From NCBI GenBank assembly GCA_030145715.1, contig JAIXHQ010000008.1:1-64000 (forward strand): a DNA stretch of 64,000 nt. Reading direction: 5' to 3'. This document shows positions 1 to 64,000 of this stretch, piece after piece (within the stretch, counting starts at the first letter, position 1; each line of letters opens with the position of its first letter). A model generated the notes under the pieces. The model searched no databases, was not told where the DNA came from, and was given only the letters and a program-made list of their open reading frames with translations. The position numbers and the translations under genes were made by a program. This DNA is from Sphingopyxis sp. (GTDB lineage Bacteria; Pseudomonadota; Alphaproteobacteria; Sphingomonadales; Sphingomonadaceae).

Positions 1-134
1 CCGCCGTCACCGGCCAGCAGGATGTCGCCCAGCGACACGGTGTCGCCAGCTTCGCCGTCGATCTTTTCAACGGCGATCTTGTCTCCAGCGGCGACGCGAT
101 ACTGCTTGCCGCCCGTGCGCACGATTGCGAACAT
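1..134 (-). CDS. rplU: 50S ribosomal protein L21 (N-terminal part, cut by window edge)
   Basis: The first 44 codons of L21 are visible, starting [18 protein letters not shown], which is the characteristic N-terminus of this 23S rRNA-binding protein of the large subunit. The gene continues beyond base 1, so about half to two thirds is missing. The ATG lies at 132-134 on the minus strand. The roughly 225 bases between it and the next gene, on the opposite strand, must hold its promoter and leader. That stretch contains complementary GCGCTG/CAGCGC segments about 50 nt apart, which could form a leader structure, but I cannot assign one. Family identity is very safe; the C-terminal part cannot be judged. 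Confidence 0.95.
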
Positions 135-359
135 GGTCTTCCATCCAATCAGAAACTAAAACACCCGCGCTGTCAGTCACCCGCCAAAGCAGGCGATTTT
201 TCCGACATGCGGGAAAGTCAGCGCCACTAGCGAGCCGGGGCCTTGCTGTCAACCGCCAAATTCCGTGCTTTTCATCCAAATGGGCGGTGCTCCGCCGATT
301 ATCGCACGGGGGAACGATTCGGCTCTTGCTGCGCCGTCGGTGCGACCATATCAGGGGCG

Positions 360-872
360 ATGATGATGCGCGCCCTTCTTTTTGCACCTCTATTGCTGTC
401 GCTTCCCGCTTGTGCCGCGACGCAGGCTGGCGACGAACCCTCGCTCGCCAGGCGCTCAGTAGAGGGGCGATTCGACGTCGCGCCACCCGCAGTCATCGCT
501 GCGCCGCCGGGCCCGCTGCCGACCGATCTCGCAGGGCGGCTGCAACGCTGGGAATCGGATGCCGCCGCCGGGCAGCAGGCCTTTGCCGCCGAACGCGAGG
601 GGGCCGCTTCGGCGGTGTCGGCAGCCGCGGGCGCGCCCGTCGCCAGCGAACGCTGGGTCGTGGCACAGCAGGCGATTTCGCGCCTTACCGCCGCGCGCGC
701 GCCGCTCACCGGCGCGCTTGCCGACATCGACCGCCTCTATATCGATCGCAGTGCCGAAGAGGCGATCGACGGCCTTCCCGCCATATATGCGCTGCGTGAC
801 CGGCTGGCCGGCCTCGCCTCGACACAGGACGCGATACTGGAAGCGTTGAACGGCCAACTTCCGGGGCAATAA
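360..872 (+). CDS. small secreted lipoprotein, function unknown
   Basis: The product is about 170 residues. It opens with three consecutive Met codons (360, 363, 366), followed by a hydrophobic signal sequence and the lipobox LSLPAC, so it is predicted to be exported, cleaved before the Cys and lipid-anchored. An AGGGG at 353-357 supports a start at 363 or 366 as well as at 360. The mature part is rich in Ala, Glu and Arg, apparently helical, and has no catalytic motif I recognise. It stands alone, divergent from rplU and convergent with pspF, with only one base between the two stop codons. A role in the envelope is inferred from the signal only. Confidence 0.7.
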   Translation: MMMRALLFAPLLLSLPACAATQAGDEPSLARRSVEGRFDVAPPAVIAAPPGPLPTDLAGRLQRWESDAAAGQQAFAAEREGAASAVSAAAGAPVASERWVVAQQAISRLTAARAPLTGALADIDRLYIDRSAEEAIDGLPAIYALRDRLAGLASTQDAILEALNGQLPGQ

Positions 873-873
873 C

Positions 874-1899
874 CTATTGATTCAGGCCGTGCTTCTTCAG
901 TGCATGGCGAATCTGATCGTAACTCAGCCCCAGTGCTTCGGCCGCGACCTTCTGATTGAAACGGCATCGTGCCATCGTGTCCGACAATATCTGCTTTTCA
1001 TAGGCGTCCACGGCGGCGCGCAGGTCGCTCACCTGGCCAGGGGGTGCGGCGGCGGCCGGCGCTGCACCGCTGAAGGTTGCCGCCGCCGTTTCGTGTCGGA
1101 TCTGTGCCTTGCGCGGCGCGGGCTGCCATGGGCTGGCAAAGGGGTCGAAATGCAGCGCGTCGACGGGTCTGGCGGGATCGGCCCAGCGATAGATGGCGCG
1201 TTCGATGACATTCCGCAGTTCGCGGACATTGCCCGGCCAGCCATGTCCTTCCATCGCCGCCAGCGCGCGCGGGCCGAAACCCGGCCATTGTTCCCAGTCG
1301 AGTAGCGCTGCCATGCGCTGTCCGAAATATTCGGCCAGCACTTCAATATCGCCTTCGCGCGCGCGAAGCGGGGGCAGGGTGATGACCTCGAACGACAGGC
1401 GGTCGAGCAGGTCGGCGCGAAACCGGTGTTCATCGACCAGCGCAGGCAGATGCTCGTTCGTCGCGGCCACGATCCGCACATCGACGCGGATCGGGCGTGA
1501 CGATCCAACGCGCGTCACCTCGCCATATTCGACCGCGCGGAGCAGCCGTTCCTGCGCGCCCATCGACATCGTCGCCAGTTCGTCCAGGAACAGGGTGCCG
1601 CCGTCGGCTTCCTCGAACCGCCCCGCGCGGGTTCGCGTCGCGCCGGTAAAGGCGCCTGCCTCATGCCCGAACAGTTCGGACTCGATCAGTGTCTCGGGCA
1701 TCGCGGCACAGTTCATGATGACATAGGGCCGGTCCCAGCGGGTCGACAGGCGATGCAGGCGTTCGGCGATCAATTCCTTGCCTGTCCCGCGCTCGCCAAT
1801 GACAAGCACGGGGCGGTCAAGCGATGCGGCCATGCTGGCTCGTTCGACCGCGTCCTGAAACGCCGCGGATTGTCCGATGAACTGCGTTTCGTTGTCCAT
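874..1899 (-). CDS. pspF: PspF-type sigma-54 enhancer-binding activator
   Basis: The 341-residue protein is a bacterial enhancer-binding protein that activates sigma-54 promoters by ATP hydrolysis. There is no receiver domain: the AAA+ domain begins almost at the N-terminus, as in PspF (325 aa in E. coli), where activity is held down by direct PspA binding. Visible motifs are Walker A (GERGTGKE, about residues 31-38), the sigma-54 contact loop GAFTGA, and the Walker B region GGTLFLDE. A C-terminal Fis-type helix-turn-helix ends in SYDQIRHALKKHGLNQ. The ATG at 1897-1899 starts right at the conserved domain; an upstream in-frame extension would cross the control region. It is divergent from the psp operon, whose sigma-54 promoter lies about 100 bp away. 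Confidence 0.93.
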   Translation of the reverse strand: MDNETQFIGQSAAFQDAVERASMAASLDRPVLVIGERGTGKELIAERLHRLSTRWDRPYVIMNCAAMPETLIESELFGHEAGAFTGATRTRAGRFEEADGGTLFLDELATMSMGAQERLLRAVEYGEVTRVGSSRPIRVDVRIVAATNEHLPALVDEHRFRADLLDRLSFEVITLPPLRAREGDIEVLAEYFGQRMAALLDWEQWPGFGPRALAAMEGHGWPGNVRELRNVIERAIYRWADPARPVDALHFDPFASPWQPAPRKAQIRHETAAATFSGAAPAAAAPPGQVSDLRAAVDAYEKQILSDTMARCRFNQKVAAEALGLSYDQIRHALKKHGLNQ

Positions 1900-1999
1900 T
1901 CCCAATGATTGGCAAATTTCCCCACTAGCTGGCAAGTCAATTTTGCTCGGCAGGACATTTCCATGTGAAGTTAGGCTGATTTCTGCGCTTTCGAGCAAT

Positions 2000-2015
2000 T
2001 GGCACGGCTCCTGCA
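2000..2015 (+). promoter_or_regulatory. sigma-54 (-24/-12) promoter of the psp operon
   Basis: TGGCAC-N5-CTGCA matches the sigma-54 consensus TGGCAC-N5-TTGCW at all but one of the specified bases. The invariant GG is at 2001-2002 and GC at 2013-2014, ten bases apart. It lies 63 bp upstream of the first small gene and in the pspF-psp intergenic region. The roughly 100 bp between it and the pspF start (1900-1999) is where PspF enhancer sites and the pspF promoter are expected. That stretch has two partly repeated TGGCAA-N-ATTT blocks near 1910 and 1931, which I cannot assign with confidence. Confidence 0.88.
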
Positions 2016-2077
2016 CAGATTTCAACGAACCGGCGCAACCGTGCCGGCGCAGCGAAAAAATCCAGGAAGGTTGATCC

Positions 2078-2248
2078 ATGAAGACGATATATGCCCAAGC
2101 CGCCAATTTCGTGCTCAGCACGGCCGGAGCGATGGCCATCCTCGTCGGCGTGATCGACCAGCCGCAGGTCGCTGCCAATGTCGGCGGCGCCGCCGTCGGC
2201 CCCTTGGTGGCCGCTGTCATGTCCCCGGCGGTCAGCCCGTTGGCCTGA
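2078..2248 (+). CDS. 56-residue hydrophobic protein, first gene of the psp transcript
   Basis: An ATG with a clear AGGAAGG ribosome site 8 bp upstream opens a 56-codon frame (MKTIYAQAANFVLSTAGAMA at the N-terminus, ending SPAVSPLA). Nearly all of it is hydrophobic or small residues, in two blocks (about residues 10-27 and 35-55) separated by a short polar DQPQ segment, suggesting a small membrane protein or hairpin. It is the first gene after the sigma-54 promoter, so it should be made in large amounts during the psp response. I do not recognise it as PspD, PspE or PspG. A strong hairpin separates it from pspA. Coding is supported by the ribosome site, position and composition, but not by known homology. 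Confidence 0.7.
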   Translation: MKTIYAQAANFVLSTAGAMAILVGVIDQPQVAANVGGAAVGPLVAAVMSPAVSPLA

Positions 2249-2253
2249 CCGGT

Positions 2254-2297
2254 CTGGTGCCGGGGCACTCTCCCCCCTTGCCCCGCCCCGGCACCAG
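2254..2297 (+). promoter_or_regulatory. perfect 13-bp inverted repeat between the first psp gene and pspA
   Basis: Arms 2254-2266 (CTGGTGCCGGGGC) and 2285-2297 are exactly complementary with an 18-nt, C-rich loop. No T-run follows, so an intrinsic terminator is unlikely. Its place, between the stop of the 56-residue gene and the pspA ribosome site (AGGAG at 2337-2341), fits an mRNA-processing or stability element that sets unequal expression of the two genes. That role is inference. Confidence 0.6.
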
Positions 2298-2348
2298 CTT
2301 TCTTCAGATAGAGACGCAGGTCTCAAGATTTTCGACAGGAGTTTCAAA

Positions 2349-3011
2349 ATGGGTATTTTTTCACGAACCCGCGACATCATCGCCGCTAACGTCACCGACC
2401 TGCTCGACCGGGCCGAAGATCCCGAAAAAATGATCCGGCAGATCATTTTCGAAATGAACGAAACGCTCGTCGAAGTCCGCGCCTCTGCTGCCCGCACAAT
2501 CGCGGATCAAAAGGAAATGCGCCGCCATATCGCCAAGCTGGAAAGCCTGCAGGACAGTTGGAAGGAAAAGGCCGAACTGGCGCTGTCAAAGGATCGCGAA
2601 GACCTTGCTACGGCGGCGCTCGTCGAAAAGCAGAAGGCCGGCGACATGGCCGACAAGCTGAAAGCGGAGATCGCCGTCCTCGACGAGGCGTTGACGGGCT
2701 ATGAAGCCGACATCGCCAAGCTCCAGAAAAAGCTGAGCGAAGCCCGCGCCCGCCAGTCGAGTGTCGTCAACCGCCTTGCAAGCGCTGAAAACCGCTACAA
2801 GCTGCGTGAGATGACCAACGGCGACCGGGTCGAAGACGCCTTCTCGCGTTTCGAGATACTCGAACGCCGCGTCGATGAAGCCGAAGGCCGCGCCGACGCG
2901 CTGAACCTCGGTTATAAAAAGTCACTCGACGAGGAAATCGCCGAACTGCAGGCTGCCGACAAGGTCGCTGACGAACTCGCCGCGCTGAAAGCGGCGCAGG
3001 GTAAGAATTAA
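2349..3011 (+). CDS. pspA: phage shock protein A (ESCRT-III-like membrane effector and PspF inhibitor)
   Basis: PspA binds and supports damaged inner membrane and, when not engaged, holds PspF inactive. The product is 220 residues (222 in E. coli) and starts MGIFSRTRDIIAANVTDLLD, the amphipathic membrane-binding helix, followed by EDPEKMIRQII. The remainder is almost continuous coiled coil rich in Lys, Glu and Ala. The start ATG at 2349 has AGGAG upstream; the longer in-frame extension beginning near 2178 overlaps the preceding gene and hairpin and is not used. pspB follows 12 bp downstream. Expression is expected from the sigma-54 promoter at 2000. Confidence 0.97.
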   Translation: MGIFSRTRDIIAANVTDLLDRAEDPEKMIRQIIFEMNETLVEVRASAARTIADQKEMRRHIAKLESLQDSWKEKAELALSKDREDLATAALVEKQKAGDMADKLKAEIAVLDEALTGYEADIAKLQKKLSEARARQSSVVNRLASAENRYKLREMTNGDRVEDAFSRFEILERRVDEAEGRADALNLGYKKSLDEEIAELQAADKVADELAALKAAQGKN

Positions 3012-3023
3012 GGAGCCGGGCCG

Positions 3024-3302
3024 ATGGAAGACGTAATCGTCCCGATCGTGGTCGTCCCTGCGATCTTCCTCGGTCTGCCCTGGCTGATCCTCCACTACGT
3101 CACCAAGTGGAAACAGGCCAAGACGCTGACCGGAGAAGATGAGCAGTTGCTCGACGAACTGTACGACACCGCGCGTCGGCTCGAAAATCGTCTGCACACC
3201 GTCGAACGGATCATCAGTGCCGACAATCCCGATTTCCGCCCCGCGGTTCGCCGCGATGAAGATATGGCGCAACTCGACGACTATAAGACCCGGAGGAACT
3301 AA
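3024..3302 (+). CDS. pspB: phage shock protein B
   Basis: A 92-residue inner-membrane protein with one N-terminal membrane segment (about residues 4-27, ending LPWLILHYVTKW). A cytoplasmic coiled coil carries the PspB signature around RLENRLHTVERIISADNPDFRP. In the characterised systems PspB works with PspC to sense envelope stress and draw PspA away from PspF. It is somewhat longer than E. coli PspB (74 aa) because of a charged C-terminal extension. A ribosome site (AAGGAG) precedes the ATG. The tail around RLHTVERI recurs in the downstream small genes. Confidence 0.93.
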   Translation: MEDVIVPIVVVPAIFLGLPWLILHYVTKWKQAKTLTGEDEQLLDELYDTARRLENRLHTVERIISADNPDFRPAVRRDEDMAQLDDYKTRRN

Positions 3303-3303
3303 G

Positions 3304-3681
3304 ATGTCTGCCAGCCGCACGAAATTCTATCTCGACAAGCAGAACGCCAAATGGAGCGGCGTGTGTGCCGGGATCGCGGACTATACGGGCATCGACGTCC
3401 TTTGGATCCGCGTCGCGGCCGTCCTTGGCACGCTGATGGGATCGGGCGTCCTGATCCTCGTCTATTTCCTCATCGCATGGATGGCGACGCCCCGGCCTTT
3501 TGCGCTTTATGGTTCGAATGACGAAGCGAAATTCTGGCAGGGCGTCAGGTCGAACCCCAGTGCGTCGACGCGCGACATTCGTTCGCGCTTCCGCGACATC
3601 GACCGCCGACTTGCTGACATCGAACAATATTACACCAGTCACAACCGCCGCCTCTCCGACGAGATCGACGCGCTCCGCTGA
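3304..3681 (+). CDS. pspC: phage shock protein C (PspC-domain membrane sensor)
   Basis: The 125-residue protein begins with a PspC domain (about residues 6-63): LDKQNAKWSGVCAGIADYTG, then DVLWIRVAAVL and a long membrane segment ending LIAWMATPRP. The cytoplasmic or periplasmic tail is helical, and its last 24 residues (RLADIEQYY...LSDEIDALR) resemble the tail of the product encoded at 4031-4354 at 14 of 24 ungapped positions. The start ATG directly follows the pspB stop with one intervening base. It should act with PspB as the stress sensor upstream of PspA/PspF. Confidence 0.94.
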   Translation: MSASRTKFYLDKQNAKWSGVCAGIADYTGIDVLWIRVAAVLGTLMGSGVLILVYFLIAWMATPRPFALYGSNDEAKFWQGVRSNPSASTRDIRSRFRDIDRRLADIEQYYTSHNRRLSDEIDALR

Positions 3682-3719
3682 AACAGCGGGCAATGGGGCA
3701 GGCAACAGGGAGAATAGAA

Positions 3720-4019
3720 ATGAATATCGGTGGGACCGGTTTCGTCCTGGCCATCATCGCATTGTCGATCGGCGGCTGGATGTTCACCACCTGGATCCGT
3801 GCGAAGCATGGTTATCCGATTGAAAATGAATGGGGCGGTGCGGTTCATCGATCCGACCCCGACGCTGATCGAAAAATCGCCTTGCTGATGGATGACAATG
3901 CCAAGCTGGCGGGACAGGTTAGCCGACTGGAAGATCGGATTTCGGTGCTGGAACGCATTGCGACGGAGAATAACGGACAGGCGGCCCAACTTGCCGACCA
4001 GATCGACCGTCTGCGCTGA
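3720..4019 (+). CDS. PspB-like small membrane/coiled-coil protein, tandem copy 1
   Basis: The product has 99 residues: an N-terminal membrane segment (about 5-24), the motif GGWMFTTWIRAKHGYP, an acidic linker and a C-terminal coiled coil (RISVLERIATENN...LADQIDRLR). The coil resembles the PspB tail (RLHTVERIISADN) and its end resembles the PspC terminus (EIDALR). AGGGAGA lies upstream of the ATG. It lies 38 bp after pspC and 11 bp before the next copy on the same strand, so it is almost certainly in the psp transcript. A role as a further membrane partner of PspA/B/C is inferred. I do not recognise a named family. Confidence 0.8.
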   Translation: MNIGGTGFVLAIIALSIGGWMFTTWIRAKHGYPIENEWGGAVHRSDPDADRKIALLMDDNAKLAGQVSRLEDRISVLERIATENNGQAAQLADQIDRLR

Positions 4020-4030
4020 GGGGAAAGAGA

Positions 4031-4354
4031 ATGGACTTCATCATCTTCAAGGAAGCGATTGTTCCCGCCGCGGTCATTATCGGCCTTGCTTGTGTCGGCG
4101 GCTGGATTTTCACCACCTGGCTCCGCGTCAAGAACGGCTATCCGCTCGAAAATAGCTGGGGCAAGGCGGTCTATCCGCGCACCAGCGACGAAGCGATGGA
4201 GCGCGTCAAACTGATCGGACAGGAAAATGCCCAACTGCGCGCCGAGCTGGGCTCGGTGAAGGATCGCCTCGCGGTGATCGAGCGCATCGTCACCGACGAG
4301 GGTCACCGGCTGAGCCACGAGATCGACAAGCTGCGCGATGCACCGCTGAACTAA
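4031..4354 (+). CDS. PspB-like small membrane/coiled-coil protein, tandem copy 2
   Basis: A 107-residue paralogue of the preceding protein: membrane segment at about 8-29, then GGWIFTTWLRVKNGYPLENSWG, nearly repeating copy 1 over this stretch, then a charged coil (RLAVIERIVTDEG...LSHEIDKLR). The shared block just after the membrane segment points to gene duplication and to a conserved function of that juxtamembrane region. GGGAAAGAGA lies just upstream of the ATG. Its last helix aligns without gaps to the PspC C-terminus (14 of 24 identical). Confidence 0.8.
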   Translation: MDFIIFKEAIVPAAVIIGLACVGGWIFTTWLRVKNGYPLENSWGKAVYPRTSDEAMERVKLIGQENAQLRAELGSVKDRLAVIERIVTDEGHRLSHEIDKLRDAPLN

Positions 4355-4383
4355 CACAAGATTGAACGGAAAGGATAATCCCC

Positions 4384-4647
4384 ATGGGTCCCTTTGAAAT
4401 GGTTGTCGGCATCGTCCTCATCGTGACGATCGGCAGCATTATTCGCGCCAAGCACGGCATCCGCCGCGACAACAAGGGCAATGAATTTTTCGTCGGCACC
4501 GACAATGCGGAGACCAAGGCGCTGCAGAGCGAAATCCGCGCCTTGAAGGAGCGCATCCAGGTTCTCGAACGCATCGCGACCGATAATAATCGCGCCGTCA
4601 CGCTCGATCAGGAGATCGAGAAGCTGCGCGACAGCAGCAAAATCTGA
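4384..4647 (+). CDS. PspB-like small membrane/coiled-coil protein, tandem copy 3
   Basis: An 87-residue product with a shorter N-terminal membrane segment (about 5-20), then IRAKHG, a shortened form of the juxtamembrane motif of copies 1 and 2. The C-terminal coil RIQVLERIATDNN...LDQEIEKLR is again the PspB-like tail with the terminal EI-(D/E)-x-LR. GGAAAGGA lies upstream of the ATG. It has lost the FTTW and GYP parts of the motif, so it is the more divergent member. Same operon by spacing (29 bp from copy 2, 23 bp to copy 4). Confidence 0.78.
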   Translation: MGPFEMVVGIVLIVTIGSIIRAKHGIRRDNKGNEFFVGTDNAETKALQSEIRALKERIQVLERIATDNNRAVTLDQEIEKLRDSSKI

Positions 4648-4670
4648 TCGCCGGAAAAGGAGCAACGCTC

Positions 4671-4916
4671 ATGGCTTTTGTTACCCCCGACTTTACCGCC
4701 GTCGCCGCCGCGCTCGCCGCGCTCAGCATCATCAGCCTGGTGGCGCTGCGCGGGTGGCGCGACTGGATCCAGCTCAAGCGCGAGGAACTCGCCGCCGGTC
4801 ACGCCGTTCTGGCACAGGATTCCCGTGTGCCCAGCGCCGGATCGCGGATCGAGATCGCCGACCTCAAGGAACGGCTGCGCAAGCTGGAGGCCATCGCCGC
4901 CGGAGTGGATCTTTGA
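4671..4916 (+). CDS. PspB-like small membrane/coiled-coil protein, tandem copy 4
   Basis: An 81-residue product: hydrophobic segment about residues 8-25, a basic juxtamembrane stretch (RGWRDWIQLKREE), and a C-terminal helix IADLKERLRKLEAIAAGVDL. The layout and the RL-x-x-LE-x-I core repeat that of its neighbours, but the terminal EIDxLR is missing. AAAAGGAG lies just upstream of the ATG. It is the last gene of the run; a degenerate dispersed repeat follows and no clear terminator was seen. Function unknown; a psp-associated membrane role is inferred from context. Confidence 0.72.
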   Translation: MAFVTPDFTAVAAALAALSIISLVALRGWRDWIQLKREELAAGHAVLAQDSRVPSAGSRIEIADLKERLRKLEAIAAGVDL

Positions 4917-4930
4917 ACAACGGATCAATT

Positions 4931-5007
4931 CCGTCGTTGCGAGCATAGTGAAGCATTCCAGAGCAGGCGGTAGCCGGTCTTGATTGCTGCGCCCGGCCCG
5001 CGATGAC
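4931..5007. repeat. degenerate dispersed palindromic repeat
   Basis: CCGTCGTTGCGAGCATAG and the following AAGCATTCCAGAGC match the left arm of a repeat type widespread in alphaproteobacterial genomes. The right arm is decayed (TTGATTGCTGC ... GCGATGAC). It separates the psp operon from sufE. Confidence 0.6.
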
Positions 5008-5067
5008 CATGGACCTGCGCTGCGTTATTTCTTTCGTCCCGCCGATCTTTCTGCCAGTGCCGCCGCC

Positions 5068-5478
5068 ATGCGCAGCCTGACCGACATTTTCGAAGAATAT
5101 GACTTTCTCGACGGCGACGATCGCTATCGTCTGCTGATCGATCTTGGCCGCGACCTTGAACCCATGCCCGACGCGCTCAAGACCGACGCGACGCTTGTGC
5201 GCGGCTGCTCGGCCAGCGTCTGGGTCTATCCGGTGCCGCGCGCGGATGGCCAGCTTCATTTCCTGGCCGACAGCAACGCCGCGATTACCAAGGGCATCGT
5301 CGCGCTGGTCCTTGCCGCGGTTCAGGACCGCCCCGCGACCGAGGTCGCCGCAATGGACGTCGCCGCCGCACTCGCCCCGTTCGACCTGACGCGCCAATTG
5401 TCGTCGAACCGGACGCAGGGCGTCCCCAACATGATCGCGCTGGTTCAGGACACCGCCCGCCGCCTCGCCGCAGATTGA
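5068..5478 (+). CDS. sufE: SufE family cysteine desulfurase sulfur acceptor
   Basis: A 136-residue SufE-type protein, which takes persulfide sulfur from the desulfurase SufS and passes it to the SufBCD scaffold for Fe-S cluster assembly. It begins MRSLTDIFEEYDFLDGDDRY, continues LIDLGRDLEPMPD, and has the acceptor cysteine in VRGCSASVWVYP (about Cys50). A conserved C-terminal stretch follows (LTRQLSSNRTQGVPNMI). The start at 5068 was chosen because homology begins there; the upstream in-frame extension from 4984 runs through a dispersed repeat. No strong ribosome site is visible. No other suf genes are in this window. Confidence 0.92.
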   Translation: MRSLTDIFEEYDFLDGDDRYRLLIDLGRDLEPMPDALKTDATLVRGCSASVWVYPVPRADGQLHFLADSNAAITKGIVALVLAAVQDRPATEVAAMDVAAALAPFDLTRQLSSNRTQGVPNMIALVQDTARRLAAD

Positions 5479-5528
5479 CACGCGACCGCCAATCCGGCGC
5501 GCCGCCTTTGCAACACGCCATAGAAAAA

Positions 5529-5554
5529 GGGCGCGGAAGTTACCTCCCGCGCCC
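5529..5554. terminator. bidirectional intrinsic terminator between sufE and the TonB receptor gene
   Basis: Arms GGGCGCGG (5529-5536) and CCGCGCCC (5547-5554) with a 10-nt loop lie between two convergent genes. On the minus strand the stem is followed by five T (complement of 5524-5528); on the plus strand by TATTTT. Confidence 0.85.
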
Positions 5555-5575
5555 TATTTTCACGTGTTGAGAGGC

Positions 5576-8194
5576 TTAGAAGCCCATCACGAACGATACG
5601 CTGATCGCGCGCGGCGAACCGAAGTTCACGAACGCATTGGTCGAGTTCGATAGGGTATCGAGCCCGCCGCTGAACGAGCCGACATAAAATGTGTCGAACA
5701 GGTTGCTGACGTTCAACTGGACGAACGAATGGTCAAGGCCTGCACTTGCGAGCGAATAGCGGAAGTCGAGATCAACGACGGTATAGCCCTTGAACTTAGC
5801 CCCCGGGAAGATCAGCTCGTTGCCGGTGCCCGTGAGACGTGGCACCGAGATGATCTCGCCATTGATGTCGTTCATGAAGCGCGAGCCAGTATATTTCGCC
5901 TGAACGCCGAACGAGAAATCACCGACATTGCCTTGCGCGCGGCCGCCGACGAGGAATTCGGGAGCGTTGCGCTCACGCTTTCCGCCGGTCCGCAGATAGG
6001 CGACGCCGCTTTGGATGTAGCAAAGGTCGGCACGGCGGATGAACCCTGTTGTCCCGCAATTGTTAAGCGACGTCACCGCATCGCGCTGAATCTGCGACTT
6101 CAGGTACGAACCAAAGACGTAGAGCGAGATTTCCTCGATCGGCTGGTAAGCGACGCTTGCGTCAATGCCATATTTCTTGACGGGGCCCAGGTTGGTATCG
6201 GTTGCGTTGCCGTCGATGTCGTAGGATGTGACAAGACGGTTGCTGTATTTCGAATACCAGCCGGTCAGTGCTGCCTGAACCTTCGACGTCTGAAAGCGGA
6301 AGCCCGCATCAAAGCTGTCCGAGGTTTCCGCCGTGCGGACCGACGAAGCGTCGTTGGCCGGGAAGAAGAAGGCACTATAGAGTGTGTCAGTGCTCGGAAC
6401 CGAGACGTTCTTCGTGTAGCTCGCGGCAAAGCTGAGGTCGGGAGTGATCTTGTAGACCGCACCGACGTTCGGCAGCAGCTTGTCATATTTCAGCGTGCGG
6501 CTTTGCGGCAGCGCGGCGCCGCCAGGAACCCCCGTGGTCGCGTTATAGGAATAGGGGAAAGTCGCCTGATATGCCGCAGCCTGGCTAGCCGGGGCGCATT
6601 CCACGAACGCACCCGAGGCACCGCCGGTGCTCGATGTGAAACAATAATTGTTGAGTTCACGTTTGAAGAAAGGTGCGCGCAGGCCGAGTTGCACGATCAG
6701 CTTTTCTTCGAAGAACTCACCGCGATATTCACCCGCGATCTGCTGCAGCGTTGCGAAGGACAGACGGTCGCGCTTCTGCAAAACATTGCCATTGACGTCC
6801 TTGACGGGATCATTGATCGGGAAAACGTCAAGCGGCTCGCCATTCGGGCTTAGGAAACCGGCCGCGCCGGTCTGGCGATGTCGCGCGCGGTCATAGCTAT
6901 ATGACAGGCGAACGCGGTTCGTGTCGTTGATCTCATAAACGAGGTTCGCGATCGCGACCCAACGGTTCGTGTTTGTCTGGCTAGGCGAAGCCAAAGTCAC
7001 CCGACCAAGGACACCGTCACCGTTAAGATCACGCCCGAAATAATATTGCCCACCATAATTGCCGGTTCCAGTGAAGGTCAGTCCGTTTGCCGTATTGGTC
7101 CGGGTGAAAGCGGTTTCATATGCCGACGTGGTGCCGCCGCCATTCGCCTTAACGGTCTGCCAGGCGCCATCGAACGACAGCGTCAGGCGGTCGGTCAGCG
7201 TGAAACGCGACTGCCAGCGGATGTTGCCGGTGTTCGACGGATTGTAGCGACGCTCAAACTCCGTGCCGCAAGTATTGGGGACGCTGGTCGTGCTAAGTTG
7301 GCAGGGAAAGCCGCCGCCGGTCGCCGGGTTGCCGATGTTATAAAAGCGACCGCTTTTGTCGCCCGTGAAGGCATTGGCGCGTAGCGGCGAACCACCAAAA
7401 TTGTTACGGTTTTCATTATAGTGACCGGCGATCGAGATGAAATCGCCATTGTCGCCGATCGGCTGGTAAATCTTGCCGTTATACTGCTGCTTGTCGACTT
7501 TGCCGTAGTTCGCGAAAGCGGCGACGTTGTTGGTCGTCGAGGCCGAGAACCATGCCCGTGTGCCCCATGGCGTAAGATTGCCAGTCTGAACCAGACCGAA
7601 AACGCGGTAATAGGGGCGATCGCCGGCGCCATCGGAAAGGATGTTGCCATAGGATGCGCTGACCGTCGCGCCGAGTTCTTCGCTCGGAGTCAGCGTGTTG
7701 ATGTTGACGGTGCCGCCGACGGCCGCGGCGGTCGGGCTATCGACGTCGGTCGATCCAAGATTGACGTTGATGCGCTCAACCAGTTCAGGATCGACCTGCT
7801 GGTTGGTGTAAATCGCATAGTTGCCGGAATCGTTCAGCGGAATGCCGTCGAAAGTCTGCGAAATACGCGACGAATCGAACCCGCGGATCGTGAAGTTGCC
7901 GCCGCTCGAACCCCAGGGGTCGTTGTTGGTGAAGCTGACGCCGGGGACGAGGTTGATGATTTCGTTGATCGACTGACCGGGGCGCTGGCGCTGGATCAGG
8001 ACCGAATCGACGACGATCTTGGCTTTGGGCGAATCCGGAATCATGATGCCGGCGACATCGCGCGACGTCGAGCCCGTAACGACGATCTCATCGTCGAAGT
8101 CAGCCGAACCGGTCGACTGAGCGAAGGCCGGCGTGGAAAGAAGCGCGATCGGGATCAGCGCAACGCTAGCGGTGAGCGTTTGACGGAATTTCAT
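5576..8194 (-). CDS. TonB-dependent outer membrane receptor
   Basis: An 872-residue outer-membrane active transporter. It has a signal peptide (MKFRQTLTASVALIPIALLS ... AFAQ), a TonB-box-like DDEIVVTG stretch just after it, a plug domain (about residues 55-165, with GVSFTNNDPW and FTIRGFDS), and a long beta-barrel ending FVMGF, with the terminal aromatic residue used by the BAM machinery. The ATG at 8192-8194 has AGGGGA upstream and begins exactly at the signal peptide; an in-frame extension to 8299 lacks support. The substrate cannot be read from the sequence and no transport partner genes adjoin. A 12-bp-period direct repeat upstream may be its operator. Confidence 0.93.
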   Translation of the reverse strand: MKFRQTLTASVALIPIALLSTPAFAQSTGSADFDDEIVVTGSTSRDVAGIMIPDSPKAKIVVDSVLIQRQRPGQSINEIINLVPGVSFTNNDPWGSSGGNFTIRGFDSSRISQTFDGIPLNDSGNYAIYTNQQVDPELVERINVNLGSTDVDSPTAAAVGGTVNINTLTPSEELGATVSASYGNILSDGAGDRPYYRVFGLVQTGNLTPWGTRAWFSASTTNNVAAFANYGKVDKQQYNGKIYQPIGDNGDFISIAGHYNENRNNFGGSPLRANAFTGDKSGRFYNIGNPATGGGFPCQLSTTSVPNTCGTEFERRYNPSNTGNIRWQSRFTLTDRLTLSFDGAWQTVKANGGGTTSAYETAFTRTNTANGLTFTGTGNYGGQYYFGRDLNGDGVLGRVTLASPSQTNTNRWVAIANLVYEINDTNRVRLSYSYDRARHRQTGAAGFLSPNGEPLDVFPINDPVKDVNGNVLQKRDRLSFATLQQIAGEYRGEFFEEKLIVQLGLRAPFFKRELNNYCFTSSTGGASGAFVECAPASQAAAYQATFPYSYNATTGVPGGAALPQSRTLKYDKLLPNVGAVYKITPDLSFAASYTKNVSVPSTDTLYSAFFFPANDASSVRTAETSDSFDAGFRFQTSKVQAALTGWYSKYSNRLVTSYDIDGNATDTNLGPVKKYGIDASVAYQPIEEISLYVFGSYLKSQIQRDAVTSLNNCGTTGFIRRADLCYIQSGVAYLRTGGKRERNAPEFLVGGRAQGNVGDFSFGVQAKYTGSRFMNDINGEIISVPRLTGTGNELIFPGAKFKGYTVVDLDFRYSLASAGLDHSFVQLNVSNLFDTFYVGSFSGGLDTLSNSTNAFVNFGSPRAISVSFVMGF

Positions 8195-8286
8195 TTCTGA
8201 TAGTCCCCTGTTGTGGTGCATTCGACAGGCGCTCGAATATGGGGGCGCCTGACCTGCGAGGGCCCCTGAAGCCCGCATGTGGCACG

Positions 8287-8308
8287 ATTGTGACAGCAAT
8301 TGTGACAG
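8287..8308 (-). promoter_or_regulatory. direct repeat upstream of the TonB receptor gene, Pho-box-like
   Basis: ATTGTGACAG occurs twice (8287-8296, 8299-8308). On the receptor strand this reads CTGTCACAAT-TG-CTGTCACAAT, about 93 bp before the ATG. It resembles PHO boxes (CTGTCAT direct repeats), but the period is 12 rather than 11 and the last base is C. A nearby 7-bp inverted repeat (8226-8232/8245-8251) lies closer to the gene. Confidence 0.4.
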
Positions 8309-8425
8309 TGCAAGGGGGGAGCGGGCAGCCGCGGCGCGCCACGTTCAAAAAGAACGGATTTCCGCGATACAACCAAATTCACCCACAAATGTGGATGCGT
8401 TTTTTCGGAAAACTGTTGCTGCAAT

Positions 8426-8463
8426 GCAACATCGCGGCGGGGTCAAAAGCGCCGCGATGTTGC
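8426..8463 (-). terminator. clpX: 14-bp perfect hairpin after clpX
   Basis: Arms 8426-8439 (GCAACATCGCGGCG) and 8450-8463 are exactly complementary with a 10-nt loop and begin 3 bases past the clpX stop. No T-run follows on the minus strand, so it may be a 3'-end stabilising structure or a Rho-assisted terminator. Confidence 0.6.
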
Positions 8464-8466
8464 GAC

Positions 8467-9738
8467 TCAGGCGGCGTCGCCGGCGGCTTCCTTTGCCTTG
8501 TCGGCATAGACGCGCACCGGGTCCTTGCGGCCCTCGACGACATCCTTGTCGACGACGATTTCCACCACGTCGGTCAGGTCGGGCAGGTCGAACATCGTGT
8601 CGAGCAGGATCGCCTCGACGATCGAGCGCAGCCCGCGCGCGCCGGTCTTGCGTTCGATCGCTTTCTTGGCAACCGCGATCAGCGCGTCGTCGGTAAAGGT
8701 CAGCACCACCTCTTCCAGGTCGAACAGCTTGCGATATTGTTTGACCAGCGCATTCTTGGGCTCACCCAGAATCTTGACCAGCGCGTCGATGTCGAGATCC
8801 TCGAGCGTCGCGATGACCGGCAGGCGGCCGACGAATTCGGGGATCAGGCCGAATTTCAGCAGATCCTCGGGCTCGATATTCTTCAGCACTTCCCCGGTGC
8901 GGCGTTCGTCGGGGCCGGCGACATGCGCGCCAAAGCCGATCGACTTGCCCTGCAAACGGTCGCCGATAATCTTTTCCAGGCCGCTGAACGCGCCGCCCGC
9001 GATGAAAAGAATGTTCGTCGTATCGACCTGCAGAAATTCCTGTTGCGGATGCTTGCGCCCGCCCTGTGGCGGTACGCTGGCGGTCGTGCCCTCCATCAGC
9101 TTGAGCAGCGCCTGCTGCACGCCTTCGCCCGACACGTCGCGGGTGATAGACGGGTTTTCGGCCTTGCGGCTGATCTTGTCGATTTCATCGATGTAAACGA
9201 TGCCGCGCTGCGCCTTTTCGACATTATAGTCGCTGGCCTGGAGCAGCTTGAGGATGATGTTCTCCACATCCTCGCCGACATAGCCCGCCTCGGTCAGCGT
9301 CGTCGCGTCGGCCATGGTGAAGGGCACGTCGAGGAAGCGGGCGAGCGTCTGGGCCAGCAAAGTCTTGCCGCTGCCGGTCGGGCCGACGAGCAGGATGTTC
9401 GATTTGGCCAGTTCGACGTCGTCGCCGCGGCCCGAATTGGCTAGGCGCTTGTAATGATTGTGCACCGCGACCGACAGCACGCGCTTGGCGGTGTTCTGGC
9501 CGATGACATAGGCGTCGAGATGCTGGCAGATTTCCAGCGGCGTCGGCACCGCGCCGTCCTTGCGCGCGGCGACCCCGCCCTTGATCTCTTCGCGGATGAT
9601 GTCGTTGCACAGCTCGACGCATTCGTCGCAGATGAATACCGTCGGCCCGGCAATCAGCTTGCGGACTTCGTGCTGCGACTTGCCGCAGAAGGAGCAATAC
9701 AGGGTGCTCTTGCTGTCCGAGCCACTCAATTTCGTCAT
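8467..9738 (-). CDS. clpX: ClpX, ATP-dependent unfoldase subunit of ClpXP
   Basis: A 423-residue AAA+ unfoldase that recognises tagged substrates and feeds them to ClpP. The N-terminal C4 zinc-binding domain is visible (YCSFCGK ... [10 protein letters not shown]), then Walker A GPTGSGKT, the pore loop GYVGED, Walker [10 protein letters not shown], and the sensor/arginine-finger region ending [10 protein letters not shown]. Length and motifs are standard. It lies downstream of clpP on the same strand with a 179-bp gap containing an inverted repeat, so it may have its own promoter. In alphaproteobacteria ClpXP degrades CtrA and other cell-cycle regulators (family knowledge). Confidence 0.98.
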
Positions 9739-9795
9739 AAAACTTCCTATGGTCGGCTCAAAAATGGGGCCGCCGTCTTTATCCTAGTCCGCGGC

Positions 9796-9823
9796 CACCC
9801 AATTACAATATGGCAATTGGGTG
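9796..9823. promoter_or_regulatory. inverted repeat in the clpP-clpX gap
   Basis: CACCCAATT (9796-9804) and AATTGGGTG (9815-9823) are perfect 9-bp arms around a 10-nt spacer. Either an operator or an mRNA hairpin between clpP and clpX; no T-run adjoins. Confidence 0.4.
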
Positions 9824-9917
9824 ACACGGAGACAATGTCCCGATTAGCGCCACCGGCCAAAGCGCCTATCAAGAAACGCGGTTAAAACGGCCTTTTCTGC
9901 CGTCGCCGCATGACGCA

Positions 9918-10568
9918 TCAGGGCGTCGGCCCTTCGCTCGCATCCTTGGCCGCCTCGTCGCCGGGCAGGCCGGGACGACGGTCATAAACATGATCGACAA
10001 GCCCGAATTCCTTGGCTTCGTCGGCTTCGAGGAAGGTGTCGCGGTCCATCGCCTTTTCGATCTCCTTCAACGACCGGCCGGTGTATTTCACATAAAGGTC
10101 GTTCATCCGTTTGCGAATGCGCAGGATTTCCTTGGCCTGGATTTCGATGTCCGACGCCATGCCGCGCGCGCCGCCCGACGGCTGGTGCACCATGACGCGC
10201 GCGTTGGTCAGCGCCACGCGCATACCGGGTTCGCCCGCGGCGAGCAGGAAGCTGCCCATCGACGCGGCCTGGCCGATACAGACGGTGCCGACGCGCGGGC
10301 GGATATATTGCATCGTGTCGTGGATCGCCATGCCCGCCGTGACGACGCCGCCCGGCGAGTTGATGTACATCCAAATATCCTTTTTCGGATTTTCGGATTC
10401 GAGGAACAGCAATTGGGCGACGATCAGCGACGCCATATTATCCTCGACCTCGCCGGTGACGAAGACGATCCGTTCGCGCAGCAGGCGGGAAAAGATGTCG
10501 AAGCTGCGTTCGCCGCGGCTCGTCTGCTCGACGACGACGGGGACAAGAGCGGCGAGCGGGTCGATCAT
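9918..10568 (-). CDS. clpP: ClpP protease subunit
   Basis: The 216-residue serine protease of ClpXP/ClpAP. The catalytic Ser lies in [14 protein letters not shown], the His in [11 protein letters not shown], and the Asp near the [11 protein letters not shown] segment. The N-terminus ([20 protein letters not shown]) has AAGGAC upstream of the ATG. It is upstream of clpX in the same direction, as in many bacteria, though trigger factor is not adjacent. The C-terminus is slightly extended ([14 protein letters not shown]). Confidence 0.98.
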
Positions 10569-11043
10569 TGGAAATTCGTCCTTAGTTATCGGGACGCCGC
10601 GCCGGAGAATCCGGTAGGCTGCCCCTCCGCGATCCTACATCGTCGCCAAGCGAAGGTCTTTCAAGGGGGCAAATCGGGCTGGGCGGTTCGGTGAGCGGAT
10701 CGCCGAGCGGATCGTCGGTGCCGGTTTCGGAGCCGGGGCCACCGGCAAGGCCCGCCGCCCGCGGCATTTTATGGCAAAGGTCACAAAGGTCACACTACGT
10801 CCCCCTCCCTCTCGTCCCCGGATCGCGGCCGGAGCGTTGCGGAAGGGGAGGCGGGGGTGTGATCGGGACAGGACATCGCCAAGGGGCTATCACGGCCGGA
10901 TATTGTAGGAAAGAGCGGCGGTTTTGGGGTGGGGAAGGGCGTTTTTTTCCCCTCCAGCAGACGGGAGGGGTCGGGGGTGGGCCAGCAGCGGCGGCGAATG
11001 CCCACCCCGCTGCGACTAGGACGCAAGCGCCCAAGTCTCGCTG

Positions 11044-11065
11044 CCCCTCCCGCCTGCGGGAGGGG
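11044..11065. repeat. short GC hairpin repeat (CCCTCCCGC/GCGGGAGGG type)
   Basis: Ten-base arms CCCCTCCCGC and GCGGGAGGGG around CT. The same palindrome with a 2-nt loop recurs at 61995-62014. Confidence 0.65.
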
Positions 11066-11116
11066 ATTAGCTCGCTCGTTCAAATGACCGTAAACGGTCG
11101 CAACCTGCCCCGCCCA

Positions 11117-11199
11117 ATATTTCGCGCAGAGGCGCAGAGAGCGCGGAGAAATGGGCGCTAACCTCTCTGCGATCTCTGCGCCTTTGCGCGAAATTTCTA
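11117..11199. repeat. dispersed inverted repeat, TTCGCGCAGAGGCGCAGAG type, copy 1
   Basis: Left arm ATATTTCGCGCAGAGGCGCAG and right arm CTCTGCGCCTTTGCGCGAAAT are near-complementary across about 80 bp. Related copies occur at 11508-11585 and 54308-54390. Confidence 0.7.
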
Positions 11200-11220
11200 T
11201 AGGCTGCCGACCTTCGCTTT

Positions 11221-11305
11221 TCCGTTCGTGTCGAGCGAAGTCGAGACACCCATCGACGCAGCGCCTGGCCCGAGGGGCATCTCGACTTCGCTCGATGCGA
11301 ACGGA
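11221..11305. repeat. dispersed inverted repeat, GTCGAGCGAAGTCGAGA type
   Basis: Arms TCCGTTCGTGTCGAGCGAAG and the complementary CTTCGCTCGATGCGAACGGA enclose about 40 bp. A half copy (GTCTCGACCTCGCTCGACACC) lies at 54232-54268. Confidence 0.7.
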
Positions 11306-11343
11306 TATGGAAGGGTGGGGCTGTTTCCGGCCGGCTTCTGCCG

Positions 11344-11479
11344 ATCCTCCCTGTCGCGTAGCGATAGGGAGGGGGACCGCGACCGAAGGGCGTGGTGGAG
11401 GGGCTGGGGCCTTGCGCCAAAGGCCCCTCCGACATCGCTTCGCGCTGCCACCTCCCCATGGCTGCGCCACAGGGAGGAT
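11344..11479. repeat. dispersed 137-bp structured repeat, copy 1
   Basis: It begins ATCCTCCCTGTCGCG and ends GCGCCACAGGGAGGAT, with inner palindromic blocks (GGTGGAGGGGCTG, GCCCCTCCGACATCGCTTCG). Copies of the same length lie at 34249-34385 and 36111-36247, both in the opposite sense; a minimal version lies at 53564-53594. Confidence 0.75.
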
Positions 11480-11507
11480 ATATGGTCGGGAGTCTGCCTT
11501 CTCTAAT

Positions 11508-11585
11508 GTATCGTGCAGAGGCACAGCGGGCGTATAGAAACCGGGGCAATTCTCTCTGCGGCCTTTGCGCCTCTGCGCGACTTCA
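11508..11585. repeat. dispersed inverted repeat, GCAGAGGC type, copy 2
   Basis: Left part GTGCAGAGGCACAG and right part GCGCCTCTGCGCGAC belong to the family at 11117-11199, with a more diverged left arm. Confidence 0.6.
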
Positions 11586-11661
11586 TGCGTGGCCTGACCG
11601 GACATGCGGATGTGCGTGAATGTCGGATTTGGGGTGAGGAGCGGCCATTGCCTCACCCTCT

Positions 11662-11742
11662 TTCGTCATCCCGGACTTGATCCGGGATCCATCGCGGCGT
11701 TGAAGTCATGGACCCCGGATCAAGTCCGGGGTGACGATGAAA
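11662..11742. repeat. dispersed inverted repeat, TCATCCCGGACTTGATCCGGG type
   Basis: TTCGTCATCCCGGACTTGAT and CCCCGGATCAAGTCCGGGGT face each other around GATCCATCGCGGCGTTGAAG. This palindrome type is frequent between genes in alphaproteobacteria. A second, shorter copy lies at 34430-34463. It sits 49 bp beyond the fdxA stop and may act as its 3' end. Confidence 0.75.
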
Positions 11743-11790
11743 GGAAACGTCCGCAACCGGTCGGTTCCCGCCGATCCTCCCTGTTTTCGG

Positions 11791-12129
11791 TCAGTCGCCC
11801 TGGCCGGGTTCGGGGGAGAAATATTTCTCGAACTTGCCTTCGACGCCCTTGAACTCGTCGGCGTCGGCGGGGCTTTCGCGCTTGATCGTGATGTTCGGCC
11901 ATTCGGCGCTGAACTTGGTGTTCACTTCCAGCCATTTTTCCAGGCCGCTCTCGGTATCGGGCAGGATCGCTTCGGCGGGGCATTCGGGTTCGCACACGCC
12001 GCAGTCGATGCATTCATTGGGATTGATGACGAGCATATTCTCGCCCTCATAGAAACAGTCGACGGGGCACACCTCGACACAGTCCATATATTTGCACCGG
12101 ACGCAGGCATCGGTGACGACATAGGTCAT
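11791..12129 (-). CDS. fdxA: FdxA-type seven-iron ferredoxin
   Basis: A 112-residue soluble electron carrier with one [3Fe-4S] and one [4Fe-4S] cluster. It begins [20 protein letters not shown] followed by CPVDC, and the second cluster region reads [18 protein letters not shown]-terminal extension ([18 protein letters not shown]) is typical of the alphaproteobacterial FdxA family. The ATG at 12127-12129 is preceded by GGGAGC; a 9-codon in-frame extension to 12156 is less likely. It is on the same strand as, and downstream of, the S4-domain gene with a 171-bp gap. Confidence 0.95.
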
Positions 12130-12300
12130 GGTTTCAGCTCCCTTCGTCGGCAGCACCCTTGCCGTCCGACATCCATTAGACCCGCCTCTATTCCGCGTTG
12201 GCGCGGCGCGTCAACGCAAAGCGACAGTTGCGAATCACTCTCACCCGATACGCAAAATGCCCCGCTTTTGGGCGACAGCTTTTCCTCTTGGCACGATAGC

Positions 12301-12600
12301 TTAGTTAGCGGGCGCGGGCACGGGCGGCGGGACGCGGACATAGCAAGCCTGTGCCTCCGGTGCGGGGCCGCGCCGCACGGGGATGGTGAGGACACGGATC
12401 ACCTCGATCCGTTCGCCCACGGGCAGCACCAACATCGTCCCGACATGGACGGCGCACGACGACCGCGTCACTCGCCGCCCGTCGAGCCTGATATGGCCCG
12501 CTTCGATCATCGCCTGCGCCATGCTGCGCGATCGGGCGAAGCGCAGGAACCACAGCAGCTTGTCCAGCCGGATGGTCGTCGCTGCGCCCGAAGCGGCCAT
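12301..12600 (-). CDS. S4-domain RNA-binding protein (Hsp15/HslR-like)
   Basis: A 99-residue protein whose first 60 residues form an S4 RNA-binding fold: IRLDKLLWFLRFARSR, then AGHIRLDGRRVTRSS and VHVGTMLVLPVGERI. Hsp15 homologues rescue stalled 50S subunits carrying peptidyl-tRNA. This protein lacks much of the basic C-terminal tail of Hsp15 and ends in a Pro/Ala stretch instead, so the exact function is open. Its ATG overlaps the stop of the helicase gene by one base (TGATG), indicating translational coupling and a shared RNA-related role. Confidence 0.82.
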   Translation of the reverse strand: MAASGAATTIRLDKLLWFLRFARSRSMAQAMIEAGHIRLDGRRVTRSSCAVHVGTMLVLPVGERIEVIRVLTIPVRRGPAPEAQACYVRVPPPVPAPAN

Positions 12601-15395
12601 CAGTCTTTGCGCGCGTCCGCGAGAAGCGCGGCGAGGCCCGCAAAGGGGCTGTTGGGCGACGGGCCGCGACGCGGCGGCCGCTCTGCCCGATCCGGGCGCG
12701 GAACGTCGGCGCGGGGCTTGCCGGGCTTGCCGCGCTTATCATTCTTTGCCTGATGGGCGGGCGGCTGTCGCTTGGCGGCGTTGTCGGCCGCGCGGGGCGG
12801 CTTGTCGGCGCCCTTGCGCTGGCGGTGGGGTTTGCGGCGTGGATGCTTGTCGGCCTTGCGCAGCCCCGACCAGCGCCACCGTTGCAGCGCCGGTTCGCCG
12901 ACCCCGCGAAAGCCGAAGCTGCCGAGCAGCGCGCGGCGAGCCTCCTCATCCAGGCCGAGCGATGTGGCGAGCGCCGGATCGATGACGAAGCCGGGAAGGG
13001 CGGCTGCGCCCCCGCCGTCATCGCTGGCGGTGGCATGGTCTTCGCGCTCATGATCTTCGTCGTGATGGGCATTGCCGCCGGCGATCGGCGTGGTCGGCGG
13101 CGCGGCGGCCTGCATCCGGGCGGCATGGGCCTGCCGCGCGAGTTTTTCGGCCATGTCGATGCGCAGCCAGCCCGACGCGCAGCGGCGAAAGCCGGCGATG
13201 CTCAGGCCCGAGTGGTTGCCGGTTTTTTGCAGCACCGCGCCGTGCGGGGGCAGCGCGGGCGTCGGCAATCCTTGCTGCGCCGCGATCAGGGCGGCGCGCC
13301 AGCGCACCGCCTCTGGCTTCAGGAGCAGGGGGTGAAATATGTCGAGCGAACCGATAGTAAAGCCCAGCTTGCGAAGGAGCGGGCGTTCGTCCGGGCTGAG
13401 CGCCGCGAGCTGGTCGTCGACCGCCGCGCGGCCGATCGCTCCGCTGCCATCGACAAGCGCCGCGAGCAGCGCCCGGACGCGGGGCGGGGTGAAGAGGTCG
13501 CCCGCCGCTTCGCCCATCGCCGCAAGCGGCCCCGCGTGGCGGGCGAGTTGCGCGGCGACAAATCGCTGGAGCCGTTCGGATATGGCCTGGACCTGATGAA
13601 GTTCGAGGCGGCGGAGCGACGGATCGATCTGAATCGACGGCTGAACGAGCGTCGGCCCCTTGGCAAGCGTCGCCACGGGACTGCCTTGCCAAGCGAGCCG
13701 CGGCGCCGTTCCCGGTTCGGCAACCAGCGACAGCGCGCTGTCGTCGCCCTCCGCCAGCGTCGTCGCGCGGCGTGAGAGTTCGGCGCGCAGATGCTTTTCG
13801 GCCGCGGCCAGCAGCATCCGGTGGTCGCTTGCCTTGGCGACCGGATCGACTTTGAACTGAAAACCCTTGAGCGTCCCGATCGCCTCTCCATCCACCGCGA
13901 CGGTGCCATCGGCGCTGACCGCCACCGGCAGCGCGGCGTTGCGCTGCCCCGCATCGCGCAGCAGCAAGGCGAGCCGCCGATCGACGAAACGCTGGGCCAG
14001 CGCGGCATGGAGAGCGTCGGACAAACGCGATTCGAGCACCTGTGTCTGTTCGGTCCAGCCCGCCGCGCCGGCGATCCAGTCGCCGCGCTGGGCGATGAAG
14101 CATAGCGTCCGCACGGCGGCGATGCGGCTTGCAAGCTGGTCGATGTCACCCTCGACATCATTCAGCCTTGCGAGGCGCTTGGCGAACCAGTCGGGATCGA
14201 TCATCCCGTCCCCGTTCGTCCGCCACTGCCACAGCTTGAACACCGTGCGGCTGTGATGTTCGGCGCCAAGCTGTTCGAAATCGGGGAGGCCGCAGACGTC
14301 CCACAGCCGCTGCACCGCGTCGAAATCGCCGCCGCGCGCGCGCACTTCCATGTCGCCTGTCAGATGTTTGAGGACCGCGACGTCGACCGCTTCGGGCGCG
14401 GCGCGCAGCATCGGCTGGGTCGGCGGCTGGGCGAGGTCGGCGAGAAGCTGGTCGAGCGATCCGAAGCGCGGCGTCGGATTGCGCCAGAACAGGTTCGAAA
14501 GCGGCGGGAAATGATGCCCCTCGATCGCCGCGATTTCCTCTGGCGTAAAGCCGCCCTGGGGCAGGCCGATGGTGCCGAAGCTGCCGTCCTGCTGATGGCG
14601 TCCGGCGCGCCCCGCGATCTGCGCCATTTCGGCGATCGTCAGGCGGCGGAGGCGGCGGCCGTCGAATTTTTGCAGGCTGGCAAAGGCGACATGCTGAACG
14701 TCGAGGTTCAGGCCCATGCCGATCGCATCGGTCGCGACAAGATAATCGACTTCGCCCGCTTCGAACATCGCGACCTGGGCGTTGCGCGTCCTGGGGCTGA
14801 GCGCGCCCATCACGACCGCCGCCCCGCCCGAGAAACGGCGCAGCATTTCCGCGATCGCATAGACCTCCTCAGCCGAAAAGGCGACGATGGCCGATCGTTT
14901 GGGGAGGCGCGACAGTTTCGACGATCCGGCATAGCTGAGCGTCGAAAAGCGCGGACGGGTGATCACCTCTGCTTCGGGCACCAACTGGTGGACCAGTCCG
15001 CGGATGCTGGCCGATCCGAGAATCATCGTTTCATCGCGGCCCCGCGCGCGCAACAGGCGGTCGGTAAACACATGGCCGCGTTCGGGGTCGGCGCCAAGCT
15101 GTGCCTCGTCGATGCCGACAAAGGCGACGTCGCGTTCGACGGGCAGCGCCTCCATCGTGCCGAGCAGATAGCGGGCGTCGGGCGGGATGATCCGTTCCTC
15201 CCCCGTGATCAGGCCGACCTGCGCCGCGCCCTTGATCGCGACGACGCGGTCATAGACCTCCCGTGCCAGCAATCGCAGCGGAAAGCCGATCATCCCGCTC
15301 GAATGAGCGGTCAGGCGCTCGACCGCCAAATGGGTTTTGCCGGTGTTGGTGGGGCCAAGGACAGCCTTGACCGGCTGGGAAGAGGAGAGGGTCAT
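12600..15395 (-). CDS. SUV3-like DExH RNA helicase
   Basis: About 931 residues. The N-terminal half is a superfamily 2 helicase: Walker A GPTNTGKTHLA near the N-terminus, the unusual motif II DEAQ (VGIDEAQLGAD), then SAT-like GSASIRGL, a second RecA domain (ALSPRTRNAQ ... TDAIGMGLNLDV) and motif VI QIAGRAGR. This matches the SUV3/mitochondrial degradosome family found in alphaproteobacteria. The C-terminal third is a low-complexity Arg/Lys/Pro-rich extension, probably disordered and RNA-binding. The start was placed at the ATG at 15393-15395, just before the helicase domain; in-frame GTG and TTG codons lie further up. It is coupled to the S4 gene. Confidence 0.88.
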   Translation of the reverse strand: MTLSSSQPVKAVLGPTNTGKTHLAVERLTAHSSGMIGFPLRLLAREVYDRVVAIKGAAQVGLITGEERIIPPDARYLLGTMEALPVERDVAFVGIDEAQLGADPERGHVFTDRLLRARGRDETMILGSASIRGLVHQLVPEAEVITRPRFSTLSYAGSSKLSRLPKRSAIVAFSAEEVYAIAEMLRRFSGGAAVVMGALSPRTRNAQVAMFEAGEVDYLVATDAIGMGLNLDVQHVAFASLQKFDGRRLRRLTIAEMAQIAGRAGRHQQDGSFGTIGLPQGGFTPEEIAAIEGHHFPPLSNLFWRNPTPRFGSLDQLLADLAQPPTQPMLRAAPEAVDVAVLKHLTGDMEVRARGGDFDAVQRLWDVCGLPDFEQLGAEHHSRTVFKLWQWRTNGDGMIDPDWFAKRLARLNDVEGDIDQLASRIAAVRTLCFIAQRGDWIAGAAGWTEQTQVLESRLSDALHAALAQRFVDRRLALLLRDAGQRNAALPVAVSADGTVAVDGEAIGTLKGFQFKVDPVAKASDHRMLLAAAEKHLRAELSRRATTLAEGDDSALSLVAEPGTAPRLAWQGSPVATLAKGPTLVQPSIQIDPSLRRLELHQVQAISERLQRFVAAQLARHAGPLAAMGEAAGDLFTPPRVRALLAALVDGSGAIGRAAVDDQLAALSPDERPLLRKLGFTIGSLDIFHPLLLKPEAVRWRAALIAAQQGLPTPALPPHGAVLQKTGNHSGLSIAGFRRCASGWLRIDMAEKLARQAHAARMQAAAPPTTPIAGGNAHHDEDHEREDHATASDDGGGAAALPGFVIDPALATSLGLDEEARRALLGSFGFRGVGEPALQRWRWSGLRKADKHPRRKPHRQRKGADKPPRAADNAAKRQPPAHQAKNDKRGKPGKPRADVPRPDRAERPPRRGPSPNSPFAGLAALLADARKD

Positions 15396-15542
15396 TTTCT
15401 TGGCCGACACGCTGGCATGGGTGCGATCCCGGCGCAACCGTCCATCGTTAAATCACGGGATCGAAGCCGATTTTTCCTGACAAGTTGCATAATATCGCGA
15501 CCTCGCCACGTTTTGCCGCAACGCCCGGCGGCAAAGCTGCCA

Positions 15543-15557
15543 TTAAATTGACTTTAA
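15543..15557. promoter_or_regulatory. CtrA-type binding site, TTAA-N7-TTAA
   Basis: TTAA (15543-15546), seven bases, TTAA (15554-15557) is an exact match to the CtrA consensus of alphaproteobacteria. It lies 114 bp before the M23 peptidase start and 148 bp before the divergent helicase start. A TTAA half site is at 15448-15451. Confidence 0.65.
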
Positions 15558-15670
15558 CGACCTTTCTTTACAGACAGCGGCTGGAAAATGTCATTCGGCG
15601 GACAGGCGCAGGCTTGGATTGCCGGGGCGGGGGTTGCAATTTGTTTCAGCGTCACGAACCCATTGCGGGG

Positions 15671-17215
15671 ATGTCGGGCAACGCAGCCGCCCTCACCATG
15701 TCGCAGGCGATGCAATCGCGACGGGCCGATCCCGTTTCCGAATCGCACCTGGGATGGCGTGACAGGCTCGCGCAACTCGACCTCGTGCCCGACCTTGGCG
15801 ACAATATCGGGTCGGCGGAATGGTGGCGGGGGCTTGCCACATTAACCCTGTTATGCGGCACGGCCATCGCGACGTTTCCGGGGGTTCGTCCACTGGACGC
15901 GGGGGGCGGCCAGACGCTGGGCGCCGCCGATTTCAACGAAGCGCGCGCGCAGATGATCGTTCCGCTGGCATTTGGCGGCGACACGGGGCGACACATGGCC
16001 GCGACCGATGCCGTCCGTCCGCTGACCCAGACCCCCGAGCGCCCCCAGATCGAACTGACCGCCACGCTGGGTAGCGGCGACAGTTTCGCCCGTCTGCTCG
16101 AACGTTCGGGTGTCGGCGGCGGCGAAGCGCAGGCGCTGGCCAATCAGGTCGCGGGCGCGGTGCCGCTGGCCGATATTGCCCCCGGCACCCGCATCGACCT
16201 GATCCTCGGTCGCCGCGCGGCGCGCACGATGCCGCGCCCGGTCGATGCGCTCGCCATGCGCGCGCGGTTCGACCTGCGTATCGAAATGGAGCGCGAGGGG
16301 AACCGGCTGGTGATGCGGCGCATCCCGATCGCGGTCGACACCACGCCGCTGCGTATCCGCGGCCGGGTCGGCGACAGCCTTTATCGCTCGGCGCGCGCCG
16401 CCGGTGCCCCCCCCGCCGCCATCCAGTCGTATCTGCGTGTCGTCGGCAAGCAGATTTCGGTGGGCCGCGACATGCGCGCGGGCGATGAGTTCGACATCAT
16501 CGTCGATCACCGCCGCGCCGAAACCGGGGAGAGCGAGACGGGCAAGCTGCTCTATGCCGGCTTGATCCGCGGCGGAAAGCCAAAGCTTTCGATGCTCGAA
16601 TGGAATGTCGGCGGCACCAGCCAGTGGTTCGAGGCGTCGGGCGTCGGCGAACAGCGCGGCGGCGTGGCGCGCCCGACCAACGGACGGGTCACATCGACTT
16701 TTGGGATGCGGCGTCACCCGATCCTCGGTTATCGGCGGATGCACAGCGGCATGGACTTTGGCGGCGGCTATGGCGCTCCCATCTATGCGGTGACCGACGG
16801 CGTGGTATCGATCGCGGGACGTACGGGCGGGTTCGGCAATTATGTCAAACTCAACCACGGCAATGGGCTGGGCAGCGGTTACGGCCATATGAGCCGGATC
16901 GCCGTGCGCCCCGGACAGCGCGTCAATCGCGGACAGGTGATCGGCTATGTCGGTTCGACCGGCCTGTCGACCGGCCCGCATCTTCATTATGAAGTCTATC
17001 GTAACGGGCGGCCGGTCAATCCCGCGTCGATGACGTTCGTGACCCGCGCCCTGCTGGAAGGCAAGGCGCTCGCCGATTTCCGGGCGCGCATCCGCACGCT
17101 CACCGCGATAACGCCCGGATCGGCGCTGACGCCGGTCGCGCCGCGGCAGGTGGAGGGGCCAAAACTCGGCTCGCTGGCCGATGTGGCGTCGAAACGCGCG
17201 GAGGGCGCAAACTGA
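15671..17215 (+). CDS. M23 family metallopeptidase (peptidoglycan endopeptidase)
   Basis: About 514 residues. A single membrane anchor (WWRGLATLTLLCGTAIATF, about residues 57-75) precedes a periplasmic part. The C-terminal LytM/M23 domain has its zinc and catalytic motifs: HSGMDFGG (HxxxD), GYGHMS and GPHLHYEVYRNGRPV (HxH). The middle part resembles the OapA/LysM-like region of cell-wall endopeptidases (IDLILGRRA). These enzymes cut peptide cross-links during growth and division. The start ATG at 15671 with GGGG upstream was chosen; a longer frame from a TTG near 15485 crosses the promoter. All zinc ligands are present, so it is predicted to be active rather than an EnvC-like regulator. Confidence 0.88.
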   Translation: MSGNAAALTMSQAMQSRRADPVSESHLGWRDRLAQLDLVPDLGDNIGSAEWWRGLATLTLLCGTAIATFPGVRPLDAGGGQTLGAADFNEARAQMIVPLAFGGDTGRHMAATDAVRPLTQTPERPQIELTATLGSGDSFARLLERSGVGGGEAQALANQVAGAVPLADIAPGTRIDLILGRRAARTMPRPVDALAMRARFDLRIEMEREGNRLVMRRIPIAVDTTPLRIRGRVGDSLYRSARAAGAPPAAIQSYLRVVGKQISVGRDMRAGDEFDIIVDHRRAETGESETGKLLYAGLIRGGKPKLSMLEWNVGGTSQWFEASGVGEQRGGVARPTNGRVTSTFGMRRHPILGYRRMHSGMDFGGGYGAPIYAVTDGVVSIAGRTGGFGNYVKLNHGNGLGSGYGHMSRIAVRPGQRVNRGQVIGYVGSTGLSTGPHLHYEVYRNGRPVNPASMTFVTRALLEGKALADFRARIRTLTAITPGSALTPVAPRQVEGPKLGSLADVASKRAEGAN

Positions 17216-17276
17216 CGCTGCCCGACATGCGGCAATATCGGTTTGCCCGGCGGCTAAGCGCGGCTATGCACCCCGC

Positions 17277-18275
17277 ATGACCCAAGCCGCCTTTCCCGAT
17301 TTGCGCCTGCGCCGTACCCGCCGCACCGGATGGAGCCGCGCGATGGTGCGCGAAACCCATCTCTCGCCCGCCAATCTCATCTGGCCGCTTTTCGTGTGTC
17401 CGGGTTCGGAAACGGAGGAGCCGATCGCCAGCCTGCCGGGCGTGTCGCGCTGGTCGGTGGACCGGATCGTCGATCGCGCACGGGATGCGGTCGCCGTCGG
17501 CATCCCGTGCCTGGCGCTGTTTCCCTATACTCAGCCCGACCGCCGCAGCGCCGATGGCGCAGAGGCGCTTAATCCCGACAATCTGATGTGTCGCGCGGTG
17601 GCGGCGATAAAGGATGCGCTGGGCGATGACATCGGCGTCCTGACCGACGTCGCGCTCGATCCCTATACCAGCCACGGGCAGGACGGATTGATCGACGATA
17701 GCGGTTATGTGCTCAACGACGACACGGTCGAGGTCCTGGTCGGCCAGGCGCTGAACCAGGCGCGCGCCGGTGCCGACATCATCGCGCCCAGCGACATGAT
17801 GGACGGCCGCATCGGTGCGATCCGTGCGGCACTGGAAGCCGAGGGTTTCGGCCATGTCCAGATCATGAGCTATGCCGCCAAATATGCATCGGCCTTTTAT
17901 GGTCCGTTCCGCGACGCGGTCGGCTCGCGCGGTCTGCTGAAAGGCGACAAAAAGACCTATCAGATGGACCCGGCGAACAGCGAAGAGGCGCTGCGCGAGG
18001 TTGCGCAGGACCTGGCCGAGGGCGCCGATAGCGTGATGGTGAAACCCGGGCTGCCCTATCTGGACATCGTGCGGGCGGTGAAGGACAATTTTGCCGTGCC
18101 CGTCTTTGCCTATCAGGTGTCCGGCGAATATGCGATGATCGAAGCCGCCGCCGCCGCCGGAGCGGGCGACCGCGATGCGCTCGTCCTTGAAACCCTGCTG
18201 GCGTTCCGCCGTGCGGGCGCATCGGGGGTGCTCAGCTATCATGCGCTGCACGCGGCGCGATTGCTGAATGGATGA
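17277..18275 (+). CDS. hemB: delta-aminolevulinic acid dehydratase (porphobilinogen synthase)
   Basis: A 332-residue enzyme that condenses two 5-aminolevulinate molecules to porphobilinogen in tetrapyrrole synthesis. Recognised by LRRTRRTGWSRAMVRE, LFVCPG, the active-site Schiff-base lysines in MSYAAKYASAFYGPFRDA and MVKPGLPYLDIV, and TDVALDPYTSHGQDG in the allosteric metal region. The ATG at 17277 lies 61 bp after the M23 gene. Its stop overlaps the next start (ATGA), beginning a four-gene coupled run. Confidence 0.97.
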   Translation: MTQAAFPDLRLRRTRRTGWSRAMVRETHLSPANLIWPLFVCPGSETEEPIASLPGVSRWSVDRIVDRARDAVAVGIPCLALFPYTQPDRRSADGAEALNPDNLMCRAVAAIKDALGDDIGVLTDVALDPYTSHGQDGLIDDSGYVLNDDTVEVLVGQALNQARAGADIIAPSDMMDGRIGAIRAALEAEGFGHVQIMSYAAKYASAFYGPFRDAVGSRGLLKGDKKTYQMDPANSEEALREVAQDLAEGADSVMVKPGLPYLDIVRAVKDNFAVPVFAYQVSGEYAMIEAAAAAGAGDRDALVLETLLAFRRAGASGVLSYHALHAARLLNG

Positions 18276-18814
18276 TCGAGACCGCGCGACTGGTGATGCG
18301 GTCGTGGCGCGACGAGGATGTCGTGCCATTCCAGGCGATCTGCAGCGATCCGGACGTCATGGCGACGATCGGCGCGCCGCTCGACCTCCCGGCCACGCGC
18401 GCGCTGATCGAGCGGGTCAAGGCGGGGGAAGCCAAGCATGGACATGGTTTCTGGGCGCTCGAACGGCGCGACGATGCGCGGTTGATTGGATGGTGCGGCG
18501 TCGTCCGCGGCGACATGGCGCCGGTGAATGACAAGGTCGAGATCGGCTGGCGGCTTGCGCGGGACTGCTGGGGCTTTGGCTTTGCGACCGAGGCGGCGCG
18601 CGGCGCGGTCGCATGGAGTTTCGCGAACCTGCCCGACGATGAGATTTTGGCGATCACCTGGCAGGGCAATGCCCGGAGCCGCGCGGTGATGGAACGGATC
18701 GGCATGGAATATTGTCCAGACCTCGATTTCGATCATCCCAAGATCGCCGTCGATAATCCCTTGAGGCCGCACGTGACCTATTCGTTGGCACGCTCGAAAT
18801 GGAAGATAATATGA
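18272..18814 (+). CDS. GNAT family N-acetyltransferase, RimJ/RimL type
   Basis: A 180-residue acetyl-CoA-dependent acetyltransferase. The family start is clear: MIETARLVMRSWRDEDV ... ICSDPDVM, then IGWCGVV, EIGWRLARDCWGFGFATEAA (acetyl-CoA binding loop region) and NARSRAVMERIGME. RimJ/RimL relatives acetylate N-terminal amines of ribosomal proteins, but many act on small molecules, so the substrate is unknown. It overlaps hemB by ATGA and the next gene by ATGA, so it is translated from a polycistronic mRNA. The functional link with haem synthesis is not evident. Confidence 0.9.
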   Translation: MIETARLVMRSWRDEDVVPFQAICSDPDVMATIGAPLDLPATRALIERVKAGEAKHGHGFWALERRDDARLIGWCGVVRGDMAPVNDKVEIGWRLARDCWGFGFATEAARGAVAWSFANLPDDEILAITWQGNARSRAVMERIGMEYCPDLDFDHPKIAVDNPLRPHVTYSLARSKWKII

Positions 18815-21072
18815 TCCTTTCTGCATCACCGCGGCGCTGGCTTTTCGTGCTGACCATATTGGTCGGCAGTTTCCTGCTCTTTCAGGTTCAACCGATGGTG
18901 GCGCGGATGGTGCTGCCCAAGCTGGGCGGTGCCCCGGCGGTGTGGAACAGCGCAATGCTGGTCTATCAGGCCTTGCTGTTGGGCGGTTATGCCTATGCGC
19001 ACTGGCTCGGCCGGTTTGCGGTGCGGCGACAGGCGATCATCCATGTCGCGCTGTTTCTGGTCGCGGCGCTATGGCTGCCCATCGGCATCGCGCAGATCAC
19101 GGCGCCCGGTCCGGGGCAGGAGGCGCTGTGGGTGCCCCTGCTTTTGCTGGCGTCGATCGGCCCCGTCTTTTTTGTCGTGTCGGCGCAGGCTCCGCTGATG
19201 CAGCGATGGTTCGCCGCCGACACCCGCGCCGGCGATCCCTATTATCTTTATGCCGCATCGAATCTTGGCAGCTTTGCCGGTTTGATAAGCTATCCCGCGC
19301 TGGTCGAACCCGCGCTGCCGCTTGCGATGCAAAGCTGGGGGTGGACGGCGGGATATGCGGTGCTGGTCCTGCTCGTCGCCGCATGTGGGGCCGCGCGCTG
19401 GACCGGCGCGGCGGACGCCCCCGAAGGCGGCGTCGCCACCAACGACGAGCCGCGGCCGACATGGCGACGCCAGCTTCACTGGCTGTTGATCGCGGCGGTC
19501 CCGTCGGGGTTGATGCTGTCGACGACGACGCATCTGACGACCGACATCGTGGCGATGCCCCTGCTGTGGGTGCTGCCGCTTGGGCTTTATCTTTTGAGTT
19601 TCGTCATCGCCTTTTCGACGGCGAACCGGCTGACCCAGGTGATTACCCTGCTCGCCCCGGTGGTGCTGCTCGCCGTCGGTGGACTCGGATTGATGAGCAC
19701 GGGCGGCACGTCGATGATTATCGCGCTCGCCAGCCTTGCGATGCTGTTTGTCGTCGCGACCGCGTTGCACGGCTATCTATATCACCTGCGGCCCGCGCCT
19801 CAGCATCTGACGCTTTTCTATCTGATCATGTCGGCGGGCGGCGTCGTCGGCGGACTGTTCGCCGCGCTGCTTGCGCCTTTGCTGTTCGACTGGGTGTATG
19901 AACATCCCTTGCTGATCCTCGCGGCGGGGCTGCTTCTGCCACTGCCGGCGCTGCTCCCCTGGGACAAGTGGCTGAACCTCGATCGGCGGCGCGCCTTTCT
20001 TGTCGTCGTGCTGCTCGTCGCGGTCGCGATCCTGATATCGCAGCGCATGGTATCGGACTGGACCGGCGCACTGGACGGGTCGGTCGCGACCTGGGGGATC
20101 GTGCTTTTCGTCATCGGAATATTGGTGATCGGATGGCGCTGGGCCTATGTCGGAGTGCTGGCGCTGCTGATGTTCGGACTGGGCGGCGCGAATACCGTGA
20201 ACGAAAGCTTTAGCGGCGCGCGCGTGCGCAGCTATTTCGGCGTCTACACGATCTCCGACCATCCGGCGTTGAACCAGCGGCGGCTGGCGCATGGCACGAC
20301 GCTGCACGGTTTGCAGCGCACCGACGCCGCGCACCGGCGCGACCCGACGACCTATTATGGGCGTCAGTCGGGGGTTGGGCTGACGCTTGACAAGGCCGAG
20401 GCGCTTGCCGGGCCAAAGGCTTCGATCGGCATCGTCGGGCTGGGGGCGGGGACGCTCGCCTGCTATCGAAAGCCGGGTCAGCGGTGGACGATCTTCGAAA
20501 TCGATCCGGTGATGATCGAGATCGCGCGCGATCCTGAAAAATTCACGTTCCTGTCCGATTGTGCGGGGAACAGCCCCATCGTCGTCGGCGATGCGCGCTT
20601 GCAGATCGCAAAGCTGCCGCCGGCGCAATTCGACGTCCTTGTTATCGACGCTTTTTCGTCTGATGCGATACCGCTGCATTTGCTGACGAAGGAAGCGATC
20701 GGCATTTACAGCCGCGCGATGAAGCCTGACGGCGTACTCCTGATCCACATTTCCAACCGCTTCTTTGATCTGGAACCCGTGTTGGCGGCGGAAGGAAAGG
20801 CGCGGGGCTGGTCGACGGCCATCCGTATGGATCCCGGCCCGATAGGAGATGAGCTGGCGGATCTCACCGGGTCGAACTGGGTCGCGCTGACCGCCACGCC
20901 GGAGCGGATGCGGCAATTGACCGGGGGCATTCGTCCGCGCAGGGACGCCGCCGCTGACGGCGCGTGGGTTCCGCTGGAGGAGCGCGCCGGGTTCGTGCGC
21001 TGGACCGACGATTATGCATCGACCCTGCCGGTATTGATCTGGAAGCATATCATCGGAGGCCGCGACGAATGA
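18811..21072 (+). CDS. fused multi-spanning membrane protein / spermidine synthase-like domain
   Basis: About 753 residues. The first roughly 470 residues carry some 10-14 membrane segments (beginning WLFVLTILVGSFLLFQVQPM). The soluble C-terminal region has a class I methyltransferase fold of the polyamine synthase type: GIVGLGAGTLACY, WTIFEIDPVMIEIA, GDARLQIA and VLVIDAFSSDAIPLHLL. Such fusions are common in bacteria and usually uncharacterised; true spermidine synthesis is not proven. The start was placed at 18811, which overlaps the previous stop and has GGAAG upstream; a Met at 18799 is in frame. The TGA overlaps the next ATG. Confidence 0.87.
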   Translation: MILSASPRRWLFVLTILVGSFLLFQVQPMVARMVLPKLGGAPAVWNSAMLVYQALLLGGYAYAHWLGRFAVRRQAIIHVALFLVAALWLPIGIAQITAPGPGQEALWVPLLLLASIGPVFFVVSAQAPLMQRWFAADTRAGDPYYLYAASNLGSFAGLISYPALVEPALPLAMQSWGWTAGYAVLVLLVAACGAARWTGAADAPEGGVATNDEPRPTWRRQLHWLLIAAVPSGLMLSTTTHLTTDIVAMPLLWVLPLGLYLLSFVIAFSTANRLTQVITLLAPVVLLAVGGLGLMSTGGTSMIIALASLAMLFVVATALHGYLYHLRPAPQHLTLFYLIMSAGGVVGGLFAALLAPLLFDWVYEHPLLILAAGLLLPLPALLPWDKWLNLDRRRAFLVVVLLVAVAILISQRMVSDWTGALDGSVATWGIVLFVIGILVIGWRWAYVGVLALLMFGLGGANTVNESFSGARVRSYFGVYTISDHPALNQRRLAHGTTLHGLQRTDAAHRRDPTTYYGRQSGVGLTLDKAEALAGPKASIGIVGLGAGTLACYRKPGQRWTIFEIDPVMIEIARDPEKFTFLSDCAGNSPIVVGDARLQIAKLPPAQFDVLVIDAFSSDAIPLHLLTKEAIGIYSRAMKPDGVLLIHISNRFFDLEPVLAAEGKARGWSTAIRMDPGPIGDELADLTGSNWVALTATPERMRQLTGGIRPRRDAAADGAWVPLEERAGFVRWTDDYASTLPVLIWKHIIGGRDE

Positions 21073-21623
21073 CCTATACGGATGTCAGCATCATCAGCGT
21101 CAATGGCAAGACGCCGCAGATCGACCCCAGCGCCTTTATCGCGCCGGGATGCCGCATCATCGGCGACGTGACGATCGGGCCCGACGTCAGCATCTGGTAT
21201 AATTGCGTGCTGCGCGCCGACGTCAGCCGCATCGTCATCGGCGCGCGGTCCAATGTTCAGGACGGCAGCGTCATCCATTGCGACGGCCCGATGCCGCACC
21301 GCCCCGACGGCTTTCCCACGATCATCGGCGAGGATGTGCTGATCGGCCACATGGCGATGGTGCATGGCTGCATCCTGGCCGACCGCGCGTTCGTGGGATT
21401 GAAGGCGACGGTCATGAACGGTTGCCGGATCGGCAGCGACGCGATGCTCGCGGCGGGCGCGCTGCTGACCGAGAATAAGGAAATTCCCGATCGCGAGCTA
21501 TGGGCAGGGTCGCCCGCGCGCCGCGTGCGCGAGATTGGCGATGCCCAGGCGGCGGGAATGCAGATGGGCGTCGCGCATTATGTGATGAACGGCCGGATGC
21601 ACAAGGCGGTCGTCGAGAGCTGA
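21069..21623 (+). CDS. gamma-carbonic anhydrase family protein (left-handed beta-helix)
   Basis: A 184-residue hexapeptide-repeat protein. Repeats such as APGCRIIGDVTIGPDVSIW and FVGLKATVMNGCRIGSDAML give the left-handed beta-helix, and His residues at GSVIHCDG, GEDVLIGHMAMVHGC match the three zinc ligands of the YrdA/CaiE/PaaY group. These proteins act as carbonic anhydrases or have lost that activity. It ends the hemB operon by ATGA overlap and is followed by a bidirectional terminator. Confidence 0.92.
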   Translation: MTYTDVSIISVNGKTPQIDPSAFIAPGCRIIGDVTIGPDVSIWYNCVLRADVSRIVIGARSNVQDGSVIHCDGPMPHRPDGFPTIIGEDVLIGHMAMVHGCILADRAFVGLKATVMNGCRIGSDAMLAAGALLTENKEIPDRELWAGSPARRVREIGDAQAAGMQMGVAHYVMNGRMHKAVVES

Positions 21624-21635
21624 TCCGCATGAAAA

Positions 21636-21661
21636 AGGCGCCCCGGCATTCCGGAGCGCCT
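21636..21661. terminator. bidirectional intrinsic terminator
   Basis: AGGCGCCCCGG and CCGGAGCGCCT form an 11-bp stem with one mismatch (G-U on the minus strand) and a 4-nt loop. It is flanked by AAAAA and TTTA, between convergent genes. Confidence 0.85.
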
Positions 21662-21684
21662 TTATCGGCGATCGGCGGTGAAGC

Positions 21685-22257
21685 TTAGCTGAAGTTCACC
21701 ATCGCATAGAGCATCGGGATCGACAGCAGCGTGTTCGTCCGCGAAAAGATCATCGCGGTCTTTGCCGCCTTTGCCTTGGTCGCATCGTCGGCCTCGACAA
21801 TGCCGAGCGCCTTTTTCTGATTGGGCCAGATCACGAACCAGACGTTGAACGCCATGATGAGGCCGAGCCACATTCCGACGCCGATCAGCTTATAGGGATC
21901 CTGAAGACCCAGCGCAGGCGCCAGATATTTGGCGTGACCGGCGATCGCGATGCCAAGCAGGACGGTAATCAGCGCCGCCCAGCGGAACCAGAACAGGGCG
22001 GCCGGGGCGATATGCTTGCCGACGGCGGGTTTCAGTTCGGCCGGGATTTTCGGCATGGTCGGGATCTGAACGAAATTGAAATAATAGAGCAGGCCGATCC
22101 ACAGCACGCCGAAAAATGTGTGCAGCCAGCGCATGATGGCATTGCCCGCGGCAATCCCGTCCTCGAAATTCTGGCCGTTCAGGCAGAGCATCAATATGAT
22201 GGCGAGTATCAGGCCCGCGCCCAGCACGGCGTGCAGGTTTCCAAAAAATCTGTCCAT
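21685..22257 (-). CDS. PuuD-like (urate hydroxylase N-terminal type) membrane protein
   Basis: A 190-residue protein with about five hydrophobic segments. The pattern MRWLHTFFGVLWIGLLYYFNFVQIP followed by FWFRWAALITVL and the late MAFNVWFVIWPNQKK matches the membrane part of PuuD-type proteins. In characterised PuuD this part is joined to a C-terminal cytochrome c domain and oxidises urate. Here the cytochrome domain is absent and no purine-catabolism genes adjoin, so urate oxidation is doubtful; a conserved haem- or quinone-linked membrane role is possible. ATG at 22255-22257; a longer in-frame N-terminus to 22455 overlaps the yciB gene. Confidence 0.72.
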   Translation of the reverse strand: MDRFFGNLHAVLGAGLILAIILMLCLNGQNFEDGIAAGNAIMRWLHTFFGVLWIGLLYYFNFVQIPTMPKIPAELKPAVGKHIAPAALFWFRWAALITVLLGIAIAGHAKYLAPALGLQDPYKLIGVGMWLGLIMAFNVWFVIWPNQKKALGIVEADDATKAKAAKTAMIFSRTNTLLSIPMLYAMVNFS

Positions 22258-22331
22258 TGCAATTCCCCCTTTTGCCCGGCGCCGTCCGGCCCGGTGCCTC
22301 GACGCTGCTATGCCAGCGTCGGAAGGATCGC

Positions 22332-23003
22332 TCAAGCTTGCTTGTCGGTCGCCTCTTCGGGAACGGCGAGGCCGTTTTTCAGCATCACCGGAACCTGGCT
22401 GAAGGTGAAGAGGAAGGACAAAGCGGTGACGCCCCAGACCTTGATCGTCAACCACAGGTCAAAGCTCATCTGCTTGGCCTGGATCATCTCGTACATCACA
22501 TGATTGGCGATGCCGAGCGCGGCAAAGAACAGCCCCCAGTTGCGCGACAGGAGCAACCAGCCGCGGTCGGTCAGACCCTCCAGCGCCGATTGCAGCAGAT
22601 ATTTGAGCATCGGCCTTTTGAACCAATAGCCGCCCAGCAGCAGCGCGGCGAAGGCGCCATAGATGATCGTCGGCTTCATCACGATGAATTTTTCGTCGTG
22701 GAACCAGATGGTCAGCGCGCCAAAGCCGATGACGAGGATGCTCGACATCCACAGCATCGGCGAAATCTTGCCCAGCTTCCATTTCGACACGGCCATCGCG
22801 ATGATGATCGCGGCCATGAAGGCGACGGTGCCCTTGATCGCCGCGGTGGTCGCGGCAAATGCGCCCTGGCCGCCCGAGGAAAATTTATAGGCCAGGAAAA
22901 AGACCAGCAGAGGCCCGAAATCGATCAGGAAATTGAGCCATCCATGCTTTGCGGGCGGCGGTGCCGGCACAGCTTCGGGACCGGTGGGGAGCATGTCGCT
23001 CAT
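22332..23003 (-). CDS. yciB: septation protein A family inner-membrane protein (YciB/IspZ)
   Basis: A 223-residue protein with five or six membrane segments, starting with a Pro-rich cytoplasmic leader (MSDMLPTGPEAVPAPPPAKH) and then LNFLIDFGPLLVFFLAYKF, the family hallmark. Later hallmarks are KPTIIYGAFAALLLGG, LSRNWGLFFAALGIANH and TIKVWGVTALSFLFTFSQVP. YciB is implicated in envelope integrity and cell division in enterobacteria. Its ATG overlaps the ftsY stop (ATGA), tying it to membrane protein biogenesis genes. The C-terminus ends shortly after the last segment. Confidence 0.92.
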   Translation of the reverse strand: MSDMLPTGPEAVPAPPPAKHGWLNFLIDFGPLLVFFLAYKFSSGGQGAFAATTAAIKGTVAFMAAIIIAMAVSKWKLGKISPMLWMSSILVIGFGALTIWFHDEKFIVMKPTIIYGAFAALLLGGYWFKRPMLKYLLQSALEGLTDRGWLLLSRNWGLFFAALGIANHVMYEMIQAKQMSFDLWLTIKVWGVTALSFLFTFSQVPVMLKNGLAVPEEATDKQA

Positions 23004-23926
23004 CGAATATTTCCTGCAATGATGGCCGCGATCTCGTCCGCATCGAACGGGCGAAGGTCGTCGATCGTTTCGCCGATGCCGATCGCATGGATGGGAAGGC
23101 CGTGACGTTCGGCCGCGGAAACCAGAACGCCGCCGCGCGCGGTGCCGTCCAGCTTGGTCATCACCAGCCCGGTGACGCCCGCGACCTCGCGGAACACGTC
23201 GATCTGGGACAGGGCATTCTGACCCGTGGTCGCATCGAGCACGAGCACCACGTCATGCGGTGCCGCGGGATTCAGTCGGCCCAGCACGCGCTTGATCTTT
23301 GCCAGTTCGTCCATCAGTTCGCGCTTGTTCTGAAGCCGCCCGGCGGTGTCGACGATCAGCACGTCGATGCCGGTCGCCGTCGCCTGCTTCACCGCATCGA
23401 ACACGATCCCGGCGCTGTCGCCGCCCTCTGGTCCCGCCATGATGGGCACGCCCAACCGTTCGGCCCAAATCTTTAACTGGCCAATCGCGGCGGCGCGGAA
23501 AGTGTCGCCGGCGACCAGCATCACGCCATAATCCTGTTCCTGGAACAGATGCGCGAGCTTGGCGATGGTGGTGGTCTTGCCCGACCCGTTGACCCCGATC
23601 ACCAGGATGACCTGCGGGCGCGGAAAGGCATCGATGTCGAGCGGTTCGGCGACCGGGCGCAATACCGTCGCGATTTCGTCGGCAACGATCTTTCGCAATT
23701 CCTCGATTCCGCCAGCGACGGCGTCCCGCCGCGCCGCGAGGCGATCGCGAATGCGACCCGCCATCGCCGGACCAAGGTCCGCCGTAATCAGGGCTTCTTC
23801 GATCCGATCGAGATCGTCTTCGTCGAGCCGCGCCTTTCCCGTCAGCCCGGCAAGATTTTCTCCCAGCCGTTCCGACGTCCGGCGGAACCCGCCGAGAAGC
23901 CGTTCGCTCCAGCTTTTGCCGGTCAT
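23000..23926 (-). CDS. ftsY: signal recognition particle receptor FtsY
   Basis: A 308-residue SRP receptor GTPase that docks Ffh-ribosome complexes at the membrane. It has the N domain (ERLGENLAGLTG ... LDEDDLDRIEEALITAD) and G domain motifs: G1 GVNGSGKTTTIAKLAH, the insertion box DTFRAAAIGQL, DTAGR, TKLDGTARGG and GIGETIDDLRPFD. The acidic A domain of enterobacterial FtsY is nearly absent, as in many alphaproteobacteria. The ATG at 23924-23926 is in frame with the upstream mtaB overlap (ATGA). Its partner ffh lies 4 kb away on the other strand. Confidence 0.97.
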   Translation of the reverse strand: MTGKSWSERLLGGFRRTSERLGENLAGLTGKARLDEDDLDRIEEALITADLGPAMAGRIRDRLAARRDAVAGGIEELRKIVADEIATVLRPVAEPLDIDAFPRPQVILVIGVNGSGKTTTIAKLAHLFQEQDYGVMLVAGDTFRAAAIGQLKIWAERLGVPIMAGPEGGDSAGIVFDAVKQATATGIDVLIVDTAGRLQNKRELMDELAKIKRVLGRLNPAAPHDVVLVLDATTGQNALSQIDVFREVAGVTGLVMTKLDGTARGGVLVSAAERHGLPIHAIGIGETIDDLRPFDADEIAAIIAGNIR

Positions 23927-25260
23927 GCGGCAATGTCCTTTTCTTCTATCCGGGTGGCGATCATCCGGTCGCCGTCGCGTGCTGTCAGGCGCACGTCCAT
24001 GATCGTGCCGGGGGCGGTGGGCGCGGTCAGCGTCAAGGCCGCAAAATTTTCGGCATGGCCGGTCAAGCCGTCGCGTTCGACCAGCATCGATGCCGTGCCG
24101 CCCAACTGCCTGTCCATCCAGCGATGCCGCTGCCGCGCATTGGCTTCGCGAAGCAACGCCGCGCGTTCGCGCGCGATGGCGCGGCCAACCTGCGGCATCC
24201 GTGCGGCGGCGGTTCCGGCCCGTGGGCTGTAGGGAAAGATATGCCCGAAAATGATGCCGCAATCATCGATCAACGCCAGCGAGTTGGCGAACATGGCGGC
24301 GTCCTCGGTCGGAAAGCCGGCAATCAGGTCGGCGCCGATTGCAATGGCCGGCCGGGCCGTTTTCAACCGGTCGACCAGGCGAACGGTGTCGGCGCGGCGA
24401 TGACGCCGTTTCATGCGCGTCAGCACCATGTCGTCGCCCGCCTGTAGCGACAGGTGGACGTGCGGCATAATGCGCCTTTCCTGTGTCAGAAGCGCGAACA
24501 GCGCGTCGTCGATCCGGTTTGGATCGAGTGAGGAGAGGCGAAGGCGCTCGATCGGCAGCGTGAGCAAAGTTTCGACCAGCGCGGCAAGCCCCGTGCCGCT
24601 GTCGTCGCCATAGCTTGCGAGGTCAACCCCGGTCAGGACGATCTCGCGCTGGCCGCGGTCGATCGCCGTCCGGGCGGCGGCGACGACCGCTTCGATACTT
24701 GCCGACCGCGCCGTTCCGCGCGCCAGCACCGTCGCGCAAAAGGTGCAACTGTGCGAGCAGCCGGTCTGGACGCCCAGAAAGGCGCGCGCGTGATCGGCGC
24801 CGGACAGGGCTGGGGCGTAGGCTGTCGCTGTCGCTGTCGTCGAGGCGTGGGTGCGGCCCCGCGATGGCGGGAGGCTATTACCGGCGCGGGCCACGTCCGA
24901 TCCATCGGCGATGGATATTCGCGTTCGGGGGGAAGCCGTCGGCTTTGGTTGATAGCTGGCTGTCAGCCTTTTTGCATCATTCGCCACCACGCGCGCGCCC
25001 ATCGCTTCGAATGCATCGCGTTCCAGTTCCGCGGCGCAGCCGGTGACGACGACCTCTGCCTCCGGCCGTTCGCGCAGCGCGCGGCGCACCGCCTGTCGCG
25101 CCTGGCGCACCGCCTCGTCCGTCACGGCGCAACTGTTGAAGACGATGGTATCGCTGGCGCCGGCCGCCGCAACGGCCGATCGGATGGATTCGCCTTCGGC
25201 GATATTCAGCCGACATCCGAAATTGACGACCTGTTGCGGGCCGACCAGTGTTGCGCTCAT
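23923..25260 (-). CDS. mtaB: MiaB-like tRNA methylthiotransferase (MtaB family)
   Basis: A 445-residue radical-SAM enzyme that converts t6A37 to ms2t6A37 in tRNA if it is true MtaB. The N-terminal UPF0004 cysteines are visible (NFGCRLN, NSCAVT, TGCAAE), the radical SAM cluster motif is CSHSCTFC, and downstream are LTGVDLASYG and RLRLSSLDPNRI. The TRAM domain forms the last 60 residues. An insertion of about 40 low-complexity residues (SLPPSRGRTHASTTATAT) lies before the radical SAM core. Overlaps by ATGA with dapF upstream and ftsY downstream. Confidence 0.93.
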   Translation of the reverse strand: MSATLVGPQQVVNFGCRLNIAEGESIRSAVAAAGASDTIVFNSCAVTDEAVRQARQAVRRALRERPEAEVVVTGCAAELERDAFEAMGARVVANDAKRLTASYQPKPTASPRTRISIADGSDVARAGNSLPPSRGRTHASTTATATAYAPALSGADHARAFLGVQTGCSHSCTFCATVLARGTARSASIEAVVAAARTAIDRGQREIVLTGVDLASYGDDSGTGLAALVETLLTLPIERLRLSSLDPNRIDDALFALLTQERRIMPHVHLSLQAGDDMVLTRMKRRHRRADTVRLVDRLKTARPAIAIGADLIAGFPTEDAAMFANSLALIDDCGIIFGHIFPYSPRAGTAAARMPQVGRAIARERAALLREANARQRHRWMDRQLGGTASMLVERDGLTGHAENFAALTLTAPTAPGTIMDVRLTARDGDRMIATRIEEKDIAA

Positions 25261-26063
25261 CCGAACTGGGTCCAGTCGGTCTCGCCTTCGTAAACGCGGG
25301 TCGCGGCGCCGCTCATGACGATCGGTTCGCCCGGTGCCCAGCGGATGACAAGGTCGCCGCCGGGCAGCGATATGGTGACGGGGGACGCGACCAGCCCGGC
25401 GCGGATCGCGGCAACCGCGGTGGCGCACGCGCCCGTGCCGCAGGCCTGCGTCAATCCGACGCCGCGTTCCCATACCCGCAACTGCAACTGGTTTTCGCCA
25501 TCGAGGCTCGCGACATTGACATTGACGCGCTCCGGAAACAGCGGATCGGTTTCGATCCGCGGGCCGAGTTCGTCGAGTGCGACGGCGTCAGCCTCTGGCA
25601 CGAAAAAGACGATGTGGGGATTGCCGACATTGACCGCGGCGCCATGTTCCAGTTCGTCCCACGCGACGGGCATGTCGCGCGTGTCCATCGGCATGGCGAG
25701 CGGGATATGCTCCCAATCGAAGACGGGTTCGCCCAGCACCACTTCGGCGCCGCCATCGGCCGGCGTCACGCGCAACATGCCGCCCAGCGTTTCGATGACC
25801 GCGGGCTTGCCGATCAGCGTCGCGACGCAGCGCGTTGCATTGCCGCACGCCTCCACCTCGCTACCATCGGCGTTGAAGATCCGCATCTTTACGTCCGCGT
25901 TCCCCGACGGTTCGAGCAGGATCAACTGGTCGCAGCCGATGCCGTGGTGCCGGTCGGCGATGGCATGCGCGCGCGCGGGCGTCATGATGACGGCATGGTC
26001 GCGCGCGTCGATGACGACAAAGTCGTTGCCGAGGCCATGCATCTTGGTGAAGCGATCCGCCAT
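25257..26063 (-). CDS. dapF: diaminopimelate epimerase
   Basis: A 268-residue enzyme that converts LL- to meso-diaminopimelate for lysine and peptidoglycan. It begins with FTKMHGLGNDFVVIDA, and both catalytic cysteines are visible in EACGNATRC and QACGTGACA. Length is normal. ATG at 26061-26063; the stop overlaps the mtaB start (ATGA). The order dapF-mtaB-ftsY-yciB is a translationally coupled operon read leftward. Confidence 0.97.
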   Translation of the reverse strand: MADRFTKMHGLGNDFVVIDARDHAVIMTPARAHAIADRHHGIGCDQLILLEPSGNADVKMRIFNADGSEVEACGNATRCVATLIGKPAVIETLGGMLRVTPADGGAEVVLGEPVFDWEHIPLAMPMDTRDMPVAWDELEHGAAVNVGNPHIVFFVPEADAVALDELGPRIETDPLFPERVNVNVASLDGENQLQLRVWERGVGLTQACGTGACATAVAAIRAGLVASPVTISLPGGDLVIRWAPGEPIVMSGAATRVYEGETDWTQFG

Positions 26064-26113
26064 AGCCGCGCATGTAGGGGCGCGGCGCGGGGAAGTCTAG
26101 CGATGTGGCGGTG

Positions 26114-27742
26114 TCAGGCGGTCTTGCGCAGCGGTTCGGCCTGGCCCGCAGAGATTTCCGGCAGAGGCGGTCCGGCGCGGAGCAACCCGCGATCGGCGAG
26201 CAGTTGTTCGGTGTCGGCGGCCGACGCCGCGCGGCCGAAATGCCAGCCCTGACCCTTGGAGCATCCGAGCCGGGTGAGTTCGATCGCCGTCGCCTCATCC
26301 TCGACGCCCTCGGCGGTGATCGGCATCGCCAGGCTTTCGCCCAGCCGCACGATCGCGACGACGATGGCCTGTGCATCGGCGCTGCCATGCATGGCGGAGA
26401 TAAAGCTGCGGTCGATCTTGATGCGATCGAACGGCAGCGCGCGCAGGTGCGACAGGGAGCTATAGCCAGTGCCGAAATCGTCGAGGCTGAGCGACACGCC
26501 CTGATTTTTCAGGCTGGTGACGATCGAGCGGACGAGCGGCAGATTTTCGAACAGCGAGCTTTCGGTAATCTCGACTTCGAGCTGGCTGGCGGGAAATCCG
26601 ACTTCGATCAGCAGCTTGGTCAGTTTCTGGCTGAACCACGGGTCTTTCAACTGCCGCGGCGAGATATTGACCGCCAGCATGATCGACGGGTCCCATCGCT
26701 TCGCGGCCTCCATCGCCTGACGGATGACGCGCAGCGACAATTCGCCGATCAGGCCGCTTTCTTCGGCAACCGGGATAAAGCGTTCGGGTGCGATCAAGCC
26801 ATGTTCGGGCGATTCCCAGCGCATCAGCATCTCGAACCCGATCAGCCGCCCGCTGGCGATGTCGACCTGGGGTTCGAAATGCGGAACAAATTCGCCGCGC
26901 GGCATACCTTCGCGGATGCCGGTTTCGATCTGGTTGCGCATCTGCACCGCCATTTCCATTCCGGCCTCGAACCAGATGTGGCGATTCCGGCCCTCGTCCT
27001 TGCAATGATACATGGCGATGTCGGCCTGGCGCACCATGGTTTCCATCGTCGTGCCGGCATCGGTGGCGAGCGATATTCCCAGCGAGGCGCCGATCCGAAT
27101 ATGCTGTCCCTCATGGACGACCGAATTGTCGAGCGCGGCGACCAGTTCGGCGGCGATGGCGTCGATACTGGGTTTGGCGGCGGGTTCGAAAACCAGCATC
27201 GCCACGAACTCATCGCCGCCCAACCGCGCCTTTGCGGCGTTCGGCGGCAGGATGGCCGATATGCGATCGGCAGCGACCTGTAGCACCCGATCGCCAGCGA
27301 CATGGCCATGAATGTCGTTGACGGTCTTGAAATGATCGAGGTCGAGCAGGAACAGCGCGACCTGGCGTTTTTCGGCCATGGCGCTCGCGATCTGTTGTTG
27401 CCCCGTCGCGAACAGCGACCGGCGGTTGAGAAATCCCGTCAGCGGATCGGTGTCGGCCAGGTATCGGGCGCGCTGTTCGGCTTCGGTGCGTTCGCGGATT
27501 TCGCGGTTGAGGTCTTCGTAGCGCCGCCAGCCGAACAGGATCAGCGCGACATTGAGCACCAGCGCCGCGGCCAGCGCCCGGTCCGGTCCGCCGCCTATCC
27601 CGCTGAACGTGTTGACGATCGCTTGCATGACACTGCTGCCCGTTCCAACGAACAGCAGAATTGCGGCGACAACGATGCCGCCGGCCAGAATGTCACGTTT
27701 GGCGCCTTCGCTGCGGTCCTGCTGCTTAGACGTCGTTGTCAT
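26114..27742 (-). CDS. membrane-bound GGDEF-EAL c-di-GMP turnover protein
   Basis: A 542-residue protein with two N-terminal membrane segments (about 22-40 and 57-73), a GGDEF domain and a C-terminal EAL domain. The GGDEF core is LGGDEFVAM and the DLDHFKTVND metal site is present, so cyclase activity is possible; I see no RxxD inhibitory site at the usual place. The EAL signature reads FEMLMRW in place of EAL, but later residues (NISPRQL, EITESSLF, LDDFGTGYSSL, KIDRSF, EGVEDE) are kept. The phosphodiesterase half may be active or altered. ATG at 27740-27742; 50 bp from dapF and on the same strand. Confidence 0.92.
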   Translation of the reverse strand: MTTTSKQQDRSEGAKRDILAGGIVVAAILLFVGTGSSVMQAIVNTFSGIGGGPDRALAAALVLNVALILFGWRRYEDLNREIRERTEAEQRARYLADTDPLTGFLNRRSLFATGQQQIASAMAEKRQVALFLLDLDHFKTVNDIHGHVAGDRVLQVAADRISAILPPNAAKARLGGDEFVAMLVFEPAAKPSIDAIAAELVAALDNSVVHEGQHIRIGASLGISLATDAGTTMETMVRQADIAMYHCKDEGRNRHIWFEAGMEMAVQMRNQIETGIREGMPRGEFVPHFEPQVDIASGRLIGFEMLMRWESPEHGLIAPERFIPVAEESGLIGELSLRVIRQAMEAAKRWDPSIMLAVNISPRQLKDPWFSQKLTKLLIEVGFPASQLEVEITESSLFENLPLVRSIVTSLKNQGVSLSLDDFGTGYSSLSHLRALPFDRIKIDRSFISAMHGSADAQAIVVAIVRLGESLAMPITAEGVEDEATAIELTRLGCSKGQGWHFGRAASAADTEQLLADRGLLRAGPPLPEISAGQAEPLRKTA

Positions 27743-27989
27743 ATGAATTTCCCCACCATTGCGTCCGTAATGCGCGCAGAGCGGTGAAATTTGCGTTAAG
27801 TGGCGGTCGCGGGGGCCGCTTGCCAATATAGGCGGAAATGTGTAAAGGCCACGGCGTCCGCGCGCATATTGCGCACGGGCATATCGATGTCCGCGACGGA
27901 AAGTCTGTCCACGGATAGCCGCTGGTTGGCGAGGTTTCGCTCACCGGCGTCTTTTGCGTTGCGGGCGTCGTAACAAGGATTTGAGGCGC

Positions 27990-29432
27990 ATGTTCGACAG
28001 TCTGAGCAATCGGCTTGGCGATGTTTTCGGGAAGCTCCGCGGTCGCGGCGCGCTGACCGAGGCTGACGTGCGCGCCGCGATGCGCGAGGTGCGAATCGCG
28101 CTGCTGGAAGCCGACGTGGCGCTGCCCGTCGTGCGCAGCTTTGTCGATCAGGTCACGGACCTGGCGATCGGCGCCAATGTCCTGCGGTCGGTCACGCCGG
28201 GGCAGCAGGTGGTCAAGATCGTCAGCGACGCGCTGACCGAGATGCTCGGCTCCGAAACCGCCGAACTCGACCTTGCCGTCACTCCGCCCGCGGTCATCAT
28301 GATGGTCGGCCTTCAGGGGTCGGGCAAGACGACGACGACCGCGAAGATCGCGAAGCGGCTGAAGGACAAGGAGCGCAAGAAGGTGCTGATGGCGTCGCTG
28401 GACGTCAATCGCCCCGCCGCGCAGGAACAGCTTGCGGTCCTTGGTCAGCAGATCGACGTCGCGACGCTGCCGATCATTTCGGGCCAGCAGCCGGTCGAAA
28501 TCGCACAGCGCGCCATGCAGGCGGCCAAGCTTCAGGGCTATGACGTCCTGATGCTCGACACCGCGGGCCGCCTTCACGTCGATCAGCAGTTGATGGACGA
28601 GATGCAGGCGGTGTCGCGCACGGCCAGCCCCGCCGAAACCCTGCTCGTCGTCGACAGCCTGACCGGGCAGGACGCGGTGCAGGTCGCGCAACGCTTTACC
28701 GATCAGGTGCCGCTCACCGGCGTCGTTCTGACCCGCATGGACGGCGATGCGCGCGGGGGTGCCGCGCTGTCGATGCGCGCCGTCACCGGCAAGCCGATCA
28801 AGTTCGCGGGCACGGGTGAAAAGCTCGACGGGCTGGAACTGTTTCAGCCGGCGCGGATCGCGGGCCGCATCCTTGGCATGGGCGATGTCGTCAGCCTCGT
28901 CGAACGGGCGGCCGAGACGATCCAGGCCGAAGAGGCCGAAGCGATGGCGGCCAAGATGGCCAAGGGCCAGTTCGACCTCAACGACCTGCGCACGCAGCTC
29001 AACCAGATGCGCCGCATGGGCGGCATCGGCGCGCTGGCGGGGATGATTCCGGGGATCAAGAAGGCGCAGGCGCAGATGGCCGCGGGCGGCGCCGACGACA
29101 AGATGCTCGTCCATTTCGACGCGATCATGGGGTCGATGACCCCCAAGGAACGCGCAAAGCCCGAAATCCTGACCGCGAAGCGCAAGATCCGCATCGCCAA
29201 TGGATCGGGAACGACGGTGCAGCAGGTCAACAAGGTGCTGAAGATGCACCAGGAAATGGCCAGCGCGATGAAAAAGATCCGCAAGATGGGCGGGCTCAAG
29301 GGCCTGGGCGCGTTGTTCGGCAAGGGCGGCGGCATTCCCGGAATGGGCGGAATGGGCGGCGGCCTGCCCGGCCTTGGCGGGGGTGGATCGATCCCGCCCG
29401 AACTCGCCAATCTGATGAAAAAAAAGAAGTGA
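27990..29432 (+). CDS. ffh: signal recognition particle protein Ffh
   Basis: A 480-residue SRP GTPase that binds 4.5S RNA and signal sequences. NG domain: MFDSLSNRLGDVFGKLRGRG, then GLQGSGKTTTTAKIAKRL, DVNRPAAQEQL, DTAGRLH, TRMDGDARGGAAL. The Met-rich M domain contains IANGSGTTVQQVNKVLK and MKKIRKMGGLKG. It ends in a Gly/Met-rich tail and four Lys. ATG at 27990 starts at the conserved N-terminus; the preceding 247 bp hold its promoter. First gene of the ribosome-biogenesis operon. Confidence 0.98.
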   Translation: MFDSLSNRLGDVFGKLRGRGALTEADVRAAMREVRIALLEADVALPVVRSFVDQVTDLAIGANVLRSVTPGQQVVKIVSDALTEMLGSETAELDLAVTPPAVIMMVGLQGSGKTTTTAKIAKRLKDKERKKVLMASLDVNRPAAQEQLAVLGQQIDVATLPIISGQQPVEIAQRAMQAAKLQGYDVLMLDTAGRLHVDQQLMDEMQAVSRTASPAETLLVVDSLTGQDAVQVAQRFTDQVPLTGVVLTRMDGDARGGAALSMRAVTGKPIKFAGTGEKLDGLELFQPARIAGRILGMGDVVSLVERAAETIQAEEAEAMAAKMAKGQFDLNDLRTQLNQMRRMGGIGALAGMIPGIKKAQAQMAAGGADDKMLVHFDAIMGSMTPKERAKPEILTAKRKIRIANGSGTTVQQVNKVLKMHQEMASAMKKIRKMGGLKGLGALFGKGGGIPGMGGMGGGLPGLGGGGSIPPELANLMKKKK

Positions 29433-29473
29433 TTACACCGGAATTTGAACGTTAAACTCTGAAGGAAAATATC

Positions 29474-30130
29474 ATGGCAACCTCCATTCGCCTCGCACGC
29501 GGCGGTTCGAAAAAGCGTCCCTATTACAAGATCGTCGTCGCTGACTCGCGCAGCCCGCGCGACGGCCGCTTCATCGAACGGATCGGCAGCTACAACCCGC
29601 TGCTCGCCAAGGACAATCCCGAGCGCGTGAAGCTTGACGCCGACCGTGCGAAGCATTGGGTTTCGGTTGGCGCGCAGCCGACCGACCGCGTCGCCCGCTT
29701 CCTCGACGCCGCTGGTGTCCTTGAGCGCGCCGCCCGCAACAACCCGAACAAGGGTGTCCCCGGCGAAAAGGCCAAGGAACGCGCCGAGGAAAAGGCTCAG
29801 AAGATCGCTGACGCCGAAGAAGCCGCAGCAGCCGCTGCCGCCGCTCCGGAACCGGAACCGGAAGCTGTCGAAGAAGCACCGGCCGCTGAAGAAGCTGCCG
29901 CTCCCGAAGCCGCTGAATCGCCCGCCGCTGAGGCCGCTGAATCGGATGCAACCGGTTCGGTGAAGAGCGAAGAAACCGCCGAAGCCGTCGCCGAAGCCGT
30001 CGCCGACGAAACCCCGGCCGACGCGACCGCTGCCGATGCGACCGCCATGGCCGAACAGGCCGCCGAAGGTGGCCCGGTCGAAGACGCGCCCGCTGCTGAA
30101 GAAGCCGGCGAAGAAAAGGCCGAAGGCTAA
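29474..30130 (+). CDS. rpsP: 30S ribosomal protein S16 with long acidic C-terminal extension
   Basis: Residues 1-80 are ordinary S16 ([38 protein letters not shown]), a primary-binding protein of the small subunit. The gene continues to 218 residues, where most S16 proteins end at 80-90. Beyond residue 100 the sequence is a Lys/Glu helix and then more than 90 residues of Ala, Glu and Pro repeats ([20 protein letters not shown]). Alphaproteobacterial S16 is often extended, though this tail is at the long end (family knowledge). AAGGA precedes the ATG. Fourth bases of the repeats are codon-uniform (GCC/GAA), suggesting slippage-driven growth. Confidence 0.96.
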
Positions 30131-30133
30131 ACC

Positions 30134-30643
30134 TTGGCCGACGCGAGCCGCCCCGTCACCCTTGCCGCCATCGCGGGCGCGCACGGGGTGCGGGGCGAGG
30201 TGCGCCTTAAACTTTTTGGCGAAGGCGCGGAGGCTCTCCGCGCCTTTTCCCTTTTCGACGCGGGCGATCGGCGCCTGACGCTGAAATCCGTTCGTCCGGC
30301 CAATCAGGGCGCGGTCGCGACGTTCGCCGAAATAGCCGATCGCAGCGCCGCGGAGGCGTTGCGCGGCGTCCTGCTGACCGTTCCGCGATCATCGCTGCCG
30401 CCGTTGCCGGACGGCGAATATTATCACCACGACCTGCTCGGCCTGCCATGCGTATCGACCGACGGCAGCGCGATCGGTGACGTCGTCGCGGTCGAGAATT
30501 TCGGGGCGGGCGATATTCTGGAAATCGAGAAACCGGCCGTGGCGGGCAAGAAGCCGCAGCGGTTCATGGTGCCGATGACCGCGCGGGCGGTGCCGACATG
30601 GGACGCCGATCGCATCGTCATCGACGCGGCTTTCGTCGAGTAA
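30134..30643 (+). CDS. rimM: 16S rRNA processing protein RimM
   Basis: A 169-residue assembly factor that binds S19 and helps mature the 30S head. N-terminal domain: [23 protein letters not shown]-barrel part: [16 protein letters not shown] and [15 protein letters not shown]. Start is a TTG at 30134, three bases after the rpsP stop, reading [13 protein letters not shown]. No other initiation codon fits this close to the conserved N-terminus. Tight spacing with rpsP and trmD (14 bp) shows co-transcription. Confidence 0.95.
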
Positions 30644-30657
30644 AGGCGGCCGTCGTC

Positions 30658-31395
30658 ATGACCTTTACCGCCGTTCCCCTGACGCTTTATCCCGACATGT
30701 TTCCCGGCCCGCTGGGGCACAGCATGGCGGGGCGCGCGCTCGAAAGCGGGACGTGGCACTGTGCGCCGGTGCAGATACGGGATTTCGCGACCGACAGGCA
30801 TCGCACCGTCGACGACACGCCGGCGGGCGGCGGCGCGGGAATGGTCCTGAAGGCCGATGTGCTGGGATCCGCGATCGACCATGCGATGGCCGCGCATCCG
30901 GACTTGCCGGTCCTGGCGATGACACCGCGCGGAACGCCGATCACGCAGGGGCGCGTGCGCCAGCTTTCGGCCGGCCCCGGCGCCATCATCCTGTGCGGCC
31001 GGTTCGAGGGTTTCGACGAACGGATCTTTGACGCGCGGCCCATCGAGCAAGTGTCGATGGGCGACATCATATTGTCGGGAGGAGAGATGGGCGCGCTCCT
31101 CCTCCTCGACGCTTGCATTCGGCTGCTTCCCGGCGTAATGGGCGCGGCTTCAAGCGGAGATGACGAATCGTTCGAAAACGGTTTGCTCGAATATCCGCAC
31201 TATACCCGGCCCGTCACATGGGAAGGGCGCACGATCCCCGAAGTGCTGCGATCGGGGGATCATGCGAAGATCGCGGCCTGGCGGAAACAACAGGCGGCGG
31301 ATCATACACGGTTACGCAGGCCGGACCTTTGGGAGCGCCATGAGGGCGCTCGGGACCGACCTGCCTCTGGCGCGCGGCGAAAAGAAAAGGACTAG
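30658..31395 (+). CDS. trmD: tRNA (guanine-N1)-methyltransferase TrmD
   Basis: A 245-residue SPOUT enzyme that makes m1G37 in tRNA and so prevents frameshifting. Start region [20 protein letters not shown]; knot region [31 protein letters not shown] and [17 protein letters not shown]. The C-terminal DNA-binding-like domain ends GARRKEKD. The ATG at 30658 lies 14 bp past rimM; an in-frame extension overlaps rimM and is not used. Confidence 0.97.
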
Positions 31396-31400
31396 GGGAC

Positions 31401-31778
31401 ATGAACCTCATCCAGACGATCGAAGCCGAAGAAATCGCCAAGGCGGCCAAGACCATTCCGACCTTTCGTCCCGGCGACACGCTGAAAGTCGGCGTGAAGG
31501 TGGTCGAAGGCGAACGCACCCGCGTTCAGAATTTCGAAGGCGTGTGCATCGCGCGCTCGAACAAGGGCATGGGCTCCAACTTCACCGTGCGCAAAATGTC
31601 GTTCGGCGAAGGTGTCGAGCGCGTCTTCCCGCTCTATTCGCCGAACATCGACAGCATTACCGTCGTCCGCAAGGGCGCCGTCCGTCGTGCGAAGCTTTAC
31701 TATCTGCGTGGGCGCACTGGTAAATCGGCACGTATTGCGGAACGCCGCGATTACCGGTCGGAAGCCAGCGAGGGCTAA
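31401..31778 (+). CDS. rplS: 50S ribosomal protein L19
   Basis: A 125-residue protein at the 30S-50S interface. Visible family motifs: [51 protein letters not shown] and [22 protein letters not shown] precedes the ATG by a few bases. Last gene of the ffh-rpsP-rimM-trmD-rplS operon, closed by the terminator at 31816-31855. Confidence 0.98.
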
Positions 31779-31815
31779 GGGAGACTTTCCTACCCCCAAG
31801 CGAAAACAGCTTTCC

Positions 31816-31855
31816 AAAACGACCGGTTCCGCCAATGCGCAGAACCGGTCGTTTT
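31816..31855 (+). terminator. intrinsic terminator of the ffh-rplS operon
   Basis: AAAACGACCGGTTC (31816-31829) and GAACCGGTCGTTTT (31842-31855) form a 14-bp stem with a 12-nt loop, with the T-run extending to 31856. The best terminator in the window; also usable on the other strand. Confidence 0.92.
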
Positions 31856-31892
31856 TCGTTTCAGCACAGCATTTCCAGAACGGGATTTTATC

Positions 31893-32918
31893 ATGGGTTA
31901 TCGTATCGTTGTCGCAGGAGCCACGGGCAATGTCGGGCGCGAAGTGCTCGCCATTCTGGCCGAACGCGAATTTCCCTATGACGAACTGGCGGCGGTCGCG
32001 TCGTCGCGCAGCCAGGGCGACGAGATCGAGATCGGCGACACGGGCAAGACCGTGAAATGCCAGAATATCGAGAATTTCGACTGGTCGGGCTGGGACATGG
32101 CGATCTTTGCCATCGGCAGCGATGCGACCGCGATCCATGCGCCCAAGGCCGCGGCGGCGGGCTGTGTCGTTATCGACAATTCGTCGCTGTATCGCATGGA
32201 CCCCGACGTGCCGCTGATCGTGCCCGAAGTGAACCCGGAGGCGATCGACGGTTATACCAAGCGCAACATCATCGCGAACCCCAATTGTTCGACCGCGCAG
32301 ATGGTCGTGGCGCTGAAGCCGCTGCACGACGCCGCAAAGATCAAGCGCGTCGTCGTTTCCACCTATCAGTCGGTGTCGGGCGCGGGCAAGGCGGGGATGG
32401 ACGAACTGTGGAACCAGACGCGCCAGATTTTCGTCGGCGACGAAAAGGACGTGCAGAAATTCACCAAGCAGATCGCCTTCAACGTCATCCCGCACATCGA
32501 CAAATTCCTCGACGACGGTTCGACCAAGGAAGAGTGGAAGATGGTCGTCGAGACCAAGAAGATCCTCGATCCCAAGATCAAGGTCACGGCGACCTGCGTC
32601 CGCGTCCCCGTCTTTGTCGGCCATTCGGAAGCGATCAATATCGAGATGGAGGATGAATTGTCGGCCGAGGATGCGCAGCGCATCCTGCGTGAAGCGCCGG
32701 GCGTCGTGCTCCACGACAAGCGCGAGGATGGCGGTTACATCACCCCCGTCGAATGCGTCGGCGATTTCGCGACGTTCGTGTCGCGCGTCCGTGAAGACCC
32801 GACGGTCGAAAATGGCCTCAACCTCTGGTGCGTCAGCGATAACCTCCGCAAGGGCGCGGCGCTGAACGCGGTGCAGATCGCCGAACTGCTCGGTCGTCGG
32901 CATCTGAAGAAGGGCTGA
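31893..32918 (+). CDS. asd: aspartate-semialdehyde dehydrogenase
   Basis: A 341-residue NADPH-dependent enzyme of the lysine, methionine and threonine pathway. N-terminal nucleotide-binding motif VAGATGNVGREVL, active cysteine in NPNCSTAQMVVALKPL, and the substrate region TYQSVSGAGKAGMDEL. Normal length. It starts 38 bp after the operon terminator so has its own promoter region, which must overlap the terminator. dapF, the later lysine-branch gene, lies 6 kb away. Confidence 0.98.
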   Translation: MGYRIVVAGATGNVGREVLAILAEREFPYDELAAVASSRSQGDEIEIGDTGKTVKCQNIENFDWSGWDMAIFAIGSDATAIHAPKAAAAGCVVIDNSSLYRMDPDVPLIVPEVNPEAIDGYTKRNIIANPNCSTAQMVVALKPLHDAAKIKRVVVSTYQSVSGAGKAGMDELWNQTRQIFVGDEKDVQKFTKQIAFNVIPHIDKFLDDGSTKEEWKMVVETKKILDPKIKVTATCVRVPVFVGHSEAINIEMEDELSAEDAQRILREAPGVVLHDKREDGGYITPVECVGDFATFVSRVREDPTVENGLNLWCVSDNLRKGAALNAVQIAELLGRRHLKKG

Positions 32919-32926
32919 TCTTCCAT

Positions 32927-32948
32927 GCCCTCCCCTTCAGGGGAGGGC
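32927..32948 (+). terminator. hairpin after asd
   Basis: GCCCTCCCC and GGGGAGGGC form a perfect 9-bp stem with a TTCA loop, 8 bases past the asd stop. No T-run follows; it also resembles the short GC hairpin repeats at 11044 and 61995. Confidence 0.6.
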
Positions 32949-33154
32949 AGCGAAACTTGGGAGTTTGCTCCCTAGTTGCAGCGGGTCGGGTCTATCGGCC
33001 TTGCGCAAGGTCGGCCCACCGACCAGATCGCCCATATCGACGCGGGGCTCAGTTGCATGTCGCTGCGCTGGTGAGCGCCGCCGGGCGCGCCTTTGCTTGC
33101 CGCCCCGGATGCGATATTGGTGACGGCGATCCCGCACCGCGACAGGAGACAGGA

Positions 33155-33760
33155 ATGCGCAACTTCACGGCCCTCGCGATGATCGGACTGCTTGCCGCCT
33201 GCAAACCCGCCGCGGAAAAGCCGCCCGCGGACGCCGATCCCGTCGCCCCTGCGGTTCCCGAGGCGAAGAATGATGGACCGAACGCCGCGACCACCGCGGT
33301 GAGCCTGGACGGCGAAGGCCTGCGTTTTGTCGATACGAACAGCGGCAAGACCAGTCTGCTCGCCTTTGGCGTCCCGCGCGCGCAGGCCGAAGCGGCGCTG
33401 GCGAATGTTACCGGCAAGGAGGACGACCGCAGCACCAACGAGGAATGCGGCGCGGGCACGATGGAATTCACCCGCTATGACGCGATGACGCTGAATTTTC
33501 AGGACGGCAAGTTCGTCGGCTGGTTTCTGGGCAATGAACCCGGCGCGAACAGCTATTCGACGATGAGCGGTATCGGCATCGGCACGACGCGCGCCAAGGC
33601 GAAGGCATCGGTCTCGATCGTCGATATGGAGGACAGCACGCTGGGCGAGGAGTTCAGCATCGGCACGGGCGAGACGGCCATCGGCGGCATGTTCGCGGCG
33701 CCCGGCGACGCGGCCAAGATCGACGCGCTGTTTGCCGGCACCAACTGCTTCTTTCGCTGA
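33155..33760 (+). CDS. predicted lipoprotein, function unknown
   Basis: A 201-residue product with an 18-residue signal ending in the lipobox LLAAC (MRNFTALAMIGLLAACK). A Pro/Ala-rich linker (PPADADPVAPAVPEAK) leads to a compact domain containing two more cysteines (EECGAG and a C-terminal TNCFFR) that could form a disulfide. AGGAGACAGG precedes the ATG at 33155. The domain repeats the pattern LLAFGVPRAQAE / GIGIGTTRAKAKAS, suggesting two similar halves. No family recognised. It is followed one base later by the GFA gene. Confidence 0.8.
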   Translation: MRNFTALAMIGLLAACKPAAEKPPADADPVAPAVPEAKNDGPNAATTAVSLDGEGLRFVDTNSGKTSLLAFGVPRAQAEAALANVTGKEDDRSTNEECGAGTMEFTRYDAMTLNFQDGKFVGWFLGNEPGANSYSTMSGIGIGTTRAKAKASVSIVDMEDSTLGEEFSIGTGETAIGGMFAAPGDAAKIDALFAGTNCFFR

Positions 33761-33761
33761 T

Positions 33762-34217
33762 ATGATGCGGGACATCACCGGCGGCTGTCGCTGCGGCCAA
33801 TTGCGCTACCGCTTCGATCAGGACGGCCCGCTGCTCAACTATTGCTGCCATTGCCTCGACTGCCAGAAATCGACCGCGAGCGCCTTTGCCGATCAACTGA
33901 TCGTATCGACCGACGCGCTGACAGTGACCGGGCGCAGCGTGATTTTTTCGACCGAGCGCCCGTCGGGAGGGACGACGAACAACCAGCACTGCCCCGACTG
34001 TTTCAGCCGCGTGTGCAATGCGAACACCGCTTACCCGACGATGACGATCGTGCGCGGCGGGACGCTCGATGACCCCTCCGGCCTCGAACCCTTCGCGCAT
34101 ATGTGGACCAGCCGGAAACGCGGCTGGATCGCGATCGACCCTGCGGTGCCGACCTTTGAGGAAGCGCCCGATCCGGCGGAGTTCATGCGGCTCGCAATGG
34201 CGCGCCGCGCGGGCTGA
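33762..34217 (+). CDS. GFA family (Mss4-like zinc) protein
   Basis: A 151-residue protein with the GFA/Mss4-like zinc-binding cysteines: TGGCRCGQLRYRF, CCHCLDCQKSTAS and HCPDCFSRVCNAN. The family was named for glutathione-dependent formaldehyde activation, but most members are uncharacterised. Two Met codons (33762, 33765) are adjacent; the first follows the lipoprotein stop by one base, so co-translation is likely. A dispersed 137-bp repeat begins 31 bp past the stop. Confidence 0.88.
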   Translation: MMRDITGGCRCGQLRYRFDQDGPLLNYCCHCLDCQKSTASAFADQLIVSTDALTVTGRSVIFSTERPSGGTTNNQHCPDCFSRVCNANTAYPTMTIVRGGTLDDPSGLEPFAHMWTSRKRGWIAIDPAVPTFEEAPDPAEFMRLAMARRAG

Positions 34218-34248
34218 GGGTCCGGCACGACCGATTGCTGGCATAAAA

Positions 34249-34385
34249 ATCCTCCCCGTGATGCAGCCATGGGGAGGTGGCAGCGCGAAGCGATGACGGA
34301 GGGGCCCTTAGCGCAAGGCCGCAGCCCCTCCACCACCGCCTGCGGCGGCGGTCCCCCTCCCCATCGCTGTGCGACAGGGAGGATT
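34249..34385. repeat. dispersed 137-bp structured repeat, copy 2
   Basis: It runs from ATCCTCCCCGTGATG to GTGCGACAGGGAGGATT, in the reverse sense to the copy at 11344-11479, with the shared inner block GGCAGCGCGAAGCGATGACG. Between the GFA gene and the MFS gene end. Confidence 0.75.
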
Positions 34386-34429
34386 GGCAGGAACCGACCG
34401 TTAGCGGACCTTTCCTTCAACGCCGCCGT

Positions 34430-34463
34430 GGATCCCGGATCGAGTCCGGGATGACGAAAGAGG
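34430..34463. repeat. short palindromic repeat, GATCCCGGATCGAGTCCGGG type
   Basis: GATCCCGGATCGAGTCCGGG and ATGACGAAAGAGG match the right arm of the repeat at 11662-11742. It may serve as the 3' boundary of the downstream minus-strand efflux operon. Confidence 0.6.
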
Positions 34464-34508
34464 GTGAAGGCAATGCCGCTCTCCACCCCCAAATCCGCCG
34501 TCCGCCCC

Positions 34509-36098
34509 CTAATGCCCCATATCCGCCGCCGACGCGCGCGGGGCGCCTCGTTTCGGGGGGCGTAGCAGGAGGACCAGCGGCACCGACGCCAGCGTCACCC
34601 ACATCATCAGCCAGAAATCGTCGATATAGGCGACCATCGCCGCCTGGCGGTTGATCTCTGCATTGACCATCGCCAACGCGGTGTCGCCGACAATGCCGAA
34701 ACGGTCGGCGGTCGAGGGGTCGAGCAGGCTGACCGAGCTGTTGGTGATATGCGCCGCCAGATCCTGATGGCTTGTCTGGATGTTCGCGCCGAGCAGGGTG
34801 GTGACGACCGAGATGCCGACCGACGCGCCGATGCTGCGGAACAGGTTGAGCAGGCTGGACCCGTCGGTGCGATATTGCGGCTGGATCGTCGCGAAGGCCA
34901 TGGTGTTGAGCGGGATGAAGATCAGCCCCATGCCAAGGCCCTGCACCAGCCCGCTGATAATCACCGGCCGCATTCCCATGGCGAGCGACCAATGGCTCAT
35001 CTGCCAGAGCGAATAGGCGGCGATGAGAAGGCCGGTGCCGACCATCCAGCGCGCATCGATCTTGCCCAGCAACTGCCCCGCGACCCACATGCTGGCGAGG
35101 ATGCCGATGCCGCGCAGCGCCAGGATGATGCCGGTGTCGATCACCGGCCAGCCAAACAGATTTTGCAGCATCGGCGGCAATAGCGCCATCGATGCGAACA
35201 TCACCACGCCGATCACGATCATGAACCCCATCGCGGTGACGAGGTTGCGGTCGGCGAGCATCGCGCGGTTGAACAGCGGCGCCCGCGCGGTGGCCATGTG
35301 GACGGCGAACATCCACAGGCAGGACAAAGCGACACCCAGTTCGATCCAGATTTCGATGCTGTCGAACCAGTCGAGATGCGCGCCGCGGTCGAGCATCAAC
35401 TGGAGCGCGGCAAGCCCCAGCGCGAGCATCGAAAAGCCGAACAGGTCGAAGCGGCGGGTCGTGGTTCGCGTCCGGGGCAGCAGCGCCCACATCATCGCGA
35501 GCGTGACGAGACCGACGGGCAGGTTGACGTAAAAGACCCAGCGCCAATTGACGCTTTCGGTCAGCCAGCCGCCCAATATCGGCCCCATGATCGGCCCGAT
35601 CATGATTCCCATCCCCCAGATCGACATGGCGCGAGCGTGGCGTTCGGGCGGGTTGATGTCGAGCATCACCGATTGCGACAGCGGCCCGATGAAGGCCGCG
35701 AAAATGCCTTGCAGGAAGCGAAAGACGACCATCTGTTCCAGGCTTTGCGCCGCGCCGCAAGCCATCGAGGCGACGATGAAACCGGCGATGGCGACGAGGA
35801 ACAGTTCTCGCCGCCCGATGCGGTCGGCCAGCCAGCCGGTGATCGGCATCGCGACCGCCGAGGCGAGGATATAGCTGGTCAGCACCCATGTCACCGTCTC
35901 GCTCGTCGCGCCGAGCGCGGACTGCATATGCGGGATGGCGACGTTGGCGATCGTCGTGTCGAGGATCTGCATGATCGACGCGCCCATGACCGCGACGGTC
36001 AGCAGCCCGCGATAGCGCACCCGTTCGTGCAGCGGGATGCTGTCATCGTCGGGGAGCGCCGCGGCGGATGGCTGACGGGGGAGGGAGCGGCTGGCCAT
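34509..36098 (-). CDS. emrB: DHA2 family MFS multidrug efflux transporter (EmrB-like)
   Basis: A 529-residue 14-segment proton antiporter. Motifs: LDTTIANVAIPHMQ in segment 1 (motif D1 of DHA14), GWLADRIGRRELF (motif A), and the late MVAYIDDFWLMMW. It should work with the adjacent EmrA-like adaptor and an outer-membrane channel encoded elsewhere. ATG at 36096-36098. It is separated from emrA by 181 bp occupied by a 137-bp structured repeat, unusual within an operon. Substrates unknown. Confidence 0.93.
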   Translation of the reverse strand: MASRSLPRQPSAAALPDDDSIPLHERVRYRGLLTVAVMGASIMQILDTTIANVAIPHMQSALGATSETVTWVLTSYILASAVAMPITGWLADRIGRRELFLVAIAGFIVASMACGAAQSLEQMVVFRFLQGIFAAFIGPLSQSVMLDINPPERHARAMSIWGMGIMIGPIMGPILGGWLTESVNWRWVFYVNLPVGLVTLAMMWALLPRTRTTTRRFDLFGFSMLALGLAALQLMLDRGAHLDWFDSIEIWIELGVALSCLWMFAVHMATARAPLFNRAMLADRNLVTAMGFMIVIGVVMFASMALLPPMLQNLFGWPVIDTGIILALRGIGILASMWVAGQLLGKIDARWMVGTGLLIAAYSLWQMSHWSLAMGMRPVIISGLVQGLGMGLIFIPLNTMAFATIQPQYRTDGSSLLNLFRSIGASVGISVVTTLLGANIQTSHQDLAAHITNSSVSLLDPSTADRFGIVGDTALAMVNAEINRQAAMVAYIDDFWLMMWVTLASVPLVLLLRPPKRGAPRASAADMGH

Positions 36099-36110
36099 CG
36101 CTAGAGGTCA

Positions 36111-36247
36111 TCCTCCCCGTGGCGAAGCCATGGGGAGGGGGACCGTTCGCGAAGCGAATGGTGGAGCGGCCGCAGCGGTTGCGGATATGGCCCCTCCGTC
36201 AGCGGCTGCGCCGCTGCCACCTCCCCATCGCTGCGCGACAGGGAGGA
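36111..36247. repeat. dispersed 137-bp structured repeat, copy 3, inside the emr operon
   Basis: TCCTCCCCGTGGCGAAGCCA to GCTGCGCGACAGGGAGGA, in the same sense as the copy at 34249. It sits between the emrA stop and the emrB start on the coding strand and can form strong mRNA structure there. Confidence 0.75.
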
Positions 36248-36279
36248 CCCATGAATTCCGGACAGTCGGCGCATCCGGC

Positions 36280-37383
36280 TTACTTCGTGAACACCCGCAC
36301 GTCCGCCGACAGCCCCGCGATCATGTCGCGCGCGGGCTTTTCGTCGAAGGCGATGCGGACCGGCACGCGCTGCGTCACCTTGACCCAGTTGCCCGTCGCA
36401 TTCTGGGCGGGGAGGACCGAAAATTCGCTGCCCGTGCCCGCGCCGATCGTCAGCACATGGCCGCGCACCGTGACGCCCGGATAGGCGTCGAAGCGAATTT
36501 CGGCGCGCTGGCCGACGCGCATGGCGGCGAGGTCGGTTTCCTTGAAATTCGCCTCTACCCACGGCCGCGCGGTGTCGACCAGCGTGACGGCGGGCAGCCC
36601 CGCGACCATCATCTGGCCGATCTGAAGACGGTCGGACTGGGCGACGCGCCCGGCGCTGGGCGCGCGCACCGTGGTACGGCCCAGATTGACCTCGGCCTGC
36701 GACCGCTGGACGCGCGCGGCCTCGACCTGCGGGTTCACGCCGCTTGAGGGACCGGCGGCGAGTTTCGTGCGCGCTTCGGTCGCGGCGGCTTCGGTCTGGC
36801 GGACGCGCTCACGCGCCTGGGTCAACGCATAGCGCGCGGCGTCATAGGCGGCGCGGGTCGTGAAGCCCTTTTCCATCAGCGCCGCCTGCCGGTCGAAATT
36901 GACCGCGGCGAACTTTACATCTTCGCGCGCCGCGGCGATGTCGACGCGCGAGGTGTTCGCGCCCGCCGACAGATTGCCGACCTCTACCTGTGCCGCGTCG
37001 ATCGCGGCGGTCGCCTGTGCGACGGTCAGCGCATAGGGTTCGCGGTCGATGCGGAACAAGAGCTGGCCCTTTGCGACCTGCTGGCCATCGCGCACCGCGA
37101 CCTCGACGATGCGACCCCCGACTTCGGCGGCGACCGACACCTTGTCCATCTGGACATAGGCATTGTCGGTCGACACCGACCCGCCGCTCGTCAGCCACCA
37201 GCCCGCGCCCGCCGCGATCAACAGCGCGGGCAGGCCGAACATCAACGCGCGCGTCCGCCAACCGGCGCGGGGGGCGGCGCCGACGTCGGTGGAGGCGGGG
37301 CCGGGAAGCGGATCGGCCTTTGGCGCCGTTTTGGACGAAGCGGGACTGTCGGCCCGGGGACGGGATGGGGAGATCTGGTCCAT
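36280..37383 (-). CDS. emrA: HlyD family membrane-fusion adaptor (EmrA-like)
   Basis: A 367-residue periplasmic adaptor. One membrane anchor (about residues 47-68, LMFGLPALLIAAGAGWWLT) follows a Pro/Ser cytoplasmic leader. Then come the lipoyl half motif VSTDNAYVQMDKVSVAAEV and DGQQVAKGQLLFRID, a coiled-coil hairpin (ALTQARERVRQTEAAATEA), and the second half motif VRAPSAGRVAQSDRLQIGQM. The start ATG overlaps the marR stop by one base (TGATG). It partners the EmrB-like pump. Confidence 0.92.
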   Translation of the reverse strand: MDQISPSRPRADSPASSKTAPKADPLPGPASTDVGAAPRAGWRTRALMFGLPALLIAAGAGWWLTSGGSVSTDNAYVQMDKVSVAAEVGGRIVEVAVRDGQQVAKGQLLFRIDREPYALTVAQATAAIDAAQVEVGNLSAGANTSRVDIAAAREDVKFAAVNFDRQAALMEKGFTTRAAYDAARYALTQARERVRQTEAAATEARTKLAAGPSSGVNPQVEAARVQRSQAEVNLGRTTVRAPSAGRVAQSDRLQIGQMMVAGLPAVTLVDTARPWVEANFKETDLAAMRVGQRAEIRFDAYPGVTVRGHVLTIGAGTGSEFSVLPAQNATGNWVKVTQRVPVRIAFDEKPARDMIAGLSADVRVFTK

Positions 37384-37826
37384 CAGGCGGCCTCGTCTTC
37401 CTTGCAAATGCGGCGGGACAGGTTGACGCGGACGCGTTCGACAAGGGCATGGAGCTGATCCACCTCGTCCGCGCTGAGGCCCTCGACAGCTTCGGCGGTC
37501 AGCGCGTCGGTAACCGGACGCATTCCGTCGAGCAGTTCGCCCGCGTGCTGCGTCAGGTAAAGCCGCCAGGCGCGGCGGTCGGCGGGGTCGGTGCGGCGTT
37601 CGACCAACTGGCCCTCGACCAGCCGGTCGACCATCCGCGACAAGGTGATCGGTTCGACCTCCAGCAATTCGGCCAGCGGACCCTGTCGCACGCCCTCGTG
37701 ACGTTTCAGATAGGTGATGAGCCGCCATTGCAGCGCGGTGATCCCGCTGTCCCGTGTCCGCGCGTTGAACGACCGCCGGAACAGGCGCGCGGTGTCGTTC
37801 AAAAGGAATCCGATCGTTTCAGTCAT
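37383..37826 (-). CDS. MarR family transcriptional regulator
   Basis: A 147-residue winged-helix regulator: LLNDTARLFRRSFNAR, TALQWRLITYLKRHEG, LAELLEVEPITLSRMVDRLVEGQLVERRTDPADRRAW (helix-turn-helix and wing). It lies at the head of, and is coupled with, the emrAB genes, so it probably represses them and responds to a pump substrate. ATG at 37824-37826. A palindrome 15 bp upstream is a candidate operator. Confidence 0.92.
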   Translation of the reverse strand: MTETIGFLLNDTARLFRRSFNARTRDSGITALQWRLITYLKRHEGVRQGPLAELLEVEPITLSRMVDRLVEGQLVERRTDPADRRAWRLYLTQHAGELLDGMRPVTDALTAEAVEGLSADEVDQLHALVERVRVNLSRRICKEDEAA

Positions 37827-37840
37827 GGCATAGGATATAA

Positions 37841-37852
37841 TAGCAGTTGCTA
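37841..37852 (-). promoter_or_regulatory. candidate MarR operator in the marR-emrAB promoter
   Basis: TAGCAGTTGCTA is a palindrome (TAGCA/TGCTA around GT). On the minus strand it lies between a TTGCAT (-35-like) and a TATATC (-10-like) with 17-bp spacing, so binding would block transcription of the operon. Confidence 0.55.
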
Positions 37853-38220
37853 CTAAATGCAATGGCCCCTGCCATATCCGCTTTGGAGAGAAATCGCTGG
37901 GACCAAACACCTAGTCTGCGCGTTCGTCCGCGAACGTGAAATTCGACGCTCAGCGATTGCGGCTAGCTAGCGAGGAGATGCAGAACTTTCAGAGGTTCCA
38001 GCAGGCGCCCCGGATCGGTCGGGCGGTCCAAAATTCCTTCGGCGAGGCTAGGCGTGAGCATCAGGGGTCGGCGCGGCAAAGCGGCTCCGACACCCGCCGG
38101 AACGCCCCCGCAACCGGAGGCGCCTCAGCGGCTCGCCTCCTATGCGATGACCGTCGAGGTTAGGGCTGACCGAGTGACCGCACCAAGCGGTTCGTCGATC
38201 ATCCGACGGATCGGGATTTG

Positions 38221-38255
38221 AGAGGGCTGGCGCCGCATGGCGACGCCAGCCCTCT
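38221..38255. terminator. intrinsic terminator-like hairpin
   Basis: AGAGGGCTGGCG (38221-38232) and CGCCAGCCCTCT (38244-38255) are exactly complementary. On the plus strand TGCTTTGG follows. It lies 17 bp beyond the stop of the transmembrane anchor gene and closes the minus-strand arm of the metal locus. Confidence 0.7.
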
Positions 38256-38272
38256 TGCTTTGGTATCGCGGA

Positions 38273-38899
38273 TCAGGCGACGCGTTTCATGGTGCTGAAG
38301 GCGCCCTTGACCTTCAGGATGATCGTGACGTCCGAATCGCCGCGGTTGCGCCAGAACCAGCCGTGGTTGCCGGTGAAGGCGGCGGTCAGCGTGCCCTTGT
38401 CGGACGACAGGCCGCGCTTCTTCGCGTAGCTCACCGAATTGCCGCCGCCGTCGCCGTGCATGTCGGCATTCACCGCGCCGCCGACGATCGTCCATTCATA
38501 ATTGACCCTGGCGCTGCGCTCCATGACCAGCTTCACCTCGGCACCCTCGCCGGGCTTGAGCGTGACGCGCATCTCGTCGGACTTGCCGGCGGGCGTTTCT
38601 TCACCCGCCGCCGCCGCCGCGGGAGCTTCGACGACCGTTCCGGCGGCCGAGGCTTCGACCGCAGCCGTGCGAGCCGACGCGCGATCGGCCTCCGCCTCGG
38701 CCGCGAGCTGGGTCTTGATCTCACCCATCTCGGCAACGCCGAGCGCCTTGCCGATGCCCGTCGGATCGATGGCATATTCGGCGGGAAGCACGACGGTGAC
38801 GAGCAGCACGCCTGCCGTCACTATCGCGATGACGGTCGATTTGATGAGCTTCGCGGTCGAGGGCAGCTCCGCCTTGGGCGGAATATTGGTATTATACAT
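38273..38899 (-). CDS. transmembrane anchor protein of a metal-handling locus
   Basis: A 208-residue protein: short cytoplasmic N-terminus (MYNTNIPPKAELPSTAKLIK), one membrane segment (about 20-41), an Ala/Glu-rich helical linker (about 60-115), then a beta-rich extracytoplasmic domain with MRVTLKPGEGAEVKLVM and GNHGWFWRNRGDSDVTIILK. The latter resembles cupredoxin-like or cell-surface beta domains, though no metal-site is evident. AAGGA precedes the ATG at 38897-38899. It lies 16 bp after the HupE-like gene; this pair is seen together in other proteobacteria (my recollection, unverified). Function unknown. Confidence 0.7.
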   Translation of the reverse strand: MYNTNIPPKAELPSTAKLIKSTVIAIVTAGVLLVTVVLPAEYAIDPTGIGKALGVAEMGEIKTQLAAEAEADRASARTAAVEASAAGTVVEAPAAAAAGEETPAGKSDEMRVTLKPGEGAEVKLVMERSARVNYEWTIVGGAVNADMHGDGGGNSVSYAKKRGLSSDKGTLTAAFTGNHGWFWRNRGDSDVTIILKVKGAFSTMKRVA

Positions 38900-38915
38900 G
38901 ATGTTGGTCCTTTGA

Positions 38916-39647
38916 TCAGGAGACGGCATAGCCCGTGAGCTGGTAGCCGATGAGGAGGAAGCCCGCGGTCATCATGACGACGTTCGCGGTATAGGCATGT
39001 TTCGAGAAGCTGTCCGAACGGCGCCAGAAACCCATCACGATGAGAATCGCGCCGAGGGCGAGCAACTGCCCAATCTCCACCCCGACATTGAAGGCGAGGA
39101 GGTTTGGCAGCAGTCCGTCGGGCGAAATATCATATTCGATGATTTTCGTGGCCAGGCCGAAGCCGTGGCAGAAGCCGAACAGCAAGGTCGCGATCTTCGT
39201 GTTCGGCTGGAAACCGAACCATCGTTGATAGGCGCCGAGATTGTCGAGCGCCTTGTAGACGATCGAGAATCCAATGATCGCATCGATGATATAGCTGTTG
39301 ATCCCGAAGTCGAAGAAGACCCCGAGCAGCATCGTCGTCGAATGGCCGATCGCAAACAGGCTCACATAGAGCGCGATATGCTTCATCCGGTAGAGGAAGA
39401 AGATGATGCCGAAGAGGAAGAGGAGGTGATCGTAGCCGGTCACCATATGTTTGGCGCCGAGATACAGGAAGGCGAGGATATTCACCCCGCTGGTTTCCTG
39501 AATATAGCCCTTGTCGCCTTCAGCAACGGCATGGGCGAGCGCCTCGCCGGTGGCGGCCAAGACGCTCATGGCAAGAAATGCGAAAAATAGCAGTAGCCGC
39601 CCGCGCGCGCTTGGTCCGCGCGTCGGCTCGTACAAAGCCTGAAACAT
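38916..39647 (-). CDS. HupE/UreJ-family membrane protein
   Basis: A 243-residue membrane protein with an N-terminal signal-like segment and about six further segments. Family features are NILAFLYLGAKHMVTGYDHLLFL (the H-x4-G-x-DH pattern), FAIGHSTTMLLG and FCHGFGLATKIIEY, with His residues likely to bind metal within the membrane. Characterised HupE/UreJ proteins take up nickel for hydrogenase or urease; no such enzymes are present here. In this locus, next to exporters, it could import or sort Ni/Co, or release it to a sensor. Same operon as the anchor, His-rich and DmeR-like genes. Confidence 0.85.
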   Translation of the reverse strand: MFQALYEPTRGPSARGRLLLFFAFLAMSVLAATGEALAHAVAEGDKGYIQETSGVNILAFLYLGAKHMVTGYDHLLFLFGIIFFLYRMKHIALYVSLFAIGHSTTMLLGVFFDFGINSYIIDAIIGFSIVYKALDNLGAYQRWFGFQPNTKIATLLFGFCHGFGLATKIIEYDISPDGLLPNLLAFNVGVEIGQLLALGAILIVMGFWRRSDSFSKHAYTANVVMMTAGFLLIGYQLTGYAVS

Positions 39648-39694
39648 GATAAATCCTGTCTATGTGGTAATGCCGCGCGATGGCGGCACGAAGG

Positions 39695-40096
39695 TCACAC
39701 GGCAGACGATCGATCGGGTGGACGGTAAAGACGGTCGCTGCGGCGGCCGTCCATGACGGTTAGCGGCGTCGCGCCCCAAAGGCCGCGTAGTTCACCGCTA
39801 CCGAGCTTGAATGATGCAAGTTGAAGCGGCGGATCGTGATTATGGTCGCCAGGATTATGCCCGTGCATATGCCCGACCGCCCGTTCCTGCTCATCGTCGC
39901 TGTCGTGCGAGTGGCCGCCGGGACCATGGTTCGATGCAATGACAAGATGGCGAGACGCTTCGGCCTCGAGCAGCGCGACCGGATTGTGACGGACGATCGT
40001 CATCGTTGCCGAGACAAGCAGAGCGAGCGCGGTCAGGCATAGGAGGAGCCTGCGAAAATATGTCTCGCGGATATGTAGAGACGGGCGCGGTCGCAT
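39695..40096 (-). CDS. His-rich membrane-anchored protein in the metal locus
   Basis: A 133-residue protein with one N-terminal hydrophobic segment (about 16-36, LLLCLTALALLVSATMTIV) and a short His/Asp/Gly cluster (HGPGGHSHDSDDEQE ... HMHGHNPGDHNHD, about residues 57-88) well suited to bind Ni, Co or Zn. The C-terminus is basic. It is the second gene after the DmeR-like regulator (21-bp gap) and 47 bp before the HupE-like gene. I infer a periplasmic metal chaperone or buffer. No named family recognised. Confidence 0.68.
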   Translation of the reverse strand: MRPRPSLHIRETYFRRLLLCLTALALLVSATMTIVRHNPVALLEAEASRHLVIASNHGPGGHSHDSDDEQERAVGHMHGHNPGDHNHDPPLQLASFKLGSGELRGLWGATPLTVMDGRRSDRLYRPPDRSSAV

Positions 40097-40117
40097 CGGA
40101 GGCCTTGGAAATCCTAT

Positions 40118-40408
40118 TTAGAGATATTTCGAGATCGCGCGAAACTCGGCCATCGCCTCGGCGCCCGCGCCGGCCTCGCCGCCAATGCAATGTTCGACAT
40201 GGTCCTCGATCAAAGTTCGCTTGGCGCTTGCCACCGCCCGCTCCACCGCCCGGAGCTGCAACGCCACGTCGGCGCAAGGCTTTCCATTCTCGATCATCGT
40301 GACAATGCTGCTCAGATGGCCGGCAGCGCGGTTCAGCCGCTTGATGATGGCGGGGTGCGTCGCGTGAACATGGGGATGGGCGTGCAGATGGCTATGGTCG
40401 TCGGGCAT
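40118..40408 (-). CDS. dmeR: RcnR/DmeR (CsoR-family) metal-responsive repressor
   Basis: A 96-residue all-helical repressor of the CsoR/RcnR family, which binds DNA when metal-free and releases it on binding Ni or Co. After a His-rich N-terminus (MPDDHSHLHAHPHVHATH) comes the conserved core AIIKRLNRAAGHLSSIVTMIENGKPCADVALQLRAVE, with the Cys and His metal ligands (GKPCADV and DHVEHCI). DmeR of rhizobia has a similar His N-terminus and controls a CDF exporter. The ATG at 40406-40408 is preferred to an upstream in-frame codon. It is read divergently from the exporters and first in its own operon. Confidence 0.88.
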   Translation of the reverse strand: MPDDHSHLHAHPHVHATHPAIIKRLNRAAGHLSSIVTMIENGKPCADVALQLRAVERAVASAKRTLIEDHVEHCIGGEAGAGAEAMAEFRAISKYL

Positions 40409-40503
40409 GCACCTATTTTCTCCGCTCGCGCGCCGTTGTCCAGTCGCAACATGGGTGCCATCCAATTCGGCAAGGCGTGCTGCTTGGCGAAGACAAGGTT
40501 GAC

Positions 40504-40550
40504 GTCGTCATTGTGACGACCCTATAGGCACATATCCCCCATGGGGGATA
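40504..40550. promoter_or_regulatory. stacked palindromes in the divergent metal-locus promoter
   Basis: Three adjacent inverted repeats: GTCGTCA-TTG-TGACGAC (40504-40520), CCTATAGG (40521-40528) and the perfect 18-bp TATCCCCCATGGGGGATA (40533-40550). The last has the C5/G5 tracts flanked by AT that CsoR/RcnR-family operators show, and ends 18 bp before the MFS start. It is the probable binding site for the DmeR-like protein. The GTCGTCA repeat may be a second operator of another factor. Confidence 0.7.
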
Positions 40551-40568
40551 GTCCGAAAATTTGGAATC

Positions 40569-41912
40569 ATGCTCGACGTCCTTGCCAACCGCACGTACCG
40601 GCACCTTTTGCTCGCGCAGGTCATCGCTCTTGTCGGGACCGGACTCGCGACGATCGCGCTCGGTCTGCTCGCTTATGACATTGCCGGCGGTGATGCGGGC
40701 GAGGTGCTTGGCACCGCGCTCGCGATCAAGATGATCGCCTATGTCGGCATCGCGCCCGTGGCCGGTGCCTTCGCCGATCATGTGCCGCGACGGGCGCTGC
40801 TCGTGTCACTCGACGTCATGCGCGCGGGCGTGGCCATCTGCTTGCCGTTCGTCACCGAAGTCTGGCAAATCTATGGTCTGATCTTCGTTCTCCAGTCGGC
40901 GTCGGCGGCCTTCACTCCGACTTTTCAGGCCACCATTCCCGATGTTCTGCCCGACGAGCGCGACTATACCCGCGCGCTTTCGCTGTCGCGCCTTGCCTAT
41001 GACATGGAGAATATCACCAGCCCGCTGCTTGCAGCGGCGCTGCTCACGGTCATCAACTTCCACTGGCTCTTTTCGGGGACAGCGGCCGGTTTCCTCGCGT
41101 CCGCGCTGCTCGTCCTGTCGGTTCGTTTGCCCCGGCCCGAAGGCTCGATGCATCGGAACGGCGGCATTTACGCCAAGACGACCCGCGGCATCCGTATCTA
41201 TCTGAAGACTCCGCGACTTCGCGGCCTCCTCGCGATCACCCTGTCGGCGGCGGCGGCAAGTTCGATGGTCATCGTCAACACGGTCGTGCTTGTTCGCGAT
41301 ACGCTTGGCCTCTCGCAACAGGATGTCGCGCTCACCATGGCCGCCTATGGGCTGGGATCGATGGCCGCGGCCTTTGCGCTTCCCGCGATCCTCGACCGGA
41401 TGCCCGACCGGCCCGTCATGCTCGGCGCCGCTGCGGCGTTGGCGGCCGGCCTTGGCGCCATGGCCTGGATCAGTGCGTCGGTTCCAGCCGGGCCCGCCTT
41501 GTGGTATTTGCTGCTTGGCGGCTGGTTGCTGCTCGGCGTCGCCTATTCGATGAGCCTCACGCCGTCGGGGCGCCTGCTCAAGCGATCGGCCCACGCCGAC
41601 GACCGTCCCGCGCTTTTCGCGGCGCAGTTCGCGCTCAGCCACGTCTGTTGGCTGATCTCATATCCGCTCGTCGGGAAACTCGGGGCCAGCGTCTTGATGA
41701 CCGCCGCTTTTGCCGCAATGGCGGGCATCGCGCTTGTCGGCACGATCGCCGCCGCGCTGCTCTGGCCAGCATATGATCCCGATGTGGTTCAGCATGATCA
41801 CCCGGAACTCGGGGCCGACCATGAGCATGTCCGTGTCCAGCATGGCGCGGGTGTGGCGCGCCATGCCTATGTGATCGACGATCTGCATCCTGCATGGACG
41901 AGAGCCGAATGA
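40569..41912 (+). CDS. NreB-like MFS metal exporter with C-terminal His tail
   Basis: A 447-residue MFS protein with about 12 membrane segments (LLAQVIALVGTGLATIALGL first; AGAFADHVPRRALLVSLDVMRA is motif A). Residues 410-440 are a His/Asp-rich tail (HDHPELGADHEHVRVQHGAG). This layout matches NreB/NrsD-type nickel exporters, whose tails bind Ni. Placed 18 bp from the metal operator, with the DmeR-like gene opposite, it should be de-repressed by Ni or Co. No clear ribosome site other than TTGGA. Stop overlaps the next start (ATGA). Confidence 0.85.
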   Translation: MLDVLANRTYRHLLLAQVIALVGTGLATIALGLLAYDIAGGDAGEVLGTALAIKMIAYVGIAPVAGAFADHVPRRALLVSLDVMRAGVAICLPFVTEVWQIYGLIFVLQSASAAFTPTFQATIPDVLPDERDYTRALSLSRLAYDMENITSPLLAAALLTVINFHWLFSGTAAGFLASALLVLSVRLPRPEGSMHRNGGIYAKTTRGIRIYLKTPRLRGLLAITLSAAAASSMVIVNTVVLVRDTLGLSQQDVALTMAAYGLGSMAAAFALPAILDRMPDRPVMLGAAAALAAGLGAMAWISASVPAGPALWYLLLGGWLLLGVAYSMSLTPSGRLLKRSAHADDRPALFAAQFALSHVCWLISYPLVGKLGASVLMTAAFAAMAGIALVGTIAAALLWPAYDPDVVQHDHPELGADHEHVRVQHGAGVARHAYVIDDLHPAWTRAE

Positions 41913-42283
41913 ACCGCACGATCCCTTGGGCTCGGGGCGCCTATGTGCGCCCGTCGCTGCGTTTTATACTGTTCGGCTCGCTCCTTGCGGCGATCGCGCT
42001 CGTCAACATCGTCGGCTTCAGCGGTTGGCACAGCGCGCTTGTCGGTCATGATGACGCGGCGGTAATGGCCGACACGCTTGAGCATGACGGCGACGATTCC
42101 TCGGTTCCACAGGTCGATCTGCACAAGATGAGCCATCCTGTCGTCAACGGCATGACCTTTCTCGACGCCGACCTGGGTCCGGTCGTTTCAATCCTTTTCA
42201 CGGCGGTGATCTGGTCGTTGCCTATGGATATGATTCGGCTTGGAATCGCGCCCGAAGGCCTTTTGCGACCACCTAGAATCTGA
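41909..42283 (+). CDS. small membrane protein of the metal locus, function unknown
   Basis: A 124-residue protein with two hydrophobic segments (about 19-37, FILFGSLLAAIALVNIVGF, and about 92-110, LGPVVSILFTAVIWSLP) around a polar loop rich in His and Asp (GHDDAAVM...EHDGDDSS ... HKMSHP). Its ATG overlaps the MFS stop (ATGA), so it is made together with the exporter. A periplasmic metal-binding loop presented by two helices is a reasonable reading. No family known to me; an in-frame start 15 bases upstream exists. Confidence 0.65.
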   Translation: MNRTIPWARGAYVRPSLRFILFGSLLAAIALVNIVGFSGWHSALVGHDDAAVMADTLEHDGDDSSVPQVDLHKMSHPVVNGMTFLDADLGPVVSILFTAVIWSLPMDMIRLGIAPEGLLRPPRI

Positions 42284-42335
42284 TGCGCGAACGCCGTCCG
42301 GCGTCCGATTTCCATCAATTCCAGGAGTAATTTCC

Positions 42336-43604
42336 ATGTCCGATCCATTCGGCCCGCCACGCCTGCGAAAGTCGTTGCTGGGCCTTGCAGGCGCTGCCGG
42401 CATTATTGCCGGCCCCGCCGCCTCGGCGCAAACGGCGCCGCCCTTTGCGCAACTTTTTCGAGAGACCGAAAATGCCCCGCGCCAGATCGCCATCGAGGCC
42501 GATGTTGAACGAGCCGAAGGCCTTGCGCAGCAGGCCCATGCGCGTCCCAACCCGAACGTCAGCGCGCTGACCGAGAATATCGGCGGTCAAAGCCCCTATA
42601 ATGGGTTCAACCGATCAGAGACGACGGTCCAGTTCAATCAGCCGATCGAACTCGGCGGCAAGAGGTCGGCCAGGATCGCAGCCGGCGAAGCCGGGGTCGA
42701 AGCCGCCCGGGCGCGCGGCGTCGATGCCCGGCTGAACTACGCTTATGACCTCGCTCGCGCATATGGCGGCGCCGAGATCGCCGATCGCCGCATCGGTCTG
42801 GCGGAGGACGAGCTTGCAAAGGCCGAGGACGACCTTCGCGTCGCGCGCGCGCTCGTCGGGGCCGGAAAGGAAGCGCGGCTCCGGAGCCTGCAGGCCGAAA
42901 CCGATGCGAACTCGCTTCGCGCCGCGCTGAGTACTGCGGTCGCCGAACGGGTTGTCGCTTATGCGCGGCTCTCGGCGCTCGCGGGCCAGGGCTCGCAATA
43001 TATGAGGCTTTCCGAGCCGTTGCTGACGCGGCTTGATCAGGGTCCGCAATATGGGCCGATCGATCCCCTCCGCACCGCGCCTTACCTTGCCGCAAAGGCC
43101 GAGCGCGATGCGGCAGCCTATCGCGTGACGCTTGCGCGAAAGCAGGCGGTCCCAGACGTCACCATATCGCTCGGTGCCAGGAGGCTGCAGGGCGATCGCG
43201 CCAATGCGTTGCTCGTCGGCATAAGCCTGCCCCTACCCATTCTCGACCGGAACCGCGGCAATGTTGCCGCGGCACAAGCTGAATTGCGGGGGGCAGGCGC
43301 GCGCGTCGAGGCGGCTCGCCTCGAATCGGCGTCCCTTATTGAGGCGGTCACCACGATGAACGAAGCGGCCAACGTTCGCGTGGCCGCCGCGCAAAAGACG
43401 CTCGAAACGGCCGAGGAAAGCTACCGCCTCGCCCGCATCGCATATGAAGCCGGAAAATCGCCGCTCATCGAATTGCTGACGGCGCGTCGCGGGCTCGGGT
43501 TGGCGCGCGGCGTCGTTCTTGAGGCCGAAGCAGCCCGCTTCGACGTACGCGCCAATCTCGCTCGCCTTAAAGGCCAGACGATCATGGGGGACCAGATCCA
43601 ATGA
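42336..43604 (+). CDS. czcC: CzcC-type outer membrane efflux channel
   Basis: A 422-residue TolC/OEP-family protein. It has a signal-like N-terminus (LLGLAGAAGIIAGPAASAQ) and two repeats of the efflux-channel helical pattern (LNYAYDLARAYGGAEI ... VVAYARLSALAG; YRLARIAYEAGKSPLIELLTARRGL). It is the outer-membrane duct of the tripartite pump with CzcB and CzcA. CAGGAG precedes the ATG at 42336. Overlap with czcB is ATGA. Confidence 0.92.
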   Translation: MSDPFGPPRLRKSLLGLAGAAGIIAGPAASAQTAPPFAQLFRETENAPRQIAIEADVERAEGLAQQAHARPNPNVSALTENIGGQSPYNGFNRSETTVQFNQPIELGGKRSARIAAGEAGVEAARARGVDARLNYAYDLARAYGGAEIADRRIGLAEDELAKAEDDLRVARALVGAGKEARLRSLQAETDANSLRAALSTAVAERVVAYARLSALAGQGSQYMRLSEPLLTRLDQGPQYGPIDPLRTAPYLAAKAERDAAAYRVTLARKQAVPDVTISLGARRLQGDRANALLVGISLPLPILDRNRGNVAAAQAELRGAGARVEAARLESASLIEAVTTMNEAANVRVAAAQKTLETAEESYRLARIAYEAGKSPLIELLTARRGLGLARGVVLEAEAARFDVRANLARLKGQTIMGDQIQ

Positions 43605-44749
43605 CACAGAAGAACCGTTTTAACGCAGGCGCCGCAGTCGCGCTCGCCGCAGCCGTAGCACTGGGGTTCGGCGCCGCCCGCCTCACGCAGTCCGAACCCG
43701 TCGTGCAAGACGACACGTCGGAGAAAGTCGAAGCGCCGAGCCTTGACATCGCCATCGCGCCCGATGCGATCAAGGCGTCGCAGATCACGATCGCCCGGGC
43801 AGCGGGAGGCGAGCTCGATGCCACGATCTCTGCTTCCGCGACGGTGGAAACGACGCCCGATGCCGAAGCCGTGCTGACCGCGCGCGCCGCCGGCACCGTT
43901 GTGCGGATCTTCAAGCGGATCGGCGATCCGGTGCGCGCCGGCGAAACCCTGGCTCTCGTCGAAAGCCGTGATGCATCAGCTATCGTCGCCGATCGCAGCG
44001 CCGCCGTGGCGCGGGTCCAGCTTGCTCAGCGCCAGCTCGACCGAGAGCGGTCGCTCTTCCAGCAGGGCGTTTCTCCACGCGCGGATTATGAAACGGCCCT
44101 CGCCAATCTGGCGGTCGCGCAAGCCGATGCACAGCGTGCCTCCGCTGCCGCCGGAGCGACAAAAGTCGCCGCCGACGGACGATCGGTCTCGGTCGTCAGC
44201 CCCGTCTCGGGGCGTATCACGGCCGCGGCCGCCAATCTTGGCCGGTTCGTCGCCGCTGAAACCGAGCTGTTCCGGATCGCGGACCCATCGCGGCTTCAGA
44301 TCACCGCGAATCTGCCCGCGACCGAGGCCTTCCGCGTCCGCGCCGGCGACCGGGTCGAACTGTCGACGGCCGACGGCCGCGTCGTGGAAGGCAAGGTCCG
44401 CTCAGAGACCGGCGTTGTCGATCCGACAACGCGAGCGGCGACAGTTGTCGTCACGCCGATCGGAGGCGCCCAGATCGTCCCCGGTCAGCTTGTCCAGGCC
44501 CGCATCTTCGCCAGCGGCGGTGGGGGAACCGGCAATGTGATGGTTCCGCAGGATGCGGTCCAGACGATCGCCGACAACAGCGTCGTCTTCATCCGCACCA
44601 AGGATGGCTTTCGCGCGCAGCCGATCCGGATCGGCGCGCGTAGCGGCGGAATGGTCGCCATCCTGGCAGGCCTCAAGGCAGGTACACCGATCGCCACAAT
44701 CAACGCGTTCCTGCTCAAGGCCGAACTCGAAAAGGAGGCGGCAGAATGA
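43601..44749 (+). CDS. czcB: CzcB-type periplasmic adaptor of the RND metal pump
   Basis: A 382-residue HlyD-family protein with an N-terminal membrane anchor or signal (AAVALAAAVALGFGAARL), barrel-sandwich half motifs (AEAVLTARAAGTVVRIFKRI and VSVVSPVSGRITAAAANLG), helical hairpin (RVQLAQRQLDRERSLFQQGV) and the beta-barrel (GGTGNVMVPQDAVQT). It links CzcA with CzcC. ATGA overlaps with czcC and czcA. No extra N-terminal metal-binding Cys/His motif is present. Confidence 0.93.
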   Translation: MTQKNRFNAGAAVALAAAVALGFGAARLTQSEPVVQDDTSEKVEAPSLDIAIAPDAIKASQITIARAAGGELDATISASATVETTPDAEAVLTARAAGTVVRIFKRIGDPVRAGETLALVESRDASAIVADRSAAVARVQLAQRQLDRERSLFQQGVSPRADYETALANLAVAQADAQRASAAAGATKVAADGRSVSVVSPVSGRITAAAANLGRFVAAETELFRIADPSRLQITANLPATEAFRVRAGDRVELSTADGRVVEGKVRSETGVVDPTTRAATVVVTPIGGAQIVPGQLVQARIFASGGGGTGNVMVPQDAVQTIADNSVVFIRTKDGFRAQPIRIGARSGGMVAILAGLKAGTPIATINAFLLKAELEKEAAE

Positions 44750-47700
44750 TCAGCCGCATATTAAGCCTCTCCGTCAGGTGGCGATGGCTTGTCGTCGCGC
44801 TGACGCTCGTCATCGTCGCCATCGGCGGCTGGCAGATCACCAAATTGCCGATTGACGCGGTCCCCGACGTCACCAACCGCCAGGTCCAGATCAACACTTT
44901 CAACCCGGCGTTCGGACCCGTCGATATGGAAAAGCAGGTCACGTTCCAGGTCGAAACGGCCCTTGCCGGCATCCCCGGACTAACCCTGACGCGCTCGCTG
45001 ACGCGCAACGGGTTCAGCCAGGTTACCGCCGTTTTCACCGACGATACCGATATTTTCTTTGCACGACAGCAGGTTACCGAACGTTTGGCGCAGGCAAAGG
45101 ACAGCCTTCCCGCCGGGGTGCAACCCAATCTTGCCCCGCTCAGCACCGGCCTCGGCGAAATCCTATTTTACTCGGTTGCCTTCCGTCACCCCGACGGCAA
45201 AGGGTTGAAGATCGTCGATGGCAGACCGGGCTGGCAGTCCGACGGTGCCTATCTGACGCCCGAGGGCGAACGGCTCACGACCGAACTCACCAAGGCGGCC
45301 TATCTGCGCACCGTACAGGACTGGGTCATCCGCCCGCAGATGCGGACGGTGACCGGCGTCGCGGGCGTCGACTCGAACGGCGGCTATGTGAAGCAATATC
45401 TGGTCGAGCCCGATCTCAACGCGCTCGCCAGCTACGGGATATCGGTCACCGAACTCGCCAACGCGCTTGAGCGCGCCAACCTGTCAGTCGGCTCAAACTA
45501 CATCCGCCGGGCGGGAGAGAGCTTTCTGGTCCGCGCCGATGCTCGTCTCAAGTCAATCTCGGAAATCGAGGAGGCGGTCGTCGCCACGCGCGGCGGGATT
45601 TCGATTCGTGTCAAGGATGTGGGCCAGGTCGTGATCGGGGGCGCGGTGCGCACGGGATCGGGTAGCCGCATGGGCTCCGAGGCCGTGATCTCGACCGTAC
45701 TGATGCTGATCGGCAGCAACAGCCGGATCGTAGCGAACGACGCGGCGGACAAGCTCGTCGAAATCAACAAGTCGCTGCCGCCCGACATCTTCGCCGAACC
45801 GGTTTACAACCGGTCGAAGCTGGTGAATGCAACGATTGCGACAGTCGAAAAGAATCTCATCGAAGGCGCGCTTCTCGTCATCGCTGTCCTGTTCATTCTG
45901 CTCGGTAATATCCGCGCTGCGCTGATCACGGCTGCGGTCATCCCCATCACGATGCTGATGACCGCGACAGGGATGAACCGGCTCGGCGTGTCGGGCAATC
46001 TCATGAGCCTCGGCGCGCTGGACTTCGGTCTCATAGTCGATGGCGCCGTGATCATCGTTGAAAATGCCTTGCGGCGCCTGGCCGAACGCCAGGAGCATGA
46101 AGGGCGCCTGCTCTCGCGCGCCGAACGCATGGAGGAAACCACGATCGCCGCCCAGGAAATGATCCGTCCGACCGTTTATGGTCAGTTGATCATCTTCCTC
46201 GTATTCGTCCCCTTACTCACCTTTCAGGGTGTCGAGGGCAAGACCTTCTCCCCGATGGCGGTCACGCTGATGGTCGCGCTGGCCTCTGCCTTCCTCCTCT
46301 CGCTCACCTTCATCCCGGCGATGATCGCTATCTTCGTGAAGGGCAAGGTCAGCGAGACCGAGGTCAAGCCCATCCGTTGGTTCAAGGCGAAATATGCGCC
46401 GCTTCTCGACAAGGCGGTCGCGGATCCGATGCCGTTCGTCGCGGCAGGCGGCGGCATATTCCTGGCCGCTATCCTTGCTTTCGGCTTCCTCGGTCAGGAA
46501 TTCATGCCGCAACTCGACGAAAAGGACATCACGGTCACCAACTTCCGGGTGCCGTCGGCGTCGATCGACCAGTCGACACAGATGCAACTGCGGATCGAGG
46601 ATGCTCTGAAGTCCTTGCCCGAAGTCGCACTGGTCTTCTCGAAAAATGGCAATGCCGACCTTGGGACCGACCCGATGCCGCCCAATGCTTCGGACACCTA
46701 TGTGATCCCAAAGCCCGAAAGCGAATGGCCGGACGAGGTGAAGAACAAGGAGGACATCCTCCGCCGCATCGAGAAACGGATGCGGCCGCTGATCGGTAAC
46801 CGGACCGAGATCCAGCAACCTATTCAGATGCGCTTCAATGAACTGATCGCAGGGGTTCGCGCCGATGTCGCGGTCAAGCTCTATGGCGACGACCTCGAAG
46901 CGATGAGTGCAGAAGCGAAGCGGATCGCCGCGGTCCTCCGGAAAATCCCGGGAGCGGGCGACGTCAGCGCCGAGCAGACATCGGGGGCGCCGACCTTCGA
47001 CGTCCAGACCGACCGAGCCGTAGCCGGCCGCTATGGCCTGTCGGTCGAGGAGGTCACCAATACGGTTGCGGCGGCGCTCGGCGGCCGTGAAGCCGGGCTC
47101 CTGTTCGAGGGCGACCGCCGCTTCTCGATCGTTGTCCGCCTTCCCGACGTTCGGCGCGACGATCTGGAAACGCTCAGCTCGATCCCCGTCATGCTGCCGG
47201 CCGGTGATGGGCAGATCGCACGATCGATCCCCCTTCGGGAGGTCGCGCGGTTCAGCTACACGCAGGGCCTCAATCAGATCAGCCGTGAAAACGGCAAGCG
47301 AATGGTGGTCGTTCAGGTGAACGTCCGCGGCCGCGATCTCGGCGGGTTCGTGGCCGAGGCACAGCAGAAGATCGGCGAACTCGACCTTCCGGCGGGTATG
47401 TACACCGACTGGGGCGGGACGTTCGAAAGTCTGCAGTCGGCGCGGCTGCGGCTTTTGATCGTCGTTCCGCTCTGCTTCCTCGCAATCTTCGGTCTTCTGT
47501 ACATGGCGCTCGGCGGCGTGGCACCTGCCACAGTCGTGTTCAGCGCCGTTCCGATGGCGCTGGCGGGAGGTGTATTCGCTCTGCTCCTGTTCGGGATACC
47601 CTTCTCGATCACCGCAGCCGTCGGGTTCATCGCCCTGTCGGGCGTCGCGGTGCTCAACGGACTCGTGATGATGAGCGCGATACGGCAACGGCGCGCGAGC

Positions 47701-47982
47701 GGCGCCGGCGTCGAGGAGGCGATCATCGGAGGCGCGATGGAGCGCGTGCGGCCAGTCCTGATGACTGCTCTCGTCGCAAGCCTTGGCTTTGTGCCGATGG
47801 CCCTGGCCACGGGAACGGGAGCTGAGGTCCAGCGACCGCTCGCAACCGTCGTGATCGGCGGACTCATCACCTGCACTGCGCTGACCTTGCTCGTCCTGCC
47901 AGCAATTACGGCGCTAGTGTACCGCCACGGCGCGCGCCGTGGGCAGCAGCATGACGCCGCGCTGGCACCACCGGCGAGCTGA
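44746..47982 (+). CDS. czcA: CzcA-type heavy-metal RND efflux pump
   Basis: A 1078-residue proton-driven exporter of divalent cations. Two large periplasmic loops lie between membrane segments. The diagnostic segment-4 motif reads LGALDFGLIVDGAVIIVEN, the DFGx3DGAx3VEN form of the HME group for Zn, Co, Cd or Ni rather than Cu/Ag pumps. The start (MISRILSLSVRWRWLVVALT) and GGWQITKLPIDAVPDVTNRQ are typical. The C-terminus (HGARRGQQHDAALAPPAS) is short. No frameshift is seen. The true metal is inferred from the Ni/Co-type regulator. Confidence 0.95.
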   Translation: MISRILSLSVRWRWLVVALTLVIVAIGGWQITKLPIDAVPDVTNRQVQINTFNPAFGPVDMEKQVTFQVETALAGIPGLTLTRSLTRNGFSQVTAVFTDDTDIFFARQQVTERLAQAKDSLPAGVQPNLAPLSTGLGEILFYSVAFRHPDGKGLKIVDGRPGWQSDGAYLTPEGERLTTELTKAAYLRTVQDWVIRPQMRTVTGVAGVDSNGGYVKQYLVEPDLNALASYGISVTELANALERANLSVGSNYIRRAGESFLVRADARLKSISEIEEAVVATRGGISIRVKDVGQVVIGGAVRTGSGSRMGSEAVISTVLMLIGSNSRIVANDAADKLVEINKSLPPDIFAEPVYNRSKLVNATIATVEKNLIEGALLVIAVLFILLGNIRAALITAAVIPITMLMTATGMNRLGVSGNLMSLGALDFGLIVDGAVIIVENALRRLAERQEHEGRLLSRAERMEETTIAAQEMIRPTVYGQLIIFLVFVPLLTFQGVEGKTFSPMAVTLMVALASAFLLSLTFIPAMIAIFVKGKVSETEVKPIRWFKAKYAPLLDKAVADPMPFVAAGGGIFLAAILAFGFLGQEFMPQLDEKDITVTNFRVPSASIDQSTQMQLRIEDALKSLPEVALVFSKNGNADLGTDPMPPNASDTYVIPKPESEWPDEVKNKEDILRRIEKRMRPLIGNRTEIQQPIQMRFNELIAGVRADVAVKLYGDDLEAMSAEAKRIAAVLRKIPGAGDVSAEQTSGAPTFDVQTDRAVAGRYGLSVEEVTNTVAAALGGREAGLLFEGDRRFSIVVRLPDVRRDDLETLSSIPVMLPAGDGQIARSIPLREVARFSYTQGLNQISRENGKRMVVVQVNVRGRDLGGFVAEAQQKIGELDLPAGMYTDWGGTFESLQSARLRLLIVVPLCFLAIFGLLYMALGGVAPATVVFSAVPMALAGGVFALLLFGIPFSITAAVGFIALSGVAVLNGLVMMSAIRQRRASGAGVEEAIIGGAMERVRPVLMTALVASLGFVPMALATGTGAEVQRPLATVVIGGLITCTALTLLVLPAITALVYRHGARRGQQHDAALAPPAS

Positions 47983-48596
47983 AAATGCGGGTCTGGCGGA
48001 CTGAACTGCGGAACCGCCGGACCCGTTCATCGCTCGGTATTTGGTCCGGCGAGATGCCGACGAGATTTTAAACTTCGACCCCAACCAGTCTCGGCAACTG
48101 CTGAAGCAAGAGCTTATCCAATTTCATCAGCACGGTAACAGTTTGCAGTCTGACCGAGCAGACATATTGACGCTGGCTCAGCGCGTAATTTCCCCAGCGG
48201 AATTGTCCGAGCACTCCGGAAGAAGCTCGCAATCGCTGGCAGGTGAAAGGAACCGATTGAAGGTGCCGAGAATTGGCTTTGGATGGGATCGCCATCTCGT
48301 TTCTGAAATGGAGCAGTTCGCGATAATTCTCTGAATAACTTAAGCACGGTTCGGCCGCTGTCCTGCAAGGCGGCGGCCTTTTTTGCCCAAGCTTTTTGGC
48401 GGCCATTATGGCTTGTCTGCGATACCTCCGCGGTCAAATAGGCTTACAGAGTAAGATTGCACGCTAAGCGATAATTCACGAAATTTCGCGCTTCCGGGCG
48501 GTCACGTTAAGATTGCGCGAGGGGAAAGCAATCATTTCGGATCAACCGTTTCGCGGCGCTCTTGCCGAGCGCAAACTGTTACGGCAGGATGACGTC
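47983..48596. other. 614-bp interval after czcA, no convincing gene
   Basis: Between the czcA stop and the next gene the composition becomes less GC-rich (for example near 48120-48180 and 48420-48500). A TTG-started frame (48041-48334) and a frame on the other strand have no ribosome site and no family likeness. A terminator is at 48353-48384. The interval may be old junction sequence at the right edge of the metal locus. Confidence 0.5.
48353..48384 (+). terminator. intrinsic terminator downstream of the metal locus
   Basis: GGCCGCTG and CGGCGGCC pair over 8 bp (one wobble) with a 10-nt loop, followed by six T (48379-48384). Direction plus. It is 370 bp beyond czcA, so either the pump mRNA has a long 3' end or a small unrecognised transcript ends here. 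Confidence 0.7.
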
Positions 48597-49244
48597 ATGA
48601 CATTGATCGCCGACCTGTTCTGGTCCTTTCGTTCGCCGTACAGCTACCTGGCTATCGGCCGCTATCGCGCCCTTGCGGCAAGCCATGATCTGCGGATCAA
48701 CCTGCGCCCCGTCTATCCGCTGGCGATCCGCCAGCCCGATTTTTTCGAGCGCAACCATCCCAACTGGCTGAGCTATACGATGCGTGACATGATCCGCGTC
48801 GCGCAGTTCCACGGCATCCCCTTTGGCCCGCCACGACCCGACCCAATCGTCCAGAATGTCGCGACGCGCGCGATCGCCGCCGAACAGCCGCATATCTATC
48901 GGCTCACGCGGCTGGGACAGGCGGCGGCGCGGCGGGGCAAGGGGCTGGCCTTTGCGCATGAGGTCGGCCAGATGATCTGGGGCGGAGCGCAGGACTGGCA
49001 CCTGGGCGATCATATGGCGGGCGCGGCGCGCCGCGCCGGGCTGGACCTGAACGAACTGGATGCCGAGGCGGTGAACGATGCCGAGGCGCTGGACAATGAA
49101 ATCGGCGGCAACCAGGTCGCGCTGGAAATCGCCGGTCATTGGGGCGTGCCGACGCTGGTTTTCGAGGGCGAACCCTTTTTCGGGCAGGATCGCATAGAGA
49201 TGGCGCGGTGGCGGCTGGAGCAAAAGGGACTGCGTCCGCGCTGA
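48597..49244 (+). CDS. DsbA-superfamily 2-hydroxychromene-2-carboxylate isomerase-like protein
   Basis: A 215-residue thioredoxin-fold protein: DLFWSFRSPYSYLAIGRY, then LRPVYPLAIRQPDFFERNHP, and the late ALEIAGHWGVPTLVFEGEPFFGQDR. The active site has Ser (FRSPYS) where DsbA has CxxC, so it belongs to the isomerase/GST-kappa type rather than the disulfide oxidases. Members act on chromene carboxylates in naphthalene breakdown or on unknown glutathione conjugates; no aromatic pathway is nearby. The ATG at 48597 was preferred to an upstream extension. Confidence 0.85.
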   Translation: MTLIADLFWSFRSPYSYLAIGRYRALAASHDLRINLRPVYPLAIRQPDFFERNHPNWLSYTMRDMIRVAQFHGIPFGPPRPDPIVQNVATRAIAAEQPHIYRLTRLGQAAARRGKGLAFAHEVGQMIWGGAQDWHLGDHMAGAARRAGLDLNELDAEAVNDAEALDNEIGGNQVALEIAGHWGVPTLVFEGEPFFGQDRIEMARWRLEQKGLRPR

Positions 49245-49289
49245 TCGGCGCTTGCCGAAAGGCAAGTCCCCGGCGCATAGCGTCGCCCC

Positions 49290-50042
49290 ATGACGATCGA
49301 ACCCCAATTTTTCGAAGCGCGCGACGGCGTGCGGCTGGCGTGGCGCGAAATGGGCGAAGGGCGCCCGCTGATCCTTCTCCACGGCCTGTTTTCCAGCGGT
49401 GAGGTCAACTGGATCAAGTTCGGCACCGCGGCGCGGATCGCGGCCGAGGGCTATCGCGTCATCATGCCCGACCTGCGCGTCCATGGGTCGAGCGACGCGC
49501 CGCACGAGGAGGAGCATTATCCGCCCGACGTTCTGGTGCGCGACCTGGAGGATCTGGTCGCGACATTCGACCTGGGCGATTTCGATCTGGGCGGATTTTC
49601 GCTGGGCGCGCGGACGAGCGTGCGTGCGGTCGTCGCCGGGATGAAGCCCGCGCGGTTGATCCTGGGCGGCATGGGACTGGCGGGACTGGCCGGGTGGCAG
49701 CGGCGCGGCGCTTTCTTCAAGCGGGCGATCGCCGAATATGAAACGGCGAAGCGCGGCGACGACACATGGATGTCGATCCAGTTCATGAAGACGATGAAGG
49801 TCGATCGCATCGCGGCGGGGCATCTGCTGGACAGCTTTACCGACACCGCGCCCGACGCGCTGGCGGCGATCACCATGCCGACACTGGTCGTGTGCGGCGC
49901 CGACGACCGCGACAATGGTTCGGCCCCCGAACTGGTCGAGGCGCTGACCGATGCGCGGCTCGCGACGATTCCGGGGACACATATGTCGAGCGTCACCCAG
50001 CCCGAACTGGGCGCGGCGATCGCGGCCTTTCTGACGGCTTGA
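49290..50042 (+). CDS. alpha/beta hydrolase
   Basis: A 250-residue alpha/beta hydrolase. Oxyanion region LILLHGLFSSG, nucleophile elbow GGFSLGAR (Ser about 110), acid in VCGADDRDNG and His in IPGTHMSS. It resembles esterases of the YbfF/BioH kind but the substrate cannot be read. A GNRA-capped hairpin (CTTGCC-GAAA-GGCAAG, 49251-49266) lies just upstream of the ATG. Stands alone between the isomerase-like gene and the peptidase gene. Confidence 0.9.
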   Translation: MTIEPQFFEARDGVRLAWREMGEGRPLILLHGLFSSGEVNWIKFGTAARIAAEGYRVIMPDLRVHGSSDAPHEEEHYPPDVLVRDLEDLVATFDLGDFDLGGFSLGARTSVRAVVAGMKPARLILGGMGLAGLAGWQRRGAFFKRAIAEYETAKRGDDTWMSIQFMKTMKVDRIAAGHLLDSFTDTAPDALAAITMPTLVVCGADDRDNGSAPELVEALTDARLATIPGTHMSSVTQPELGAAIAAFLTA

Positions 50043-50117
50043 CCCGACCCGCGCCAAGCGCCTAGCTGTTGCCATGCGCCGCAGAGCGCGGCGAGAATAT
50101 TCCAGAGGACGCACCCC

Positions 50118-51968
50118 ATGAAAGTCATGATCTCAACCCTTTCGCTTGCGCTGTCGCTGGCGGTGGCCGGCCCCGCCGTCGCCGCCGAGAAGAAGCCGAC
50201 GGCATCGACCACGACGGCGAGCGCCAAGCCCACGGCGGCCGACGCCGACGCCTTTATCGCGGCGGCCGAGAAGGATCTGTTCGACTATACGGTCGAGGCG
50301 AGCCAGGTGAACTGGGTCAACGCCACCTATATCACCGAGGACACCGACGCGATGGCGGCGCGGATCAACGCCGTCGGCACCGAAAAAGCGGTCAAATATG
50401 CGCTGGAGGCGGCGCGGTTCAGCGATGTCGCGGGGCTGAGCGCCGACACGCGGCGCAAGCTGGACATATTGCGCACCGGGCTGGTCCTGCCCGCGCCGAC
50501 CAAGCCGGGCGCCGCGACCGAATTGAACCAGATCGCGACCAGCCTGCAATCGCAATATGGCAAGGGCCGGGGGACGCTGAACGGCAAGGAAATTTCGGGT
50601 TCCGACATCGAGGCCGCGATGGGCGACCTCAACAACACGCCGGCGCAGTTCGCCGAAATGTGGACGAGCTGGCATGACAATGTCGGCGCGCCGATGAAGG
50701 ATGATTACGCCAAGCTGGTCGGCATCGCCAATGAAGGCGCGAAGGAACTGGGCTTTGCCAACACGGGGGCGATGTGGCGTTCGGGATATGACATGTCGCC
50801 CGAGGAATTCGCCAAGACGACCGAGCGTTTGTGGCAGGAAGTAAAGCCGCTTTACATGGCGCTGCACACCTATGTCCGCTGGAAACTGAACGAGAAATAT
50901 GGCGATGCGGTGCAGCCCAAGACCGGCCCGATCCGCGCCGACCTTTTGGGCAATATGTGGGCGCAGGAATGGGGCAACATCTATCCGCTGGTCGCGCCAA
51001 AGGGGTCGGGCGACCTCGGTTATGACGTCGGCGACCTGTTGACCGCGCAGGGCAAGACCCCGATCGACATGGTGAAGGCGGGCGAAAATTTCTATTCGTC
51101 GCTGGGCATGACGCCATTGCCCGAAACTTTCTGGAAGCGCAGCCAGTTCCTGAAACCCGCCGACCGCGAAGTCATCTGTCACGCATCGGCGTGGGACATC
51201 GACAACAAGGACGATATTCGCATCAAGATGTGCATCAAGGTGAATTCGGACGATTTCACCACGATCCATCACGAGCTGGGGCATAATTATTACCAGCGCG
51301 CCTATAACAAGCAGCCCTATCTGTACCTGAACGGCGCCAACGACGGGTTCCACGAAGCGATCGGCGATTTCGTCGCGCTGTCGATCACCCCGCAATATCT
51401 GGTCGACATCGGCCTGCTCGACAAGGCGAAGGTGCCGAGCGCCGACAAGGACACCGGCCTGTTGCTGCGGCAGGCGATGGACAAGGTGGCGTTCCTGCCC
51501 TTTGGCCTGCTGGTCGACCGCTGGCGCTGGGGCGTGTTCGACGGCACGATCAAGCCCGCCGATTATAACAAGGCGTGGACCCAGTTGCGCACGCAATATC
51601 AGGGCATCGTCCCGCCCGGCGAACGCCCCGCGAACGCATTTGACGCGGGCGCCAAGTTCCACATCCCCGGCAACACGCCCTATACCCGTTATTTCCTGGC
51701 GCGCGTCCTGCAGTTCCAGTTTTACGAGGCGGCGTGCAAGCAGGCGGGGTGGAAGGGTCCGCTCCACCGCTGTTCCTTTTACGGCGACAAGTCCGTCGGC
51801 GCGAAGCTGAACGCCATGCTGGAAATGGGGGCATCCAAGCCCTGGCCGGACGCGCTGGAGGCCTTTACCGGCAGCCGCGAGATGTCGGGCAAGGCGATGG
51901 CCGACTATTTTGCGCCGCTGAAGACCTGGCTCGACGAACAGAATAAGGGCAAGCCGCAGGGGTGGTAA
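50118..51968 (+). CDS. M2 family peptidyl-dipeptidase (angiotensin-converting enzyme homologue)
   Basis: A 616-residue secreted zinc peptidase. Signal peptide MKVMISTLSLALSLAVAGPA...AA. The zinc motif is TIHHELGHNYYQRAY (HExxH) with the downstream Glu in DGFHEAIGDFVALS. Other ACE-type motifs: EMWTSWHDN, LLGNMWAQEW and NTPYTRYFLARVLQFQFYEA. Bacterial M2 enzymes cut C-terminal dipeptides and probably help peptide nutrition in the periplasm. Length matches single-domain ACE. A hairpin follows 21 bp past the stop. Confidence 0.95.
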   Translation: MKVMISTLSLALSLAVAGPAVAAEKKPTASTTTASAKPTAADADAFIAAAEKDLFDYTVEASQVNWVNATYITEDTDAMAARINAVGTEKAVKYALEAARFSDVAGLSADTRRKLDILRTGLVLPAPTKPGAATELNQIATSLQSQYGKGRGTLNGKEISGSDIEAAMGDLNNTPAQFAEMWTSWHDNVGAPMKDDYAKLVGIANEGAKELGFANTGAMWRSGYDMSPEEFAKTTERLWQEVKPLYMALHTYVRWKLNEKYGDAVQPKTGPIRADLLGNMWAQEWGNIYPLVAPKGSGDLGYDVGDLLTAQGKTPIDMVKAGENFYSSLGMTPLPETFWKRSQFLKPADREVICHASAWDIDNKDDIRIKMCIKVNSDDFTTIHHELGHNYYQRAYNKQPYLYLNGANDGFHEAIGDFVALSITPQYLVDIGLLDKAKVPSADKDTGLLLRQAMDKVAFLPFGLLVDRWRWGVFDGTIKPADYNKAWTQLRTQYQGIVPPGERPANAFDAGAKFHIPGNTPYTRYFLARVLQFQFYEAACKQAGWKGPLHRCSFYGDKSVGAKLNAMLEMGASKPWPDALEAFTGSREMSGKAMADYFAPLKTWLDEQNKGKPQGW

Positions 51969-51989
51969 GCGCCCGGCGCACCTGGCCGT

Positions 51990-52016
51990 CCGCCACGCCG
52001 GTGTCGTGCGTGGCGG
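51990..52016. terminator. bidirectional terminator-like hairpin
   Basis: CCGCCACGC (51990-51998) and GCGTGGCGG (52008-52016) are perfect 9-bp arms with a 9-nt loop, centred between the convergent M2 peptidase and AMP nucleosidase genes. No T-run. Confidence 0.6.
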
Positions 52017-52032
52017 CGGCGTGGGCTGTGCC

Positions 52033-53514
52033 TTAACGGAACGGGGGTTCGTTGAAGGCGCGGAGTTTGCGGCTGTGCAGCTTCGCGCCCTCGTCGCGCA
52101 TGGTTTCACAGGCGCGGATGCCGATCTGAAGATGCGCGGCGATCGCTTCCTCGTAAAAGCGGTTCGCCTGTCCGGGCAATTTGAGTTCGCCGTGCAGCGG
52201 CTTGTCGCTGACGCACAGCAAGGTGCCATAGGGGACGCGGAAGCGATAGCCCTGTGCCGCGATCGTCGCGCTTTCCATGTCGATGCCGATCGCGCGCGAT
52301 TGCGAAAAGCGCAGCGCGCTGTCGGTATAGCGCAATTCCCAGTTGCGGTCGTCGGTCGTGACGACGGTGCCGGTCCGCATCCGTTTTTTAAGGTCCGCGC
52401 CGCTGGTCCCCGACACCGCCTCGGCGGCGCTGGCCAGCGCCACCTGCACCTCCGCGATCGGGGGGATCGGGATTTCGGGCGGCAGCACGCCGTCGAGGAT
52501 ATGATCGTCGCGAAGATAGGCGTGGGCGAGGACATAGTCGCCGATGCGCTGGGTCGGGCGCAGCCCGCCGCAATGGCCGATCATCAACCACGCCTCTGGC
52601 CGCAGCACGGCGAGATGGTCGCAGATCGTCTTGGCATTGGAGGGGCCGACGCCGATGTTGACGAGGGTGATGCCACCGCCGCCCTCTGCGATCAGGTGAT
52701 AGGCGGGCATCTGGTGCCGCCGCCACGCGCTGTCGGCGACGAGCGCGCTGGCGTTGACGCCCGGCTGGTCGACATAAAGCCCCGCCGCGCCCGCGAGCGC
52801 GGTGTAGCGGCCCTGTCCGACCTGCGACCCCGCCCAGGCGACGAATTCGTCGACATAGCGGTGATAGTTGGTGAACAGGATATAGCGTTGGAAATGTTCG
52901 GGCGCGGTGCCAGTGTAATGGCGCAGGCGCGCGAGCGAGAAATCGGTGCGCAGCGCGTCGAACAGCGCCAGCGGCTGCGACGTCGCGGGGTCGGCGCCGA
53001 ACATGCCGTCAGCCAGCTCGTCGCCGATGTCGGCGAGTTCGGTCGTCGGGAAATGGCGCGCGAGTTCGAGCGGCGTGACGCTGCCCATGTCCGATCCGTC
53101 GCTGGCGTCGAGGACATAGGGAAAGGGGATCTGCTGTCCCGTCCGCGTGACCTCTAGCGTGATGTCATAATGGCGCGCGAGCAGGGTCAATTGTTCGCGA
53201 AGATAGTCGGCGAACAGGTCGGGCCGGGTGACGGTGGTGACAAATTCGCCCGCGCGTTCGAACTGACCAAAGGCCAGGTTATGCGCCGTCTGCCCCTCTC
53301 GCTGGTCGCCGGTGGTGACCAGGCGGATCGCCGGATAGTCGAACAGGCCGGTCGCGGCGGCATCGGCGGGCGGCAGCGTCCGGTCGTGGACATAGGCGGC
53401 GATGGCGGATTTGAGGTTGGCGACCGCCGTGCGGAATCGCGTCTGGAGTTCGGCGATGATGGCGTCGACGAGCGCGGCGGGATCGGCGGTTTCGTGCGAT
53501 GAGTGAGATGTCAT
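52033..53514 (-). CDS. amn: AMP nucleosidase
   Basis: A 493-residue enzyme that splits AMP into adenine and ribose 5-phosphate. Its N-terminal Amn-specific domain (about 1-190, with TRTGQQIPFPYVLD) precedes a nucleoside phosphorylase domain (ITLVNIGVGPSNAKTI, MIGHCGGLRPTQRIGDYVLA, AIGIDMESATIAAQGYRFRV, LLCVSDKPLHGELK). The ATG at 53512-53514 is chosen at the start of similarity; a longer frame to 53829 lies in the peroxiredoxin gene. Ends convergent with the M2 gene. Confidence 0.95.
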   Translation of the reverse strand: MTSHSSHETADPAALVDAIIAELQTRFRTAVANLKSAIAAYVHDRTLPPADAAATGLFDYPAIRLVTTGDQREGQTAHNLAFGQFERAGEFVTTVTRPDLFADYLREQLTLLARHYDITLEVTRTGQQIPFPYVLDASDGSDMGSVTPLELARHFPTTELADIGDELADGMFGADPATSQPLALFDALRTDFSLARLRHYTGTAPEHFQRYILFTNYHRYVDEFVAWAGSQVGQGRYTALAGAAGLYVDQPGVNASALVADSAWRRHQMPAYHLIAEGGGGITLVNIGVGPSNAKTICDHLAVLRPEAWLMIGHCGGLRPTQRIGDYVLAHAYLRDDHILDGVLPPEIPIPPIAEVQVALASAAEAVSGTSGADLKKRMRTGTVVTTDDRNWELRYTDSALRFSQSRAIGIDMESATIAAQGYRFRVPYGTLLCVSDKPLHGELKLPGQANRFYEEAIAAHLQIGIRACETMRDEGAKLHSRKLRAFNEPPFR

Positions 53515-53563
53515 CGCGTCGCTGTTGCACGAAATTGTGACAAAAGGGAAGGGGCGGCAAATG

Positions 53564-53594
53564 ATCCTCCCTGCCGCGGTGCGACAGGGAGGAT
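53564..53594. repeat. minimal copy of the ATCCTCCCTG palindrome
   Basis: ATCCTCCCTG and CAGGGAGGAT (53564-53573/53585-53594) are the outer arms of the 137-bp repeat, with an 11-nt loop. It lies just after the peroxiredoxin stop and may act as a 3' hairpin. Confidence 0.65.
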
Positions 53595-53600
53595 GATCGC

Positions 53601-54083
53601 TTAAAGCTGTTCGAGCATGTGGTCGGCGCTCGACACCTTGAATTCGCCGGGGGCTTCGACGTTGAGCTGTTCGACGACGCCGTCGTTGACGATCATCGAG
53701 AAACGCTGACCGCGCGTGCCCATGCCGAACGCCTTGCCGTCCATCGTCAGGCCCACGGCCTGCGCGAAATCGCCATTGCCGTCGGACAGCATCGTGACGC
53801 TGTCGCCCGCGCCGGCGCTTTTGCCCCATGCGCCCATGACGAAAGCATCGTTGACGGCCGTGCAGACGATTTCGTCGACGCCCTTTTCCTTCAGCTCGCC
53901 GGCCTTTTCGACAAAGCCCGGCAGATGTTTCGCCGAACAGGTCGGGGTAAAGGCGCCGGGAACCGAGAATAGCGCGACCTTGCGGCCCTTGAAATAATCG
54001 GCGGTCGTCACCTGTTCGGGGCCGCTTTCGGTGACCTTTACGAAGGTCGCGTCGGGCAGCTTGTCTCCGGTCTGGATCGTCAT
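53601..54083 (-). CDS. PRX5/AhpE-type peroxiredoxin
   Basis: A 160-residue peroxiredoxin of the Prx5 group that reduces hydroperoxides. Start region TIQTGDKLPDATFVKV; peroxidatic Cys in SVPGAFTPTCSAKHLPGF (about Cys 48); conserved late Arg in GTRGQRFSMIVNDG. No second conserved Cys is evident, so it is 1-Cys or uses an external partner such as glutaredoxin or thioredoxin. The ATG at 54081-54083 has AAGGA at the correct distance; an upstream Met at 54092 sits too close to that site. Confidence 0.93.
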   Translation of the reverse strand: MTIQTGDKLPDATFVKVTESGPEQVTTADYFKGRKVALFSVPGAFTPTCSAKHLPGFVEKAGELKEKGVDEIVCTAVNDAFVMGAWGKSAGAGDSVTMLSDGNGDFAQAVGLTMDGKAFGMGTRGQRFSMIVNDGVVEQLNVEAPGEFKVSSADHMLEQL

Positions 54084-54231
54084 GGTCGGCATCCTTTGCT
54101 TGAGGGGGATTTTCGTCGCGCCGACATTGGGCGGGGAGAGGTGGGAGTCAAGGAGGGGCGGACAGGTTTCGATGCCAAACCGCCGCGCGCTTTCCTATTC
54201 GAAGCCGAGATGCGCCAAAGCGGTGCGATGC

Positions 54232-54268
54232 CGATGGGTGTCTCGACCTCGCTCGACACCGACGAAAG
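54232..54268. repeat. half copy of the GTCGAGCGAAGTCGAGA-type repeat
   Basis: ATGGGTGTCTCGACCTCGCT followed by CGACACCGACGAA corresponds to one arm of the 11221-11305 repeat. Confidence 0.55.
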
Positions 54269-54307
54269 GGGGCGGCTGGCACCCCGTCATTGCCGCAAGG
54301 CGTTGGA

Positions 54308-54390
54308 CATTTCGCGCAGAGGCGCATGAGGTCGCAGAGAGGATCGGCCTGCGCCTCTGCGGCCTCCGCGTCTCTGCGCGCAATATTGGG
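54308..54390. repeat. dispersed inverted repeat, TTCGCGCAGAGGCGCAGAG type, copy 3
   Basis: CATTTCGCGCAGAGGCGCAT and GCGTCTCTGCGCGCAATATT face each other around CGCAGAGAGGATCGG; same family as 11117-11199. It ends 26 bp from the downstream gene's stop. Confidence 0.65.
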
Positions 54391-54415
54391 GGAGGCGGTT
54401 GCGGACGTAAAGTTC

Positions 54416-55066
54416 CTATCGATCGGCCGCCATTATTGTTGGCAATGGCGTGTCACGCTCGCCCCTGTGGTCGCGCAGCCGATGCTTGCTGGCATATTCG
54501 CGTCTTTGCTTCGTCACCTCGTATAGAATGATTCCGGAGCTTGTTGCGAGATTGAGGCTCTCGATCATTCCAAACATGGGAATGCTGACGCACATATCAC
54601 TTCGCGCAACCGCGAGATCGCTCAGCCCTCTTGCTTCGTTGCCGAACCAAACGGCAAGTTTCGCATACTCCGCAAAATCCGCTTCATGGAGATACTTGTT
54701 CGTCTTTCCCTTGACGTGCGGCGATGTGGCTATCGAAGAAAAACGGTTTTTCTCAAGGTGCGCGAGGCACTCCTCGGTGCTGTCGAACCGCTTAACGAAC
54801 GTCCATTTAATGGCAGAGACAGAGAGTTTCGATAATTTCGGTTCGGAACGCAATTCCTGCCAATCGTCCGACAAGACGCGACGGGGGTCCACGACGTAGA
54901 CCTTCTCCGCCCCCAATGCGTTCACGTTGCGAATGATCGTGCCGATGTTGCGGGGGTTTTCCGGCTCCTCGATCACCACGATCAGATTCTTGCAGCGAAA
55001 GTCCCTGATTTGGTTCGCTCGCTGCCGGGCTGGCCTCTTCACGATTGTGTCTTGTTCAGTCGTCAC
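54416..55066 (-). CDS. SpoU/TrmH family RNA 2'-O-methyltransferase
   Basis: A 216-residue SPOUT methyltransferase: LIVVIEEPENPRNIGTIIRN (motif 1), KLAVWFGNEARGLSD (motif 2) and MCVSIPMFGMIESLNLATSS (motif 3). It modifies a ribose in tRNA or rRNA; the target is not fixed by sequence. The start is a GTG at 55064-55066 with a perfect GGAGG four bases ahead; no ATG lies near. Base composition and codon use are visibly more AT-rich than its neighbours, and it is flanked by repeats on the left, so horizontal acquisition is likely. Confidence 0.87.
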   Translation of the reverse strand: MTTEQDTIVKRPARQRANQIRDFRCKNLIVVIEEPENPRNIGTIIRNVNALGAEKVYVVDPRRVLSDDWQELRSEPKLSKLSVSAIKWTFVKRFDSTEECLAHLEKNRFSSIATSPHVKGKTNKYLHEADFAEYAKLAVWFGNEARGLSDLAVARSDMCVSIPMFGMIESLNLATSSGIILYEVTKQRREYASKHRLRDHRGERDTPLPTIMAADR

Positions 55067-55195
55067 TCGCACCTCCGCCGATTGTCGCACGCATATCCTA
55101 TACGTGGTGAAGCACCAATGTCCGCCTCCACCCCAAATCGGACATTTGGTCCAAAGGCGCTGGACCCTTTTGGCGCCGCGCGGCATTGTAGCGAT

Positions 55196-55768
55196 ATGGA
55201 AACAAATCCGACAAATCCTCTATGGTTCACCGGCCAGTTGCTGCTCGCGCTGCCCGGCATCGGCGATCCCCGGTTCGAACATTCGGTGATCGCGATGGTA
55301 AGCCATGACGAAGAGGGGGCGATGGGGATCGGCATCGCGGAGCCGATCGGCGGGATGACGGTCGGGGCGGTGCTCGACCAGTTGGAGATCGCCCACGACG
55401 CGCCGCTCGATCAGCCGGTGTTCCTGGGCGGCCCCGTCGAACCGTCGCGCGGGTTCGTCCTCCACAGCCGCGACTGGGGCGGGCAGGAGGCGATCCAGGT
55501 CAGCGACCGCTGGATGGTGTCGAGTTCGCACGACATATTGCGCGCCATCGGCGCGGGGCGCGGGCCGACGCGCTGGCTGATGGCGCTGGGCTATGCGGGA
55601 TGGTCGCAGGGGCAATTGGAGGGCGAGATGGTCCGCCACGGGTGGCACGTCACGCCCGGCAGCGATGCGCTGTTGTTCGAAACGCCGCCCGCCGAGAGGT
55701 GGCAGGCGGCGTTTGCCGAAGCGGGCATCGACGCCCGCCTGTTGACCACCGAAGGCGGCGAGGCCTAG
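55196..55768 (+). CDS. YqgE/AlgH family protein
   Basis: A 190-residue protein of the UPF0301 family: NPLWFTGQLLLALPGIGDPRF, SVIAMVSHDEEGAMGIGI, FLGGPVEPSRGFVLHS and ALGYAGWSQGQLEGEM. Its biochemical role is not established. The stop codon TAG is formed from the TA target site of a MITE-like element plus the element's first base, so the original C-terminus may have been changed. The last residues read LLTTEGGEA. ATG at 55196; the region upstream up to the divergent methyltransferase gene holds its promoter. Confidence 0.92.
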   Translation: METNPTNPLWFTGQLLLALPGIGDPRFEHSVIAMVSHDEEGAMGIGIAEPIGGMTVGAVLDQLEIAHDAPLDQPVFLGGPVEPSRGFVLHSRDWGGQEAIQVSDRWMVSSSHDILRAIGAGRGPTRWLMALGYAGWSQGQLEGEMVRHGWHVTPGSDALLFETPPAERWQAAFAEAGIDARLLTTEGGEA

Positions 55769-56030
55769 GGTCAGGACCCATTAATTCCCCGGTCGAGGTT
55801 TGAAGCGATTTTGCTCAGTGCGAGGAGGAAAGGCGAAGGAATATGTCAATATTTCAAGACTTTTCGACGAAGCAATGGGCAAAATCGGTCAAATCCCAAG
55901 GGACGCCGAAATGGCTTCGATCCCAGGCCCGCGCGGCCTTGCGGGTAGCGATGCTACCCGCTGCGCCCGCCCGAGCCCGATATCTTCGCCATTTCGACGC
56001 CTCGATCGGGAAATTAATGGGTCCTGACCC
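55768..56030. mobile_element. 263-bp MITE-like element with 31-bp terminal inverted repeats and TA target duplication
   Basis: The ends 55768-55798 and 56000-56030 are inverted repeats (GGGTCAGGACCCATTAATT at each tip), matching at 29 of 31 positions. TA occurs directly outside both ends (55766-55767, 56031-56032), as expected for IS630/Tc1-type transposition. Inside is a perfect hairpin GCGGGTAGC-GAT-GCTACCCGC (55941-55961). No transposase is encoded; two short overlapping frames (from 55800 and 55843, the latter behind GAGGAGG) are unrecognised. It therefore needs a transposase in trans. Confidence 0.85.
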
Positions 56031-56054
56031 TAGGCGGCTGTCAACGCGGTGGGG

Positions 56055-56453
56055 TCAGCGCGCGAGGGCGAGCAGCGGGCGGCCCTGGTTGAGATTGGCG
56101 AGCGCGGTGCGCGCCGCCCAGCGCGAATCCATATAATCGCCGCCGGCAAGTTCGACGTCGTAGCGGATCGGGCTGTTGATCGCGGCCGTATAGGCGGTCT
56201 GCGCCTTGGCGGTCTGACCCAGCCGGGCATAAGCGGTGCCAAGGTTGATAAGCCGCGAAGGGTCGCGCGCGTCGAGCGTCGTATCGCGGCTGAGCTTGTC
56301 CACGGCGACCTGATTATGCCCGGCCTTAAGCTCGTCATAGGCAACCGGCAGCGGCGCCGAATCCTGGTCATCCGACCCGGTGACAATGATCGGATGTGCC
56401 GCGGCAGGGGCGGCGAAGGCGAGAGCGATAGTCGCCAGCAAGATTTTTTTCAT
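56055..56453 (-). CDS. small secreted TPR-like protein
   Basis: A 132-residue protein with a signal peptide MKKILLATIALAFAAPAAAHP and then a helical part with one clear TPR-like pair (INLGTAYARLGQTAKAQTAYTAAI). GGGGAGA lies at a suitable distance from the ATG at 56451-56453. The mature protein contains no enzyme motif. It is antiparallel to ahcY and next to the MITE. A periplasmic binding or scaffold role is plausible but unproven. Confidence 0.75.
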   Translation of the reverse strand: MKKILLATIALAFAAPAAAHPIIVTGSDDQDSAPLPVAYDELKAGHNQVAVDKLSRDTTLDARDPSRLINLGTAYARLGQTAKAQTAYTAAINSPIRYDVELAGGDYMDSRWAARTALANLNQGRPLLALAR

Positions 56454-56891
56454 ATCCATATCTCCCCGAAACTCTGGGCGATTTTCTCGCGAGCAGGGAG
56501 AAAAGTCAATATTTCCGGCCATTTGTAACATCCATGTCACAAACAGCGGATATGCTAAACGCAAGGCGCATTATAAGGTTTTATTTTCAAGGTCTTGGCG
56601 GTCGCGACTCGCTGTCACACAATCGCGCCCATGGCTGTCACATTTGTCCGGCGAAAAATTATTTTCGCGGAGGCCGCCTGATCGCGCGCCCGATTCGCCG
56701 CGTGCTGGTCCGGCGCGGTCCGACGCGGCGCAGGGTGCGATGGAGGGTGAGAGAAGCGCCGCCGACAGGATCGGGCGCGGCGACCGGGCGGTGCGATGGT
56801 GCGATATAAAGAAAAGTTTATATTTGATCGCGGGCGGCCTTTCGGCTAGGGCGCGCAAGATAATTTCGTGGCCGCTCGCCTGCGGCCGACC
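56454..56891. other. 438-bp divergent control region of the TPR-like gene and ahcY
   Basis: No gene is evident. It contains an AT-rich palindrome (ATATAAA-GAAAAG-TTTATAT, 56804-56823) about 70 bp ahead of the ahcY start, and a hairpin GGCCGC-TCGCCT-GCGGCC (56870-56887) immediately before it. I see no motif I can match to a known SAH or SAM riboswitch. Confidence 0.5.
56804..56823. promoter_or_regulatory. AT-rich inverted repeat upstream of ahcY
   Basis: Seven-base arms ATATAAA and TTTATAT around GAAAAG, in an otherwise GC-rich region. A candidate operator, possibly for an ArsR-type regulator of the methionine cycle such as SahR (inference only). Confidence 0.4.
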
Positions 56892-58328
56892 ATGCCTGAA
56901 ATGGAGATGCCCGTGGCCACTCTTGCCGCCGAAACCCTTGATTATGTGATAGCCGACATCGGCCTTGCCGATTTCGGGCGCAAGGAAATCAACATCGCCG
57001 AAACCGAAATGCCGGGCCTGATGGCGCTGCGTAGCGAATTCGGCGCGGCGCAGCCGCTGAAGGGCGCGCGCATCACCGGGTCACTGCACATGACGATCCA
57101 GACCGCGGTGCTGATCGAGACGCTGACCGCGCTGGGCGCAGAGGTCCGCTGGGCGACGTGCAACATCTTTTCGACGCAGGACCATGCCGCCGCCGCGATC
57201 GCCGCGACGGGCGTGCCGGTGTTCGCGGTGAAAGGCGAAAGCCTGGCCGATTATTGGGACTATGTCGGCCGCATCTTTGACTGGGGCGTCGCCGACGGCA
57301 CGACCTGCAACCTGATCCTCGACGATGGCGGCGACGCCACCATGTTCGCGCTGTGGGGCGCTAAACTGGAAGCCGGCGAAACCATGCCGGCGCCTGAAAA
57401 TGAGGAAGAGGTCGAAATGCAGCGGGCGCTGAAGGCGTTCATCGCGGCCAACCCCGGATATCTGACCAAGACGGTCAAGGCGATCAAGGGCGTGTCCGAG
57501 GAAACCACCACCGGCGTCCACCGCCTGTATCATATCGCCAAGAAGGGCGAGCTGCCCTTTCCCGCGATCAACGTCAACGACAGCGTCACCAAGTCGAAGT
57601 TCGACAATCTTTATGGCTGCAAGGAATCGCTGGTCGACGCGATCCGCCGCGGCACCGACGTCATGCTGGCGGGCAAGGTCGCGACCGTTGCCGGTTTCGG
57701 CGACGTCGGGAAGGGATCGGCGCAGAGCCTGCGCAACGGCGGGGCGCGCGTGCTGGTGACCGAAATCGACCCGATCTGCGCGCTGCAGGCGGCAATGGAA
57801 GGTTTTGAGGTCGTGTCGATGGACGAGGCGGTCCAGCGGTCGGACATTTTCGTCACCGCGACCGGCAACGCCGACGTCATCACCGCCGAACATATGGCGG
57901 CGATGAAGAATATGGCGATCGTGTGCAACATCGGCCATTTCGACAGCGAGATCCAGATCGCGGCGCTCGCCAATTATAAATGGACCGAAGTGAAGCCGCA
58001 GGTCGACCTGGTCGAATTTCCCGACGGCAAGCAGATCATCATCCTGTCAAAGGGCCGGCTGGTGAACCTGGGCAATGCGACCGGCCACCCGTCGTTCGTA
58101 ATGTCGGCAAGCTTTACCAACCAGACGCTGGCGCAGATCGAATTGTGGACGCGCAGCGAGCAGTATCAGAACGACGTCTATGTCCTGCCCAAGCATCTGG
58201 ACGAAAAGGTGGCGGCGCTGCACCTCGAAAAGCTGGGCGTGCATCTGTCGAAGCTGACGCAAAAGCAGGCCGATTATATCGGCGTGCCGGTCGATGGCCC
58301 GTTCAAGCCCGAACATTATCGATACTGA
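56892..58328 (+). CDS. ahcY: adenosylhomocysteinase
   Basis: About 478 residues. The NAD-dependent enzyme hydrolyses S-adenosylhomocysteine to adenosine and homocysteine, relieving product inhibition of methyltransferases. Motifs: [72 protein letters not shown] (NAD loop) and the C-terminal KPEHYRY. The first Met in the GC hairpin region (56892) was chosen; further Met codons at 56901 and 56907 are possible. No good ribosome site is seen, so the exact start is unsure. Confidence 0.96.
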
Positions 58329-58423
58329 TCGCCGAACCGTCCGCGCGGCCCGGCGCCGCGCGGACGATTTGCGGCCGCCGCATGGGGGCTTGCACCGCGC
58401 CGCCGCCTTCCCACATCGGCTGG

Positions 58424-58732
58424 ATGGCCAAGCGCAGCCTTTATCAACGGATGCGGACGAATGCGCACATGCGCAGCGCGCTGTTCGCGCTGGGCATTCT
58501 GTTGATGATAACCGGCATCGCGATCGGGCCGCTGCCCGGCCCCGGTTTCCTGATCGTCTTTCCGATCGGCCTGATGCTCTGTTTGCAGAACAGCGCCTGG
58601 GCCAAGCGCGTCTATGTTCGTTTCAAGCGGCGGCACCCCCGATATGGCGACCGCGCCGACCGGATCATGCGCCGCGTCAGCGCCGCGCGCCGCCGCGCCC
58701 GCGCCGCGCTGGAAAAGCCAGATGGCGATTGA
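58424..58732 (+). CDS. PGPGW-motif small membrane protein
   Basis: A 102-residue protein (start could be 58382, adding 14 residues). Two hydrophobic segments, about 18-35 and 41-56, are linked by the family motif GPLPGPGFLIVFP, where the last aromatic of PGPGW is replaced by Phe. The C-terminus is strongly basic (RRVSAARRRARAALE). Function of this family is unknown. It stands 95 bp after ahcY on the same strand. Confidence 0.75.
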   Translation: MAKRSLYQRMRTNAHMRSALFALGILLMITGIAIGPLPGPGFLIVFPIGLMLCLQNSAWAKRVYVRFKRRHPRYGDRADRIMRRVSAARRRARAALEKPDGD

Positions 58733-58833
58733 CTTTGGGCCGACTCTTGCTTATCCGCGCCCCCATGAGTGGCCGCCCACGTTTGGCGGCCCTTTTCTGT
58801 TAGAGCCATTAAAGAGAATTTGGGGATTTCGCG

Positions 58834-58968
58834 ATGAAGCGTACCTATCAACCGAGCCGCCTCGTTCGCAAGCGTCGCCATGGTTTTCGCGCCCGCAAGG
58901 CGACTGTCGGTGGCCGCAAGGTTCTGGCCAACCGCCGCGCGCAGGGCCGCAAGAAGCTGTCGGCCTGA
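58834..58968 (+). CDS. rpmH: 50S ribosomal protein L34
   Basis: A 44-residue basic protein, [20 protein letters not shown] at the start and [10 protein letters not shown] at the end, fully matching the family. First of the conserved rpmH-rnpA-yidD-yidC-yihA group. The preceding 100 bp should contain a strong promoter. TTGGGGA lies upstream of the ATG. Confidence 0.98.
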
Positions 58969-58991
58969 TCGCTGACGCTTCTGCACCGGTC

Positions 58992-59345
58992 ATGCTGGTG
59001 CGAACGCTTTCAAAACGCAGCGAGTTTCTGGCCGCCAACCGCGGCCTTCGCTTTCCCATGCCCGGTTTCGTCCTGCTCGTCCGCCATCGCGGCGACGGCG
59101 AGGATGTGCTGGGCATCGGCTATACCGTCAGCAAGAAGGTCGGCAACGCCGTCACCCGCAACCGGATGAAGCGGCGTTTTCGCGAACTGGCGCGCGCCGC
59201 ACTGCCCGAATCGGGCGTATCGGGCGCCGACCATGTGCTGATCGGCCGCCCTGGCGCCAACGACATGCCCTTTGCCGAACTGGGCGAGCATCTCGATTCG
59301 GCGCTGAAGCGCGCGGCGAAAAAGCTGGCGACCAAGGCGCCATGA
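58992..59345 (+). CDS. rnpA: ribonuclease P protein component
   Basis: A 117-residue RNase P protein that helps the catalytic RNA cleave pre-tRNA leaders. The RNA-binding signature [18 protein letters not shown] is clear, with the N-terminal [17 protein letters not shown] at 58992, 23 bp after rpmH. Stop overlaps the next start (ATGA). Confidence 0.95.
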
Positions 59346-59554
59346 TCGCCCGCCTGTTGATCCTGATCGCGCGCGGGTGGCAAATCGGCCCATCGCGCAT
59401 CCTGCCACCGACATGCCGCTATGCGCCGTCGTGCAGCGCCTATGCGATCACCGCGCTGCAACGCCATGGTGCGATCAAGGGTGGCTGGCTGGCGACAAAG
59501 CGGCTATTGCGCTGCCATCCTTGGGGGGGGCACGGGTACGACCCGGTCCCATAA
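59342..59554 (+). CDS. yidD: membrane protein insertion efficiency factor YidD
   Basis: A 70-residue protein: [20 protein letters not shown] (amphipathic N-terminus), then [20 protein letters not shown] and [16 protein letters not shown], all diagnostic. Overlaps rnpA by ATGA and lies 41 bp before yidC, as in most bacteria. A run of eight G (59523-59530) near the end is a potential slippage site. Confidence 0.96.
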
Positions 59555-59595
59555 TCATTCCCGCACCCGTTTTTAGACGAAGAAAGATCGAACGC

Positions 59596-61329
59596 GTGGA
59601 CGACAAGCGTAACATGATAACGGCCATCCTGCTGTCGGCGGCGATCCTGATCGGCTGGAACTTCGTGTCTGAAAAATTCTTTCCCACGCCCGACAAGCCC
59701 GATGTGACGCGGACGGTCGCGGCCCAAGGTGGCGCGGCCCTGCCCGGCCAGCCGGCGGCGCTGCCCGCGCCCGGCGGCACGACGCCCGCCGCGCAGATCA
59801 TCCGCCCGATCGAGGCGGTGCTGGCCGACGGCAATCGCATTCCCATCGAAACCCCGGCGATCAACGGGTCGATCAACCTGGTCGGCGCGCGCATCGACGA
59901 CATCACGCTCAGCAAATATCGCCAGACGATCCAGAAGGATTCGCCGCCGGTGCGGCTGTTCGCGCCGGGCGGCACCAAGGCCGCCTATTTCGCCAGCATC
60001 GGCTGGTCGGCGCAGGGCATCGTCGTGCCGGGTCCGACCACGGTCTGGACCGCGACGGGCACCAAGCTGACCCCGACGACGCCGGTGACGCTGAACTGGA
60101 CCAATGGCGCGGGCCAGGATTTCCGCATCGAATACAGCATCGACGCCAATTATCTGATTACCGCGAAACAGACGATCGCCAACATGGGCAGCGCGCCGGT
60201 CGCGGTGCGCAGCGGCACCTATATCGACCGCACCGGCAAGCCGACCGACCCGCACGAACAGGATAGCTGGACGATCCATATCGGCCCCACCGGCTATCTG
60301 GACGGCAAATCCAATTTCACCAATTATGGCGAGCTGGACGATGCGGCGAACAAGACGGTCGCCTATACCGCCGCCGGATGGTTGGGTTTCACCGACAAAT
60401 ATTGGCTGGCGGCGGTCGTTCCCGCCAAGGGCGAAAAAGTGTCGGCGGCGTTCAACGCGCTGCCCGGCGGCGCCTATCGCGCCGCATTCGCCCGCGACCT
60501 TGTCGAAGTCGCGCCGGGCAAGCAGATCACGACCACCAGCCGCGTCTTTGCCGGGGCCAAGGAAGTCAGCACGCTGTCCGCCTATCAGGACGATCAGGGC
60601 ATCACCCGCCTGTCGAACGCCATTGATTGGGGCTGGTTCGAATTTTTCGAGGTGCCGATTTTCAAGCTGCTCGACTGGCTGTTCAAGCAGGTCGGCAATT
60701 TCGGCGTCGCGATCATGGTGCTGACGCTGATTATCCGCCTGTTGATGTTCCCGATCGCAAACCGCCAGTTCGGATCGATGGCGCAGATGCGCCTGGTCCA
60801 GCCAAAGATGAAGGCGTTGCAGGAGCGGTACAAGGACGACAAGCCCAAGATGCAGCAGGAGCTGATGAAGCTCTATAAGGATGAAAAGATCAATCCGCTG
60901 GCCGGCTGTCTGCCGATCGTGATCCAGATCCCGATCTTTTATGCCCTGTACAAGGTGCTGATGCTGACGATCGAAATGCGGCACCAGCCGTTCATCCTGT
61001 GGATCAAGGATCTGTCGGCGCAGGATCCGCTGCACATCCTGAACCTGTTCGGCCTGTTGCCCTTTACCCCGCCGTCGATCCTGTCGATCGGCATCCTGGC
61101 GGTGATCCTGGGCATCACCATGTGGTTGCAGTTCCGCCTGAACCCGCAGGCGACCGACCCGGTGCAGCAACAGGTGTTCAAGATCATGCCGTGGCTGTTC
61201 ATGTTCATCATGGCGCCGTTCGCCGCGGGCCTGCTGCTATACTGGATCACCAACAATATCCTGTCGATCGCGCAGCAACAGTGGATGTACCGCAAGTTTC
61301 CGGCGCTGAAGGCGGCACCGACGACGTGA
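59596..61329 (+). CDS. yidC: membrane protein insertase YidC
   Basis: A 577-residue insertase that places proteins into the inner membrane alone or with SecYEG. It starts at GTG 59596 ([21 protein letters not shown]), which keeps the usual N-terminal membrane segment; the next Met is residue 7. A periplasmic domain spans about 60-350 and the insertase core starts at about 360 ([26 protein letters not shown]-like [37 protein letters not shown]). The C-terminus is [15 protein letters not shown]. The stop overlaps yihA (GTGA). Confidence 0.96.
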
Positions 61330-61988
61330 GCGAAACCGAACTCGATCCGGGGGCCGACCCCGAACGGGCAGAGCGCGCGCGCAAGCTGTTTTCGGGACCG
61401 ATAACGTTCCTGAAATCGGCGCCCGCGTTGCAGCATCTGCCGAACCCGAGCGCGCCGGAGATCGCGTTCGCGGGCCGATCGAACGTCGGCAAATCGTCGC
61501 TGCTCAACGCGCTGACCAACCGCAACGGCCTGGCGCGCACGTCGGTCACGCCGGGGCGGACGCAGGAGCTTAATTATTTCGACGTCGGCGAAAATCCGCT
61601 GATCTTTCGCCTTGTCGACATGCCCGGCTATGGCTTTGCCAAGGCGCCCAAGGATGTCGTCAAGAAATGGCGTTTCCTGATCAACGATTATCTGCGCGGG
61701 CGGCAGGTGCTGAAACGCACCCTTGTGCTGATCGACAGCCGCCACGGGATCAAGGACGTCGACCGCGACATATTGGAGATGCTGGACACGGCGGCGGTCA
61801 GTTATCGGCTGGTCCTGACCAAGGCCGACAAGATCAAGGCGACCGAATTGGAAGCGGTGCAGGCCGCGACCGAGGCCGAGGCGCGCAAGCACCCCGCCGC
61901 CCACCCGGAGGTCATCGCGACGAGCAGCGAAAAGGGCATGGGGATCGCCGAATTGCGCACCGCGGTTCTGGAAGCGGTCGAAAGTTAA
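61326..61988 (+). CDS. yihA: ribosome-biogenesis GTPase EngB (YihA/YsxC)
   Basis: A 220-residue small GTPase for 50S assembly. G1 [17 protein letters not shown]2 [12 protein letters not shown]3 [12 protein letters not shown] and G4 LTKADKIK. Start is a GTG at 61326 overlapping the yidC stop (GTGA). Part of the conserved rpmH-yihA cluster. A short GC-hairpin repeat follows the stop. Confidence 0.96.
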
Positions 61989-61994
61989 TTTCTC

Positions 61995-62014
61995 CCCTCC
62001 CGCTTGCGGGAGGG
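61995..62014. repeat. short GC hairpin repeat, second copy
   Basis: CCCTCCCGC-TT-GCGGGAGGG, same design as 11044-11065. Placed 6 bp after the yihA stop and 15 bp before the GST start, it may double as a terminator. Confidence 0.65.
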
Positions 62015-62028
62015 AATCCGGAGATCTC

Positions 62029-62700
62029 ATGAAACTCTTCCTCGGGAACAAAGCCTATTCCAGTTGGAGCCTGCGCGGCTGGCTGGCGGTCAAGCACAGC
62101 GGCCTGCCGTTCGAGGAAATCACCGTCCCCCTGTATGACGAGGAATGGAGTCAGCGGCGCGAGGGCGACGAGTTCGCGCCGTCGGGTGGCAAGGTGCCGA
62201 TCCTGTGGGACGGCGACGACATCGTCGTGTGGGACAGCCTGGCGATCATCGATTACCTCAACGAAAAAACCGGCGGGACCAAGGGCTTTTGGCCCGACGA
62301 CATGCCCGCGCGCGCGATGGCGCGGTCGATGGCGGCGGAAATGCATTCGAGCTTTGCGGCGCTGCGCCGCAACCACAGCATGAATATTCGCCGCATCTTT
62401 CCGCCCGCCGACCTGCTCCCCGAAGTGCAGGCCGACATCATCCGCGTCTTTCAGATCTGGGCCGAGGCGCGGGCGCGGTTCGGCGGCGCGGGCGACTATC
62501 TGTTCGGCGACTGGTCCGCCGCCGACATCATGTTCGCGCCGGTCGTGACGCGCCTGATCACCTATTCGGTCCCGCTGCCGCGCTTTGCCGCCGCTTATGC
62601 ACAGGCGGTCATCAGCCACCCCCATATGCAGGAATGGATCGGCGGCGCCCAGGCCGAGGACTGGATCATCGAGAAATTCGAAGGCCCGGTCGAGGCATAG
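62029..62700 (+). CDS. glutathione S-transferase
   Basis: A 223-residue GST. The N-terminal thioredoxin-like domain starts KLFLGNKAYSSWSLRGWLAV (likely Ser active residue) and contains GKVPILWDGDDIVVWDSLAI with the cis-Pro and glutathione-binding Asp-Ser. The helical C-terminal domain includes YLFGDWSAADIMFAPVVTRL. The class is unclear; it is of the type often found in alphaproteobacteria. CCGGAG precedes the ATG. Confidence 0.93.
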   Translation: MKLFLGNKAYSSWSLRGWLAVKHSGLPFEEITVPLYDEEWSQRREGDEFAPSGGKVPILWDGDDIVVWDSLAIIDYLNEKTGGTKGFWPDDMPARAMARSMAAEMHSSFAALRRNHSMNIRRIFPPADLLPEVQADIIRVFQIWAEARARFGGAGDYLFGDWSAADIMFAPVVTRLITYSVPLPRFAAAYAQAVISHPHMQEWIGGAQAEDWIIEKFEGPVEA

Positions 62701-62880
62701 CGTCCCGGCGGATGGCGCGATAAAGCGGGGGCAGGCGGACCGAAAATCGCGGCCCACGCGGTCATCGGACGATGCGGTGCGCCGATCCGCGCTGACATGC
62801 GATTGAAACATGACTCCATCGCCTTTAGGGCTGGCGACCATGTACGCGGAACAGCCGGATATGCGGAACGACAGGACGGG

Positions 62881-64000
62881 ATGAGCGGATCGCTTTCCCC
62901 GACGATGCTGTTCGCGCTGGGCCTGTTCGCGGCGCTGTGGCTGCTTGCCGGACTGTGGGCGGTCGGGCGCGGGATCGCGATGCAGCGCCGGTCGGCCTTT
63001 GTCGCGGGACAGGCCGAACGGCTGGCCAGCCTGGTCGAGGCGTCGCCGCAACTGCCGGTCATCGTCCGCGCCGACTGGCGCGTCGAGGCCAGCGAGCGGC
63101 TGGGGCGCTGGCTGGGGCTGGACCGCGGGCCGCGGAATTTCGACGAGCTGCGCGGGATCGACAGCGGGCTGGACGCCGCCGGGCATGATGCGTTGCGACA
63201 GGCGATCCTGGGCGCGCAGCGCGCCGCCAAGCCCTTTGTCCTGAGCGTGCGGCCGCAGGGCAGCAGCCGCACCGTCGTCATTCATGGCGCGGCGGCGCCG
63301 CAGGCGGTCGGCGGACAGGGCAGCGTGCTGTTGTGGCTGAGCGACGCGACCGACGGCCAGCTTGCGCTGGCGGAGGCGCGCGGCGAACGCGACGAGGCGA
63401 TGGCGGCGTTCGAGGCGCTGTCGGGCCTGATCGAAGCCGCGCCCTTTCCGATGTGGTTCCGCGACACCGACCTGAACCTTGCGCTGATCAACGGCGCCTA
63501 TGTCCGCGCGGTCGAGGCGCGGAACGCGGCGGCGGTGATCGATGGCGGGATCGAATTGTGCGAGACGGTGGCCGGGGTCAGCGCGGCCGAGGCCGCCGAC
63601 GAGGCGCGCATCGCCGGGTCGGCGCAGGTCCGCACGATCCCGGTGACGATCGAGGGCGAACGGCGGATCATGCGCGTCGTCGACGTGCCGCTGGCGCCCG
63701 AGGGCGGCCGGGTGATCGGCATCGCGGGCTATGCCATCGACATTCAGGAACTGGAAAGCGAGCGCGGGGCGCACCGCCGCTTTGTCGATACGCAGCGCGA
63801 ACTGCTCGACCGTTTGTCGGCGGCGGTCGCGCAGTTCGGCCCCGACCAGGGGCTGAGTTTCGCCAATTTGCCGTTCCGGCGGCTGTTCGCGCTGGAATCC
63901 GACGATGTCGCCGAAGCCCTGCCGTTCGCGCGGCTGCTCGATGCCTGGCGCGAGGCGGGGCGCACCCCCGAAGTGCGCAACTATCCCGAATGGCGCAAGG
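62881..64000 (+). CDS. PAS-domain sensor histidine kinase, DivL-like (C-terminus outside window)
   Basis: An open frame of 373 codons from ATG 62881 runs to the end of the window without a stop. It starts with one membrane segment (about 9-30, MLFALGLFAALWLLAGLWAV). One PAS-like region lies at about 175-295 (AAPFPMWFRDTDLNLALINGAY ... IAGYAIDIQELE) and a second begins at about 310 (FVDTQRELLDRLSAAVAQFG). The stretch FARLLDAWREAGRTPEVRNY is typical of DivL-type kinases that link to the CtrA pathway. The kinase domain, if present, is beyond the window, so the class is inferred. Confidence 0.7.
   Translation, partial: MSGSLSPTMLFALGLFAALWLLAGLWAVGRGIAMQRRSAFVAGQAERLASLVEASPQLPVIVRADWRVEASERLGRWLGLDRGPRNFDELRGIDSGLDAAGHDALRQAILGAQRAAKPFVLSVRPQGSSRTVVIHGAAAPQAVGGQGSVLLWLSDATDGQLALAEARGERDEAMAAFEALSGLIEAAPFPMWFRDTDLNLALINGAYVRAVEARNAAAVIDGGIELCETVAGVSAAEAADEARIAGSAQVRTIPVTIEGERRIMRVVDVPLAPEGGRVIGIAGYAIDIQELESERGAHRRFVDTQRELLDRLSAAVAQFGPDQGLSFANLPFRRLFALESDDVAEALPFARLLDAWREAGRTPEVRNYPEWRK

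Follow-up and report, generated by a model that had tools for sequence, protein, structure and literature searches.

The psp operon of the Sphingomonadaceae is extended past pspC by a tandem array of small genes that is real, family-wide and variable in copy number. We analyzed a 64,000-nucleotide stretch of Sphingopyxis sp. DNA (the window; GCA_030145715.1, contig JAIXHQ010000008.1, positions 1 to 64,000), together with related loci and genomes. We put at around even the chance that the array encodes co-induced membrane proteins that engage the Psp complex, binding PspA or tuning PspB and PspC via a shared tail. The way in which PspB and PspC detect membrane damage and free PspA from PspF is, to our knowledge, not fully understood.

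Organization of the psp locus and its array

The features of the window are summarized in Table 1. The four psp genes pspF, pspA, pspB and pspC each score above their curated cut-offs, whereas c1–c4 exceed none among the Pfam and NCBIfam models. A sequence-only reading had placed four consecutive small genes after pspC, and the coordinates agree. They lie on one strand with pspC, spaced by 11–38 bases, and each encodes a protein with one hydrophobic N-terminal segment. All genes from the sigma54-like site through the array to sufE are co-directional. The array is therefore placed as an operon member would be, co-directional with pspABC and 3′ of a PspF-type sigma54 pattern, and is probably co-transcribed with them.

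Table 1. Features of the psp locus in the window.
Feature	Position	Strand	Assignment
pspF, divergent sigma54 activator	874..1899	-	TIGR02974 471.5 bits, cut-off 443.55
sigma54-type -24/-12 promoter TGGCAC-N5-CTGC, TGGCACGGCTCCTGC	2000-2014	+	pattern match
small hydrophobic ORF, 56 aa, between promoter and pspA	2078..2248	+	
pspA	2349..3011	+	TIGR02977 271.7 bits, cut-off 242.95
pspB	3024..3302	+	TIGR02976 87 bits, cut-off 51.7
pspC	3304..3681	+	TIGR02978 118.4 bits, cut-off 104
c1 (copy 1), 99 aa, N-terminal TM head GGWxFTTWxRxKxGYP and coil tail	3720..4019	+	
c2 (copy 2), 107 aa, paralogue of c1	4031..4354	+	
c3 (copy 3), 87 aa, weak full-length PspB match	4384..4647	+	
c4 (copy 4), 81 aa, remoter relative, conserved C-terminus	4671..4916	+	
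sufE-family gene, usual 3′ neighbour of array	5068..5478	+	PF02657 E 4.6e-33

We compared 61 loci, comprising the window and 60 regions of ~10 kb around matches to copy 1. Every region contains pspF, pspA, pspB and pspC with an array directly 3′ of pspC, a count that is not a prevalence because the 60 regions were chosen for their copy-1 match. sufE follows the array in 58 regions. The number of members varies from 3 to 8 (3 in 4 loci, 4 in 17, 5 in 21, 6 in 14, 7 in 4 and 8 in 1), and neighboring genes overlap by 1 or 4 bases in some loci, as coupled genes do. By iterated profile assignment the members fall into five subfamilies, c1 (n = 54), c2 (63), X (71), c3 (60) and c4 (57), the commonest order being c1-c2-X-c3-c4 (12 of 61 loci). 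Where c4 is present it is the last member, in 57 of 57 loci. Subfamily X is absent from the window; it is present in all 41 named loci titled Sphingopyxis, in 39 exactly between c2 and c3, and in 65 of the 80 named loci overall.

In Sphingomonas parapaucimobilis the locus lies on an 880-kb replicon (L330), and a 222-aa protein with no Pfam match, not an array member, is encoded between c4 and sufE (3737-4405). RefSeq (via PLSDB) labels c1, c3 and c4 of this species as ‘hypothetical protein’ in the one record NZ_CP155749.1. We considered spread of the array on plasmids and rejected it; a tblastn search with c2 returned one record, an 880-kb Sphingomonas replicon, and a search with a sister-family gene returned none.

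A -24/-12 pattern is found 200–700 bp 5′ of pspA in 48 of the 61 loci and is unmatched in 13; it is absent from all 122 control segments of 500 bp taken within the operons. Between promoter and pspA there is a small hydrophobic ORF in 43 of the 48 promoter-matched loci, a count made without a shuffled control, and a longer protein in 3 more. Thirty-two of the 43 ORFs end in [LIVM]A. The ORF in the window has no family match in Pfam or NCBIfam. In L091, L104 and L108 a protein of 151–191 aa with a similar hydrophobic N-terminus occupies this position, with a match to the Pfam TonB C-terminal domain over the cut-off in L104 (E 2e-7) and just below it in L108 (E 7.7e-5). In an excerpted table of PMC8237431 the Zymomonas gene ZMO1062, called a putative pspD, stands beside pspA among heat-changed genes; from the gene numbering it may be the counterpart of the small ORF in the window.

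Relationship of the array tails to PspC and PspB

The motif GGW-x-FTTW-x-R-x-K-x-GYP reported for copies 1 and 2 is exact, as is IRAKHG in copy 3. The statement that three copies end in EI(D/E)xLR, by comparison, stands in part. The motif is present in copies 2 and 3, where it lies 5 residues short of the end, but copy 1 terminates in QIDRLR. It occurs in none of 57 copy-4 homologues, window copy 4 included, which have instead a very conserved terminus, SRIEIADLKERxRKLEAIAAGVDL. The core L-(K/E)-(E/D)-R-hydrophobic-x-x-L-E-R-I-(A/V)-T-D was found in 300 of the 305 array members, with E at the key place in 299 of these. The last 24 residues of PspC match copy 2 at 14 positions, as in the sequence-only reading, and none of 2000 shuffles of the last 60 residues of copy 2 reaches this. 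The match to copy 1 is weak (8 of 24, reached by 30 of 2000 shuffles), and copy 3, copy 4 and PspB each gave a negative result in these ungapped tests of single sequences.

Alignments of the subfamilies were compared profile to profile using HHalign, with the last 52 columns of PspC taken as its tail. c1, c2, X and c3 are mutually related with probabilities of 98.9–99.9, those among c1, c2 and c3 being above 99. Against the PspC tail the values are 93.8 for c1, 96.2 for c2, 86.0 for X and 90.2 for c3, with E of 5e-6 to 2e-9. Against PspB they are 90.2 for c2 (61 columns), 74.5 for X (70 columns), 41.4 for c1 (22 columns) and 16.6 for c3; the matches of c2 and X extend over the transmembrane (TM) segment and coil, most of their length. 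c4 is related to X (93.2) and c3 (89.8), but falls to 0.5 against PspB and to 0.2 against the PspC tail. In the same alignments PspB and the PspC tail are themselves weakly matched (6.9). Controls reached at most 10.3 with PspA, 0.3 with SufE, 14.2 in 15 column shuffles per pair and 36.1 with reversed profiles, where one control reached 36; the array tails are coiled coils.

As judged by these profile comparisons, four of the five subfamilies have a tail homologous to that at the C-terminus of PspC, with weaker homology to PspB. The earlier view of a duplicated family is thus borne out, copies 1, 2 and 3 being clear paralogues and copy 4 remoter. Its description as PspB-derived is apt in so far as c2 and X match PspB over most of their length, but the tails are closer to that of PspC and c4 resembles neither. 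Individual members were also scored against the PspC and PspB models at E ≤ 0.01. In a set of 27 from c1 and c2, 11 match PspC and 1 matches PspB; in a set of 24 from c3 and X, the counts are 12 and 15. Proteins that score above the PspB cut-off in other alphaproteobacterial families are also retrieved by the c3/X profile (A2), over TM segment and coil (G615, E 2.3e-5; G560, E 1.8e-4).

Array proteins and the C-terminal tail of PspC (TIGR02978) share the module R-hydrophobic-x-x-(L/I/M)-E-x-x-x-T-(D/S). They differ in that the window copies are without the N-terminal PspC domain (PF04024; no match in c1–c4 at E ≤ 1), having a single hydrophobic segment at that end. The array proteins are small, as PspB (TIGR02976, PF06667) is, with an N-terminal TM segment and a predicted cytoplasmic coil that may be of the PspB type, and c3 matches TIGR02976 over positions 6–68 of 75. 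Yet the window copies are far under the curated cut-offs of 51.7 bits (TIGR02976) and 25.6 bits (PF06667), with c3 scoring 22.8 (E 8.2e-5) and 13.8 bits, c1 13.0 and 12.6 bits, and c2 and c4 giving no match to either at E ≤ 1. Moreover an ordinary pspB is also present, and PspB runs on with ADNPDF after the core motif and is without EI(D/E)xLR.

Could these be generic coiled coils that merely adjoin psp and have no relation to it? Single-protein Pfam matches under the cut-off are largely to unrelated coiled coils, and matches to solved structures are mostly coiled coils with E of 0.046 or worse. The shuffled, reversed and PspA controls largely exclude this explanation, since the likeness exceeds that of a generic coiled coil, in agreement with the sequence-only reading. 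With the conserved locus and the joint absence with pspC (see below) also against it, we regard it as very improbable.

The content of lysine plus arginine is higher after than before the hydrophobic segment in 298 of the 305 members (c1 54/54, c2 61/63, c3 58/60, c4 56/57, X 69/71). This distribution predicts cytoplasmic tails, in the same compartment as PspA and PspF. AlphaFold2 models of c1 (mean pLDDT 68.6) and c4 (82.3) have two helices only, which in c1 are one of TM length and a second that is long. PspB gave no match to solved structures at E ≤ 1. In E. coli a leucine-zipper region of PspC is needed for interaction with PspA and for induction, while contact between PspB and PspC is made by their membrane regions, according to PMC3068692. 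The same paper considers the zipper region putatively periplasmic and allows two topologies, so the PspC tail itself may or may not lie inside. For Yersinia, passages of PMC5596341 report that the C-terminal cytoplasmic domain of PspC binds PspA in the on state, and cite a title in which the cytoplasmic domains of PspB and PspC silence the response.

Distribution of the array and its relatives

Copy 1 is matched in 36 of 60 genomes in a set of relatives (35 of the window's genus) and in 245 of 298 Sphingomonadaceae genomes at E ≤ 1e-3 (229 at E ≤ 1e-5), the window's own genome being counted in each. Given this recurrence the array is not a chance arrangement. The A2 profile matches 33 of the 53 family genomes missed by c1, 31 of them at E ≤ 1e-9.

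The array and pspC occur together. Taking E ≤ 1e-10 as positive, 281 of the 298 genomes have pspC, and strong array matches (c1 at E ≤ 1e-5 or A2 at E ≤ 1e-9) are found in 259 of these vs 1 of 17 pspC-negative genomes (Fisher p 3e-15, ignoring shared ancestry). That one genome (G140) is 66% complete. Weak matches, 16 of 245 for c1 and 2 of 33 for A2, may be to PspB or PspC themselves and lie outside this count; when weak matches are included the array is present in 277 of 281 pspC-positive genomes (p 7e-22). In sister families a c3/X-like gene is found in 16 of 19 PspC-positive and 0 of 5 PspC-negative genomes (p 0.0013, again ignoring shared ancestry, and with four of the five negative genomes belonging to one family).

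In a tree of c1, c2, X and c3 with 16–17 members per class, c4 being left out, c1 (support 0.72), c2 (0.99) and X (0.89) form clades, and c3 forms a clade with one outside sequence (0.89). These clades span the family, and the duplications therefore predate much of its radiation. The tail is conserved while the heads vary between subfamilies, each with its own juxtamembrane motifs. It is conceivable that each head reads its own membrane signal (lipid, potential or a mislocalised protein), with the common tail feeding PspA. Such diversification of sensors would suit subfamilies that are ancient, have private juxtamembrane motifs, keep c4 in last place and vary in gene number between genomes, but simple dosage or structural roles fit the same data, and we consider it rather unlikely. 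One metagenome-assembled alphaproteobacterium (L165, 2963-3274) has a chimera with a c1 head and a c3 end as the sole tail gene before c4, and is without c2, X and c3; at the DNA level its 5′ 255 bases align to c1 and its 3′ ~65 bases to c3. This structure suggests that recombination between tail repeats caused a deletion, although the chimera rests on a single draft contig and an assembly error could mimic it.

In a class-wide sample of 385 genomes drawn from a larger group, matches spanning the c1/c2 profile are confined to the 5 Sphingomonadaceae in it, and 22 other genomes have weak, mostly tail-only matches at E ≤ 0.01. PspB is above cut-off in 40 genomes of this sample, 35 outside the Sphingomonadaceae. 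Outside the family A2 matches 9 of the 385 genomes at E ≤ 1e-3, of which one, G532, is strong; it has two small genes by a dUTPase-like frame (judged by eye), ~80 kb from pspB. In two genomes of another alphaproteobacterial family (L295, 4826-5314; L296, 4063-4552) pspC precedes a pair of small TM genes. One has a PspC-type tail; the other duplicates pspB, and the end of its product is nearly identical to that of PspB in the same operon. The duplicate in L295 scores 39 bits against the cut-off of 25.6.

Nearer to the Sphingomonadaceae, we compared 24 genomes from the other families of their order. A clear c3/X-like gene is present in 16 of them, after two of 18 matches (G037 and G040), lying on PspC or at the PspB position, were dropped. 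In 14 of the 16 it is on another contig than pspC or at least 0.4 Mb away. G048 and G058 have one copy after pspC and a second elsewhere; in these two genomes, of one sister family (L326, L339), a second short PspC-domain gene lies between pspC and the c3-like gene. Dispersed copies seem rare within the Sphingomonadaceae, where 14 nearly closed genomes yield one strong case, G199 (E 5.9e-15), and a marginal one, G005 (E 0.007), and a further copy occurs in G306. The G306 gene (L338, 1413-1787), ~0.5 Mb from the psp locus, fuses the array tail to a CxxC zinc-ribbon-like head, just under the cut-off for DUF6487, with no membrane segment. The suggestion that the array always follows pspABC thus holds for the Sphingomonadaceae loci read, rare dispersed copies apart, and fails in the sister families, where the relative is usually unlinked.

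For 20 genes unlinked to psp we scanned the 350 bp upstream together with the first 60 bases of the gene itself (16 from sister families and 4 from G532, G199 and G306; L316 and L318 are nearly the same locus and the frame of L332 is doubtful). None of the 20 has the -24/-12 pattern, so we rejected the idea that they are orphan PspF targets, as pspG is, and the ancestral gene may not have been a target of PspF.

A relative that is usually unlinked to psp and has no sigma54-like site indicates that such a protein can exist outside the operon. The array proteins might then be membrane effectors, like E. coli PspD and PspG in role, that directly stabilise the membrane, with a tail that only forms homo- or hetero-oligomers and makes no contact with PspA–PspF signalling. 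Heads that differ on a conserved tail, and a c4 that has no PspC-like tail, are compatible with this. On the other hand a tail homologous to that of PspC and a distribution that follows PspC speak for contact with the core, and the array proteins have no match to a PspD or PspG family among the Pfam and NCBIfam matches listed. We view the effector role as possible, but somewhat doubtful.

Possible roles of the array

What the array does is a well-founded guess. Because the same tail is repeated on other heads in the same operon, and is absent without pspC, the proteins are best read as partners in docking or silencing, and a role in docking or sensing is plausible from the sequences. The PspF/sigma54-type psp operon of the Sphingomonadaceae is extended past pspC by tandem genes for small, putative single-pass inner-membrane proteins. 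Each comprises a variable N-terminal TM head, predicted to run from outside to inside, followed by a helical tail, predicted to be cytoplasmic, that carries the module R-hydrophobic-x-x-L-E-R-I-x-T-D ... E-I-(D/E)-x-L-R. On envelope stress they would be made together with PspA, PspB and PspC, enter the inner membrane and contact the Psp complex by the shared tail. There they may provide extra membrane docking sites for PspA, as the PspC tail does, or may hold the PspC tail silent, as PspB does. In either case the array would set the strength and speed with which PspA is drawn from PspF to the membrane. Given that c4 matches neither PspB nor the PspC tail, it may do something else.

Membrane-located PspD and PspG accompany the Psp proteins in E. 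coli. Their genes resemble the array as additional small genes of the psp regulon (PMC9239133), the excerpted text of which makes no mention of such arrays. Ravi et al. 2024 (PMC11237479) refer in one sentence to ‘PspB duplicates’ in psp operons, with AOL22920.1 as the example. These are likewise extra PspB genes in psp operons, but the parts of that main text at hand describe no array, subfamilies, copy-number range or phyletic mapping. No published account of the array was found among the matches listed from the open-licence literature.

The paralogues that share a tail, the chimera and the variable copy number offer natural material for a direct test of the role of the tail, and with the unlinked relatives of the sister families it is possible to tell psp-dependent roles from psp-independent ones. 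The array also provides a functional hypothesis for genes annotated as hypothetical proteins in the one RefSeq record noted above. More speculatively, the sphingomonad psp system could be modular, with one PspA-facing tail on several ancient heads, their number tuned by recombination between tail repeats, and PspA integrating the inputs or binding a multivalent platform. The sequences suggest that psp in the sphingomonads may have several membrane partners, compared with two in textbook bacteria.
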